This document shows positions 1 through 64,000 of a stretch of 64,000 nt of DNA, piece by piece. The notes below the pieces were generated by a model. That model did no database searches. It was not told where the DNA came from and saw nothing but the letters and a program-made list of their open reading frames with translations. The DNA lies in assembly GCA_905182985.1 (NCBI GenBank), contig CAJJDN010000035.1, positions 587,689 to 651,688 on the forward strand, in the 5' to 3' direction. This stretch comes from Paramecium sonneborni. Taxonomy: Eukaryota > Ciliophora > Oligohymenophorea > Peniculida > Parameciidae. Each line of letters begins with the position of its first letter. Position 1 is the stretch's first letter. Both the position numbers and the translations under genes were made by a program.

Positions 1-1
1 T

Positions 2-2408
2 ATATTATCAATTTTAGTCCCTAAATTTGTTCGTAATCAAATTTAACTTGGTAGTTTACATATGTAAGAAGCTTAAAATGATGTTTCTATACTTTTTTGT
101 TACATTTGTGATTTTGATTCAATAATGAAGGAAGAAGGAAGAAATGTGGTTTTAATGCTAGATTCATTATTTAGAATATTTGATAATCTATGTTTATAAC
201 ATGGAGTTTAAAAGATTGAAACTGTAGGGTATACATACATGGCAGCAACTGGTATTAAAGCTTCTGAAATCAATATTTCCCCTCATATGTTAAAAACAGA
301 GAAAACCATGAGACTTGTAAATATGGCATTTGATATGATGGAATAAATTAAAGGAAGATAATATGGAAAAGGAAATTAAATAGAAATGAAAATTGGTATT
401 CATGTTGGCAGAGTTATTGCAGGTCTTATTGGGCATCATAAACCTTAATTTTCTTTGATTGGTGATCCAGTTAATTAAACAAGTAGAGTTGGTTCAACGG
501 GAGAAATTGGTGCAATAACACTTTCAGAAGAAGCTTTTAAATAAGCAAAACATGGTATTAGATACTATCATAAAAAATAAAAGGAAGCTAAAGGATTAGG
601 TTTGATCGATACTTATTAAGTTTTTAAAATTAAACCAAACAACTATTAAATTCCAATCAATTAATAACGATGGTAATAATTAGCTAAATTAGTTATTAAG
701 TAATAGAAACTAAAAAAAAATCTTGCAGGAGAGACTTAAAAAGAAACCATTTTATAGAAAATTTAAAATTCATTAAATAATTTACATGATAATAGTTTTT
801 GGGGAAGTTAAAAAATATCTAATTCACCCAAAACTTAATTTGCACAATCTTTATTAAATGTACACTCTTTGCCTGATCAACGAAGACATAGTTAATTAGA
901 TACTATTCCAATTTAGAGTTTAGCAATTTTAGATAGTGAAGAGACATAAATAAACGATCCGTAATAAGTTTCAGATGATGATGAGAAACATAAAGGATTG
1001 CTAAAGCCCAATTTATTGTTAATGATTCCAGAAAGTTAAAACGAGATAAAGAGAAGCTTTTATAATATACATTATGAACAATAATAATTTGAAAGTCATT
1101 TTGGTTTACTATCACTTTGGATCATTTATTTTGTAATAACACTACTTAATATTATTATAAGATAATTCTTCGGACAATAATACGATATATTTTTTATTAG
1201 AGTATTAATTTATTATTTATGATTAGTCCTTATTTTTAATTTGCTTGGTAATTTTATTACCTATTATTAAACAAACTTATAAAAATATCTACATAAATTG
1301 GATATTTTATATTGTATTTTAATATGGAACTTTTACTATCATATATGGAACATATCTAGCTAATAATAAATTAGTTTCCACAATTTCAATGGTTGAGTTG
1401 ATTTATTTAGTTATTGTAGTATGTTCTTTGAAGATGTTTACATTTGTTTAAATTTTAATTTTTATGCTTTTGCTTTTTACATCATTTTTAGCATTATTTA
1501 TTGATAACAAATAAATAACTCATTATTATGTATTCTATTTATTATCAGCAATAATTTTATCATTAATAGGTTATTATAAAGGAATGTCTGAGTTAATAGA
1601 AATGTATAATAATTTGTAATTGAATGAATAGAAGAAGGTTAAATAGATTTCATTAGTGAGTCAATTATTACCAACACATTCATATTTAAAAATGAAAAAT
1701 AATACACTTTATAATCGATCTGAATTTATTGATGATTTAGATGATGTTACTTTATTATTTGCAGATATTAAAGGATTTACAGAATATTCACATACTTAAT
1801 CTCCAGAAGGAGTTGTTAAGATGTTAAGAAATCTATTTACTGAATTTGATAAATTGTGTTTACAATTTAATGTTTATAAAATGTATACTATTGGAGATTG
1901 TTATGTTGTTATGGGTTTTTAATAAGCTAGTAAGAGAAATGTAATATATTTATTTATTAAAAATTAGCCAATTCAAGAAGCCATTAATACTGTGAAAATG
2001 GGATTTTCTATGATTGAAATAATAATGGAAGTAAGAAAATTGATTGATTTTCCTTTATTAAATATGAGAATAGGAATACATACAGGATCTATAATTGGAG
2101 GAATTATAGGAACAGATATAGTTCGATATGATATTTATGGATAGGATGTTAGTATTGCAAATAAAATGGAGAGTTCTGGAACTGAAGGACATGTGTAAAT
2201 ATCTGAAACTACAAAATTAATGATAGAGAGAGCAGAAAGAAATCCTTTTGTATTTTAATTTAAATAAAATGTGGAATTAGCCAAATTTAATACTTCAATA
2301 AATGGATATCTAGTAGAATGGGAAAGAAAGAAAAGGGATCGAGGTGAAAGTCATTTTAGAGGGGAACCTAATTTAATGAGAGATATAAAAGAAAGTCAAA
2401 ATTTGTGA
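2..2408 (+). CDS. Guanylyl/adenylyl cyclase, class III, 3' part (5' end outside window)
   Basis: Two class III nucleotide cyclase domains separated by a membrane block. The frame is open at the window edge and enters the first domain (motifs ICDFD, DNLCLQHG, then IGDPVNQTSRVGSTG). A linker rich in Q and charged residues follows, then about 170 hydrophobic residues (around 1095-1620) that can form six helices, then the second domain with LLFADIKGFTEYS, YTIGDCYVV and IGIHTGSIIGG. A 25-nt intron at 1202-1226 removes an in-frame TGA and restores frame; 1931-1957 is a probable 27-nt intron. The layout matches the ciliate guanylyl cyclases, whose N-terminal half is a P-type-ATPase-like membrane unit; that half would lie upstream and is not seen. 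Likely role: cGMP synthesis at the plasma or ciliary membrane. TGA stop at 2406-2408. Confidence 0.85.
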
Positions 2409-2479
2409 ACTATTGATTTATATTATAATAATTAGTTTATAAATACATTAAATAAAATTTTATGATATTAATACATAAA

Positions 2480-4371
2480 TCAGATTAGTTTTTATTTTGA
2501 GAAATTTATTTAAATAGATTTACCATCTAATTCTAGTCCATTATTATTAGCCAAAACAGTAAGTGCTATTTCTGCACTTGCAAATCTAAGAATAGCCATA
2601 TATTTAGTTGCATTTGTAATGATCTTATATTGTTTAATAATTCCATACTCTTATAAGTATTGTTATAGTAAATTTAATTAACAAGAATTCTTAGTTAAAT
2701 TAGATACCTATATTGTATCACAAGGAGGTGCCAAAGTATATGTGCTTTCAGGTTTAATTCGATGTGTTTCTTCTCCTCCTTAAAAATATTCTTCTTAAGC
2801 TTTCAGATCTTAAGTATACTCTCCAGGTTTACTTGGTTAAACTTTTAATGAAATTTCATCATAATTTGAAAAAAATATCTTTTTTTTAAATAGTATGGTA
2901 CTTTAATTGATTATCCGTAAAACATTATATCATTAAGAGATTCTTTTGCAATAGCAGCATAATCATTTGTCATATATTGTATTAAAGCACTTGATCTTTC
3001 TTTTAAATAGATCATTTTATCTATATTGCCATAGATACTAAATAAATTATATAACATTTATGATGTAACAACTTTTCTATCAAACCATCTAGCATAAATA
3101 ACTTTAGATTTTTTAGTTTCTATTTAAATTTAAAATTAAATTATACATTAAAGTAATTTAGAATTTGAATAATCATCTATTTTATCTGCACTTGATTACA
3201 TTTTGTCAAATTAAAATTTTTCTACTGATTATAATGTTACACTCTTTGAAACTGGCATTCTAACCATTTTATTTTTAAATTAATCTTAATTAGATGTCTA
3301 AATTTATTAAAAAGATGGTTAAATAGATTATTAAACAATTTAAGATGGTTATTATAAAATTTATTATGGTTTTTCAAATTTATATTAAAATTGATTGATT
3401 TAATTCTTATTTTCTGAATTCTAATCAAAATATTGTAAAAATTCATTATGTTATTCTTCATCATCCTCTTCATCTTCACATTGATCAGATCCAGTTATTT
3501 CATTATCTGATTCTCTTAATCCTAATCCTTGAAAATTTAAATCATCTTCATATGCATCACAAAGAGGATCAGCATTATTATTCTCTTAATAACTTTACAA
3601 AAATTCTATCTAATCATTTTTCTTTTATTATTATTCAGCAGGCAATGTTAATTTTTTACGATTTAATTGTTTAGATGGAACATTTTATTATGATGGATCA
3701 TCAGATTTATTAACTCCTTATAGAAAATTTTGATATTAATCAGTTAAGTGTTAGAAATTAGATTAGTATTCAAAAATCTAGTTAAGTAATTATTACTATT
3801 TTTCAATTTAAGATTAAAGATCAACTGATGATACTGTAGGTATAGAAAAACCTTCAGCACTCACTAATTAAAGTTATCCCATTACTGAATTAATTTATTG
3901 AATTTGTTAAGACATTTGATTTTAAAATTGCATTTATGATTACAATAATTAAATAGGTATCTATTACTATGGCTATTAAGATGCTGGCTGTTGTTATTTA
4001 CGTAATAATGTGTAATCTAGAGTAAATGATAAATTATACCAACTCCACCAGTGTTGTTTTCTTGGAATGTAATGTAGGTTAGTTTACTAGCATAAACATT
4101 CATGGGCAATTAAGGATCATCACAAAATAATTTATCATTCATTATTTATCTAGCTTTATTAGCTGACTCTAGGTATTCAAATTCTATAAATGTTTTCCAA
4201 GTTAATGATCTTTCAAATATTAGCATCTATAAATAATAGAGTAATAACAATTTTTACTCTTTGAATTGTTCCAAATTGACTAAATACTTTAAAATATTTA
4301 TCATGTCCTAGAGTTTTATTAGCTTTGTTTGTAATCACCACCAAAATCACATTTGTTGTTTCTTAATTCAT
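2480..4371 (-). CDS. PTB/hnRNP-L-like RNA-binding protein with several RRMs
   Basis: About 607 codons after removing introns 4227-4248, 4017-4039 and 2879-2901; the exon total is a multiple of three. The N-terminal RRM reads ILVVITNKANKTLG, then FKVFSQFGTIQRVKI, and ends ASKLTYITF, the extended RRM2 type of polypyrimidine-tract-binding protein and hnRNP L. A Q-rich and strongly acidic linker of some 250 residues follows. A second RRM (VIYARWFDRKVVTSQMLYNLFSIYG) and a third near the C-terminus (YGIIKQYKIITNATKYMAILRFASAEIALTVLANNNG, given here in part for its RNP motif) complete it. Expected role: nuclear or cytoplasmic pre-mRNA/mRNA binding. The start is the ATG just after an in-frame TGA. 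The family is clear; the exact orthologue is not. Confidence 0.75.
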
Positions 4372-4416
4372 TAATTAATTAATAAGAATTCTTAATACGA
4401 TATATTATATATAGTT

Positions 4417-6518
4417 TCATGCTTTTTTTTTGTTAAATCCATTAGATTTGGTTCCTGAGCCACTTTCTCTTCTCACTCCATCTACTAATTAATTTCTTAA
4501 ATTTCGAGACTCTTATTACGCTTACTATAATTATTCCTCTAAAGTATTATTTTATTCCATTATTTATTCCAATTGTTCATTCAATTTATTAATCTCTTCC
4601 TTCAAACCTTAAAATTTCTTTATTACATCCAAATACCTTCTGTCCTTGCTTATTCTTTTTATGCTCTCTCAATTTATTTCTCTCCATTTTACACACTCTT
4701 CACATATTTGTCTTTCCAAATTTCTATTTCTTTTAAATTCTCCTAAATCTTCATTTCTTAACATTACTTATCCCTTGTCATATTCTCTCCTATGGCTATT
4801 AACTTTTCCATTTAAGTCTTAATATGTTCATTTTCAATCAATAAACCTATAATCTATACATATCAATACTTGCTATCCTATTCTCTAAAGCTTTTACTTC
4901 ATTCTAATTTCTTTATGCTTAAGATTTCATCTTTTATTGTTCAATTGTTGAATTTTTTATTTAATCTTGAATTTATCTCTAATTATCATTGTACTATTTT
5001 TATTAATTAATTAATTCTATTTTCATTTGGTCTTGAACTTATTTGACTTCTTAAGCACATTCTAATTTAATTTACTATATTTAATTATCTTTTTGATAAA
5101 TAGTCTATTTAACTTACTCTTATAATTGATTGATTTTTTAATTTTTTTCTTTGATTTCTAAATTCTATTGGTCAATCTTTTCTTAAAGTTTTTTTATTTT
5201 ATTATCTAATTCAGTTAATTTTATTTGTTCCCCTCTTAATTTTAATTCATCCATACTTTTCTCTCTAACTCTGATAGGTACTTACTTTTACTACTATTAA
5301 AACTCTTCTAATTTATTTTCATTAATTTATTATATTTCTAATAATTTTTGATTAGTTTTCTCTAAATCTGAAATCTTGCCTTTGCTACTAATATCATCCT
5401 TTTTTATTTTCTATTATAATTAAAAGTTCAATTCTCCCAACTAATTATTTTTTTTAAGTAATTTTTCATATTATTAATAAATATCATCAGATTCTCCTTA
5501 AAGCGACTTATATTTTGATAATTTTAATTTTGATACTTCAGCTTATAAATTTGAAATTGTATTTTTGGCTGTTTTCAATTCTTCTATAAAAGAAGGAGAA
5601 GAATTATTTCGATTTTGATTTGCTTTAAAATTTTCAATAATATCTATTTTTTCTTAAATTTCGCATCTATATTAATCTTTCATTTTTGCAATTTCTTTTT
5701 GGTGTTTTTCATTAATAATTTTAATTTTTTATTCATATTTATCCTCCAAAATTACTTTAGCTTCATTTTCTCGACTCTTTTCAGATGATATTGCCTTTTA
5801 TAAATTTCCATTTTCTTCTAAAAGTAACTGTATTTTTTTAGAAAAATCTTAAATCTTTAATTGTAATTCATTATTTTAATGAGTTAAGATTTCAATTTCT
5901 TTTCCTCTCTTATTAGCAAGTACACCTAATGAAGTATCAGAAGAACATTATTTCTCTAAATGTATTAATTTATCTCTTAAATCCTCAACTATACGATTCT
6001 TTTCTTTGAGTTATTCTTCAACTTAATGTAACTAATAATTAGATTAGAATGAATACTTTAATTTTTGACGTTTGAATTTCATCATTTAATCTTTTTTCAT
6101 TAATAAATCGTTCCTTTAATTGTTGTTCCAATTTCTGAATAGTATCTGCAATTTCAGTAGATTAATTACTCGTGTTCATCTCCAATAATTATACTACTTT
6201 ATCATTTTCTTCCAACAACATTCCAATTTACTGATCTTTCTTTTCACCAAGTAATCTCATTTATCTAAGATCATTGAGTGCATCTTCAAATTATCTACCT
6301 ATTTGTTAGGCTTCTTAAGATGTTTCATCTAATTAAGATTTTTATCTCTATATAACATTTTCTTATTATTTTAATTTGATTTCCAATTCTAAGATTCTCT
6401 TCTCCAACACCTTTCTAGCTGCTATTTCTTTGGAAACTTCTGATACTTCCTTTATTGTACGAGAAGGACTCGAATGTAAAGCAATTTGACTCCCAGTATT
6501 TTTGATATGTTAACTCAT
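4417..6518 (-). CDS. Long coiled-coil protein
   Basis: One long alpha-helical protein of roughly 680 residues, rich in E, K, Q, L and I in heptad-like spacing, with a short basic Ser/Gly/Lys tail ending in KKKA before TGA. Introns are placed at 6032-6056 (25 nt) and 4847-4869 (23 nt), each joining two good coiled-coil frames. The exon total is still off by two nucleotides, so at least one more short intron is unplaced. The start ATG opens MSQHIKNTGSQIALHSSPS. No enzymatic domain is visible. Its end lies 46 bp from the start of the PTB-like gene, so both are read in the same direction. A cytoskeletal, basal-body or ciliary scaffold role is only inferred from composition. Confidence 0.7.
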
Positions 6519-6596
6519 TTACAACTGCAGATTTATTAATAAATTTTATATAAATATTGAACACATATATATGAAGATTTAATACTATAAACAAAT

Positions 6597-8260
6597 TCAA
6601 TTATCAGAATCATCATCCAAATGCTCTTCTCCTTCTGGCTCTTCTTAATAATTTTCTGGATCTCCCTCATATTCACTTAAACCTTCATAATCTTCTTAAG
6701 CAACATTCTCTTTCTTTTTGTCTTCCTTATATTTTCTAATTTCATCTAACACATATTCTTATTCTTTTTCATCATCAATCTCTTATTCTGATTCTTCAAG
6801 TTCTTCACCAGCTTATTATCTTTATTTCTCAGACATAACCTTTTATTTTATTAATTCCTCCTATTCATAAAGAAGTTTTTGAGCTTCACTCTACAAATTA
6901 CTTTCACCCTTTCCTCCTTTTATATGTTATTCAATTAATCTTATTAATTCTTTTACTTTTATTTTATTTCCAACAAAACCAAAATCTTCAGATGTTCTTT
7001 TCAATTATTTCTCCAAAAATAATGTATATTCATTAAACCATTATTCTTTTGAAAATATTGCTAAATACACTACAATCTTATTAATCACTTACTAACAAAA
7101 ATCTGCCCAAAAAGTTCCTGATTACTTATATTTGGGTTTTATTACAATATTTATTTAAAAATCATATGGTTTAACACTACTCTTCAACTTTTTTCTCTTT
7201 AATTCTGCACAATTCAACATTCTTAGAATATAACTCAATAAATTTTAATTAACCTTATAAATTTATGAAACTTTGATTAAGATATCAATTAACTGTAATT
7301 AAAAAGTGTAATTATCTATACAAGGATAAAAATCTAAAACGGATTAGGCAATTTAAATAAATGGAGGCATTAAATCAGCCAATTAATTTTCTCTTTTATG
7401 TGTACAAATTACTTATGCCCATAATTTTAGTACATTTAAAGTTTATTAATTGTAAATAGATTAAACATTCTATTAATTCTTTGAAACACTAGCATCTCTA
7501 ATCTTTTTTACCAATTTCTATAAGCTCAAATAAACTACTTAATATGCCTAGTTCATATTCATATTACATAATTCAGTAATACAATTAATCATGAAATTTA
7601 TTGCTTCATAATTTCTCCAAAGTACATGTTTGGCTGACTCCAAATATTTCTCATAAAATTTCTATTTAATTATTTAAATTCTTATACTTTTAAAATATCC
7701 TATTGTTAATGATCAACCATTGATTAAAATACTTTTCTAATCTAAACAAAAGCTTGTAATTTAATTTGTAAAGATAAATGATCACCCCATATTTTTATTA
7801 ATAATTTTAATGATTTCTTTTACAAACTTTCAAAAGCTGTTAAAACTACATTTAAATTTCCTAATGCACGTATAACAAATAGGATTGTTCCTTCTTATGC
7901 TTCTTGTGTTTCTATAGTATGTTCCAAAAAATTCATTGCTTTAATGAAAAATCCTCTTATGATTACCTAATGAATATGAGATTCAATATGTTCTCTCTTA
8001 AATGTTTCAGCATAATCCACTTAATAAAAATCTCTTAAAATATTTGGAAGTTGTATCAATGAAAATTAAATAATCTTAGAGTAATCCTCAGGTTCTTTAA
8101 AATACTTTGTAATAGCTTAATCTGGTTAATCTTCATCCTAATCTCCTTTAGATGCAAGTCTAAAAAGCTTGATTAGAAGAGAAATGCTCTTAAAATTTGG
8201 AGATTCTGTGATTTTCTCAAAGAGTTGATTAATAATCATTAATTAAATATGTTACTTCAT
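6597..8260 (-). CDS. NOC2: Nucleolar complex protein 2 (NOC2) family
   Basis: NOC2 proteins pair with NOC1 or NOC3 to move pre-60S ribosomal particles through nucleolus and nucleoplasm. The frame gives about 545 residues after one 26-nt intron (7662-7687), and the length closes to a multiple of three. Family landmarks in order: the helical region around IQFSLIQLPNIL, WGDHLSLQIKLQAFVQIRKVF, AINFMINCITELC, VYLSLYKLVKKIRDASVS, a VLKLWAQV block, then LKSSVKPYDFQINIVIKP, close to the family's SSKP-x-DF signature. The C-terminus is a D/E-rich tail typical of nucleolar proteins. The chosen start is the first ATG after an in-frame TGA; an upstream extension is possible, because animal and fungal members are longer at the N-terminus. 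Confidence 0.8.
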
Positions 8261-8454
8261 AACATTAAAATATGTATAGCAAATATATATTTCAGGTTGC
8301 TATTCCTATAAAACCCTTTATAAATAAAGAATGGTAAATTTTGGATATAACAACTCTATCGATTTAGTTCAAGAAACCATAACTATCATTTCACCTATTG
8401 AAACTCCTATTAATAAAAAAATTACACATAAAATTTAATTGGATTTTTTATAGA

Positions 8455-9493
8455 ATGGTATTTCAAAAAGAAATCTTTGAAACAACTCTTTATTTTCAAT
8501 TTCTACAAATAATTTATGCCATTAATTTTAATATTGCAAGTTATGGAACTTCAGGATTTGGTTAATAACATAAATATTATTAACTTTTTTAGTATAGACT
8601 ATTAAAACATGTTGATTAATATGGATAATTAATTCGTTCCATCAATAATATCGTTTAAACTATCTAAAATAAGATAAGGAATATTTTCATTAATTTTTTT
8701 ATCTGGAAATCTTGGGAGTAACTACATGATTTACTTAATAATATGAATACAAATCTAGATATTAGAGATGATTAAGAAAAGGAGTTATTATTCATCTTAT
8801 AAAAGAAATCGAAAATTCAACTACTATATAAAAATTGATTTAACTTATTCACATTGCTAAAAAAATAAAATCTCTTAAAAAAATACGAAATACTCATATT
8901 CTCATTTTTTATTCAAGATCATCCACAAGCATGGTGACTAAAATTATTTTTGCTAGTTTGGGATCGATTGAAATGGGTATCTTTTACAAAAAAAAGAAAA
9001 AAAATATCCATCATTTATTCTTTATAGAAATAGCAAATTAATTAGATTTTTCAAAGAATATCTAGAAAGCAATTCTAAAAAACTCACTATTTCATGTGCA
9101 AGTTTTGCTATTCTTGATTATGAAGATACTTTTCAAACATTTAACTATATTGAATATAATTAAATGGCTAAAAAGATTAATATCTAAACTTCTATTAAAA
9201 ATTTTTCTTAAAATAAACAATAATTAATCTTAGAATAAACTAATCATGATTGACTTACTTAAGATGAAGAATTAAAAAATTAACTTAATAAATAAGTTTT
9301 AAATTAATTCAAAATTAAAACATTTTATTATTCAATATTTCAACAGAGAATCTTAAACTTATAAAGATATTTAAATTACAATAAGAATAAATCACTATAA
9401 AAACTAAAATCCTTAGAACAAATTGATCAATAGAAAGAAAAAAGTATCTTTCGTTAAGAAATGATATTAAAGTGCTAATTTAAAATTAAATGA
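8455..9493 (+). pseudogene. Decayed coding region, unrecognised
   Basis: Starting at ATG 8455 one frame reads well for 127 codons (rich in FLQII, QTIQNK, LLNNMNTN) and meets TGA at 8836-8838. The same frame continues plausibly and meets another TGA at 8935-8937. From 8931 a different frame gives MVTKIIFASLGSIEM and, if a 20-nt AAG-ended intron (8976-8995) is allowed, runs on as YPSFILYRNSKLIRFF to TGA at 9251-9253; after that stop the same frame stays open to 9493. No intron with normal ends removes the other stops. I recognise no family. Either this is a recently broken gene, in which some TGA may once have been TGG, or it is two or three very short genes. Confidence 0.35.
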
Positions 9494-9865
9494 TATAATT
9501 GTAAAATTAACTAATAATTTCACATTGCAATAATAGATGTGACATCTTTATTGATTATAAAATACCAAGTAAAATAATTTAGTTGATTTTGATAAATTTT
9601 ATATCTCATTAATGTTTCTAAAATCTTACTACATTCAGAAAACAGCAATTTTTTTTACAAGACATTTTCAATAAAAAGATCTTTTATGTATAAAAATTAA
9701 ATCAGATTGAGCCTTTTAATAGAAAAATAAATTAGTCACTTCATATGTCAAAGAGTTCATTAATTAAGAAATAGAAATGAAGATAAAATTACATTAATTA
9801 AACTAAAAATAAAAAATATCCTAAAAAAATAATATTTCTTTTATTTTTCTTATTATTTAACTTAC
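9494..9865. other. Gene-free AT-rich gap
   Basis: About 370 bp of AT-rich sequence between the decayed region and the convergent 3' end of the aspartic-protease-like gene. TGA occurs often in all frames. No repeat, hairpin or RNA gene recognised. Confidence 0.5.
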
Positions 9866-11705
9866 TCATAATCTAAATTAACCAGGCATGTATCCTTAAG
9901 AATTTATTCCTATTTAATTATTCCTTTATGGACTTGAATTATAGAGACCCCCTAAATAAAGATTTGGTTATGCTCTTTAAGGTTATTACTAATATGTTTG
10001 AGTAAGTCCATATTATGCTTACTAAGATTATTAAAATTATTAATTAAATTGAGGAATTTGTTATAATTATTATTAGTATTAAGGTTACTAATACATAGAA
10101 ATAGGTGGTTATTTTACAATTTAATTTGTATCAATTTAATGTAAATAATCCTAATCATAAAGAGCTTTACTAAAATTTACATTTAATATTATTACTGCAT
10201 GCAGTTTACTAAAAGGAATAAAGACAATAAAAGTAGCAATATTCCAATAATTGCTGTATAAAGAATTGTATTTTATTGAATATGGATTTCATCAGGAATG
10301 ACTTAATATCCATGAGAAATTGAAATTTAATTCATATCTTAATTGAATACCACATAATTTTATCTAAATTTAGATCTAAAATTAATTTTACTTAAAAAAT
10401 GTATGAGGAATAATTATAATAGGTTTTTCTTATTAAGTTAATAAAGTATTTTTATCTGAAATGGTTTTCATTAACAGATAGCATTAGTCATTTTCTCTGT
10501 GAATGTAATCTTCTTTTGATAATAAGTATGAAATTTTATCTTAGAGATTAAAAGAGAAATAAATGTCTTTATATTTTTCAAATTGATCATTATTACATGG
10601 ACATTTATATAAACTATCTTATAATTAGCAAATCTAAAATAAAGTAATTAAATTACAATTTAGAAATTTTTGATTTCTTTTAAAAATTTTTAAATAATTG
10701 ATATATCTGCCCAAATAAATCTTGTAGTGCTATCAAAAATAGCAGTTCCAGTAGCTAAAAATTAAAATATATCTATATACAAGCAAACTTTCCTTCTATC
10801 CCATAAGAAATTTTATTAATCTTCAAAGCCCAAACTTTTTTTCCTATATTTGTAAATGTAGTGAATTTTGATTAAGCAAAATAATTCTATTCTTCACCAA
10901 TAACCAATAAATATAAATTATCTTCTAATTTCAATGAAAATGTTGATTATGGTACATTATTTAATTAAGAATGGAATCTATATTATTTATGATATTATAA
11001 ATACTATTATAGTAAACTATGAGTTTATTCTAAAGTTGGTTCTTTTTTAATTTCTTTAACCATAGCATTTATTTTATTCTTATATTCTTCATAATCTGAA
11101 CCATATGCAAAACCTATGACACCATTTTTGGCCTTAAATTCATATTTAGGATCCTCTTTTTAGTTCAAATTATCAATAAGTCCTAAACCAACTTATTTTG
11201 CTTTCAATCCTATTAATTCCAAAGAATCCTTGTTTCATGATTTATTTATACCTATGTTGCATATGATCCTGTAACTATTACTCGACCTCCATAACTATTT
11301 TCATTTGTTAAAGGAATTTTTTTTTCATCAATTTAAGTTTTTTAATATTAACAACTTCCTTCACATTTGAATACTTCTGCATCATTTGGGCAATTAGTAC
11401 ATTAATTTGTCTCAGTTTTCTTTGAATAAACCCAAGAGATAAAAGATGTAGTATCAATTGTTTATTTGAATTAAGTTGAACCCAAAGTTAATGGTATCTC
11501 ATTTATTAATTAAGAATACTGTTAATGTATAATCATCCAAATATTATTTAGAATCATTTTCAGTTGCTTTTAACCTATTACTATCAACTTTTTAACTGGT
11601 AAAATGTTTATTACTGTGAATTTCCGAAGCTGCTTTCTCAAAATTAATTTTAACTTCATATGCTGATATGCTCAGAATTAAAATGCAAACTAATTCTGGA
11701 TTCAT
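9866..11705 (-). CDS. Type I membrane aspartic-protease-like protein
   Basis: Pepsin-like fold with signal peptide, luminal protease domain, one transmembrane helix and a Q/Y/P-rich cytosolic tail. Six introns (11498-11519, 11229-11251, 10755-10780, 10634-10656, 10364-10391, 10170-10195) leave 564 codons, a multiple of three. Start MNPELVCILILSISA reads as a signal peptide. The first active-site block is TLGSTQFKQTIDTTSFISWV: Asp77 is present, but the usual D-T-G is D-T-T. The second is GTAIFDSTTRFIW: Asp301 followed by Ser-Thr instead of Ser/Thr-Gly. FFKQNYVVFNQDMNQISIS matches the last strand pair of the fold. The transmembrane helix is about residues 443-463 (AIIGILLLLLSLFLLVNC). Catalysis is uncertain because both glycines of the psi-loop motifs are changed. 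Two introns end GAG or AAG rather than TAG. Confidence 0.8.
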
Positions 11706-12869
11706 CAATAAATAAATTTTATCAAATTTAATTCTTTTTTCAGTCAAATATTTACTAGAATTATTATTATATGCCAAAAACATCAGATAAATATATTTTA
11801 TTGTTACATTTTAAACTCTATTTTTCTGATGTAAATTAATTTAAATGATCAAAATTTTTACTGTTTCTTAAGATTATTAGTTTAAACATAGGACTTTTGA
11901 AATTATTAGCTTAATAATTATTAAGTCATATTATTTTCAGTTATAAGTAGTATACCATTACTTTCTTCAATATTTAATTTAAAATTTAGCCTTTTTATAT
12001 TTATTAATATTTTTATCATTCTTTCTATATAACTCATTAATATTTTGCTTATCGAGGAGAGAACAATCACTTATATTACTGATAAATAAGTTTAGGCATT
12101 GGTACCCAAATGTAATTAAAGAATTTATTATTAAATTAACTGAATAAATTAAATCGAAAATAGTAATGACATTCTAAATTTTTATTTTACTTAAAATAGT
12201 TAAGATAAATTTTCATATTATCATATTTATTTCTAATAGATAATTTAATTAAAAAGAATTTTCTAAGTTATTTTAAATTATATGATATAATTCTAAGTAA
12301 AAAACTATTTCAACATTTCTAATATGATTGTTTCCCTATCTTAATTTTGATTATTATCAGAAATATTTACAAAAAGATTCTAAAGATCTAGTTTTTTATT
12401 AAATTGATATCTTTAAGTTTTTTTTTTACTTGATGAGAAATAAGAAAATTTTAAATTAATTTTAGTTTTCTTGAAATATTTCAATAATATTAATTTATTA
12501 TAAAATATTTGAATATAATTAAAATTCATTTAATTACTATTTGTATTTCTTTAATTCCAAGAATTAATTTATATACAATTTAGTTATATGTAAAACTTTA
12601 TAAAGCCAATATCTGTAATAATAGATTATGCACATTAATATTAGATTTTAAGTTTCAAATTAAGCTGATATATTTATTAAACATATTTTTATAATATACA
12701 TATATCTAATAAATTAAGATATTCTAATGTATAATAAAATATTTCAGTTTAAAATGAAAAAGATTGTCAAGCATGAATTTAGTTATTATATAAATAGGAA
12801 AGAATGGATAATTATTTCAATTTTTTTAAAAATTTATTAGTTATATAACAATATTTAGAATAATTAGAA
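11706..12869. other. Long AT-rich stretch without a supportable gene
   Basis: About 1.16 kb, unusually long for this compact sequence, between two divergently read genes. Both strands carry frequent TGA. Short coding-like shreds appear on the minus strand near 12.2-12.4 kb but cannot be joined. It should hold the promoters of the protease-like gene and of the channel gene. Nothing else recognised. Confidence 0.5.
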
Positions 12870-15800
12870 ATGAGTGTTCTATCATTAAAGCATTCATAAA
12901 ATAGTGGAAGAAAAAATAAAACTGAACCTGATAAACTTAATAAATTTTCTTAAAATGATATGAGAGGTATTAAAATTTTAATGTTTTCCCAGGTCCATTT
13001 ATATATGAGCCACTTTAAAATATAGCACATCCAATATAACCTGAAGATGATATTTCAATAAAAGATCCAACATTGAAAACAGTTGATAAATCAAGGATTT
13101 CTTAATCTTATTATAGAAATAACTCACCATAATTAAGTATTAGGTCCAAAACTTCTTAAAGCGAGCCTGAGGATAGTCCCTTTGTATTAAGTTTCCCACT
13201 TAAATAATAAGAAAATATTCGTAAGAGATCTAAGAGCAAATAAATTTAATATTTTGTAGAGAAACTTAGAAAAAGGTTTAGAATAGATAGCATGGCTAAA
13301 AATTTTTAGTATCTATATGATTAGGAAAATAATTTCATAGATAATAGTTGTAAGTGAAATATCATATTTAGAGGGACCTTGTTACCATCTTCTGCAATAT
13401 TACAAATTTGGAATGTAATTTTCTATAGTTTGTTACATGTGATAATGATATTTATTCCTTTATCTACAGCTTTAGATATCTAAGACCTTAATTATCTTTT
13501 TGTATGCTTCAAATTATTAGACATTGGAATTTAATTAAGCAGTTCTTTTACTTTAAAGGGTTTATTAATAACTAGTTTCAAATAAATATCATTAAGATAT
13601 TACAAATAGTGTTTGTGTTTTGATGCAGTATTTTCTTAGCTTTATAAATTAGTTTGCAATAATAGGATTAGTATTCTTGAATACATTACCATCATCAAGC
13701 TAATTCTATGTACTTACACTAATTCTGATCAGTTTAATTAAGAGATATTAGGAGATAGAAATATTTTTAAAATTGTAAGTAAAAAATGATTTAATATATT
13801 AGCGAATATAACTTATTTTCTCCTTACTTATAAATTATAAATAGTTTAATAAAGATAATATTACTAATTCATATAATAACCTGCTATTAATATGGATTAT
13901 TTTATCATAGTAATTTGTTGTTTGATTCTTATATGTCAACTTTTAGCATAGTAATTTCTATATTTACATTTAATTCAAATTATTCACCAAATGATCAAAA
14001 TGAAATGATATTTTACAGTTTTGTCGCATTTGGCTCGATCATTAGCTTTGCTTATTTGTTAACACAATGTCTAAATCTTTTTAAAAATACAAGATTTTCT
14101 TCTGAACTAAGTGAGTTTTTAGCAATTAATAAATTAGATTCAAATTTAAAGTGCAAGATTATTAATCATATATTAAATCAACCAAAATTATATCATAATT
14201 AATTTGTTTCAAAATTATCAGGTCAATTACTTTAAGAATTTAATAGAATATAGAGATTCTAATTACTGACTAAATATTTTAAATATTATAATATAAATAC
14301 TATTTAAACACTGATAAACTTTAGTGAAGATGTTATATGTTAACCAAATTAAATTATAGTGACAGAATCTGAATATGATGATTGTTCATTGTATTTCATA
14401 GTTGAAGGAAATTTTAAGATAGTAAACAAGATGGGAATTCAACTATAAATTTTAGGAGTAATATAGTAAATATTTTTTTCAGCCAGAATAAACGTTTGGT
14501 GAAATCTCCTTTTATACTTAATTACCTAGATCTGCTACAGTAATAAGTGAAGGAGTTTGTAGATTATTGAAATTAAGAAGGGACATATTTCTTAAACTAT
14601 TAACTTTTAGTGATAAAGTATAATATACATATAATTATTAGTAATATTTCTATGCTATGAAAGATAGAATTATAATCCATAAAGATTTACCTTGTTAATG
14701 TTTTTGTTGTTCTTCATTTGATCATTTAATAACCAAATGTCCTTTGTTAACTTATTGTCCAGATAAAGAAAAAGTTATTAAAGCTTTGATATATCCAAGA
14801 AGAAATTTCAGATAAGAACGTAATGACGTTTGTTATATATTTAATTAGATAAAAGAAGATTAGTAAAAGACACAAAGGCTTATGATTTTACAAAAGATGC
14901 CGAAGCAAATTAAGATTATTTATTATAATTGTATTAGGAGCATCATTTTTAATCATCAAATTAATTTAGCTAGTCTAATTTACCATATGATGATGTTTAT
15001 ATTAAAGAAAGCTATGCTTCAGGATAAAGTTTTAGTAGATTAAGTAGAGAAAAATCCCTTTTAAAAAGCACATCTTTATTAAAAGAAAAATCATTACATG
15101 AATAATAGTAATCTATCATGAATGATGTGTAATTATATTAAAACTATTATCGAGTAGAAGTTATTAAGATACATCTGAGAAACAATATATTCTGCATTAA
15201 GGGGAAATGGATGATGAGAAATTCATCAATCTTGTTAGGAAAGATTAATAGAAGAATACATTTGCAACTGCTGGTTTTGGAAATGCTGGATAGCAATCAA
15301 TTAAAGATTAAAAATCATTAAAAATAATAGTAGAGAATGAAAGTTCAGAAAATTCACCTTCTTTAGATAATGCATTAGATTTGGGAAATTAATTATAGAG
15401 AAATAAAGATCCAAAATTAACATTTAATTATAATTTTGATAATTAAATGAGTGATTTATAGAACAAATATCAATAATATTAAAGGAATGCTACAGAATCT
15501 AATCATTCTATGAAACGATAAGAAAATCGATAACCTTCAATTCGATAAAATTCTTCAAGATCTCAAACATATAGTCCAATAACATCAAATAACATAACAG
15601 CAAATTCATTAAGATCATAGATGAAATAAAATGAAAATACTTAGACAGCATCAGGTATTCATAGAAGGTAAATAATATATAAAAATTTAGATCAATATCA
15701 GGAGTGATTAAATAATATACTGATAGTCCAGAGTTATAGAGTAAAAGAGGAACAAATAGAAAAAAGTCAACAAAGACAGGTACTAAGATATCTGTAATAC

Positions 15801-16090
15801 ATTCTTAGTTTTAACCATTTAGTGGATTTGATGTATAAATCATTTTAAAATTATTAGAATCCAGTTGGTTATAATTTAGGAGATAATGATTTTGAAAAGC
15901 TTTACTAATTTGAAATATATTTACCTTATAATAATTATGATGTAGTAATTTATAAGTAAATATTAAATATAAATTTAGGTTGAATTAGTTTAATAAAAAT
16001 AAAAGATTAAAAAGGTTATCTAGATATTTTTTATCATTTAGATTAGCTAAATAGATATAAATATTAAAAGCAAGATAATAATAGAATTGA
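12870..16090 (+). CDS. Cyclic-nucleotide-binding cation channel family protein
   Basis: Ciliate CNG/HCN-like channel. A long Ser-rich cytosolic N-terminus ends in FVEKLRKRFRIDSM. Hydrophobic segments follow (near QIWNVIFYSLLHVIMIF and IIKIILLIHIITCY), then a pore-like stretch and the last helix at about 13915-14090, a helical linker, and a cyclic-nucleotide-binding domain with LYFIVEGNFKIV, FGEISFYTQLPRSATV and CRLLKL. Introns at 12967-12992, 13354-13371 (18 nt), 13775-13802 and 14458-14482 are each supported by frame and sense. After the binding domain comes a small Cys/His cluster (CQCFCCSSFDH) and a Q/S-rich C-terminus; splicing there is less certain. The pore lacks a GYG filter (see findings). 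Expected in plasma or ciliary membrane. Confidence 0.75.
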
Positions 16091-16124
16091 ATAATATATA
16101 TATTTAATTTATTAATAATGAAAT

Positions 16125-16926
16125 TCAATCTTGCATTTAAAGTCTTAGTTTTTATTTTTTTTCAACTTATTTATCATAATCTTCAATGAATTTATCAAAA
16201 GCAGGTGGATCGACAACAAGAAGTTTGGAAAAACTAAAGTACCATTCATCAATATTGACCTAAATGAAGATGATGAGATATTTAATGTACTCCTCTTTCA
16301 GGATTGCATAATGCAACTGATTTGATGAAATCTTTAGCATCTTTTTCAGCTTGATTATCAGTTATACTATCTTCAATATATTTATTGAATTTAACAGCTT
16401 TTGAATGATCAATATATTTAGAACCATCAATATCTATATCCTCAAAAATGGCTTATAGTTTGAATTTCTAATTTTGTTTTAAAACACCAAAGGCTTTACT
16501 TTCAGCTGTTAAATTATTAATAAAAGTTCTAATTTCTGTTATTCCATCACCAGGTCTAAGATATATATATTAGAATAACCTTTATCCAGATTGATTCTTT
16601 AAGTTTGGATCTGCTTAATTAACAACAAGTAATAAAACAATTTCTTTATTCATCTTTTCTGCTGCAAGATGTAATGGTCCTGATCCTTATAAATTATAAA
16701 CTTCAAGAGATGCATCATTTTAAATAAGAAATCTTACAATTTCTAATTGATTATGCATTATAGCCCAAAAAAGAGCAGTGTTTCCTCATATATACAATTG
16801 AATATATATACCTTCTCTATCTTGATAATTGATGTCTATATTTCCTTAAACAATAGCTCTTTTAATCTCTTCCATAGAACCTTTTTATGCAGATGCAAGA
16901 AATTATTCATTATGAAAAGTTTCCAT
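16125..16926 (-). CDS. Ankyrin-repeat and EF-hand-like protein
   Basis: 239 residues after introns 16785-16811, 16556-16579 and 16260-16290; the length closes to a multiple of three. The N-terminal half has ankyrin repeats (GNTALFWAIMHNQLEIVRFL, then GPLHLAAEKMNKEIVLLL and ADPNLKNQSGQ). The C-terminal half has an EF-hand-like loop with D-x-D-x-D spacing, DIDIDGSKYID, followed by helix and a second, weaker hand ending RGVNIDEWYFSF. Likely a small calcium-responsive adaptor; partner unknown. The first intron has a GAG acceptor and the third is 31 nt. The start ATG lies 14 bp from the ATG of the divergent Rab gene, so the two must share a very short promoter. Confidence 0.8.
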
Positions 16927-16940
16927 TATTTTAAATTATA

Positions 16941-17610
16941 ATGTCTCAGAAAAAAGCAGATTTTGATTTCCTTGTAAAGTTACTAATTATTGGAGATAGT
17001 GGAGTTGGTAAAACTTGTTTGTTAATGAGATATTGTGAAAATCTATTTACAAACAATCATTTGACAACTATTGGTACATACATTAAACCATATTATTAGG
17101 AATTGATTTTAAGTTAAAGACTATTGAAGTAGGAGGTAAGAAAGTTAAAATATAAATATGGGATACAGCAGGTTAAGAAAGATTTAGAACTATTACTTAA
17201 ACTTATTACAAAGGGGCTTAGGGAATTATATTAGTTTATGGAGTAGATGATCGGGTTTCATTTCAAAGGTATTATTATATTAGAAATTGTATTCAAGTAT
17301 TGAAAATTGGATGAAACAAATTAATACTCACGCATAAGAAGGTGTTACCAAATTATTAGTTGCAAATAAATCTGATTGTTCTGATAGAGTTGTATAAACT
17401 TAAGAAGGTTAAAGATTAGCAGATACATATTCTATCCCTTTTTTTGAAACCTCTGCTAAAAATGGAACCAATATCTATGAAATCTTCAATACTATTGCCA
17501 AAATGGTTATTGATAAATAAAACTAAGATCCAACTGATCGTCCATCCAATGTATAATTATCTTAATAACCTTCAAATGAAACATAAAAAAAATAAAGTGG
17601 ATGCTGCTGA
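16941..17610 (+). CDS. Rab-family small GTPase
   Basis: 204 residues after introns 17074-17099 and 17269-17297; the length closes to a multiple of three. All G motifs are visible: P-loop GDSGVGKT at residues 18-25, TTIGIDFK (G2), WDTAGQERFRTIT (G3), a modified ANKSD (G4, usually GNKxD) and ETSAK (G5). The C-terminus ends SGCC, a double-cysteine geranylgeranyl site. RabF motifs place it near the Rab1/Rab8/Rab10 group; I cannot fix the subfamily. Expected role: vesicle traffic on secretory or ciliary-base membranes. The second intron ends CAAG, so an AAG acceptor is used. Divergent from the ankyrin/EF-hand gene. Confidence 0.92.
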
Positions 17611-18203
17611 TATTTTCAAAATTATTATTAGAATATCCAATAATATTTAACTACTTATCCAAACTTCCTTATTTCTTATATATTTATATACTCTATAAAC
17701 ATTTAAATTATCAATATCTATAAAATATTCTACCATTTTTCAATTATTATCTCTCTATCCTTATATTTATTTTTCTAAAACTGTGTATTTAATCATTCTT
17801 TTTAATGTAACAAGAATTATCAATAAATATAACAAACCACTTTTTCTAGATCACAAAATAATAGTGATCTTCCACTTTAAAAGTAATTATTTTACCATAC
17901 TTCTAATTTATATACATTATCATCTTCAAATATTCATTATCCTCTTCTTCTATTATAATATAAAACTTTCGTTTCTCCTACATAAAATGGAGAAGGTTTA
18001 ACAATATGATTATAAACTATTTTTAATTAATTTCCAACATATTAATTATACATCTAAGATACTTTGCATCTAAAATATAGTTACTTTTTTATTAATCAGA
18101 TATTTCATACAATTTTAATTAAAACTATTGCTATATTGTTATGTTATACCTATATTATGATTTTAATTTATTAAATTTCTTTAATTTATTTTATATTTAA
18201 ATA
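17611..18203. other. AT-rich gap
   Basis: About 590 bp with no supportable gene. Open stretches here lack biased composition or motifs. Confidence 0.5.
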
Positions 18204-18575
18204 TAAGCGAAAAGATTAGTCTTAGATCCCTTTTGTTATGGTCAATTTGGAAAATAATGAAGTCAATAAATACTTTATGATAAAGAGAAATTTGTAGAAA
18301 AAGTGAATGAATTATTTAATAAAGAAGAACTAAAAGATTGGTACGAATTAAAAAGAATAATATAATTATGCTCCGTTTTGTAAACATATATTTATTTAAA
18401 ATTTTTTGGGATAATTTATATAAAACAATGAGATGAAAATACAGAATTATCAATGCTTCGAATTACATCAATGAGAAATTAATTAGAACCTAAAGAAGGA
18501 GAATCTGGAGTAGAAATAAACAAAGAAGAATATATGAAATCTGTTGATTTTTGGTCTAAACATGTTTAAGTTTGA
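18204..18575 (+). pseudogene. Relic resembling a DUF3228 protein, internally deleted
   Basis: Three coding-quality blocks lie in different frames without introns to join them. First AKRLVLDPFCYGQFG, then DKEKFVEKVNELFNKEELKDW running into YAPFCKHIFIQNF in another frame, then TELSMLRITSMRNQLEPKEG with SGVEINKEEYMKSVDFW, ending at TGA 18573-18575. From memory, these blocks fall in the order of the conserved start, the YAPFCKH block and the MMRN...SGV...FW end of the DUF3228 family; the middle of the domain, about 80-100 residues in intact members, is absent. No ATG precedes the first block in frame. The family name is my recall and should be checked; the broken state is seen directly. Confidence 0.45.
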
Positions 18576-18596
18576 GTGATATTTATTTAGACATAT

Positions 18597-19273
18597 TCAT
18601 AACATTTAATCTAAAGCTTTTATAGCTTGTTTTCTTTTAAGTGGTGCATTATATGGATTTAAATCAAGTTCTTATTTACGTTCTTTTTATTTATTTTTTC
18701 CTAATTGTTTCTAAAATTAATCCTCATCAAATTAATATTGATATTTTTTTTTTTCCTCCTTTAATTACTTTTCAGTTAATTCTTTCTTTTATTTCTAAAC
18801 TTTCTCATTCTTAAAAATCACTTAAGCATATAATAATGTATTTAAAGTGCAATTATTAGATTATTGTTAATTCAATGAAGAAATAGGTAATTAGCATCTT
18901 TATCTTAAATTGTTCTATTCATCTATTTCTTATGAATTATATTTTTCTTTGTATACTGATTCCATTACTTAAGTAAGTAATCTATTCAAAGATAAATCAC
19001 TATTATTGTTATTCTTTTTGAAATGCTATAACATGGATGTACATGTTATACTCAATTAATCTAATGCTAATAAAACATGAAATATATCTCCTTCTTATCT
19101 ACCTTATAATTCATATAATTTTCTTGAATTTGAACCCACTTTTCTAATTACTTATAAATATAGATTAACAAATATATACTTTTTATTAAAAATTCAGCCA
19201 AAAGGTTTATTCCTTATTCTTAACAACTGCTAATACCTGAATTAAGAAGCATTTATGCTACATATATCTTCAT
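18597..19273 (-). CDS. TAF8-like histone-fold protein (BTP domain)
   Basis: 215 residues after one 29-nt intron (19151-19179, AAG acceptor); the length closes to a multiple of three. The N-terminal 75 residues fit the BTP/TAF8-type histone fold: VAQMLLNSGISSCQEQGINLL (helix 1 into 2), then IKIIRKVGSNSRKLYELQGR and DIFHVLLALDQLSI, matching the family's pattern of IG-x-x-S/A, a GR motif and DV-x-x-AL-x-x-LGI. A Q/N-rich middle and a charged C-terminus follow, ending NPYNAPLKRKQAIKALDQML. In other eukaryotes TAF8 pairs with TAF10 inside TFIID for RNA polymerase II start-site recognition. TAF3 and SPT7-like proteins share the fold, so the exact identity is open. Read away from the RING gene with 90 bp between starts. 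Confidence 0.6.
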
Positions 19274-19363
19274 CTAAATATTATATTTTATATTAATACC
19301 AATTTACCAAGTGATTACTCTTTTGATCTGCTTTATTTAAGCATATTTAATTAAATATTTATA

Positions 19364-20373
19364 ATGAATCATTAATCATTACCTTAATTACAAAAGTTCA
19401 AACAAATTGCATAAACTCCTGAAGAAAATTCCAAAAGAAGTGATGAAGTGACTCGATTGAAATAATAGATTGCTCAGTTACAAAAATAAATAGAATTCGT
19501 TCAATAGAACAAATCCTTTGTAATGAAAATTCAAAATTAGCAATGCACTCTCTGTCTCAGATATAAAGTACTAAGGTACTTTATTTATTGTAGACTTAAA
19601 TCGAACAATTAATCAAATAAGAAAAATAGATCAAGAAATAATATGAATTAAAAATTGAAGAATTATTATTAAGTTTAAATCAAAAAAATGTTAAACTAAA
19701 ACTTTCATAAACTTAACAAACTGACCATGTTCCAACCCTAGAAAAAAGTATTTAAGTTGAATTATAGATTGTGTAATAAAATCAATTAAATTCTATTGAA
19801 ACTTTGAAGTAATCTCCTTTAGTAAAATAATATGAACAAATTATAATTGATTTTCATAAGGATTATGAAAATAAGGCCTATTAAGTTTTATAATATAAGG
19901 AATTATATGAAAAATAAAAATCTTAGTATGAATAATTTAAATCTTAACATATAAATTGCAATGAAAAAATACATAAATTATAAATCGAAGTTAATTTTTT
20001 AAAAGATACCTCAAATCAGTATAAATTACCTGATAACATCTTAAATCTTAAAAAGTCTATTGATTGCACAATAGAATAAAATAAAATGAATTAAGTTGTA
20101 ATGAAGACTTAAGAAAGTGATTCTACTATTAAGATATATCAGAAATTGTAATAAATAGAGACAGATTTATATATTAGTCTAAGATGCACAAAATGCAAAG
20201 ATTTTTATTAAAATCCTATTACATTTGTTCCTTGTGGCCATAGTGTTTGTTTTAAATGCCAAAACAATAGATGTGAAAAATGTGAAAAAGAGGCTAGTTA
20301 TTTTAGAAATAATAATTTAGATCTCTTAATCAAGATATATAATCAAATTAAAGATATTCATTAAAAAAGATGA
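19364..20373 (+). CDS. Coiled-coil protein with C-terminal RING-type zinc finger
   Basis: 327 residues after one intron (19568-19593); the length closes to a multiple of three. Residues from about 40 to 260 are Q/K/E-rich coiled coil. The last 60 residues hold a compact RING-like finger: CTKC, then PCGHSVCFKC, then CEKCEKEA, the spacing seen in U-box/RING E3 ligases that bind two zinc ions. Probable ubiquitin ligase with a coiled-coil oligomerisation arm; substrate unknown. The region before the finger has no kinase or repeat domain. The start ATG is the first after the divergent TAF8-like gene. Confidence 0.75.
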
Positions 20374-20399
20374 TAGATAAAATATATATATATAATTGT

Positions 20400-21887
20400 T
20401 CAAGATTTAGTTCTTTTTTCATCTTTTAATGCTTAAATTCTCCAACTTTCAGAGAATTCATTCAATTTTTACATGAATTCTTAATGAAAACCAACATTGT
20501 CTGAATGTTCTGGTAGCTTAAGTTTTTGCATTTATTTCTATTGCAATTATTAAATTTGTTATTTTTAAATCTACTATTTCTAATTTGCTTATGTTTATGT
20601 AGTTTTCTTTTAAATATTAGATAAATCTAGTTTTAATTTAACATTAGATTTAGCATCGAGAATGTTGGCATTTTTATATTCAAACCTTCTAACACTTTCA
20701 ACAATTGATTCATTATCAAATCTATTAAGGAAACAAAAACTAGATTCGTCAGAATCATTAATAACTGAATTATCAGCATCATGAACACTACGTTCATAGT
20801 TTTAATGTTTAACAATAATTGATTTTTCTGTTTATTCAGCAACACTATCATCATTTAAAACTTCTTCATTATAGATTTTTTCAATATCAACACCACTTTT
20901 TTTAATAGCTAAAACAAGTTTAATTAATTTAGCTTCTTTTTCACTCATTTCTTAAATTTTTTATTACATAACATCTTGCATTTCCTTTAACTAAATTGTA
21001 TCCATACTATCAATATTACTACTTTATGCATTTTTAGTATTTTATACTTATTTAGGTGTTTTAAGTTATTTAACAGTTTCTAATAAAATGTCTCTTTCTT
21101 ATTCAATTTGTTTGTAATTATTTTACCATAAATCTTTTTCTCTCCTTATTTAATCAATAATTTCATAAAACTTTTCTTCTTATTCACATAAAACTTAAAT
21201 ACTAATAGAGTTGAAGAGTTCAAGTAAATTATTGATGATTTATTATTATACATCGTTAAAATCACTTAAAGATATAAATTATTATTTATATGATTGTATA
21301 TTTTTTTGTTATTTTAGTAGATGTTCTTTATGAAATTCTAATCTTGAAAACTATTTTTTAGCAATTAAGCAAGTTTGTATTTAAGTATTGAGATTCCAAA
21401 GTTCTTAATTTTTTTTAATAGGTTTTCTTTGTCCAGGACTTTAAGAATCACTGGTGAGGTTGCTAGTTAGATTCTATTTAGATCTATATAATAAAGTGTA
21501 AACATACAGTTATTGAAGTATATTAGTTGATAATATATGACTATCACCAATAATTTTCCTCATTTTTAATCCATTTTATGATCCATATAATGAATCATCT
21601 TCAACTTACATAGTGGCAAAAGCAGAGACTCGACTTTTAGAACTGCTGTTAGTACGATTGTTGTTATTTTCCGAGATATTGTTTTTGTTTTATTATTTAT
21701 AACGTTTCTCTTCAATAGATTTGGAAGTTGGCACAGTTTATTTAATGGTTAGACGCTATTGCTGAAACTTTGGAGGGATATGAAAGAAGTTATTATGTTC
21801 TGGATAAATGTTTGGCTGAGATGTTTATTTCGGAATCACTACCCTTGCCATGGCATCCTTAACCGTGTTGGGGGCTACTCGTTGCAT
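20400..21887 (-). CDS. Coiled-coil protein, intronless, about 495 residues
   Basis: A single open frame of 496 codons without any TGA and without introns. The N-terminus is basic and Ser/Thr/Asn-rich (starts MQRVAPNTVKDAMARVVIPK); the middle from about residue 150 is coiled coil with NLLELFNSISIQ and EKFYEIIDQIRREKDLW; an acidic patch with NDSDESSFCF and a Q/K-rich stretch close it. No catalytic motif seen. Convergent with the RING gene, whose stop lies 26 bp away. Function not recognised; a structural role is likely. Confidence 0.75.
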
Positions 21888-22359
21888 TTCAGATAATTTA
21901 ATTTATATTTAATCATCATTCTAACTAAATACATAAGAGTATTACACTCCTACTTTCTATTTTATTTTATCAATCTTATTAATCATGTTTCATACATATA
22001 ATTTATTCAACATTTCTTATTACTAAATTATTCTGTCAATTACTTATATTCTTTTTACAATATAACTTTTTTTATAAAAATAAATCCATAAAACATATTT
22101 CACACATTATTAAAAAATCATCACTAAATTTATTAATTATTATTCATATTTTTAATGTATAAATTATACATATAAACAATTTTACTTTTTTGTTAGTTAT
22201 TTTTTCAATAATAATAATATCAATATTGTTATTATATATTTTTTAGATTAAACAAATTTTAATATATATTAAATATATAAAATAGATCATTGATTCTAAA
22301 TTTAAGTTATAATTATAAGCAATATAAATTATTATTAAAATAAATTTAAATTCAAAAAT
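21888..22359. other. AT-rich divergent intergenic region
   Basis: About 470 bp between the divergent starts of two coiled-coil genes; should hold both promoters. Runs of A/T dominate; no distinct element recognised. Confidence 0.5.
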
Positions 22360-23382
22360 ATGAATACATTTCAAGAAAACAAATTATTTGTTTAACAAAT
22401 TAAATAGAAACAAGACGAATTTAAAGTATAGGCTTATCAATTAATAAGAAAACAATTCAATTTCCAATTAAGAAAGAACCTCTACTTTTACAGCAAAATA
22501 ATTTTAATTAAGTCACATCACCAAATTAAAGAAGAGAACAGACTCCTAATTAAAGAAAGGGAAAGATTGAAAGTATACATTATTATATAAATATTTTAGA
22601 TGATAATTCATGTTCACCAACTCTTTTTCGTACTCCTTAAATAAGTTTACATTATGAATAAAACAGAAAATAACATCAATTGAGTAACAATAGAAGTAGG
22701 AATGAAAATGTATCAACATACAAAGAAAGAAGAGAATAAAACAATGATTCAGCAACTAAAGATTATTCAAGAGTTTTAGAAGAAGTAATGAAAAAATATA
22801 GATAATTAAAATCTGAATTATTAACCAAAGACAAAGAAGTTTAAAAAACTAGATTTTATAAAGAAGAATGGTTGAAAGAAAAAGTAAATATTTTTATTAT
22901 ATTACTAAATAGAAGCGTAATGAATAATTATAAGAAAGAAACAAGATCTTGAAAACTAAAATGCTAAAAATTATTGAAATGGTTTAATAAGATTAATTGA
23001 AATAGAATGATGATTCTGAGGTAGTATCATTTTATTAAAATATTAGTTAATAGGGTATAATAGCTACTCTCTCAACAGAAAATAAGTATTTACGTTAAAT
23101 GTTACATTTACATGATGTGACAGAAATCTCAAGCAAATTGGAATAACTTGAAGGAGAGTAAGATTAAGAAGTTGTTTATATTGATAATATTTTGAATGTT
23201 TTCCTTGGAGATTTGAGAACCATTTAAAAGAACAAAAGAGAGAAGAAAGATAATTAATAATTAGGTACATTTAGTGCTAATATATTATAGGTTAATTTAA
23301 TTCATTATCATTAACAGTTTTAAATAAAGAATCAAGTTTTGTTGATTTATCAGAAGATAAGCTTTTAATGGAATAATCATGA
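22360..23382 (+). CDS. Coiled-coil protein, four introns, 305 residues
   Basis: Introns 22426-22448, 22573-22599, 22884-22912 and 23265-23290 leave 306 codons, closing to a multiple of three. The N-terminal third is basic and Q/N/S-rich; from DYSRVLEEVMKKYRQLKSEL onward it is a continuous coiled coil (WLKEKKRNEQLQERNKIL, LKIIEMVQQDQLKQ). A C-terminal acidic peptide SSFVDLSEDKLLMEQS ends it. No family recognised. The density of charged heptads suggests a cytoskeletal or basal-body component, by composition only. Confidence 0.7.
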
Positions 23383-23520
23383 TTTTATTAAAATTTACAC
23401 ATAAATAGAAATTTTATGCAGCATCTTGAATTATTGCTACATTTTAATTTTTTATTCATTAGATAAAAATCGAGATATTTATTTTACTATATAAAAATAA
23501 TAATGTAAAATAGAGATGAG

Positions 23521-25781
23521 ATGATAAAACAGTTATAGAATATATAAGACCCTTATATACTACAACGACAAAGATAGCACGATGCAAAACGAAAATATGA
23601 ACAATTATTAGCTTCAGTCAATTTGATTTATGATGAAGATGGAAAAGAACGTCAATATTCAGTTGATTTTCAAAGATTCATTCATTTTTATAAATTCTTG
23701 GCTCGTCGACCTGATAGTGAATAATCAAACTAGTCAGTGATAAATAGATTATAATTATGGGTACCTGATACAATAGTGTTGAATGATAGAGAAATTCCAA
23801 ATTATTGGTTATATTCAGATTCAAGAGGTTATGTATTTAGAACAGATACATTTACTTCAAAGAATGTAATTAGCAAATTAGCTAATTATACATCTCCAGA
23901 TGAACTTGTAGCAGTGGTTAAGAAATAATAGTTTCGCAATATGGAATTAGTTGGAAATGAAGTAAAATTAGTTTGTTGCAGAGATTTGTAATCATAAATA
24001 AATGCAAATTTTTCAAATAGAATGGATTTATGTGTTATTTAGAAATTTGTAAAAAGTAATGGACCTAAGGCATTTATATGTAGAACAATTTGGAGAAAAG
24101 ATAAGAATCCTTATTGTTATATAATAACAAATAAGGAAGATTTCTTTGCATAGACAAATAATCCAAAAACTGAGATGACTAAATATGCTACTAATGTGAA
24201 TTTACAAAATTCATGTACAATAGTAAATACTTGTCGAGGTAAATATGTAGATGAAACAGTTCCATATGTTAAGAATCTTCTAAATTATATATATATTCAT
24301 TTACATATAACTTTTAAAGAGTTCTCAGCAGATTTTATTAAAGATGAAAGTGGAATTTGGTGGTTTATAAATGTTAAAGGATTTATTATAGATAAGAGTC
24401 CAGATAAAATATTATGGAAATCTATTACTCATTATGGAGAAGAGATAAATGAGGAAGGGTAACCAATAATTTAAGAAAAGATTTAAACTCCTAAAACAAA
24501 AGTAGCAGATATGTGTTAAAAGTAAAAGATTTGCAAATATTGTGAATAATCATATCCAGAATAACATTTACAATATAAGATGACTTTAAAAATGATAATT
24601 TAAACAGATAAACATTTATACTGGAGAGGTAAGACATTTAATTGGATAGACAGATCAGATGTAACTAATCTTGAAGTGAGTAATTTATATCATGAACATA
24701 AAGTATGCAAGTAATGTTATACTCTTTATAAAGAAACAGAATAACTTATTGAATTGCAACTTTAATTTAATAAATAATTAGGATTACCAAGTGATTAAGA
24801 TAAAATTAATTAAATGTTAACACTCAAAGCCAATTAAGTAAATAATGAAATTGTTAAGACTGGATTAGAAGACTCTAAATAAATATTTAATATTTCTGCA
24901 ACAAAGTAATTAATACTAAATAATCAATCTATTCCTATGATTCATAATACTGTTATTAAAAATTTGAATAGGTTTAGATTTATGATATTGATTCATTCAA
25001 TCAGAGATGTTCCATAAAGTGTTGATTTATCTAAACATTATTATATTGAATGTAATATATTTGATTAGAAATTTAAAATCAAATTAGATCTAATATAAGG
25101 TTAGTTATTTGATAAAGGATATTTCTTAACATTAAATCGTATGAGACTCTATTATTTCTTTAGTGATCAACGTAAGGGATGGATAGAATATGTTAATCAA
25201 TTAAAAGTCTTACCAATGTATTTATATTAAGAAAATGTGAAAATTGGTGTTTTAGAACTTGAACTCTAAGATTTATTATCTGAAAGAGTTATTAGAAGGG
25301 AATTCCTTAAGGTTTTTAGTGTAAAAGATTGCTATCCAATATTAAGTTGGTCATTAAATGTATTAAATATTCAATAATTTAGTTAACATTAGGATTAGTT
25401 GATTCTGGACCAGTCAATGTTACAAGAATTAAATTACAAGATCATTTTGGTATTTAATTACCAAATCCTGATTATTGTACATGTGAACCTTTACCTGCTG
25501 AATGGATGACTATTTTAAATCAAAAAAAAGATGTTGAATATTCAAAATTTGAAAGATAAATGACTGCTTAAACTTTAAAAAGAGTTTCAACAGCTCATGC
25601 TAAATTTTAAAAAAGTAAATTTGAAGGATCTTCACTTTAATAAGATATGGAGTCATTTAATGATTCAACTAAAGAATTATACAGTTAATTAAATATAAAG
25701 AAAGAAATTTAATTATATGAAGTGGATGAGGAAGAACGTAAAACAAAGAAAAGAAGATAATTTTAATAATATGATTTATGA
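23521..25781 (+). CDS. Conserved-looking hypothetical protein, about 745 residues
   Basis: One 23-nt intron (25360-25382) leaves 746 codons, a multiple of three. The protein is globular, not low-complexity: blocks such as GPKAFICRTIWRKDKNPYCY, SGIWWFINVKGFII, a possible zinc-binding cluster CKYCEQ with later CKQCY, and a C-terminal domain with LGLVDSGPVNVTRIKL and PNPDYCTCEPLPAEW. The C-terminus is basic (EEERKTKKRR). I do not recognise the family. Its size and mixed alpha/beta look resemble conserved ciliary proteins, but that is a guess. Convergent with the TRIM-like gene, 21 bp apart. Confidence 0.75.
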
Positions 25782-25802
25782 TATAGTATTTTTTGTTAAT
25801 TA

Positions 25803-27707
25803 TCATAATGTTATAATCAAACCCAATTTCTTAAAATCTCCAATTTTTTATTTTACATTCCTAGCATTTATTTTATTCTATGATACAATAATATTCTTCA
25901 AATGAATACCAATTAATCCATTTTAATATAACTAGAATAAAGTATCAATACTTTTATCAGTTAAAGAATTTTGAGATAAATTCACACTCTAAATATTTTC
26001 ATTCTACGATAAAGCTATATAATTAATATGTATTAAAATAATACCCTTAAAAAGTAACAAAAGTTAATCATCTGATAATTTAGATTTCATAATCTTCACA
26101 CTTTTAACTTTCCAATACTTAATTTCATTTCCAATAACTACTAATAGTTCTTTTTCTAAATTATTGAATTCTGCCACATCTATTTTACCTTTTCTTAATT
26201 CATCCATATATAATTATAATTTCATAGGAACTTATGATTTCTTTCTACAAATTGAAGTTCTATTACTTTCCTACTATTATTAATTACTTAAATACTATTG
26301 GTGATAAAGATGGTTCACAATTTTCAGTATTTACTTAATTAGTTGGAGTAGCACTTCTAAATACTCTTTTTATTTAATTAACAGGTTCAGCTTCATTTGC
26401 AAATGTTGCACTAACATCATTTAATAAATCAGTTTCTTCTATTGATTATTACATTGTAAATGAACTCAATAAATATGGAGATTATTAAGATTAATTTGTA
26501 GTATTTGTAATCAATTCTGGACCTTCTATTATTTTACAAAAATCTTCAAGTTTTAATGAATTCCAATTAAACTTTACATTTATTTCTTAACCAATCATTT
26601 ATTCTTTTTTAGCTATTATCTACTATTAATGTTTCTTGATTTCTCTTATTTAATTAATTAATACTCTTACTATTAGAGTTAAAGTCCATTATTTCTTAAA
26701 CTATCTGTAATATTTAGCAATTCCCAATATTTAACTTATTCTGTAAATTACTCAAAAGTATTTTATGCTAATTTAATCCAAGTTTAACAATCTTTCTCTA
26801 TATGAATAGTATTATTCCACCAATCACTAAATTTACTAATATGATTAGATGTAGCAATCATTATTTAAGATACTAACTAAAATTAGAAAAATAATACACT
26901 TACAATTTTTTCTTTTTAATCTATTTTATCTCTTAATTCTCCAAATTCTTTTTTTAATTTATCAACAGTAATCCGTTGCATTTCTTAAATTTAATTTGAG
27001 AAATCCTATTCATGTTTGCTTCTAGAAATAGACTAAGATTCCTTATGAATTCTTTCAACCATTTCTGTTAATTCTTAAGCTTTCATTTCTAAAAGTGAAA
27101 TTATATCTTCTTCACTATAAATATAATGTCCTTTATGACTTCCAAATAAAGCACAATTTGTACAAATCATAGTCTAACATTATAAACAAACAACTTCAAG
27201 TTGTCTGCGATGAGTTTAACATATTTTACCGGAATTATAAGAATAATTGAGAGAACCAAAACTATCATCTTAGTCTCTAAATCGTTTTAAATTTAACTTT
27301 TAAGGTTTCTTTACAGAAGTTGCCAATTCATCCAAAAAATTACTATCAATGCTTGTTTCATCTGATGGCCATTCTTCAAATGTTTAATTATTTATTTTAG
27401 ATTCTAAATTTAATGGACGAAGATTCTTTGATTTTTATAATTAAAGAATTCTTAATAAGCTCTAATTGAGAGGAAAGTCATCTAGTTTCAATTAGTTTTA
27501 TTTAATTTGTTATAACTAATTTTAAAACAAAAACACTACTTGAGTCAAATCATTTTATAAATGTATAATCTTATCAGGCTCAATCGTCTACTCTACAATT
27601 TGTTATACGCATAATTAACAAATTGTGTCTCCTGTATTTGGAATCAAACGAGGCCATCTTATACAAATGTCTAAGTCTTATCCACAAATTGAACATAAGA
27701 GCTCCAT
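25803..27707 (-). CDS. TRIM-like protein: zinc cluster, B-box, coiled coil, leucine-rich end
   Basis: About 625 residues with at least one intron (26877-26903). The N-terminus carries C5-x2-C8 and C30-x2-C33, a half RING-like zinc cluster. Around residue 163 begins a B-box: CQTH, then CLQCQTMICTNC and HKGH. A coiled coil follows (LLEMKAQELTEMVERIHKE). The C-terminal quarter has leucine-rich-repeat-like units (IQSVNLSQNSLTDKSIDTLF, IGIHLKNIIVSQNKI). This order recalls TRIM proteins, in which B-box and coiled coil oligomerise and the last domain selects the target, but the first zinc cluster is too short for a full RING, so ubiquitin ligase activity is uncertain. Confidence 0.7.
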
Positions 27708-27923
27708 AACGATTTAATTTTAAATTTTATAGAATATTTTTAATAATTCATATTACTATATTTATAATTGCTTTCATCATTTTTAAAGTAAATTTTAAGT
27801 CTTTAGAATTATTCATAATGTGATGGTTTATAATATATATTATTCTCTTATATTTTAAGTTCAAATATCTCATATTGATATATATGATTTAAAGAGATAA
27901 AGAATATAAAATTTTATTTTCTA

Positions 27924-30332
27924 ATGTAAGACGATCGAGTTAGATACATGTATGAGTTTTGTTTAATAAAAGGAATTCTGTGTATTCTGAACATAGAAAG
28001 GATCTTTCTAAAAACATGGACGTTGTTTGTTTTGCTATGGCTGTTGAATTAGATAGATTGGTGCAAGAAAACAATTTACTTAAAGAAGAAGTGAGGGAAA
28101 TCTCAAATCTAAGAGTTGATCGACTAAATTATGAAAAATAAATAGGAGATTTGATGAATAGACTATAATAACTTATAGCTGAAAATGACATGTTAAAACG
28201 GGATAATGAGAAAATAAAAGCTCAATTGAATTAAGCTAATTAAAAAGCCTAATAATTAGAGGGACAAGTGTCAGACTATTTATAAGAAATATAAACAGTC
28301 TCTAATAAATTAGAAGATATTACAGGAGGAGATGGAGGTATATAATATAATATTAATATTTTTTAGATTTTGACATTGAAGCATTAAAATAAAAGGCAGA
28401 ATTGTTAGATAGTTTAGCTAAAGATGGATAATCAATGGAAGATCTATCAGATTTATTAGATTCTCTTAGAGAAAAAGCTGAAAAATATGATCACCATTTA
28501 GAATTATTAAATGGAAGAGAATTAGAAGATGTTTTAAATGATCTTGATGAATTGGAGAAACTTAGAAAATTGGTTAAAGAACTTTAAGCCAAATTAAATG
28601 AATTATAAAAAGAATCAGATTTAATGAAAAAAAAATCAAAAGAATTAGATGATATGAAAAAAAAATTAGGAGATGATCCAAGTAAAGAAGTTGATAAATT
28701 AAGAAAATAATAAAAAGAATAAGATGATTTAAAAAAGAAACTTACTGATGCTTTGAAAGAGATTGAATAATTAAAGAAATTATTAAATGATAAAACTGCA
28801 GAATGCAATAGATTAGGTTAATAAGTTGCTTAACTCACTTAAGACAATTAAGTTAAAGATTAAAGAATTTAAGAATTAGAAAGATATGCTTAATAATATT
28901 AAGAATTATAAATAAAAGTAAATAAATTAGAATAAGAATTGGATAATGTATAAAGGTAGTTGAAAGATAAAAGTTAATAATTGGAAGATAAAACAAGATT
29001 AATCGATAATTTAAATAGAGAAATCTAATAATTAAAAGCTGAAATTTAAAGATTAAAAGATTTAATTGCTAATTTAGAGAGAGAAAAATAATAATTATTA
29101 TAATAACAATAATAAATGTAAAATTAACTTGCTTAATGTTAAGATTAATTAAGAAATTCTTAAGCATAATTATAATAATTAAATTCAATTGCTAATTAGA
29201 ATGATGATGAGAAAGAGAAGTATGAATAAGAAATAGATGAATTGAAAAATGAGATTGATTCACTTAAAGAATAAATAGAAGAATTAAATGATGAAATAGC
29301 AAGATTAAAAAGAAAAATATAAGAATAAGATGATTAGATTGATTCATAAACTAAGACTATATCTAATAAAATATCAAGAATAAAAGAATTAGAAGATTTA
29401 TTGAATTAAAAAGAAAAAGCAATTAAAGAATAAGAATTAAAAATAAAAAAATTACCTGGTTAAAGTGTAGTTGTAGGTGGTGGAAGTAGAGGTTAATCAG
29501 GATAATTAGGATAAGGAGGTCCAGATGGTATCAATAAATCTATGTCTAATTAATTATAAGGAGGAACAGGATAACCAGGTAGTAGTTTTGGATTAAAGAG
29601 TGGAATTGGAGGTTTAGGAGATGATTCTTAAACCACAATTATGTTAAGTTAATATTAAGATGTTTTATTGGCTTATTTATTAATTGCAGCTGAAAATGAA
29701 AGAATAAGCGAAGCTCTTAAACATACAGTTAGTGATTTTGAATTAGTATTAGTAGATTTAAGAAATGCTGAAGGAGAAATATCGTATTTAAAAAAATCTA
29801 TTTCAGATTTATAAGCATAAATAAATGATGTATAAAATTAATTTTTATATAGCTCCGTTTTTAATTAGATGAAGCGAGAAGAAAATCTATGAATAATGAA
29901 GAATTAGAAAGATTAAGAAGATAATTAACAGAATATGAAAATAAATTAGCCTTATTATCAATGGAATTGTAAAGATAGAAAACAGTCTCTGGTTCAGGAT
30001 TATAAGGAGTATCCTCATAAATATAAATGATCTCTTAATAAAATACTTATGGATATGAAGACAAATAGATCAATTTTGATTAATAATTTAGATCACCAAA
30101 AGATTCACAAAGAAATTTAAATGTCAATATAGTAGAAGATGAATCTTGGAGATTAAAGAAAATTATAGAAGATTAATTATGTTTAATAGTTCTTATGTCA
30201 GCAGAACTTGAAACCCTAAGATCTTAAGATTAAACTAATGCAAGATTAAGTTCATCAGGAATTCAAGGTCAAAGATCAACAATATAAACCAGTTAAGTTT
30301 AAGTAGGATATGGAAAAAGCGCAATATATTGA
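27924..30332 (+). CDS. Very long coiled-coil protein with Gly/Gln-rich hinge
   Basis: 779 residues after introns 27956-27972 (17 nt), 28338-28366 and 29830-29852; the length closes to a multiple of three, which supports the unusually short first intron. Start MQDDRVRYMYENSVYSEHRK, then near-continuous coiled coil from about residue 40 to 500 (ELDRLVQENNLLKEE, LKAEIQRLKDLIANLEREKQ), a Gly/Gln/Ser hinge (SVVVGGGSRGQSGQLGQGG), a short helical block LLAYLLIAAENERISEALKH and a second coiled coil. Typical of filament-forming cortex or basal-body proteins. No named family recognised. Confidence 0.75.
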
Positions 30333-30414
30333 ATAATCATATATTAAAAAATCAATAAGTTATAATTATTTAAGTTACAATTTAAATATTTTTTCATTTA
30401 TATGTAATACAACA

Positions 30415-30772
30415 TCATTTCTTAGAGGATAAATAGAGACTCTGTGATGGTTATCTTTAATAAAAGGAGTATTTTCTATCTGTCCCTTACAAACTATTAA
30501 ATTGATTACTAAGTTCTTCATATCTTTTCTTTTCGTCTAAGAAAGATTATTTCAGCATTTATTATGATTTTTCTTCCTTCATAAATTAATAATCAGTCAA
30601 AGTCTTAGTAGAAATATGCTCAGTCTTTAACCTTTCATTAATATATGGTGATGCTTTATCTGTTAATTATTTTGGTTTTTTTAAAATATCCACATGAGAT
30701 TAATACATATTTTAAGGAGCTTATTTCTTATAATCCTATTATATTTATTATACTTATTATTATTTATGTATA

Positions 30773-30804
<32 letters not shown>

Positions 30805-31403
30805 TATTCTTGTATTTAATAATGATCATAAAAGGATTGTTTTTTTAATTAAACTAAAGGCTTTTCAAAAAAATCATTTAAATCTTAATCACATAAACCT
30901 ATTAGTTTAATAAAATTGTACTTTTTTGTTTTACTTCCTTATATTCTAAATTTGATTGAATTTAATTTTTAATAGATTTTAGTTCTTTAGAAGAATCTTC
31001 TTGACAAGTTTTTCTTAATTTATCTAAAGCTTCAGATAAATTCAAGATTTCCTTGCAAATTAACGAAAATTTCTAAAATTGAGAGGCTTCAATTTTTAAT
31101 AATTATCCTTAAATATCGCTGATATCTAATTCTTTGACTAAGAAGTCAATGGTTGATAAATCATATTATTTTTTTGATATTTTTGCAATGTGTTCAATAG
31201 TTCTATTTAATGGATTATAATTCTTTTTAACTTTGTCTTTCAATTCTGTGCATCTCTTCTTCAGTATTTACATAATATCTGTTTAAGCAATATAAACTAG
31301 TTAATCAAATAATGTGTTAATTCCCTCTGAATTGTATACATCTTTGATTCTTTAAACTAATGCATCGCTATATTAAAGAGATAAATAATAACTTAGTAAT
31401 CAT
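30415..31403 (-). CDS. Alpha-helical hypothetical protein with one expanded intron
   Basis: 273 residues if introns 31368-31392 (25 nt), 30899-30921 (23 nt) and 30736-30854 (119 nt) are removed; only then does the length close to a multiple of three. The protein is helical and soluble (INTLFDQLVYIAQTDIMQIL, ILNLSEALDKLRKTCQED, LKKPKQLTDKASPYINERLK), ending SLYLSSKK before TGA. The third intron is several times longer than any other in this window because it contains an ATT microsatellite (see findings). Function unknown. Confidence 0.65.
30757..30802. repeat. ATT/AAT microsatellite inside an intron
   Basis: A run of ATT triplets, about nine uninterrupted, with imperfect ATT/TTA copies on both sides. 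Read on the minus strand it would encode poly-Asn, poly-Ile or poly-Gln depending on frame, but the frame analysis of the surrounding gene puts it in a 119-nt intron. Confidence 0.8.
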
Positions 31404-31565
31404 GGTTTCGAATTCGTTAATTTTAAGAACTTTTGAATTATGATGATTGTGATCCCAAGCACATGATTAGCAAATCAATCTTCTCTAAGTACATTCCTTT
31501 AAGGTACATACAAATTCTATTGGGTTTCTGTATTTACAATAGCATAATTGATGATTCATTAATAT

Positions 31566-32099
31566 ATGAAAAAGAAATAAGTCAAATCAAAATCTTCAAC
31601 TCCTATTAAATAACATTCAGCTATAGATACTCCTAGATTTAAGGAAAAGGCTTCTTAACTATCTATAATACCTAAATCTCCTAAAATTTAAACAGACTCA
31701 GATTATTTCTCTTTTGGTGGAATAGAACATCATAAGTAACAATCAAAATCAAACCATGAATTTATTGACCAAGAAAAATAACTCAATAATAGTTTCATAA
31801 AAGATAAAAAGGTTACAAACTCTAAAGCATAGAAAGTTTAGATTTTCAATAACAACTACCAAATAATCAATATCAATTAAATAGAAAAGAAAGAATCAAT
31901 TCGTTCTCTTTAAAGATAATTTCAATAAATATTAGAGAATCAACCATAAAAAAAGTCTGTTACACCCATTAAATTGAATTAATCTAATAGTCCTATATAA
32001 ATTAGCACATCTAAAGCTTCTGCTTATCCTTCAGCTAATAATTACTTTTAAAGAATCAAAAAACCAGGTTAATCTACTTTGTTAAAGAAAAAGTTTTGA
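31566..32099 (+). CDS. Small basic Ser/Lys/Gln-rich protein
   Basis: 177 residues, intronless. Very basic and low complexity: MKKKQVKSKSSTPIKQHSAI at the start, repeated S-P-K/I and T-P motifs (IPKSPKIQTDSDYF, SVTPIKLNQSNSPIQ) that look like proline-directed phosphorylation sites, and a basic end GQSTLLKKKF. Likely a disordered microtubule- or nucleic-acid-binding protein; that is inferred from charge only. Its stop is 16 bp before the next gene's ATG on the same strand. Confidence 0.6.
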
Positions 32100-32114
32100 T
32101 TAATAAATATATAT

Positions 32115-32537
32115 ATGAATTAAACGAGCCTCTCTCCAAAGGTGCAAAACATTAAATTCGATCAATACTCTTTAAATTTGAAAAGTGTCTCTCGATGTAA
32201 AACTGAAATTGGTATAGTTCATTAAAAACCTATGATCAACTTAAAATAAATTCTTAAGGATCATAAGTCATTTAGTAACCATACTCAAATTGACACCGCT
32301 CGAACATGTATTGTGGCAACAGATTCATAAAAGAGATTTCTAATTTAAAAAAGAGGATCTCGAGTTGTTACAGCAAAACCTAAATATTCTGAAGAATTAG
32401 AGAAAATTAAATAAAAATTTATTAAACTAGCAGAAAGCTGGCATCAAAAAGAAGAAAATTACTTAAAAGAATAAACTCTTTTGAAATAAGAAATTACAAG
32501 ATTGCATGTGATTATTTAGCATCTTACAAAAAAATGA
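32115..32537 (+). CDS. Small basic protein with C-terminal helix
   Basis: 140 residues, intronless. N-terminal half basic and unstructured; the last 45 residues form an amphipathic helix (EELEKIKQKFIKLAESWHQKEENY, quoted in part: KFIKLAESWHQKEEN). Similar style to the gene just upstream, with S-P and K-P motifs, and possibly a pair. No family recognised. Confidence 0.55.
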
Positions 32538-32544
32538 ACAACTT

Positions 32545-33853
32545 CCTATCCATTTATTAATTTACTAACCTTTATATTCAATTAAATAATCCTTATCCTA
32601 TTATTCCATATATTAATAGTTGAATAAAGGAATTTAATTATAGAAATTCATGTTATTTTTAACAATATCAATCAATAAAAATTATTATAGATTCATTTTT
32701 ATTATTGTTTCAATTATATAATGTTGTAATCTTTGTAAAGCTAAAAAATAAAAGATTAAAAAGCTTGTATCATCTTTATTTATATCAAATATTCTCTAAT
32801 AATTCTCAAACCTTTATACTCTTTTTAGATGTTACTGTTAATCATAACCTAATATTTTATTGTTTAAAATTAAATTAGTTAACATTGCTTCATATAATCA
32901 ATCAGATTTAAATTCCTTTCATGTAAAATAAATCTTTCATCTGTATTATTAAGGCTTTTGCATTATTTTGTATAGCTTTTTAATTTAACTATTTATTTTG
33001 TTCATGCTTTGATCTACATTAATCTACTTAATATTATTTAATCGTATTTATGGCCAAAATAATCCTAAAAAAATATTATTTTTGCATTTTCATTTTATTT
33101 CCTTAAGTATTGATAATTTTTTTTTATTTTTCATTAAAGTCAAATAATATTTCTTTACCTTCTTTTATAATTAAGTTCTTTATATTTTTCATTTATTATT
33201 TTATATTATTCTTCTGGAATATTTAATTATTAAATTTTATTATATTATAAAACTTTAGAAATAATTCTCTTACAATTTCAATTAAATTAGCAGAAATTAA
33301 TTTTTTGCATTTTTAGCTTAATTAATTAGTTATTCGCATAAATAATCATATATGAAAACCATCTAAAATTTGAAGTCTGTAACAATTTTCATAATTTATT
33401 TAGTTTAAGTTAAATCTTAAAAATTCTTCAATTTTAAACTATCTATTTAATTTTACAACTTCGTAGGATTTTTTTTTAATAGATTTCTAACTTTCTTTAA
33501 TCTTAGTTTCTTCTGAGGGTATATTAAAGACAGAATATCAAATTGAATATTTAATATTCGACTAAACTTAAAATAAAAAATAACATTTTCTTTTCAATTA
33601 GTTCACTATTAACATTAGAATAAATAAAATTTAAATGATTCTATTGAATTTGCCATTCTTTCAATCTTTCTTATTTTGCTTAGAATAACTTTTCGATTAA
33701 ATCTAAAAATTCTATTGTTAATTTAATAATTTTGAGATATACTTATTGTTTAAGCTAAGAATAATAAAAAGTAGAAGAATAAATAAAAAACAAATTTCAA
33801 TTAGGCAAAATTCTAAAATAATAGTATTAAAATCTTGGAAATGCTTGATACAT
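32545..33853 (-). CDS. Multi-exon hypothetical protein, ends uncertain
   Basis: Several blocks of good coding quality on the minus strand shift frame in the manner of short introns: LTIEFLDLIEKLFQAKQERL, then YEVVKLNRQFKIEEFLRFNL, then LIEIVRELFLKFYNIIK, KHEQNKQLNQKAIQNNAKAL, and finally YFLALQRLQHYIIETIIKMN with FLLIDIVKNNMNFY. The proposed start is ATG at 33851-33853. The 3' end is not settled: the last frame runs past 32545 without a TGA and would overlap the convergent small gene, so a last intron is missing from my model. Helical and probably cytosolic; function unknown. Confidence 0.45.
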
Positions 33854-34106
33854 TTATATATTTAAAAGTTGAATTTAAAACCATTAATTTAAGCTTTAAG
33901 AGATAATCATTGAATATAATCTAATTGATGAACAACTTCATCAATTATAAATAAAAAGACAATGAAATTTTATAGTTTGAGAAATTAAGAACCTAATGAT
34001 AGGATTTTGAGATCTTATACATAAATTATATTAATAATCACAATAGCAAGAAAAATAAAAATTTTGTATATAAATATGTAATTAATATTAAGAACTTATA
34101 TTTCTA

Positions 34107-35108
34107 TCATATATTTCTATAACCACATCTTTATTCAGAATTATAATATTCATAAGTTTCTTAAACTTTATCTTTTTTTAAGTTAAAGTAATCTAAATAA
34201 TTTTCTTCTACCTTCTTTCTTGATATCCACTTCTTATCAATATCATAAATGAAAAATAAATATTCATAATAACATTTCTCATTTTGATTGTAAAAATAAT
34301 AGTTATGAAACTCAATTTTAACAGGAAAATATTAACCATTATAATTGCATCCTTGCATATTATTAATACACTGGTTAAAAGTGTTTAAAATAAAGAAATT
34401 ACTTAGATGTTATAAACTTTGATAATTTTCTGAGAAATATAAAGGAATGGGTAAATACCCAGTCTCCATTGCATGATGGATGACCATCTCATAATTTATT
34501 CCTATTGAATTTAAATATAAGTCATTCATAAATCTTTACTAAGTAATTATTTGATCATCTAATACCTTCGATATATACCCAGTACATGGTTTATCAATCA
34601 TATTCTCAAAATTAAATAAGTCTTGTTCCTTTAACACAAAAAATTATGATGAATCTAATTTTTTGTAATGCAATTTCTCAATAGATGATCTCAAATATTG
34701 ATTTCCTCTACTTAAAATATGAATAATATTTTCAAAAGGAGTAAGACTTTTCTAAATTGGATCAAATGTAACAGTTGTAATATTACCATGCCTATCAATT
34801 CTGTTAATCTTGTAATTATAACAATAAAAATCGATATTAAGTTAACCTAGTTTATATTGATTATTTGCATTCCTAGGAATTTATACATTTGATTTTAGTC
34901 TAAAACTGTTGTTTAATTGAATTGATTTTGGTATACTCACCTCAATAAATTCTACATACTTCTATAATTTTAATTCCTTTTACTACAAAAATTACTCCTA
35001 GAACTTATCCTCTTTAGTATATTGGTTTTTTTGTCTTCGTTTTTCAACTATCTTTTTGATTTCTATCTAATAATCATCATTTATTTATTTCTTAGCTTGA
35101 GTAATCAT
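34107..35108 (-). CDS. Hypothetical protein, intronless, possible DNA- or RNA-binding start
   Basis: 333 residues in one frame. The N-terminus is strongly basic and helical (IEIKKIVEKRRQKNQY) and recalls the basic part of bZIP-type factors, though the canonical N-x7-R/K spacing is not clear. The rest is a globular domain with YCYNYKINRIDRHGNITTVT, TPFENIIHILSRGNQYLRSS, a PAS-like FENMIDKPCTGYISKVL, and a Tyr/Phe-rich end FIYDIDKKWISRKK. I do not recognise a family. A broken copy of its C-terminal coding part lies at about 60,840-61,000. Confidence 0.65.
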
Positions 35109-35579
35109 TTTGACCAAATAATAAAGATAATTAATCTTTTATTTTTATTTTAATACGGATAAACTTAAAATGTTCTTTATATATAAATTATTATTTTCAT
35201 TATTTCTTTCAGAATTGAAAAGTTCAAATAAGATTTATCTTATCAAGGTTTTAAAATTTATAAGGTATTTGTAGGTCTAATTTAAAAATTGATTTTATTC
35301 CTGAAAAATTAATATAAAATAATTATTATAAATTATGATGTTATAAAAATGTAAAATACTCTTTAAATTAGAACAATTACATTATGGAAATATTTCACAT
35401 AATGAATAATCAAAAAATCAAAGTAGAATGGTTCGATCTATTTAGATTTATGATCAAGTAATAAAACATCTTTATTAATAAGCTCATAATATTTTCCATA
35501 AAAGAAGGATAATAATTTTTGTTAACTTTTCTAGATATATATTAAGGATATATTGTTAAAATATTTATTATATATTTAT
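35109..35579. other. AT-rich gap
   Basis: About 470 bp between two minus-strand genes; holds the promoter of the 34.1-kb gene and the 3' flank of the fusion gene. No element recognised. Confidence 0.5.
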
Positions 35580-37817
35580 TCATTAAAATGAAAGAAACTT
35601 CATTAAAACTTATTAACTGTTAGTAATTTCAAAATTTCCTTGAATGTTTCTTTTTTTACACTCTTCTTAAGCTCTCATTTAATCACCACAAAAAATTAGA
35701 GTACGATTTTTGTATTTCATTTATTAATATAGATGCTATATTAAATCAATACCTGCTGTATAGTTGATCTAACCTTGTTCAACTCTTACCATATCACTAA
35801 CAACTCTAAATTAAGATTATTCTAAATATATCATCCATTTATATTTTTCGATAATAAGAATTGCATCTTAAGTTGAGACACAAAATATAACAGAAAAGTT
35901 ATTATTTTACTTTTCTAAATCTTCAGCAAATTAATAATTGTTTTCTGGATTGTCATCAACCCATAATAATACTTAAGTTGATCTAGGTAAAGGTAATTCT
36001 CTCATAGTTACAATAAGAGGTTATTAGAGATCAATAACTTAAACGTCATCAATAATAAAATTTGAAAAAGGATACATTAATAATTCTTATTCTCCTTCAT
36101 AAATTGATATTTTTCCTATGTCTTTGGCACTTATAAGTTCAACTTAAAAAATCATTCCTTAAGAATTACTAAAATTTTAAGCAATTTTCTTTTTTAATGA
36201 AACACTACTAACTTCACTCCATTACACAATCTTTCCCTTTTGATACACTGTAGTATTTTAATAATTCTTAATTCCACGATATGCTACTCCTTTGTAATAT
36301 TTCATATATCGAAGCCCTTCCATTAAACATTTTAAATATTATTTCCAATTTTCATATTCTGTTGTTCTGAGATCTTAATTTAAGTTTCGATAGATTAGAT
36401 TACTAGTGTATAATTATATTGCTATTATACAATGAAGAGGGATTTATTAATAGTCTTATTTCTTCAATTAATTATTATTTATCTCTTACAAACAGCATTC
36501 AATAAATTCATTAATTTTACAATTCCCCAACCATTATAAAGAATCTTTAAGTTTAGATATATTTTCAACTTATTTATCATTTAATTATAAAGTAAATTTT
36601 AATTAAATTCCTCCAGATTATTGATCTATGAAGAAAATACTTTAAACATTTTATTTATCTTTTAATTCCCTTATTGATCCATAAGGTTTTCCATTACATA
36701 ATATTAATGATCTTTTTATTTCATCACTAGATGCACATATTAATGCAATATCTTAATAATCTATTTTATTTGAATTCTTGTTTATTGATAATCGATATTC
36801 TTCATTTTTTACTATAATTGTAATAATATTATTATTATCAGTATTTTAATAAATATCTTATTATTATTCTTTAGAAATTGATAATACTTTTAATATTAAT
36901 GGATCCTATTTCTTTTGATTTAGATACTTATAATTATCATATTTATAATAATCTTCTAATGCAAATTCATCTTTCATTAATACTCCTTTATGATATAACT
37001 ATTATGATTAAATTGGTATTCCTTTCTTATTTTAAATAATAACTTTTATTTGTTAAATTAAAAAATATGGTAATACTTCAAATTCTTCTTTAATGCCATT
37101 AATTTCAATATATATTTTATTTTCAGGTACTTTAACTTCATTGACAAATTCTTTTATTATTTTAATTGTTCCATTAAAAAGTTCAATAAGAGAAATTTAA
37201 GGAAAAAAACCAGAACCACCCCCGCGTAATCTGTAAAACATATAAATTTTAGATTCTTCTTTCACTTAATAATCATCAAACAGCTTATTATCGTCTAATG
37301 ATTTCCCAGCAAAAGTCATTCTAATATCTTCTGGTGGATAGTTCTAGCTTTCACCTCTTTCAAAAATCTCTTTTTTTACATCATAAACAGATTTACAATG
37401 TGTGTAGACAATTATAATTTTTCCAGTTGGAATTTCTATAAACACTTTGTTACTTTTAGGAAAATTTTCACCTTTTTTAAAAATTACAACCATATTACTT
37501 TTAAAGGCATAATCTCTGAATTTTTATTTTCTATTCACTGTTAATCCATTTCCCATCATCATCTACACATAATTAGGATCTTCATTATATGGTAAATATT
37601 TTTAGCATACTTTTATAATAAATTTTTCAATGATTTATGAAAAATCTATGATTTCTGCTTTTTATTCTTCTATGTTAAATCGCTACAAATCAAGAAAAAT
37701 TAAAATATTTTCATTTCCCTATTATATGTAATTACCTTAATTGTCAAAAAAGGCAATTTCATCAACTAATGGAGGTAGTTCATCAACCTTTTACCATTTT
37801 TTAAATGAAGCAAGCAT
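35580..37817 (-). CDS. Tandem ubiquitin-like / mono-ADP-ribosyltransferase / receiver-like fusion protein
   Basis: 745 residues in one intronless frame. Residues about 38-115 look like a degenerate ubiquitin fold (NGLTVNRKQKFRDYAF). Residues 125-201 form a clear ubiquitin-like domain (VYDVKKEIFERG, RMTFAGKSLDDNKLFDDYQV) ending L197-R-G-G-G201. Residues 235-312 form another (IQNKKGIPIQSQQLYHKGVL). About 325-403 may be a fourth beta-grasp unit ending S401-G-G403. Residues 470-610 fit R-S-E-class ADP-ribosyltransferases: YRGI (Arg514), W533-SEVSSVS540, and the E-x-E loop EGEQELL (Glu576, Glu578). Residues 616-745 resemble a response-regulator receiver: LLWVDDNPENN (Asp621, Asp622) and VVSDM (Asp675). 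Expected reaction: transfer of ADP-ribose from NAD to protein; the ubiquitin-like parts may be processed or act as targeting modules. Each part is recognised by motif only. Confidence 0.75.
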
Positions 37818-38476
37818 AATATATTTGAATATTATTATTTTTATAATTATTAATTTAATATTATTGTAAGTATTTTTAAATTAATAATAGAATTCCAAAT
37901 AAAATAGTTGAGTACAGCCTAAAATCATTAGTTTTATTAAATTAATTAACCAATAAGATATATTATAGCATCTTTATAAACTCTTCATTATTCATTTAAC
38001 GAAATAAGAATATCAAAATGAAATTATATTTTATATATTTTAATATAAAACAATTGAATAAGCAGATCATTAACCTAATATATTGATATAATACTTTTAT
38101 AATATATAATTACCTTTTTCGAAATTATTTATTCTCTCATTCCATTTTTAATAATTTTCTCAATTAATTTATCTCCATAGAAACTATTAACGAGAAATAT
38201 GATATCATAATCTGAAAATATTAATATTAAATTAAAATTATGATTAGAAATTAAAAATAATTCTAGAATGAATTTTTAATTGAAGAAATATAAATATGTT
38301 TTTTATCTTTTTTTAGTTTGTTCATTAAAATTACAAATTTTAGTAGTTAATTTGTTATGCATGTTTATTTATAAAATTAAAGCTTAAGAATTAGTTGAAA
38401 ATATTTGAATTAATATAATGTTCATATTAAGAGATTTATAAATGTAAATAAATAAATTTATAAAATAATAAAACTT
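37818..38476. other. AT-rich divergent intergenic region
   Basis: About 660 bp between the divergent fusion gene and ankyrin gene. Both promoters should lie here. No RNA gene or repeat recognised. Confidence 0.5.
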
Positions 38477-39536
38477 ATGTCTAAAATAGATTGGGAATAA
38501 AAGCTTAAATAATATCATGCATTAAAAGATAGAAAATCGATAACAAATATGTTATAGATTAAAACAAAAAATATGAGATTATCACCATCATTAGGATCAA
38601 CAAGAGCTGGAACAGAAATAAATTCTTTTAGATTAAAGAGATTAAAGACTCCAATAGATGATGGAATATAGTAAATAAAGACTAGTAGATCTTAATAAGT
38701 ATGTAAAGATAATTGAGGAGGTATCTCCATTAAAAGATGTTTGCCCTTGGAATACTTAGACACCATTATAAAGATTAATGAAAATAGATAAAGCAACAGA
38801 AAAGGAAAAAAGGGTTTTACAATAATTTATATGTAATAAATGGCTAAAGGAAGTCATATAAAAAAAGAGCATACATGTAGCTATACCAAAAGTATCAGAA
38901 GAAGAAAAAAGAATGAGAATATAAGAATTTGAGACTTCAGAACATCATAGATAATTAAGAATATAATAATCTTTAACTCCAAATATGAGTAAAATGGAGA
39001 AAGTCTTTTGCAAAATAAAAATATTTTGTAAATTAGCAAGTTAGAGAGAAATAAATTTAAAAGATTAAATAAGAATAAATAATGATTATCGTCGATTAGT
39101 GTTTTTTGTTCATTTTAGAAATGAAGATTACAAGATATGTGATTAAATGATAAATTCTGATCCTCATATAAAAAATGCAATTGATATGGTATAAGTTAAC
39201 TCAATTTAAGTAAGGTGATAGACCTTTACATATTGCAGTGAGAAGAAATAATTTAAGATAATTATCATATATATTAAATAAGTAACCTGATTTGGAAGCA
39301 GTTAATTTTTATGAATAAACAGCATTAAATTTAGCGATATTATTAAAACATTATGAAATCTAAAAAGTATTTCTTTAAATAAAAATTTGATTCTTTTAGT
39401 TAATGGATGTAGTCCTTGGAAGATATTTAAACCAAATAAATTAGTGAAAACAGCTATTCTATATAGGATGAGAATGATATGTGAACATACATAATTATAT
39501 GATGAATTGGCTTATTGTTTGAGTATAATTAATTGA
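38477..39536 (+). CDS. Basic protein with C-terminal ankyrin repeats
   Basis: Start MSKIDWEQKLKQYHALKDRK, a basic N-terminal half, then a helical linker (MSKMEKVFCKIKIFCKLAS) and ankyrin-like repeats: GDRPLHIAVRRNNLRQLSYI, LEAVNFYEQTALNLAILL and GCSPWKIFKPNKLVKTAILY. A 22-nt intron (39190-39211, AAG acceptor) restores frame before the first repeat. Two further junctions, near 38,690 and 39,365-39,400, are not resolved, so the exact protein length is unknown; the TGA at 39534-39536 is the best end. Probable adaptor protein; partner unknown. Confidence 0.6.
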
Positions 39537-39551
39537 AATTTAATTATTTTT

Positions 39552-41433
39552 ATGGATAAATTTGAGAAGCGTCTAAATCAAGTAAATATGGTAACACCCA
39601 AAAATCCAGTTACTTAATAATCAAATCTTAAGTAAACTGATGCTGCTAAGAGTTATGCTTCTTTTAATGATTTTAATAAATTGGGAGATTAATATGATAA
39701 TGAAGCTGTCAATTTGAGATCATAAGTTTAAATTTTAGAAGGCAAACTATAATTTTATGAAAGAGAATTTTAAATCAAAGTAATAATAATATTGTTACAA
39801 ATTTAAGTAATCATCTTTAGAGAAAAGAATATAATAATTGATATCTACTTCATCTTAACTAACTCAATAAAATACACAACTTAAGTTATAATAATCAGCT
39901 TTATTAAATGAATATTAAATTCTATAAGATAAATTAATATAATAAGAATAAGGTTAGAAAGAGTATGAAGAGAAAGTTAGATCATAAATTGAAGGTTTGA
40001 ATAAATTTCAAATTGAAAAAGAATAATTAATATAATATGCAAATAAATGTAGAGAAAGATCAAAATAAAGGAAAATCAAAGTTAAAGATTTAACAGCTAA
40101 AGTATAAGAATTATAAGAATAAGTTAAATAATTTGAATTATAATTTGAATAAGCCAATATTGAAAAATAATAGATTTATGATTAACTTTAATAATAAATT
40201 GTATTACTATCTGAATAAAATGAAGATTGGCAAATGAAATATGAAACTATTGTAGAAAATTTTAAAAATCATCTCGCAGATCAAACAGATAGCTAATAAG
40301 AAGAATAATTATTAGGTACTCATACTATTTTAGATTAAAGAGAAGCCTAAACTGTTCAACAACAATTAGAAAATTTTAGTTTATTAAATAGAGAATTAAA
40401 TTAATTATTAAATCAATTGAAAAATCCCAATCAAATCAAACCTTAAATATTTGAAATGCCTTAAATTAAAGAATTAGCAGAAATTTTTGGTAGAATGATA
40501 GATAAATTGTTGGAATTATAATAAAAAAAGTCTTAATTAAAAGAATAACTAAAAGTATTTTTTAAATAAATAAATTTATAGTAAAATTAATTCCATTTGT
40601 AGTAATAGGCTTCAATAAAATCTAGTTCTGGGAATTAGAGTCCAAATATTCATGATGAGAGAACTAAAATGCTCTTTGAATAAAGAATCCTTGAATTAGA
40701 GCAGTATGAATGATTTAATCCTAGATTCTATTAGAGAGACAATAAACAAGAAAAAGTTAGATCCATTACTTAACCAAAATATAATGATAGAAAACTAAAA
40801 TAAGTAATTTCAGTTATAAACTAAATTTTGGAAGAATTTCTTAAGTAACAAAAACACCTTTCTATTTTGAATCTTCATTTAAATAAAATTCAATATGATC
40901 CAAACTTTACATAAAGTAAAAGATCATTAAAAGTTTTTATTTGGGTAGTGATAGCCATAAGTCGAATGAAGAAAATAAAGAATTCAACTTATTATTAATA
41001 ATTTGTATAATATAAGAAATTGAGAATTGAGATGCCCATCTTAGATTCTTTTAATCAAATATTATAGCTTATAAATAGTTAATAATATTTAATAGATACA
41101 TTATAAATAGCTGTTGAATAAAAAGGATCTGATGGAGGATTATAAGAACAAGAAATACAATAGATGGTTGATGAAGAATTAAGATAATAATTGATGACTT
41201 TATAGGTTGAACTTGATAATAATAATAAAAAAATGATTGAATATAAAATTAAATCAGAATAAGATTTAGAAGAAAGAGATCAATTAATTCATGAATTATA
41301 GTAATAACTTTAAGAAATACCAAATGATTACAATTAAGAATTAATGGAACATTTAGAAGATCAAAATAACAGAGTTAAAAATATTGAGATTGAATTCAAT
41401 TTATTATAGGATCTTGTCAATTCATTAATGTGA
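39552..41433 (+). CDS. Centrosomal-type coiled coil with PACT-like C-terminal segment
   Basis: 601 residues after introns 39780-39807, 40555-40581 and 40704-40724; the length closes to a multiple of three. Residues 60 to 350 are coiled coil very rich in Q, E and K. Around residues 440-490 lies RSLKVFIWVVIAISRMKKIK, a hydrophobic patch followed by paired basic residues, the pattern of the PACT domain that brings pericentrin and AKAP450 to centrosomes and basal bodies. A further coiled coil ends the protein. In a ciliate this suggests a basal-body scaffold. The PACT call rests on pattern and position, not alignment. Confidence 0.65.
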
Positions 41434-41836
41434 ATTATTAACATATCAATTTCAATTATTATTTATTTTTGATTTTGTCATAATAGAAATGTAAGTTACA
41501 TTTAAAAAAGATGGTATTATTTTTATTATTATTAAATACTTTTATAAGATATAAAAATAAAAATAGTAATGATTTAATTCTCTAATCTATCATTTAAAAG
41601 TCTTTCTTGCTATCAACTAAGTTGACGTTAAAGCATTTCTTGTTACGTCATTTAGTATAAAAGTGTATTAATTGTTTAGTTCTCTTGAACTATGATGGTA
41701 GGATAAGTATATTTAATAATGATTAATACTAATGTTAAAACACATAAATTATAAGTATGTATAAATTATTACATAGAAGAAATAAATTCCTTTTTATATT
41801 ATGTTAATTAATAATATATTTTAAAATTTAACGATC
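41434..41836. other. Intergenic region before kinesin gene
   Basis: About 400 bp. Slightly less AT-rich between 41,590 and 41,710, where TTGACGT and TTACGTCA lie about 25 bp apart. No known RNA structure recognised. Confidence 0.45.
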
Positions 41837-44289
41837 ATGAATACATCTTTTCCAAAAATGTCAACTTCTTCGTTAAGTCAAACAGCCTCTTAAACAAATT
41901 TTTATGAATCAAGTCCAATGTCATCACATTCAATAAAATAGTAAAGTTCAAATGACAATTTTAAAGTGGTTGTAAGAGTTAGACCTCCTTTATAAAGAGA
42001 AGTAGTGGATGGAAGATTTATATCTACTATTTAAGTATCACCAGATCATAAAAAAATATGTTTATACGAATATTACAATATTGATTTGGTAGAACCTGAA
42101 CATTTAGAAGATTATCTAAATAATCCAAATAGTTACACAATGCATACGTTTTCCTTTGATTATGTTTATGATTAAGATAATACATAAGAAGAAGTATATG
42201 AAAACACAGCTAGAAATGCAGTTTAATCAGCACTTTAAGGTTTTAATGCAACAATAATGGCTTATGGATAGACAGGAACTGGTAAAACATATACAATGGA
42301 AGGATTTAAATATAATTGTATTGATCCATAGAGAGGAATAATTCCAAGGGCTATAGAAGAAATATTTAAACATATATCTAATGGATCAAATGAATCAACT
42401 ACTTTTATGGTTAGAGTTAGTTATTTATAAATTTATAATGAAGTTATTAGTGATTTATTAAGAAGTGATAGATAAAATTTACTTATAAGAGAAGATAAGA
42501 AAAGAGGAGTATTTGTAGAAGGTTTATCAGAATGGGCTGTTCGCAATCCTGGTGAAATCTATTAATTAATATAAAAAGGAGCATCATCAAGAGCAACAGC
42601 TAGTACTAAAATGAATGATGTAAGCAGTAGATCACATGCTGTATTTATAATTATAGTAGAATAAATGACAGAAATAGATGGACATAAATCAATTAAAGTA
42701 GGAAAATTAAATTTAGTAGATTTAGCAGGTAGTGAAAGAGTAAGAGTTACAGGAGCTACAGGAAGAAGATTAGAAGAATCTAAAAAAATTAATTAATCTT
42801 TAAGTTGTTTAGGTAATGTCATTTCTTCATTAATTGAATAAAAAAATCATATTCCTTATAGAGATTCTAAAATTACTAGATTGTTAGAAGATTCATTAGG
42901 TGGTAATTGTAAAACTACTATGATGGGAATGATTTCACCTGCTATTGATGCTTTTCTTGAAACTTTAAGTTCAGTTAAATTTGCTAATAGAGCTAAAAAT
43001 ATTAAAAATAAAGCTACTATTAATGAAGATGTTGATTAAAAAGCACTTTTAAGGAAATATGAATGTGAATTATAAAGATTAAGAAAAGAGCTTTTAGAAA
43101 AAAATAAAACTTTGATTGATGCTACTAAATTATCTCAGTTAGAAGAAGATAAAAAAAAAGCTGAATAAGATAAAAATGCTGCAATGGCAGCTCTTGAAGC
43201 TAGAAGCAAATAATTTTTTATTGAAAGAGAAGAAAAGAAAAAATTAGAGGAAAAAATTAGATAAATCAATAGTCAAATGTTAATTGGAGGTTGCAATATA
43301 GAAAACAGTCCTTTATTCAGAAATGCTATTGAAGAATAATAAAAACTTATTCGAGCATAGTATGAAAAAAAAATTAGTGATTTAGAAAAAGAAAGATCTT
43401 AAATGGAAGAAGATAAAGTTTAAGTTGATAGATATAAATAATTAACTTTAAAATAAAGAGATATAATGATTGCATTAACCACTAGATTAAATGAAAGAGA
43501 TGAAACTATTGTACAATTATAAGATGAACTAGATGCATATGATAGAATTCATAGAGAAACTGAAACTATGTTAGATTAAAAGATATAAAGAATTATGCAA
43601 TTAGAAGATTATATTAATTCCATAGGTTGCAATATTCCAAACATTTAATAAATGCAATAATTGAAATAAAGTAAATTTAAGGATTGTGTAACTTAAGATG
43701 GCTAGGACACTTATAATATTACCAAAGAGAATTTATAAGATTTTGAATGTTAAATTGAATAATTAACTTTAATAAATTAAGAATAAGAATAAGAAATTCA
43801 AAAATTAAAGAATTAAATTGAATGTTCTAGTAATTCAAATGTGATGGATTTTGTTAGATGTAACTTATAATATATGATAATAAGCTTCTGTTGATAACAT
43901 AATAGAGGCCTTATCCTAACCAAATGATGGATTTAAATTACAAAGCGTCGCAAAAGATCTGATAACTCTTCAAAAAATACTCTCGAGTGAATAGACTAGT
44001 GGCGTAGTATTTTCAAATATCTAAAATATGGTATATTCAAGGAAAGAATCTCCATTGCCTAGTAATTAATCTAAGAAATCAATAAATAATTCCTAAAATT
44101 AAGAAGAAGATGATGAGCCTCGATAGTTAAATAATTTCTATACATTTTCTAAGTACGTAATACATTAAAATTAGTAAATCATAAACATCTTCAATGAAGA
44201 AACAAAAAGATCCATCTTTGCCAAAACCTCAGATAAATGTCCAAGAAATAATAAAAATGAGAGAAGTAAAAAGAAACCTCTATTCTTGA
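41837..44289 (+). CDS. Kinesin motor protein, N-terminal motor (801 residues)
   Basis: 802 codons after introns 43860-43884 and 44153-44174, closing to a multiple of three. A short Ser-rich leader precedes the motor domain at about residues 45-390: [10 protein letters not shown]-loop AYGQTGTGKT (residues 144-151), switch [10 protein letters not shown], switch [11 protein letters not shown], and the neck-linker-like [20 protein letters not shown]. The stalk is coiled coil ([29 protein letters not shown]). The tail is Ser/Lys-rich. A plus-end-directed microtubule motor is expected from the N-terminal motor. Family assignment within the superfamily is not possible by eye. The second intron lies in the tail and fixes the true stop, 395 bp beyond an apparent one. 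Confidence 0.92.
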
Positions 44290-46310
44290 TTAATTTTATA
44301 TTTAATATTCGAATTAGTAACTTAATTATAGAAACTAGATTCTTTATTAATCATCAAGAAGATAAGGAGACTTTAATTAGTTAAAACTTAGGAATTTATA
44401 GATAAAATAAATTAGATTCTAAACAGTAATATTAGGTATGCTTAAGAATAACAACCAGAGCTTCACTTCTATTTAAACACTAATAATAGATAATAAAATT
44501 TTGTGAGGCTTTTTTAGGTTGTTCCTATAAAGCTCCTATACCACAATAAAACATTGATATATATATATATTTGAAAGAAACAAATCTTAAGGGCAATTTA
44601 TATCCTTACATTATTTATAAAAGCTGAAAAATTACAATGAAAGGGCATGATCTATTTTGATAAAGAATCTTAAACAAATTCTTCCATATATGCAATTAAG
44701 TTAAATATCATATCCAAATAGAAGCAATAAAAAAGGTTTATTCTGATACAAAAAAGCTAAGTTCGATTGGTTAGGGCCAAAAGATTCTTAGCAATTAATG
44801 AGTAATTGCTTGATGATACAGTAATATTAAATTTCCATATAATTTTATAATTTCTGAGATATGCTATTCTTTTTGATTCTTGGTTTATATTTTTAATAAA
44901 AAGAGTATTTTCTATTCATTATATCTTTTTGAACGCCTCGATCTTGAGAATGTGAAAGCTCGAAGCATATCTTAATATCATTAAATCTACTAACATTGTC
45001 AAGTTAAATTAAACTAGCTACATTTTAGAATCAAAGGCATATAATGTATTGAAAGTAAAATTTGATAATAAGTTATTTAAAGTTTTGGGTCATATATGAT
45101 GGATTAATTCAAAAAAGAGTTTAATAGATAAATTTACATCTTAAGATTAAGAGAGAAAAGAAAGTGATATTTTAGAATCAAATTTTATAATCTATATATT
45201 TCTGTCTACAATTGGAATTGCGCAATATTCACAACCAAAAGGTCTCCCTAAATTATAATATATTTCAAATCTATTTAAGATTCAATTAAGTAACGAATTG
45301 AAGATATTTAAGTTGCTGTAATAGGCTCTAATAATTAGACATAGATAAATTATTCATTTATTAATCTAATTATATGAAGATGAAAATGAGAATTTTATAT
45401 ATAGGAAACCATTACAAGTTGATGTTAAGAAAAGAACTAAAAATGAACTTGCTTAGGATACTTCTATTGGAAGGATTTTTAAATAGAGAAAAAGGGTATC
45501 TATACTGATAATTTTGTATTTGTGGGTTTGCCTAATTTAAGACTGATTTGATATATTTTTATTAAAAATAATGTTTACAGAGTAACCCTATTATGAGGCA
45601 AAAGTATTCCTCAAATCATATAACGACGCCCTTTCCTGTTTGAGGTACTTTTTGCTATAAATAATTTAAATAGAGAAGCAGCAGAATACAAAGCCCATGT
45701 TGAATTTTAGGAAAATGCTCTTTAATCCCTTGCGAATGCTCGTACAAGATAAGAAGTAATGAGAGTACATAAATTAGCTTGATGTGAGAGATGGTTAAGT
45801 TGTACCAGGACTTAATTTTGCATAATCTAAATAGACCAAGCTATTCCAATTCTCAAAGTATAAATTTTAGATAAAATTACAGTCATGTGTTTTCAAAATA
45901 CCTAAAAGGATTTGAAGAATACACAGGCAGTTTTAAGGGCTTCTAATAGATTCTGAGCGAGGGTCTTAAGAAAATGAAGTCAGATGTAAAATGAGATATG
46001 ATCAATGAAATTATATTATTATATCAACAAAGACAGTATAGTGGGTTAAAATGATTGATAATAATTTTATTGTCTTAAGTCTATTAGTCTCGAAAGTCAA
46101 ATGATATTAAGAGAAGGTTCTTTATAAGATAAATATCTTTATAAAGTATATCTTAAGGGAAAAGTGTGTTTATAATAGTTTATAGAATATGTAAAAGACA
46201 AGGAAATAAAGATCGATAAATTCGAGGGAATTTTAGCTTCACAAAGAAAATAGCTATTTAAAAACAAATATCTATTCATGGAATATCTAAATTTATTTTA
46301 ATAAAATAAA
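44290..46310 (+). other. Coding-like stretch whose gene model I cannot resolve
   Basis: About 2 kb on the plus strand with patches of good coding character in shifting frames: KIQLSNELKIFKLLQQALII with KPLQVDVKKRTKNELAQDTS (about 45,150-45,500), DNFVFVGLPNLRL (about 45,510), YYEAKVFLKSYNDALSCLRE, joined across a possible 29-nt intron at 45641-45669 to AAEYKAHVEFQENALQSLAN, then LDVRDGQVVPGLNFAQSKQ, YLKGFEEYTGSFKGFQQILS, and LYKVYLKGKVCLQQFIEYVK just before the ATP synthase start. Some junctions fit short introns; others do not, and no clear start was found. It is either one or two real genes with several introns, or a gene in decay. The YYEAKVFLKSYNDAL block has TPR-like character. Confidence 0.4.
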
Positions 46311-47903
<1,593 letters not shown>

Positions 47904-48014
47904 AAAACATCTACATTCACATTTAAATAAAAACAATAATGCTCTTTATATATTAGATATTATATTTTAGTTTATTCTATTCAATCATCTAAATTCTTCA
48001 TTTATTTATTATTT

Positions 48015-49508
48015 ATGTATTCAAACAATTTTAAATCTCTGCAAGATCACTCTCTATCCAAGGATAAGCTTATCTATTCTTTAGATAGTTTAAATACATA
48101 GCCAAAATCAAAATAAAAATAAATCTTATAGAGATTTTACTAAACTTAAAATTTTAGTAAATTAATCAATCAAGGTCAAAAGAAATTATCTACAAAAAAG
48201 GAAGTATTCTCAACTAACATTATTCTTAATACTACATTAAGGAATGTTACTCCAAAAATTAATCACATTAATTAAGAAGTATCTCTTATATTAATATAAC
48301 TCTAGTATTATTTTTCCAAACAATAGTAATTATAAACTACTGTTAGATAACCAGAGAAAATAAGCAAAACGCTTTAATCAGTGTTGAACAAACCAAATCA
48401 GAATTTTAATCAAGAATATTCTAATAACAAAATAGGCTAAATCAACACAGATAGAAAGCATAATTTAATATCTTTAAATTCCACCAAATTAATTCAAAAA
48501 AGAAAAACAGAAAATTAAGAATAAACAATAACCAAAGAAAAAAATAATTACAAATTAAATTCTCCTCTTCTTATTAGTTTAGAAGATGTTGTCACTCAAG
48601 TCACAACACAAAATCTTTCAAAGTCTAAGATATCACCTTTCGAATAAGCTAAATCATTATCTCCACCAAATAAAGAATTATCTCTTAAAAAGAAAAGTAT
48701 TTATTGTGTATAATTTAGATAACATCTACTATGTCTCAGCAATGTGTGAATCAATGATAGATGACACCAATCCTATGAGTTAAATATTTTAGGATCATGC
48801 AATCTAAACTTTCAACAGCATAAATTTTTGTTTGAACTAATAGGAAAAAGACTTACATTAGATACAAGAAAAAATGATAAAATGGCCAAAGCAAAATACA
48901 AAATGTAAATAAAATCTTAGATTCAAGTTAATAAAACAATTGTTTTTGACTTAGATGAAACATTAATACACTGTTATGAAAATAACACAACAAAACCAGA
49001 AATTTTATTGCCCATAACTTTTCCTTCAGGAGAAATTGTAATAGCTAATATAAATGTTCGTCCTTGGGCAAAAGAAATATTATTAAAATTATCCGAAGTT
49101 TGTGAAGTTGTAATATTTACAGCATCTCATAAATGTTATGCATAATAGGTTATTGAGTTGCTAGATAAGTTTAAAGTAGTATCTGCATCATTATTCAGAG
49201 ATCATTGCTAAATCACAAGTGAAGGAGTCTATATTAAAGATCTTCGAATATTAGGAAGAGATATGAAAGATGTTGTTTTGATTGATAATGCTGCTTATAG
49301 TTTTGGAGTTCATATTGAAAATGGGATACCTATCATTCCTTATTATGATAATAAAGCTGATAATGAGTTAAGATTATTGTATGATTTTTTGATCAGTAAT
49401 GTTCTTCCTTCATTTGATTGTAGAAAAATCATACAAAATACATTTAGATTAAGGGAATTTGCAAATTACGTAACTCCAAAATTAGCTATTAAAAAACTAT
49501 ATTTTTGA
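48015..49508 (+). CDS. SCP/NIF-type CTD phosphatase-like protein
   Basis: About 485 residues. A long Ser/Asn/Gln-rich N-terminal half is followed by a catalytic FCP/SCP domain of the HAD superfamily: VFDLDETLIHCY with the D-x-D-x-T core from about 48948, IFTASHKCYAQQV, SLFRDHC, YIKDLRILGRDMKDVVLIDN and a C-terminal NELRLLYDFL. The family removes phosphate from Ser, often in the RNA polymerase II tail. Splicing just before the domain is ambiguous: either introns of 22 nt (48697-48718) and 14 nt, or one 36-nt intron (48745-48780) ending GAG; both keep the frame. The stop TGA abuts the next gene's stop on the other strand. Confidence 0.82.
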
Positions 49509-50777
49509 TCAAATATATTTAAATATTTAAAAACTCATTTATTCCCCATAACCAACTACAATTAAATATTTTTCATTTGAGTACATATCTAATATTTTTG
49601 TTAATTTATTAGCATATTCCATATCATTAATCTTTAATTTGTCTTCTTTGATCATAACTAAATTGTTACTATGATTAATCAAATCATCGTATTCTGATTC
49701 TAATTAGGTATCATAGAGATACCATTTATTTTGGGTATCTCTAAAGTAAAATTGATCATCATTTAATATTAAAGCTTTTGTAATCAAGGCTTCTGAAATT
49801 TTAAATTAATTTGTGCTTAATATATGATTATTGCTGTCAACACTATAAATCAAAACATTTCCAAAATTATCAAATTAATCAACAACAATAACATCATCAA
49901 AATAAGTTGTAATAACATTACCTTAAATTTTATCTTCCATTTTTAAATGTCTAAATCCATTTAAAAAAGCATTTTTTGCATTTCCAATATAACAATCTCC
50001 ATTATCAACTCTTATTTTTATGACATGATGTGTTTCTTATGTATATTCATCAATATTAATAATATTCATCTCTCCCAATTATGCATCCCTTAACATATTC
50101 CAACTCTAATCTAAAAATTTATATTCATTTTAATCACTAATTATAAATAAACAATTATTTCTTAATTATTTGATAATCTTCACAGGATTATTAAATAACT
50201 TTAGTTCTTATTTGATTTCATTCAAATCAAATCTTACAATTTTTCCATCCCAACCTCCTGTTATGAATTCATTTTTAAAATTAATTATGCAACTTGTTAT
50301 ACAAATATATTAAGGATTAAAATGTTCTTCATATTCAATCAATTCATGTGGTAATTTTATGTTCAATTCAACATCCTCTAAATTACCTGTTTATTATTTT
50401 TAAGATTCCTACATTTACTCTATGTATAATATATCAATTTCTTTCTAGATTTTGATAATTTCATCTTCAACTTGAATAAAATTCAAACTCATATCCATTT
50501 AGTCAAAATTATTTAGACAACATTTTTGAATATAATTTAAATACTCTTGTATTTTTGCCTTATTTATGACCTTTTGCTAGAATATTCTTTCAATTGGGCT
50601 TTCATAATTATTTATTAATTTAATCTGCTCTTTTATTGATTCATTAATAGGCTAACTGAATTCTTCTATTATTTTTTCAAGTTTTGAGAAATATTCATTA
50701 AACTTTGTAACTATCTATTCTTTCAGAGTTTAAAATTCCTGTATCAAGGATAATTTATCAAATTATTATATAATCAT
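49509..50777 (-). CDS. Coiled-coil plus beta-propeller-like protein
   Basis: 422 residues, intronless. Residues 1-150 are helical (YFSKLEKIIEEFSQPINESI, MQESQKQQ). From about residue 175 on, short beta-rich repeats with Asp/Asn turns appear: ITSCIINFKNEFITGGWDGK, NNCLFIISDQNEYKFLDQSW, IDEYTQETHHVIKIRVDNGD, NHILSTNQFKI. The GGWDGKIVRFDL block is WD-like, but the repeats are not canonical WD40. A scaffold role is plausible. The stop is immediately next to the stop of the convergent phosphatase gene. Confidence 0.7.
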
Positions 50778-50808
50778 TATTTGATTAAAATTAATTATTA
50801 TTTATATT

Positions 50809-52206
<1,398 letters not shown>

Positions 52207-52538
52207 AATTGTAGATAATAATTATTCATCTTAAAGTTATTTTTCAACTTAAATATTTCAATTCCTATTTATTTTATAAAGATTTTACTATTTTTATTTT
52301 AATACGAGATATAATGATATTGTGATGAAATCTGCAATTTTTAATCTTTTTTTATCGAAAATTTTTAAATTATGTGATATCCAAAGAATTGAAAAGAAGC
52401 TTACGATAGATTTAAGAATAGTTTTTGAGTACTTTTGTTTAGTTGGGCACTCATTTTTAATTATAAACAATTTCTATTAGGAAAAATCATTCATTACAAG
52501 TGTATTTTATTAATTATAAAAAATTTTATTGATAATTT
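52207..52538. other. AT-rich gap
   Basis: About 330 bp between two plus-strand genes with no supportable coding frame or element. Confidence 0.5.
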
Positions 52539-54877
52539 ATGGTGAGAGCCTTGAAAAATCTAAATACCATTTTGGCAGAAAAATAAATTTAGAAAAAAAT
52601 AAAATAAAGTGGAGCAATAAAAAATGTTTATAATTGGTGTGTTTTTATCGAAATAAGGAAAGTTATAGGAAGCTTTATAAATTTTTAGATAATTGGTTGA
52701 TAAACTTAAGGGTGATGTGGATAAACCATTATTACTATTATTTCATGTAACCTAGAATTATGAGTAAGACTTAAACATAAAGCCAATAACCCCTTTTTAG
52801 ATTTAAAAGCCACCCTAATAATAGTTTTAAAATTAACCACAACCTTTTTAGCTAGCAATAATAATAATTAACAACATTAATAGCGCCTTCCTTAGCATCC
52901 CATAAGAAGGATCAGCAGATAAAAATATATCAAATCAACAAAGTTTATAAAGTGATAAAATTTCATCTTAATAATAATTTGATGAGCATCAATCAAGCAT
53001 AGAGTAACTATTAATGATATAACCTGTAAAAAAAGATAAAGATTTGTTAAATAAAATTCATTAACGCTTGATCAAAAAAAATGGCACTCATTGATTTAAA
53101 TAATGAAATGCAGAATCAATAACGAATACGGAAGAGCAAGCAAAACCACAAAATTAAGTTAAAGAAAAATTTTGTTTCTAAGAATCTTAACCATATATAG
53201 AACCATAACAGCCTAATGAATAATTTAATTTTAAGGAAATTCAGATTCTTATAGATTAGAGTCAATTAAGGAAAGATCTGTTGAAAAAGGAAAGAATAAC
53301 AAATGAAAAACTCTTAAAACCATTCAAAATAATAAAATGAAAATGATGATTAGATGATAAAAACAAAAAAGTCATTTAAAAAAAATTAAAATTTAGTTTA
53401 AATGAAGATTAATTATATAAAAAAAGCAAGAAAAGATTGAATGAGCAATTCGTTAATAAAATTAAATAGTAAAATTTCTAAACATAAAATTAAAGTTACA
53501 AAGGAATACCATAAAAACAATTGAGTAATTTAGAAGAAAGGAAATCCTAAGAGCGATATACATCATAAAACTTTCTATAAGAATCATAAATAAATGTAGA
53601 TAATGAAAATTTAGAAAATAAAAAATAGAAATAGAATAGCATTTAATATACTAATAATAAGGATAAATAGAATTATAATAAGTTTAAGGAATATGAAAAT
53701 AGGAATAATAATAATTAGAAATTTAAAAATAGTTAGAAAGATAATAGCAGAATAAAAGAAAAAATTGGAAGAAGAATAAAAAGATAATAAAAGATAATGA
53801 AAGATAATTAGAATTATAAAAGGAATAAGAAAGATAAGATTTAGAATAAAACTAAGTCTAAGAACTTAATTCTTCATAATAATAATCTCGAATAATTGAT
53901 AAATATGTTTTGAATCCATTGATATCTTAGGTTCCTATCTAATAATAGACTTTTGCAGATTATTCAAAATTGGACAAGGAAATCACCTTATAACAAAACC
54001 AAAATAAAATTCTGAAAGTTATCATTCATGAAAGTCTGTTTAAGAACCAAGCATTTTAATTATAACACCTTAAAAATTTATAAATTTTTTATAAGTATAA
54101 AATTAATAGATACAATCAATTACTTTTCCAAAAGACTTAAAAAATGGAATAGAAATTTCTTACGAAAACTAGACTGGCTTTTTTATTGGTTTAATTGAAT
54201 AAAAAGATATCTGAAAGATCAGAAGATTAGTAAAACACTCAAGTAGCCATAATAAATCTAATATTAGAATAAAAAAAAGATAAGCATCCTTCTATATATC
54301 TATATAAAAATTGATTCAAGCCTCCATCAACAAAAGGATAAGAAAAAAACATATCTTTAATTTTAGAATTAGGTTTAAAAACTCTCAATTTGAAACTGGA
54401 AGGTTTAGCGCTCCTTTTCTTACCTATTATCTTTTCCCTATTCACCTATGGTTATCGATTCAGCCAGTCACAGTGACTCAGTTCCTAGTTGAATTCCAGC
54501 TAACATCATATAAACTGGATATAAAAGATGGTTCAATTCCAAGACTTAAATCGGGGTGTGTTAATTTTGATGCACTCAAATAAACTTTTTAGGATCAAAA
54601 GACTGATTAAAACATGGAAAATTTTTAAAGTAGTAATAAAATGGTTTCAGTTACAATTTAAGATATAAAATAATTTAAAAACTATTATACAATAAATTTT
54701 GTATTTTTAAATAAAAGACAGAAATTAAAGACTTTTCAGCGTTACAATTTTAAAACAATTTACATTTAAGCACTTTATTATTTTTAATTTTTCCCATAAA
54801 GCCAAGAATTAAGAATTAATTTGGGTTCAGATAATCTACAATTATAATAAATAAATATGAATATCATTTATTTATGA
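52539..54877 (+). CDS. Large Q/K/N-rich protein with globular C-terminus; splicing incomplete
   Basis: The start MVRALKNLNTILAEKQIQKK leads into a helical block (KLQEALQIFRQLVDKLKG) after an unresolved junction near 52,640. The middle (about 52,780-53,930) is low complexity, rich in Q, K and N. The end is a Phe/Tyr-rich globular part: ISYENQTGFFIGLIEQ, then FNFRIRFKNSQFETGRFSAP, LSIQPVTVTQFLVEFQLTSY, VSVTIQDIKQFKNYYTINF and NLGSDNLQLQQINM, ending at TGA 54875-54877. Several TGA codons must lie in introns I could not all place, so it may also be two genes. The C-terminal part recalls an immunoglobulin-like or adaptin-ear fold; not recognised with confidence. Confidence 0.5.
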
Positions 54878-55443
54878 TTATGAACAGTCCAATATGGAAT
54901 ACAATATTAATATCGATTTAATTCACAAATATCTAACAATTCTAATATGAGAAGATAGATTTAGTAATTGATAGAGTTAAAAATTTTGTGATGTTTCTGC
55001 GTTCGAATTTAATTTATGAATGATACTTGAAAAATTTTTAAAATTCATTAATGTGAATAGTAATATGTCTTATTTTATGTGAAAAAAATCTAAACTTATT
55101 AAAAACAAAGAATTATTTTATTTATTTTGATAAATTTAGTTTTATTTTATTTTTATTACTTTTAACTTATTCCATAAATATATTTATGTTTTCAAAACTA
55201 TTATTTAAGATTGATAAGAATTCTTAAGGTAATCAATAAAAATAAGATAAAAATAAGGTAGAGATCTTATAAACTAAGCTATTCAAGCCTATTTTTGCAT
55301 AAAAGGAATCAAAAATTAAAGAATAGAATTAGAAAGATCAAAATAGAGGATGGGTTCTGATAATAAATATTGTAATTTATAGAATATTCTAGTATTTTTA
55401 GGATATTTAATAGCAGCTAATTCTAGAAAATTTAAACTAATTA
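54878..55443. other. Intergenic region before Hsp110 gene
   Basis: About 565 bp. AT-rich with no supportable frame. No clear heat-shock element array (repeated nGAAn) was found on reading. Confidence 0.45.
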
Positions 55444-57961
55444 ATGTCTTAATTAGCTTCAATAGGTATAGACTTTGGTAGTCAAAGATCAGTAATTGCA
55501 GCTGCTCTTAGAGGTGGTGTAAAGATTTTAGATAATGAGGGAACTCATAGAGAAACATAAAATGTTATAGGATTTACAGCTGAGGAAAGATTTATTGGAG
55601 AATAAGGTGCTTTGCAATAAAAGTCCAATTTCAAAAATTCAATTGGATTCTTTAATAGATTCTTAGGAATCTCAGGAAAACAATAATTTAGAGAGGAAGA
55701 AACAAAATGGTTGACAGTTCCTACATAAATAAATGAATCTGGAAAAACATTGTTTGAAGTGTCTTACCTTGGATAAAAGACAAGCTTCACTCCAGAATAA
55801 TTGACAGGCACAATGCTCAATAAATTGAAGAATATTATATAACTGAACGACATTAATATATAATCTAGTAATGTTTGTATAAGTGTCCCTCCTTATTATA
55901 CAGAATCTGAAAGAAAAGCTCTTATTGATGCTTGTAAGATATCAGAAATACCACTTGAGAGATTGTTAAATGAAACTACAGCAATTGCTATAAATTATGG
56001 TTTATTTAGAAAAACAGATTTGGATGCAGAGAAACCAAGAAATGTAGCATTTGTTGATTTAGGTCATTCTAAATTTTCAGCTTTTGTAGGATCCTTTTAC
56101 AAAGAAAAAGCTTCAGTTTTGGCTTAAGTTTGTGAAAGAAATTTGGGTGCAAGAGATATTGATTGGGTTTTATTTGAGAAATTTGCGACTCAATTTGAAA
56201 AATAAACTGGTGGATTAAGTGTAAGAAAGAATATTAAAGGAAGATTACGATTATTAGAAGCAATAGAAAAAGCTAGAAAGGTCTTATCTGCTAATTCAGA
56301 AGCATAAATTAATGTTGAATATTTAGTTGAAGATGAGGATTTTAATACTCTCATAAAAAGAGAAGAATTTGAATAATTAGCATAACCTTTTCTAAAGTAG
56401 ATTTAAATTAAACTAGATTTATTATACAATTAAGTTTAAAACTTAAAATTATAACTTCATTCAGTTGAAATAATAGGAGGAGCAACAAGAATACCTGCTG
56501 TGTAAAGATTAATAGAAAAAATCTTCAAAATTGAATAAGTCTCAAGAACTTTAAATGCAAGTGAATCTATATCAAGAGGATGTGCAATGATGGCTGCAAT
56601 GAGAAGCCCTAATTTTAGAGTTACTGAATATAAAATTGATGATTGTAATTATTATCCAATCAAAGTTGGTTGGCTCTATGAATAAAAATTAAATTCATTA
56701 GATTAAAGTAAGGGATTATTGAATTGTTTCCCTGAAAGGTAATGTAAAATTTTATATGATTAAAATAATCCCATTCCTTCAATCAAAAGTTTTGCTTTAA
56801 TGAAAACTTAACCTATTGAAATAACTCTTTTTTATGATCCAGTTCCTTAAGGATTTGACCCTATTTTAAGTAAAATTAAGTCTCCTACTATTTTTTAGAA
56901 TAGATTTATGTACCTCCCATTATAGCCAAGCATAAAGAGCATTCAACTAAAGTTAAAATATTGTTGAATTAAAATGGTCTAATAAATTTGGAAGAAGTAT
57001 TATTTTAAGAAGAATATATGGAGGAAATCAAAGTACCTGTAAGTCATGTTCATTAATATTTTAGATTGAGAAAGCAAAGATAAAAATTCCTTAAAAGTAA
57101 GAAGAATGTTCATAATAAAAACCTGATATTTAAATATAAGAGGGAATAAAGGGAGAAGGAGAACCTTAATATGAAATTAAATAGAAAAAAAAAATTACAT
57201 AAAATTAGATCAACTGTGAGACTACTTGTCTTTATTCTTTGACTTAGAAAGAGATTGACCAATTCTTCTAGTAAGAGATTGAAATGCTTAACATTGATAA
57301 CTAAGTTCATGAAACTCAATTCAAGAAGAATCAATTAGAAGCATATATTTATGCTTGGAGAGAAAATTTGAACGGAAAATATGCAGAAAATGCAAGACAA
57401 GAACTCAAAGATTAAATTTATAAAGAATTAGATCTTCAATATGAATGGTTGTATGGAGATGGCTAAAAGACTACAAAGAGAGAATATACTGATAGATATG
57501 ATAAACTTGTTTAATTATGTAGTCCGATAGCAACAATAGCAGAGGAGTATCGGTAATTACCTGATGTCATTTAATAAGTCTTAGAAGACAGTATAATTTA
57601 TGAAAATTTTTTGAATCTTCAAGTAATTTATTCTTAATCATTATAGGAATAGTAATTTGCTCATATTACTAAAGAAGAAATAAATCTTGTGGCTAATGAA
57701 TTAACAAAATTTAAATAATGGTGCAATAATGCATTAGACTTGTTGAGTAAAGCCGATAAGACAATTAGATTCACAATTTCTATTTAATAAATTAATACTA
57801 AATATGCTGAATTATAACAAGTAATGATTACTAATAATCGTTAGAAATGCTAACCAATTATTACTAAACAAAAACCTGAACCAATAAAGGAAGAAAAAAT
57901 GGTCGATCAAGCTTAATAAGAACAATAAAATATTAATTAAAATAAGATGGAAACTGAATGA
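55444..57961 (+). CDS. Hsp110/Sse-type Hsp70-superfamily chaperone
   Basis: 820 residues after introns 56870-56898 and 57039-57064; the length closes to a multiple of three. The N-terminal actin-like ATPase begins ASIGIDFGSQRSVIAAAL, with VPPYYTESERKALIDAC, NETTAIAINYGL, FVDLGHSKFSAF and IIGGATRIPAVQRLI, the Hsp110-style variants of Hsp70 motifs. The substrate domain and long insert follow, then the extended helical lid (QLEAYIYAWRENLNGKYAEN, YEWLYGDGQKTTKREY). In other eukaryotes Hsp110 acts as nucleotide exchange factor for cytosolic Hsp70 and as a holdase. The C-terminal tail is Lys/Glu/Gln-rich and lacks an ER retention signal, so cytosolic placement is likely. Confidence 0.92.
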
Positions 57962-58130
57962 TTAATTCTTCATTTTATGTAGATAAAAAATAAATTTGCA
58001 ATTTTAATGTTAACTAAAATTTACATAATAAGTTTTAAATTTTTCAAGTTTAATTTTTAGTGAATTGAAATTTTATTAAAACATACTCAAAGAATACTTA
58101 TAATTTAAAATTTGGAAACAAGAAAACCAA

Positions 58131-60479
58131 TCATAAAAGTTCTTCATATCTAAAAAATGTAGATGGTTTCCTTGCTGTATTTGGTTTGCATAACGATCTG
58201 TCACTGTGTTGTGAGACGGGCCTTTAATTATCTATAACCATAAGTGGAGTTGTAGGTTAGTGATACTTAGTCTCCATTAATTGAAATTATGACAATTTCT
58301 ATTAATTAATAAGATTTTGCCTTTTTAGTTGCTAAATATATTTATTATTTTACTTGTATCAATTATTCATTCTTCTCTTTTAGTTTTTCAACATGTTCAA
58401 CTAAGTTTTATCTTTCCAACGAATATCTTTATTTATCGAGCTTTAAAGCTTCAATTTTTAATTCTTCACTTTTATTTGGCTTTATAGATTCATAATGTGT
58501 GATATAATCCATGACTCCTTGTTCAATAAGTGGATGCTTTAGAGACTCTTCTATAATCTCAGATATTTTCTTAAAAAAATCTTGAGGTAATTTTAAATTT
58601 ATTAGATTTGTTGTAATTGATCGATGAATAGTATTAAATAAATTTTAGAGTGATAACTTTTGCATTACTTGCTCAATTGTTTATGATTTCGAAATTATCT
58701 TTGTTAATTTACTTTAAGTAATTTCTCCACAAATTATTTGTTCTAATTTTCTAGTATATTCAAAATTGATTTAATCCATTTTATCTCTAAATTAATTGTT
58801 TTAGCAGTCATCAATATCAATATTCAAAATATTTAACTAATCATTTAATGAAATGATTTCATCAATTAATATTTGATTCTATTCTGTTTTCACATTATTT
58901 TCACCCTTTTGTAATTTATGAATTATCTTTTCAAGACACTCAATTTTTGAATTTAATTAAGTTATTTTAACTTATTTTCTCTAGCATTCTATTTTAGATT
59001 AACCTAATGAGATTCTGAGATCATCAATTTATTTCAAGTAATTAACCTCATTTTCCTTTTAATCTATAATATTCTCAGGTTAAGATGCTTTTTTTGATGA
59101 AAAGAATGATAAATCAATTTGAAGACAAGATTTATCGGTCATCAGACTCATTGATGGGTGCTTTGACTTATTTGCTTTCTCTTGATTAATTTAAGAGTCG
59201 TATTGCTTTATCAAATTATTTTCGTTTGGGATGTCTAAAATAGATTTTCTTTTTAACTATTCTAACTCTTGATGAGCTAACTATAATTACATCTTCAAAT
59301 CTTTAATCATCTATTGCATCATTTCTGAGGACATCTTTATATTCATTTTATAGTGATTTTTAATAGATTTAGCTCTTGATGCAAATTTTAATGTGCTAAT
59401 GGTCTCATCCATTGAACTAGCATGAGATGAACAGGTTACAATCTATTTAATATATTAATAAATTACTAAAGAGGTTTTATAATTTCCACCTAAGGATTCT
59501 TATAAAATTCTAGTTAATTTCGAATTTCTGTAAGGAATATGGTCATTGTTGGTAGTCAAAGCATGAATGACATTTCCTAAGCATGAAAGTGACAAATTAA
59601 TTTTTTTAGCTTCCTCCAAAATTTCTCCTTGTGCGCCAGTTTTGCCCACCTTTTCTGATCCAGCTAAATCAACTAGATTTAATTTTCCTTTCTTTTCTGT
59701 TTCGTTAGATAATTTCTATTTGATTTCAAGCATGAAAATAGTATGAGATCTTGAACTATATTAATTAATTCTGGTTGCAGCAACCTTTCTTGTTTATTCT
59801 CCTAGTTCTACAATTCTAAGTAATTCATCTTAACTTTATAATGATATTTAAGTTAGACCTTCTACATAAATACCTTTAGTTGCACTTTCCTTAATCTTTA
59901 AATCAGGACGCTGCATTGAAAGTAAATCAAATAAGGTTTCTTTATAGATTTCAAGCATAGAACAAGTTAAAACAAATTCGCATTCTGGATCACTTTAATT
60001 AATATACGTAAATATCTCTTAACTAAAAGGAGTATAATAATCGAATACATTGATCTTGGTATTATGCCTTTACCAATTGAATCTCGTAACTCGCCAAACA
60101 TTGTGTAGGTTTTTCCTGAGCCAGTCTATCCATAAGCAAAGATAGTGCTATTATATCCATTTAAGACATCTTAAATTGCATCTCTTCCAACTGAATCATA
60201 AACTGATAATTGATTAGAAGTTGGTGGGAAAACTCTATCAAATGTGTGGACGACATCCTATTAAAGAAGTACAGTATGTATGTCTGGAAAAATACAAAAG
60301 TCTTAAGTTGGATTGTTCTCTTCCATTTTGTTTAAAGGCCGAAAGCGAGCAAACACCTTGATATTGGAAGTGTTTTCTGATAGGGCATTTCTTGGAGAAT
60401 TCAGTCTTTTAGGCATAGGAGATTTTGCTCTTTTTTTAGCCGAACTATCTGAATCAAATAACGCAGGGATCTTCTTCAT
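58131..60479 (-). CDS. Kinesin motor protein, N-terminal motor (758 residues)
   Basis: 759 codons after introns 60023-60048, 59443-59466 and 58332-58353; the length closes to a multiple of three. Motor from about residue 40: [19 protein letters not shown]-loop AYGQTGSGKT with its first Gly at residue 117, [19 protein letters not shown] (switch I), [17 protein letters not shown] (switch II), LTRILQESLGGN and [13 protein letters not shown] long coiled coil follows and a basic Ser/Pro/Thr tail. Motor sequence and neck most resemble conventional kinesin-1-like motors. The last intron shifts the end from an apparent stop at 58202 to 58131, giving the tail [15 protein letters not shown]. Confidence 0.92.
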
Positions 60480-60839
60480 TGTTAACTGTTAAATAATTTA
60501 ATTTAAAGAATTTTTTATTTATTTATTTTTTAAGGAAAATTAAGGAATAAATTAATTATGTGCAATAATACTAAATGTTTAATTAAATTAACTTTTCAAA
60601 AATTATTCCAATCAAATCATATTCAAGTTATAACCTTTTAATTAAACTCATTTTCTTTATTTTCTTTGATATGAAGCAAATCATCAACTAGCCAAAAACA
60701 GTTCATAATAGTACATGGTTAAAATCTTGATGAAATATTAAACAAATATTAAAGAGATGATAGGAAGTTCTAATTTATTAAGTTTAAGAGAAAATTGACA
60801 TTAGAATGATGATAACTGTTATTAATTCTAAGCATAAAC
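60480..60839. other. AT-rich gap upstream of kinesin gene
   Basis: About 360 bp containing the promoter of the minus-strand kinesin gene; nothing else recognised. Confidence 0.5.
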
Positions 60840-61000
60840 AAAAATATTATTATTTCATAGACTTTCAGAATTATAATAGTTCAAAGTGGACTTGATCTTT
60901 TTAAAGTATTTTTTCTTGGCCTTGACAGTCACTTCTTATCAATATCATAAATGAAAATTATATGTTCATTAGATCATTTCTGACTTTCATAGTCTATATC
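60840..61000 (-). pseudogene. Relic of the 34.1-kb hypothetical gene (C-terminal part)
   Basis: The DNA CACTTCTTATCAATATCATAAATGAAAA occurs here and at 34,107-35,108 (quoted core: TTATCAATATCATAAATGAA). Read on the minus strand both give FIYDIDKK, preceded by a related Tyr/Ser/Asn block and followed by a Lys-rich stretch and YYNSE. The Trp codon after DIDKK in the intact gene is TGA here, and a second TGA interrupts the upstream part. The duplicate is therefore broken. Similarity fades on both sides, so this is a fragment or an old copy. Confidence 0.6.
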
Positions 61001-61322
61001 TATTCTTTTTATAAAAACAATTAGTCCTATTTATAACTTATCTGTATTTTCTTTTTATTTTGATTTCTATATGGCTGCTTTCCTCTATTAAAAATAATAA
61101 ATCTTTATATGATTGGATAAACTTTTGTGGATCATTATTTTTCATCCTTTTTTACGAAATAGAAAAGTTTTACTAAGAATTCTCAATAGGTTTTAAATTT
61201 TTTTAGAGGTTTAAACTATGAAACACTTCATTAAAATTTGCAATGTAAGCTATAAAAATTTTGAAAATTGTTAATGATTATAATTGTAAGTATTTTCATT
61301 AGATCATGTCATTTTAAGAAAT

Positions 61323-61706
61323 ATGCCTAAATTTGAATTAGTAGTCCAGAAAAACAACTCTTATTTAACACAATCTGAATTTAAAGCTTATGAAATTGCT
61401 GATGCTATTAACAAAACAATCTTATTAATTGCCAATAAATAGATTTAATTTTTATCAAAAAATAATTCATAAAGATCCTTTTTTTCTTAATTTAAATAGA
61501 GTTTTAAATATGCTAAAATAATTAGTTACAATAAAAAGCTTAAATTTTACTAGTCTTCCAATTTTAGTAATATGTCTATTGCTTACTTTCAGTCACAACT
61601 AGAAATTTCACTTTATTCAGTTGTCACATTCTTAAAAACACCCATCAAAATATAATCCAATAACAATCTCACTCGAAAAATAAATAGAATATTTTTTTTA
61701 AATTGA
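61323..61706 (+). CDS. Small hypothetical protein, 127 residues
   Basis: One intact intronless frame from MPKFELVVQKNNSYLTQSEF to TGA. The N-terminal 45 residues look helical and globular (FKAYEIADAINKTILLIANK); the rest is Ser/Phe/Asn/Lys-rich. No motif recognised. It sits between two broken genes, so it may be a surviving part of something larger. Confidence 0.4.
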
Positions 61707-61779
61707 GACAAAATTTTAGATAAAAAATGATAATTTTTAATATGAATTTTTTTTATTCTGTTGGCTGCTACATAAATAA

Positions 61780-62520
61780 TGTCAAAAATTACATATGATG
61801 TATCTATTATTAGATTTTTTCTTTTAGAGTAGATAAAGATGTGATTTGTGAAAAATTTTAAAAACGCTTATCCTTCTTACGCATGTGAATGGAAGAACGA
61901 ATAATGTGCATTTGACGATAAGAAAAAATGCACACATATAAAAATAGGGAATCAAGTTAAGTAAAAATGTAATTATATTTTTAAAAATTTACTATAGTTA
62001 TTAGAAAGACAAATTGTGCTATTGGAATTTTTTTAATGTTAAGAAATAAACTGTGATGAGTTTAAGGAATAATTATTAAATTCAATGAATTGTTACTTGA
62101 ATCAAAATGATGAATGTGCATTATTTACAAAATGTGAGGATTATAAGGAAAGAGAAGGTCGTTGTCCAGATCAATGCCAAAAATCTTAGAATTCATCCAA
62201 ATGCGAAGCTCGATCATTCTGGAAGAGCGTGATTTGTGTTTGGTCAAATAAGGCACTTGTGATTAAATCATAGCTGATATTTAAGGTTGCCACATGTACA
62301 ATAATTATAAAAGTAAGTGTGAATAAATGTTATATTGTAAATATGAAAACGGAAATTGTTAATAGTTATTTTGTAAAGATTTTTAACAGAAGATAGATGT
62401 AGAAGTATAATACTTATGTAAAAACATTTTGGACTTGGAAAAATAATGCCTGCATTGAAACAACTGAAGAGGAATTTGTATGTTATTTCAAGAAGAAAGA
62501 TATAGGAAATTTTTTTAACT
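61780..62520 (+). pseudogene. Cys-rich surface-antigen-like gene, frameshifted
   Basis: Cysteine-dense coding blocks follow each other in different frames: YACEWKNEQCAFDDKKKC, then CYLNQNDECALFTKCEDYKE and GRCPDQCQKSQNSSKCEARS, ending CVWSNK; then, one base out of frame, CDQIIADIQGCHMYNNYKSK, CEQMLYCKYENGNC and FCKDF. Spacing C-x5-8-C with C-x2-W or C-x-Y-x4-C is the style of Paramecium immobilisation antigens and mini-antigens. One 29-nt intron (61971-61999) is plausible. The shift at about 62,250 looks like a single missing base. Real proteins of this type are secreted and lipid-anchored on cell and cilia. Confidence 0.5.
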
Positions 62521-63241
62521 TGAGGGATACCCCCCTAAATATTTTTTTGGTTTCTCAAAACTAATAATTACATTTTCTATAGTTTTTAATGCATTCTAGC
62601 ATTTTCCTTTTGTAAATTTTCTTTGAATTCATTTGATTTTCTCGAATTACAAGAACTGACACTACGAGTAGATTATCTTGACTACAAGAATATTTTAATA
62701 ATTATTTACAGATTTTTGAAAGAAGATTCTACATTATTTATTTTCTTAAGTAATTTCTAATTTTATTTCATTATCTTTTCCCATCTATTTATTTCTTATT
62801 TAGTAATTTACCTATTTTGTTTATAAATATCAAGTGTTTTATCTAATTTTTAGATAGAACATCTTCTTTGTTAAATATCACTTAATCTTCTTTTTATGAA
62901 ATATTAATTCTCTTAACAATAAATCTCATGCCTTACTATTTATCTATTTGCTGCTTAATTTTTTACATAATTTATATAAATTAAATTTATTAATAGATAT
63001 TTTTGTAGAAAAAATAAAAAAAATTATTAAGAGCAAAAATTAAACTGAATAAATCATTTAAATTTACTTTTTAATATGAATTATTTAAATTATTTTAAAT
63101 ATAATTATATATTTCTATTATAATAATATTCAAAATTAATAAATTTAATGAATAAATTACAATTAATTTTTCACCGAAATTTTGTTCATTATTTGAGCTT
63201 TAAAGCTAATAAATTATTAATAAAGAATAATAATAAATTTA
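62521..63241. other. AT-rich gap
   Basis: About 720 bp, extremely AT-rich toward the 3' end. A local pair of ATTACAAGAA / CTACAAGAA copies near 62,646-62,690. No gene supported. Holds the promoter of the ISG12-like gene. Confidence 0.5.
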
Positions 63242-63517
63242 ATGAGTTACGAATAATCTGCTTTAATTGCTACTGGAACAACAGCTGCTATAGTTGGAGG
63301 AGCTTAAGCAGGTATAACTGCTGCAGGATTTTCATCAATTGGACCTGTAGCAGGAAGCCTTGCTGCAGCAACTTAAGCAAGTATTGGAAATGTTGTTGCA
63401 GGAAGTGCTTTTGCTGTTGTTCAGGGTGTGGCAATGACAGGAGTAGTAAGCACACTTTTATTACCTGCAACAATTATTGGATTAGGGGCTGGAATATTCA
63501 GTTTCATTTTTAAATGA
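63242..63517 (+). CDS. ISG12/IFI6-16-like small hydrophobic protein, 91 residues
   Basis: One intronless frame of 92 codons. Almost entirely hydrophobic and small residues: AAIVGGAQAGITAAGFSSIG, PVAGSLAAATQASIGNVVAG, SAFAVVQGVAMTGVV. The order GF-x(3)-G-x(2)-AGS-x-AA-x(2)-QS/A-x-IGNVVAGS-x-FA-x-x-Q is the core of the Ifi-6-16/ISG12 family, known for mitochondrial or ER membrane location in animals and scattered in protists. Two membrane-spanning stretches are likely. GC content is visibly higher than in the flanks because of Gly/Ala codons. The family call is by pattern memory. Confidence 0.72.
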
Positions 63518-63518
63518 G

Positions 63519-63546
63519 AATGATTTTATGAAAGTTATCATTCTAA
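63519..63546. terminator. Hairpin just after the ISG12-like stop
   Basis: Perfect 8-bp inverted repeat AGAATGAT ... ATCATTCT with a 12-nt loop, immediately after TGA at 63515-63517. Eukaryotic genes do not need such a terminator; it could be an mRNA 3' structure or chance in AT-rich DNA. Confidence 0.35.
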
Positions 63547-63860
63547 TAGACAAATAATTTTTTTAAATTCCTTTTTCCTTATAATTTAATATTATAATAT
63601 ATTATTCTTTTATATTGACTATTCTTTTTAAATTTTTCAAATATAACATAAATAAATTTATACACATAAAACTTATTTAATTAACATATTTGGTAATTTT
63701 AATGAACAAAGTTTCATCAACAAAATTATTTCGTTTTAAGTTGTATACTTTAGGAGAGCACTTTCATTTTTCGAGAATTAGATTCCTTTTTAATTATTTA
63801 AGGTGATTAAAAAGTGTATCAAGCAAACTCACTTAAAAAATGAACATTTAATTTCAATTT

Positions 63861-63992
63861 GAGGTTAGCTTCGAAATTAAACTAAACAGGGTTGGGTTGG
63901 CATGGAAAGTACCTCTCACTTGTACACATGGAAAGTATCTCTCACTTGTACTTAGTAGGGTTGGGCACAGGTTGACTTCGGAGGATAAACGA
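63861..63992. repeat. Nested direct repeats with telomere-like G runs at window end
   Basis: A 26-bp unit (CATGGAAAGTACCTCTCACT start) occurs twice head to tail at 63901-63926 and 63927-63952, differing at two positions. Each side carries AGGGTTGGG, and outside these come GAGGTTAGCTTCG and AGGTTGACTTCGG, each followed after a few bases by TAAAC. So the flanks are repeated in direct orientation too. GC content is far above the surrounding sequence. Confidence 0.75.
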
Positions 63993-64000
63993 CATCTTTT

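Follow-up and report, generated by a model that had tools for sequence, protein, structure and literature searches.

The gene at 35580..37817 (minus strand) of the 64,000-nucleotide stretch of Paramecium sonneborni DNA analysed here (the window) raises the question of whether ubiquitin-like domains, an ADP-ribosyltransferase (ART) and a receiver-like domain are really joined in one protein and, if so, how such a protein might work. With the ciliate code (table 6, TAA/TAG=Q), the minus strand reads as a single uninterrupted frame from 37817 to 35580, encoding 745 aa and a stop with 63 reassigned codons; table 11 yields no ORF of at least 100 aa across 33000-41000 of the window. Only two of the seven GTA..TAG intron candidates of 20-35 nt in this frame are multiples of three, and both sit within segments also found in paralogs, so that no intron is required. 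This confirms the intronless frame of 746 codons proposed by the first-pass annotation. The residues that it singled out are also exactly placed (LRGGG at 197-201, Arg514, SEVSSVS at 534-540, EGEQE at 574-578 and VDDNP at 620-624), as is the motif IQNKKGIPIQSQQLYHKG of its second ubiquitin-like domain, found at aa 261-278.

The proposed domains themselves hold up as well. The tandem ubiquitin-like domains score 52.5 bits against Pfam PF00240 (cut-off 25.4) over two stretches, the ART scores 41.2 bits against PF01129 (cut-off 22.3) with its R-S-E signature intact, and the domain around VDDNP is supported as a receiver fold of prokaryotic type. A full-length AF2 prediction run without alignment has a mean pLDDT of 30.5, and the ubiquitin-like and ART folds are predicted from profile matches. 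An NCBIfam scan of the window protein returned only rad23 and XopAI, both far under cut-off. The three-part architecture is real and is common to six intact genes of this genome.

These six long intact copies, in a genome of 91.5 Mb and 289 contigs, are the window gene and five others. A BIL (intein-like) domain is present in L002 on contig C18, in L003 on C39, which has no obvious in-frame ATG at its start, and in L004 on C72, which needs a putative 23-nt intron; L005 (C1) and L006 (C70) are intact copies without BIL. Family fragments are found too. L059 (C39:105500-108800) includes, at nt ~1200-2300, a frameshifted, stop-bearing family copy at C39:106.6-107.8 kb, on the contig that also holds the intact L003. 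A receiver of this family with 38% identity lies at C113:334566-334946 (L061/L008), adjoining a histone H3-like frame (by eye) and with no ART match alongside on that contig. Other fragments occur at C41 and C61. The six-copy alignment used below excludes C113, C39:106 kb and the other fragments.

L002 (C18:808987-811599 of 811620) starts about 21 nt off its contig end, and the window copy, L003 and L006 lie at most 50 kb from contig ends; telomere-like repeats were not matched in the window. We rejected a segmental duplication that carried neighbours along, as 0 of 99 neighbour ORFs matched in a comparison that covered the six copy stretches only and in which many of the ORFs are chance frames. 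Pfam assigned a family to one of five neighbour ORFs. The window also contains a guanylate/adenylate cyclase catalytic domain (1074-2405, plus strand, 148 bits), and the preceding frame (62-1222) seems, by eye, to hold a second one. Inspection by eye also picked out kinesin-like genes at 41732-43894 (plus) and 58201-60611 (minus) and a gene resembling ATP synthase beta at 46342-48387 (plus); the GC content at 46-48 kb is 32%.

In L002, L003 and L004, UBL-a and UBL-b are separated by about 140 residues that start with GG-Cys and end with His-Asn-Met. The L002 piece matches BIL2 of Tetrahymena BUBL1 (PDB 6Y75, E 4.7e-15) and Pfam Hint (46.3 bits), and a protein search found BIL at three genome places only (C18, C39 and C72). 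The window copy lacks it, having lost the BIL Cys1 position and some 120 residues. Here RLRGG is followed by GSGF and then by FPQISLIELFNGTIKIIKE (aa 205-223, 37149..37205, minus strand), which is identical at 13 of 19 positions to the start of the L002 BIL, FPGDAPIKLFNGTIKRIKE. This stretch has a local score of 58 against the L002 BIL start and 57 against that of L003, with 0 of 5000 shuffles as high in each case; its score against the more distant L004 was reached by 179 of 5000 shuffles. It is collinear, lying between homologous units of the six-copy alignment, and the chain as a whole matches L002 at 54% over 727 aligned residues and L003 at 55% over 733. As judged from the alignment and the shuffles, the window gene is a member of the BUBL family whose self-processing domain has been lost except for a stub. 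Because the BIL is absent and only the 19-aa stub is left, we file the gene as a BIL-less derivative and not as a BUBL gene.

The first-pass annotation had reported no BIL domain. This is correct for the window copy, but membership of the BUBL family was missed: of the other five intact copies, three carry a BIL at the corresponding junction. The receiver tree joins the window copy to L002 and L003 (96/93) and L004 to L005 (97/82). These groupings suggest that, on the simplest account, at least two losses of BIL occurred, in the window copy and in L005; in L006 it was either lost or never present.

The ubiquitin-like units begin with a weak one, UBL-0, in the N-terminal segment (aa 1-115, 37473..37817, minus strand), which has no Pfam match of its own, is 47-54% identical to the equivalent segments of L002 and L003 and groups with them in the tree (100/99). 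UBL-a (aa 124-200, 37218..37448, minus strand) ends RLRGG and matches PF00240 as well as PDB ubiquitins over aa 124-200. It is the most ubiquitin-like unit of the window protein (36% identity), and the tree unites it with ubiquitin and the UBL-a of L006 (90/91). The UBL-a units of L002 and L003 pair together elsewhere in the tree (99/99) and are just 17-22% identical to it. Beyond the stub, UBL-b (aa 233-312, 36882..37121, minus strand) matches PDB ubiquitins, ends without a GG tail and shares 53% with L004 UBL-b over 62 columns. The weak unit ahead of the ART, UBL-c (aa 328-406, 36600..36836, minus strand), is recognised by paralog homology as a putative beta-grasp and groups with UBL-c of L002 and L003 (89/84). 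Elsewhere, L054 (C102:144300-148800) is a long polyubiquitin array, L055 and L056 are ubiquitin fusions resembling Ub-L40, and L058 is another ubiquitin match.

Omega was estimated on the window branch by a counting method with bootstrap over codons (1000), using L002 and L003 as references. Synonymous change on this branch is near-equal in UBL-b+c (0.20) and in ART plus receiver (0.21). Omega is 1.79 (0.88-5.71, an interval that includes 1) in UBL-b+c versus 0.38 (0.24-0.68) in ART plus receiver, for which the bootstrap share above 1 was printed as 0.00. The ART alone gives 0.43 (0.22-0.90) and the receiver alone 0.33 (0.15-1.62), an interval so wide that constraint on the receiver by itself is not secure. 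A comparison of L002 with L003 gives a weaker contrast, 0.73 (0.46-1.14) for UBL-b+c and 0.41 (0.28-0.60) for ART plus receiver. This contrast indicates that the ART and the receiver are the conserved core, with UBL-b and UBL-c apparently either unconstrained or under pressure to change, chiefly in the copy without BIL. Such freedom does not extend to every ubiquitin-like unit, since UBL-0 is under constraint (omega 0.37, 0.17-0.76) and 1 lies within the interval for UBL-b+c. UBL-a has no detectable constraint (1.00, 0.34-3.84). Its dS is 0.80, compared with 0.56 in UBL-0 and about 0.2 in each of UBL-b, UBL-c, ART and receiver; this value fits a replacement of the unit, as does the unit's place in the tree. 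We rejected a recently replaced UBL-a as a firm claim because an identity of 17-22% cannot tell replacement from fast divergence of sister copies.

Values of this kind could also come from an early pseudogene, in which the BIL and the ubiquitin-like units have decayed and the remainder is still in frame. The omega of UBL-b+c would fit, and the frameshifted L059 indicates that decay occurs in the family. We nonetheless hold this to be highly improbable for a gene with 745 open codons, an ART motif and receiver acidic positions that are kept, and the low omega of ART plus receiver.

The tail of UBL-a suggests another fate. Ordinary deubiquitinases might cut after RLRGG, as they do in polyubiquitin, so that UBL-a would become available for E1-E2 conjugation and UBL-b/c, ART and receiver would remain as a separate enzyme; the job of the BIL would then have passed to host proteases. 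The tail, YRLRGG, is the most ubiquitin-like among the six copies (the other five have HYRGG, RRLGG, HYGG, KQYGG and KLAGG) and belongs to the unit nearest to ubiquitin, and L006 has a polyubiquitin-like junction, LAGG-MQLF. Yet in the window protein GG is followed by Gly-Ser and not by Met, the receptor surface patch of UBL-a is lost (Leu8-Ile44-Val70 of ubiquitin being replaced by Pro, Thr and Phe, by eye) and the unit evolves without detectable constraint. On balance we consider such processing unlikely.

The ART (aa 413-612, 35982..36581, minus strand; Pfam match at aa 464-589) also reaches solved mono-ARTs of the PDB by profile, Vis and rat ART2 among them. It keeps R514, S537/538/540, E576 and E578. 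Arg514 (36276..36278, minus strand), the R of R-S-E, is invariant in all six copies. Within the E-x-E formed by Glu576-Gln577-Glu578 (36084..36092, minus strand), the six-copy alignment has Glu576 in 6/6 copies and Glu578 in 5/6. In L002, Asp replaces this catalytic Glu, so some family copies may be inactive. The genome scan with PF01129 gave three places, missed the window's own copy and is not a census. ART-like matches outside the family include L010 (C26:148679-149191, 39.1 bits, PF01129) and, in the protein search, G000:C49:234156-234647 (33.3 bits). None of the pattern matches on viral contigs was confirmed, whether for the receiver (0 of 44) or for the ART (0 of 122).

The receiver-fold domain (aa 613-745, 35583..35981, minus strand) is present in all six intact copies. 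Its acidic pair, Asp621-Asp622 (35952..35957, minus strand), has D621 in 6/6 copies and D622 in 5/6 (Glu in L005), and the phospho-acceptor position, Asp675 (35793..35795, minus strand), is Asp in four copies and Asn in L003 and L004. By alignment, the Thr/Ser and Lys switch positions hold G711 and T732-N733. The suggestion that this receiver senses phosphorylation is therefore unsupported, its switch residues being absent from the alignment; it may be switched by a ligand or a nucleotide. No Pfam family matched the domain over cut-off, Response_reg (PF00072) being absent in 6/6 copies and reached solely via prokaryotic relatives. A profile search of PDB sequences placed the best receiver at E 1. 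Among the 50 matches listed in the receiver-fold search, two have non-receiver titles (8oyp and 9ckx), and a BFVD fold search ranked receivers of viruses and phages first, with no nearer relative.

This receiver falls within an atypical lineage of prokaryotic receivers, apart from 22 host receivers (100/100), in a tree that took in 14 of 36 prokaryotic loci; 26 of the 36 were translated and 10 Pfam-scanned. Host receivers score -0.2 to 5.3 bits (22 of 50 scored) versus 18.5-44.7 bits (26 of 36) for the prokaryotic relatives, a gap that is biased because the prokaryotic rows were found via the family's own motifs, so that the tree is the better evidence. On the bit scores and the tree we rejected an origin from the host's own hybrid kinases. 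Within the family, the window receiver is 76% identical to that of L002, the closest copy there. In several relatives (L027, L035, L036, L040, L045 and L052) a receiver of this lineage forms the C-terminus and seems, by eye, to be preceded by a winged-helix-like N-terminal part and then a hydrophobic segment; the Pfam scan of L027 gave Trans_reg_C and Response_reg. In Saprospiraceae, L050:1543-3366 fuses a patatin-type phospholipase to the same receiver lineage, with Response_reg at 28.3 bits, under cut-off.

This bacterial fusion, L050, would suit an intracellular defence or conflict effector, whose variable ubiquitin-like units would face a fast-changing opponent and whose ART and receiver would be a killing or signalling core. 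Fast UBL-a, -b and -c set against a conserved ART-receiver core are what such an effector might show, and the copies are dispersed with no shared neighbours (0/99 ORFs). Positive selection, however, is not established, the interval including 1, and nothing links the family to infection or symbionts. We see this role as very unlikely.

The reading that we favour, with a probability of about 0.52, is a BIL-less BUBL-family arginine mono-ART, switched by an orphan receiver and with its ubiquitin-like units fixed in cis. Its working part would be an arginine-specific mono-ADP-ribosyltransferase with an intact catalytic motif, activity and substrate both being predicted. The receiver would gate the ART, as their fusion suggests, and may act as an orphan, kinase-independent switch, because the acidic pocket is kept and the Thr/Ser and Lys positions are lacking. 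Counting against receiver control, the pocket residues vary, D675 being Asn in two of the six copies. Without the BIL, the domain that would normally cleave the chain, BIL-driven handing on of the preceding ubiquitin-like unit cannot happen in the window protein. The units would thus stay attached and act in cis, either docking partners that handle ubiquitin or serving as substrate for the ART at Arg166, 196 and 198, which correspond, in an alignment by eye, to Arg42, 72 and 74 of ubiquitin. Loss of the UBL-a patch weakens docking to ubiquitin receptors as a reading. A narrower version, in which the prokaryotic orphan receiver gates the ART and the ART chiefly modifies the ubiquitin-like unit fused to it (at Arg166/196/198), is a long shot. 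If true, it would be a self-contained eukaryotic ubiquitin/ADP-ribose switch, a ubiquitin dispenser turned into a self-modified signalling device after loss of its intein-like activator, and a free-living eukaryote's parallel to the ubiquitin-ADP-ribosylation chemistry of Legionella.

The order of the three parts had been taken as undescribed. This holds for the receiver, which we did not find in print, but not for the union of ubiquitin-like units and ART, known from BUBL1. A literature search, incomplete for subscription journals, found no UBL-ART-receiver protein, no BIL loss with a stub and no prokaryotic-type receiver on this family. What appears to be new is thus the prokaryotic-type receiver and the BIL loss with its stub. 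One eukaryotic chain brings together three chemistries, namely ubiquitin-like conjugation, ADP-ribosylation and two-component-type switching, and its receiver is of a prokaryotic, non-host lineage. The six copies, three with and three without BIL, are a natural series for testing the role of an intein-like domain in ubiquitin-like signalling.

The type case of BUBL genes is Tetrahymena thermophila BUBL1 (BIL2 structures 6TMM and 6Y75), which, like the window protein, has ubiquitin-like units and ART in one chain. PMC8616854 describes BUBL1 and BIL2, in which the BIL, needing no ATP, transfers the ubiquitin-like unit ahead of it to an acceptor; Dassa (2004) and Chiarini (2019, 2021) are among the works cited there. 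The window's sister copies match BIL2 and carry their BIL at the same junction, whereas the window protein has lost it and keeps the 19-residue stub. In the window protein a receiver comes after the ART, possibly a further difference from BUBL1. With arginine mono-ARTs (PF01129; Vis, rat ART2, HopU1) the window ART has R-S-E with E-x-E in common, but it is fused to ubiquitin-like units and a receiver. Legionella SidE effectors ADP-ribosylate ubiquitin at Arg42. They offer an analogy only, as Pfam matched no phosphodiesterase domain in the window protein. Canonical PF00072 receivers share with the window domain the fold, the acidic pair and the phospho-acceptor Asp (Asn675 in two of six copies), but the window domain has no direct Pfam match and lacks the Thr/Ser and Lys switch residues. 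Prokaryotic orphan receivers of the form LWVDDNPxNN...SDMGR...TSS (e.g., L018, L020 and L023) are of the same lineage as the window C-terminal domain. In the 26 of 36 loci inspected by eye, they often belong to proteins with a winged helix or an N-terminal hydrophobic segment, and one sits on a patatin; the window receiver sits instead on an ART, in a eukaryote.
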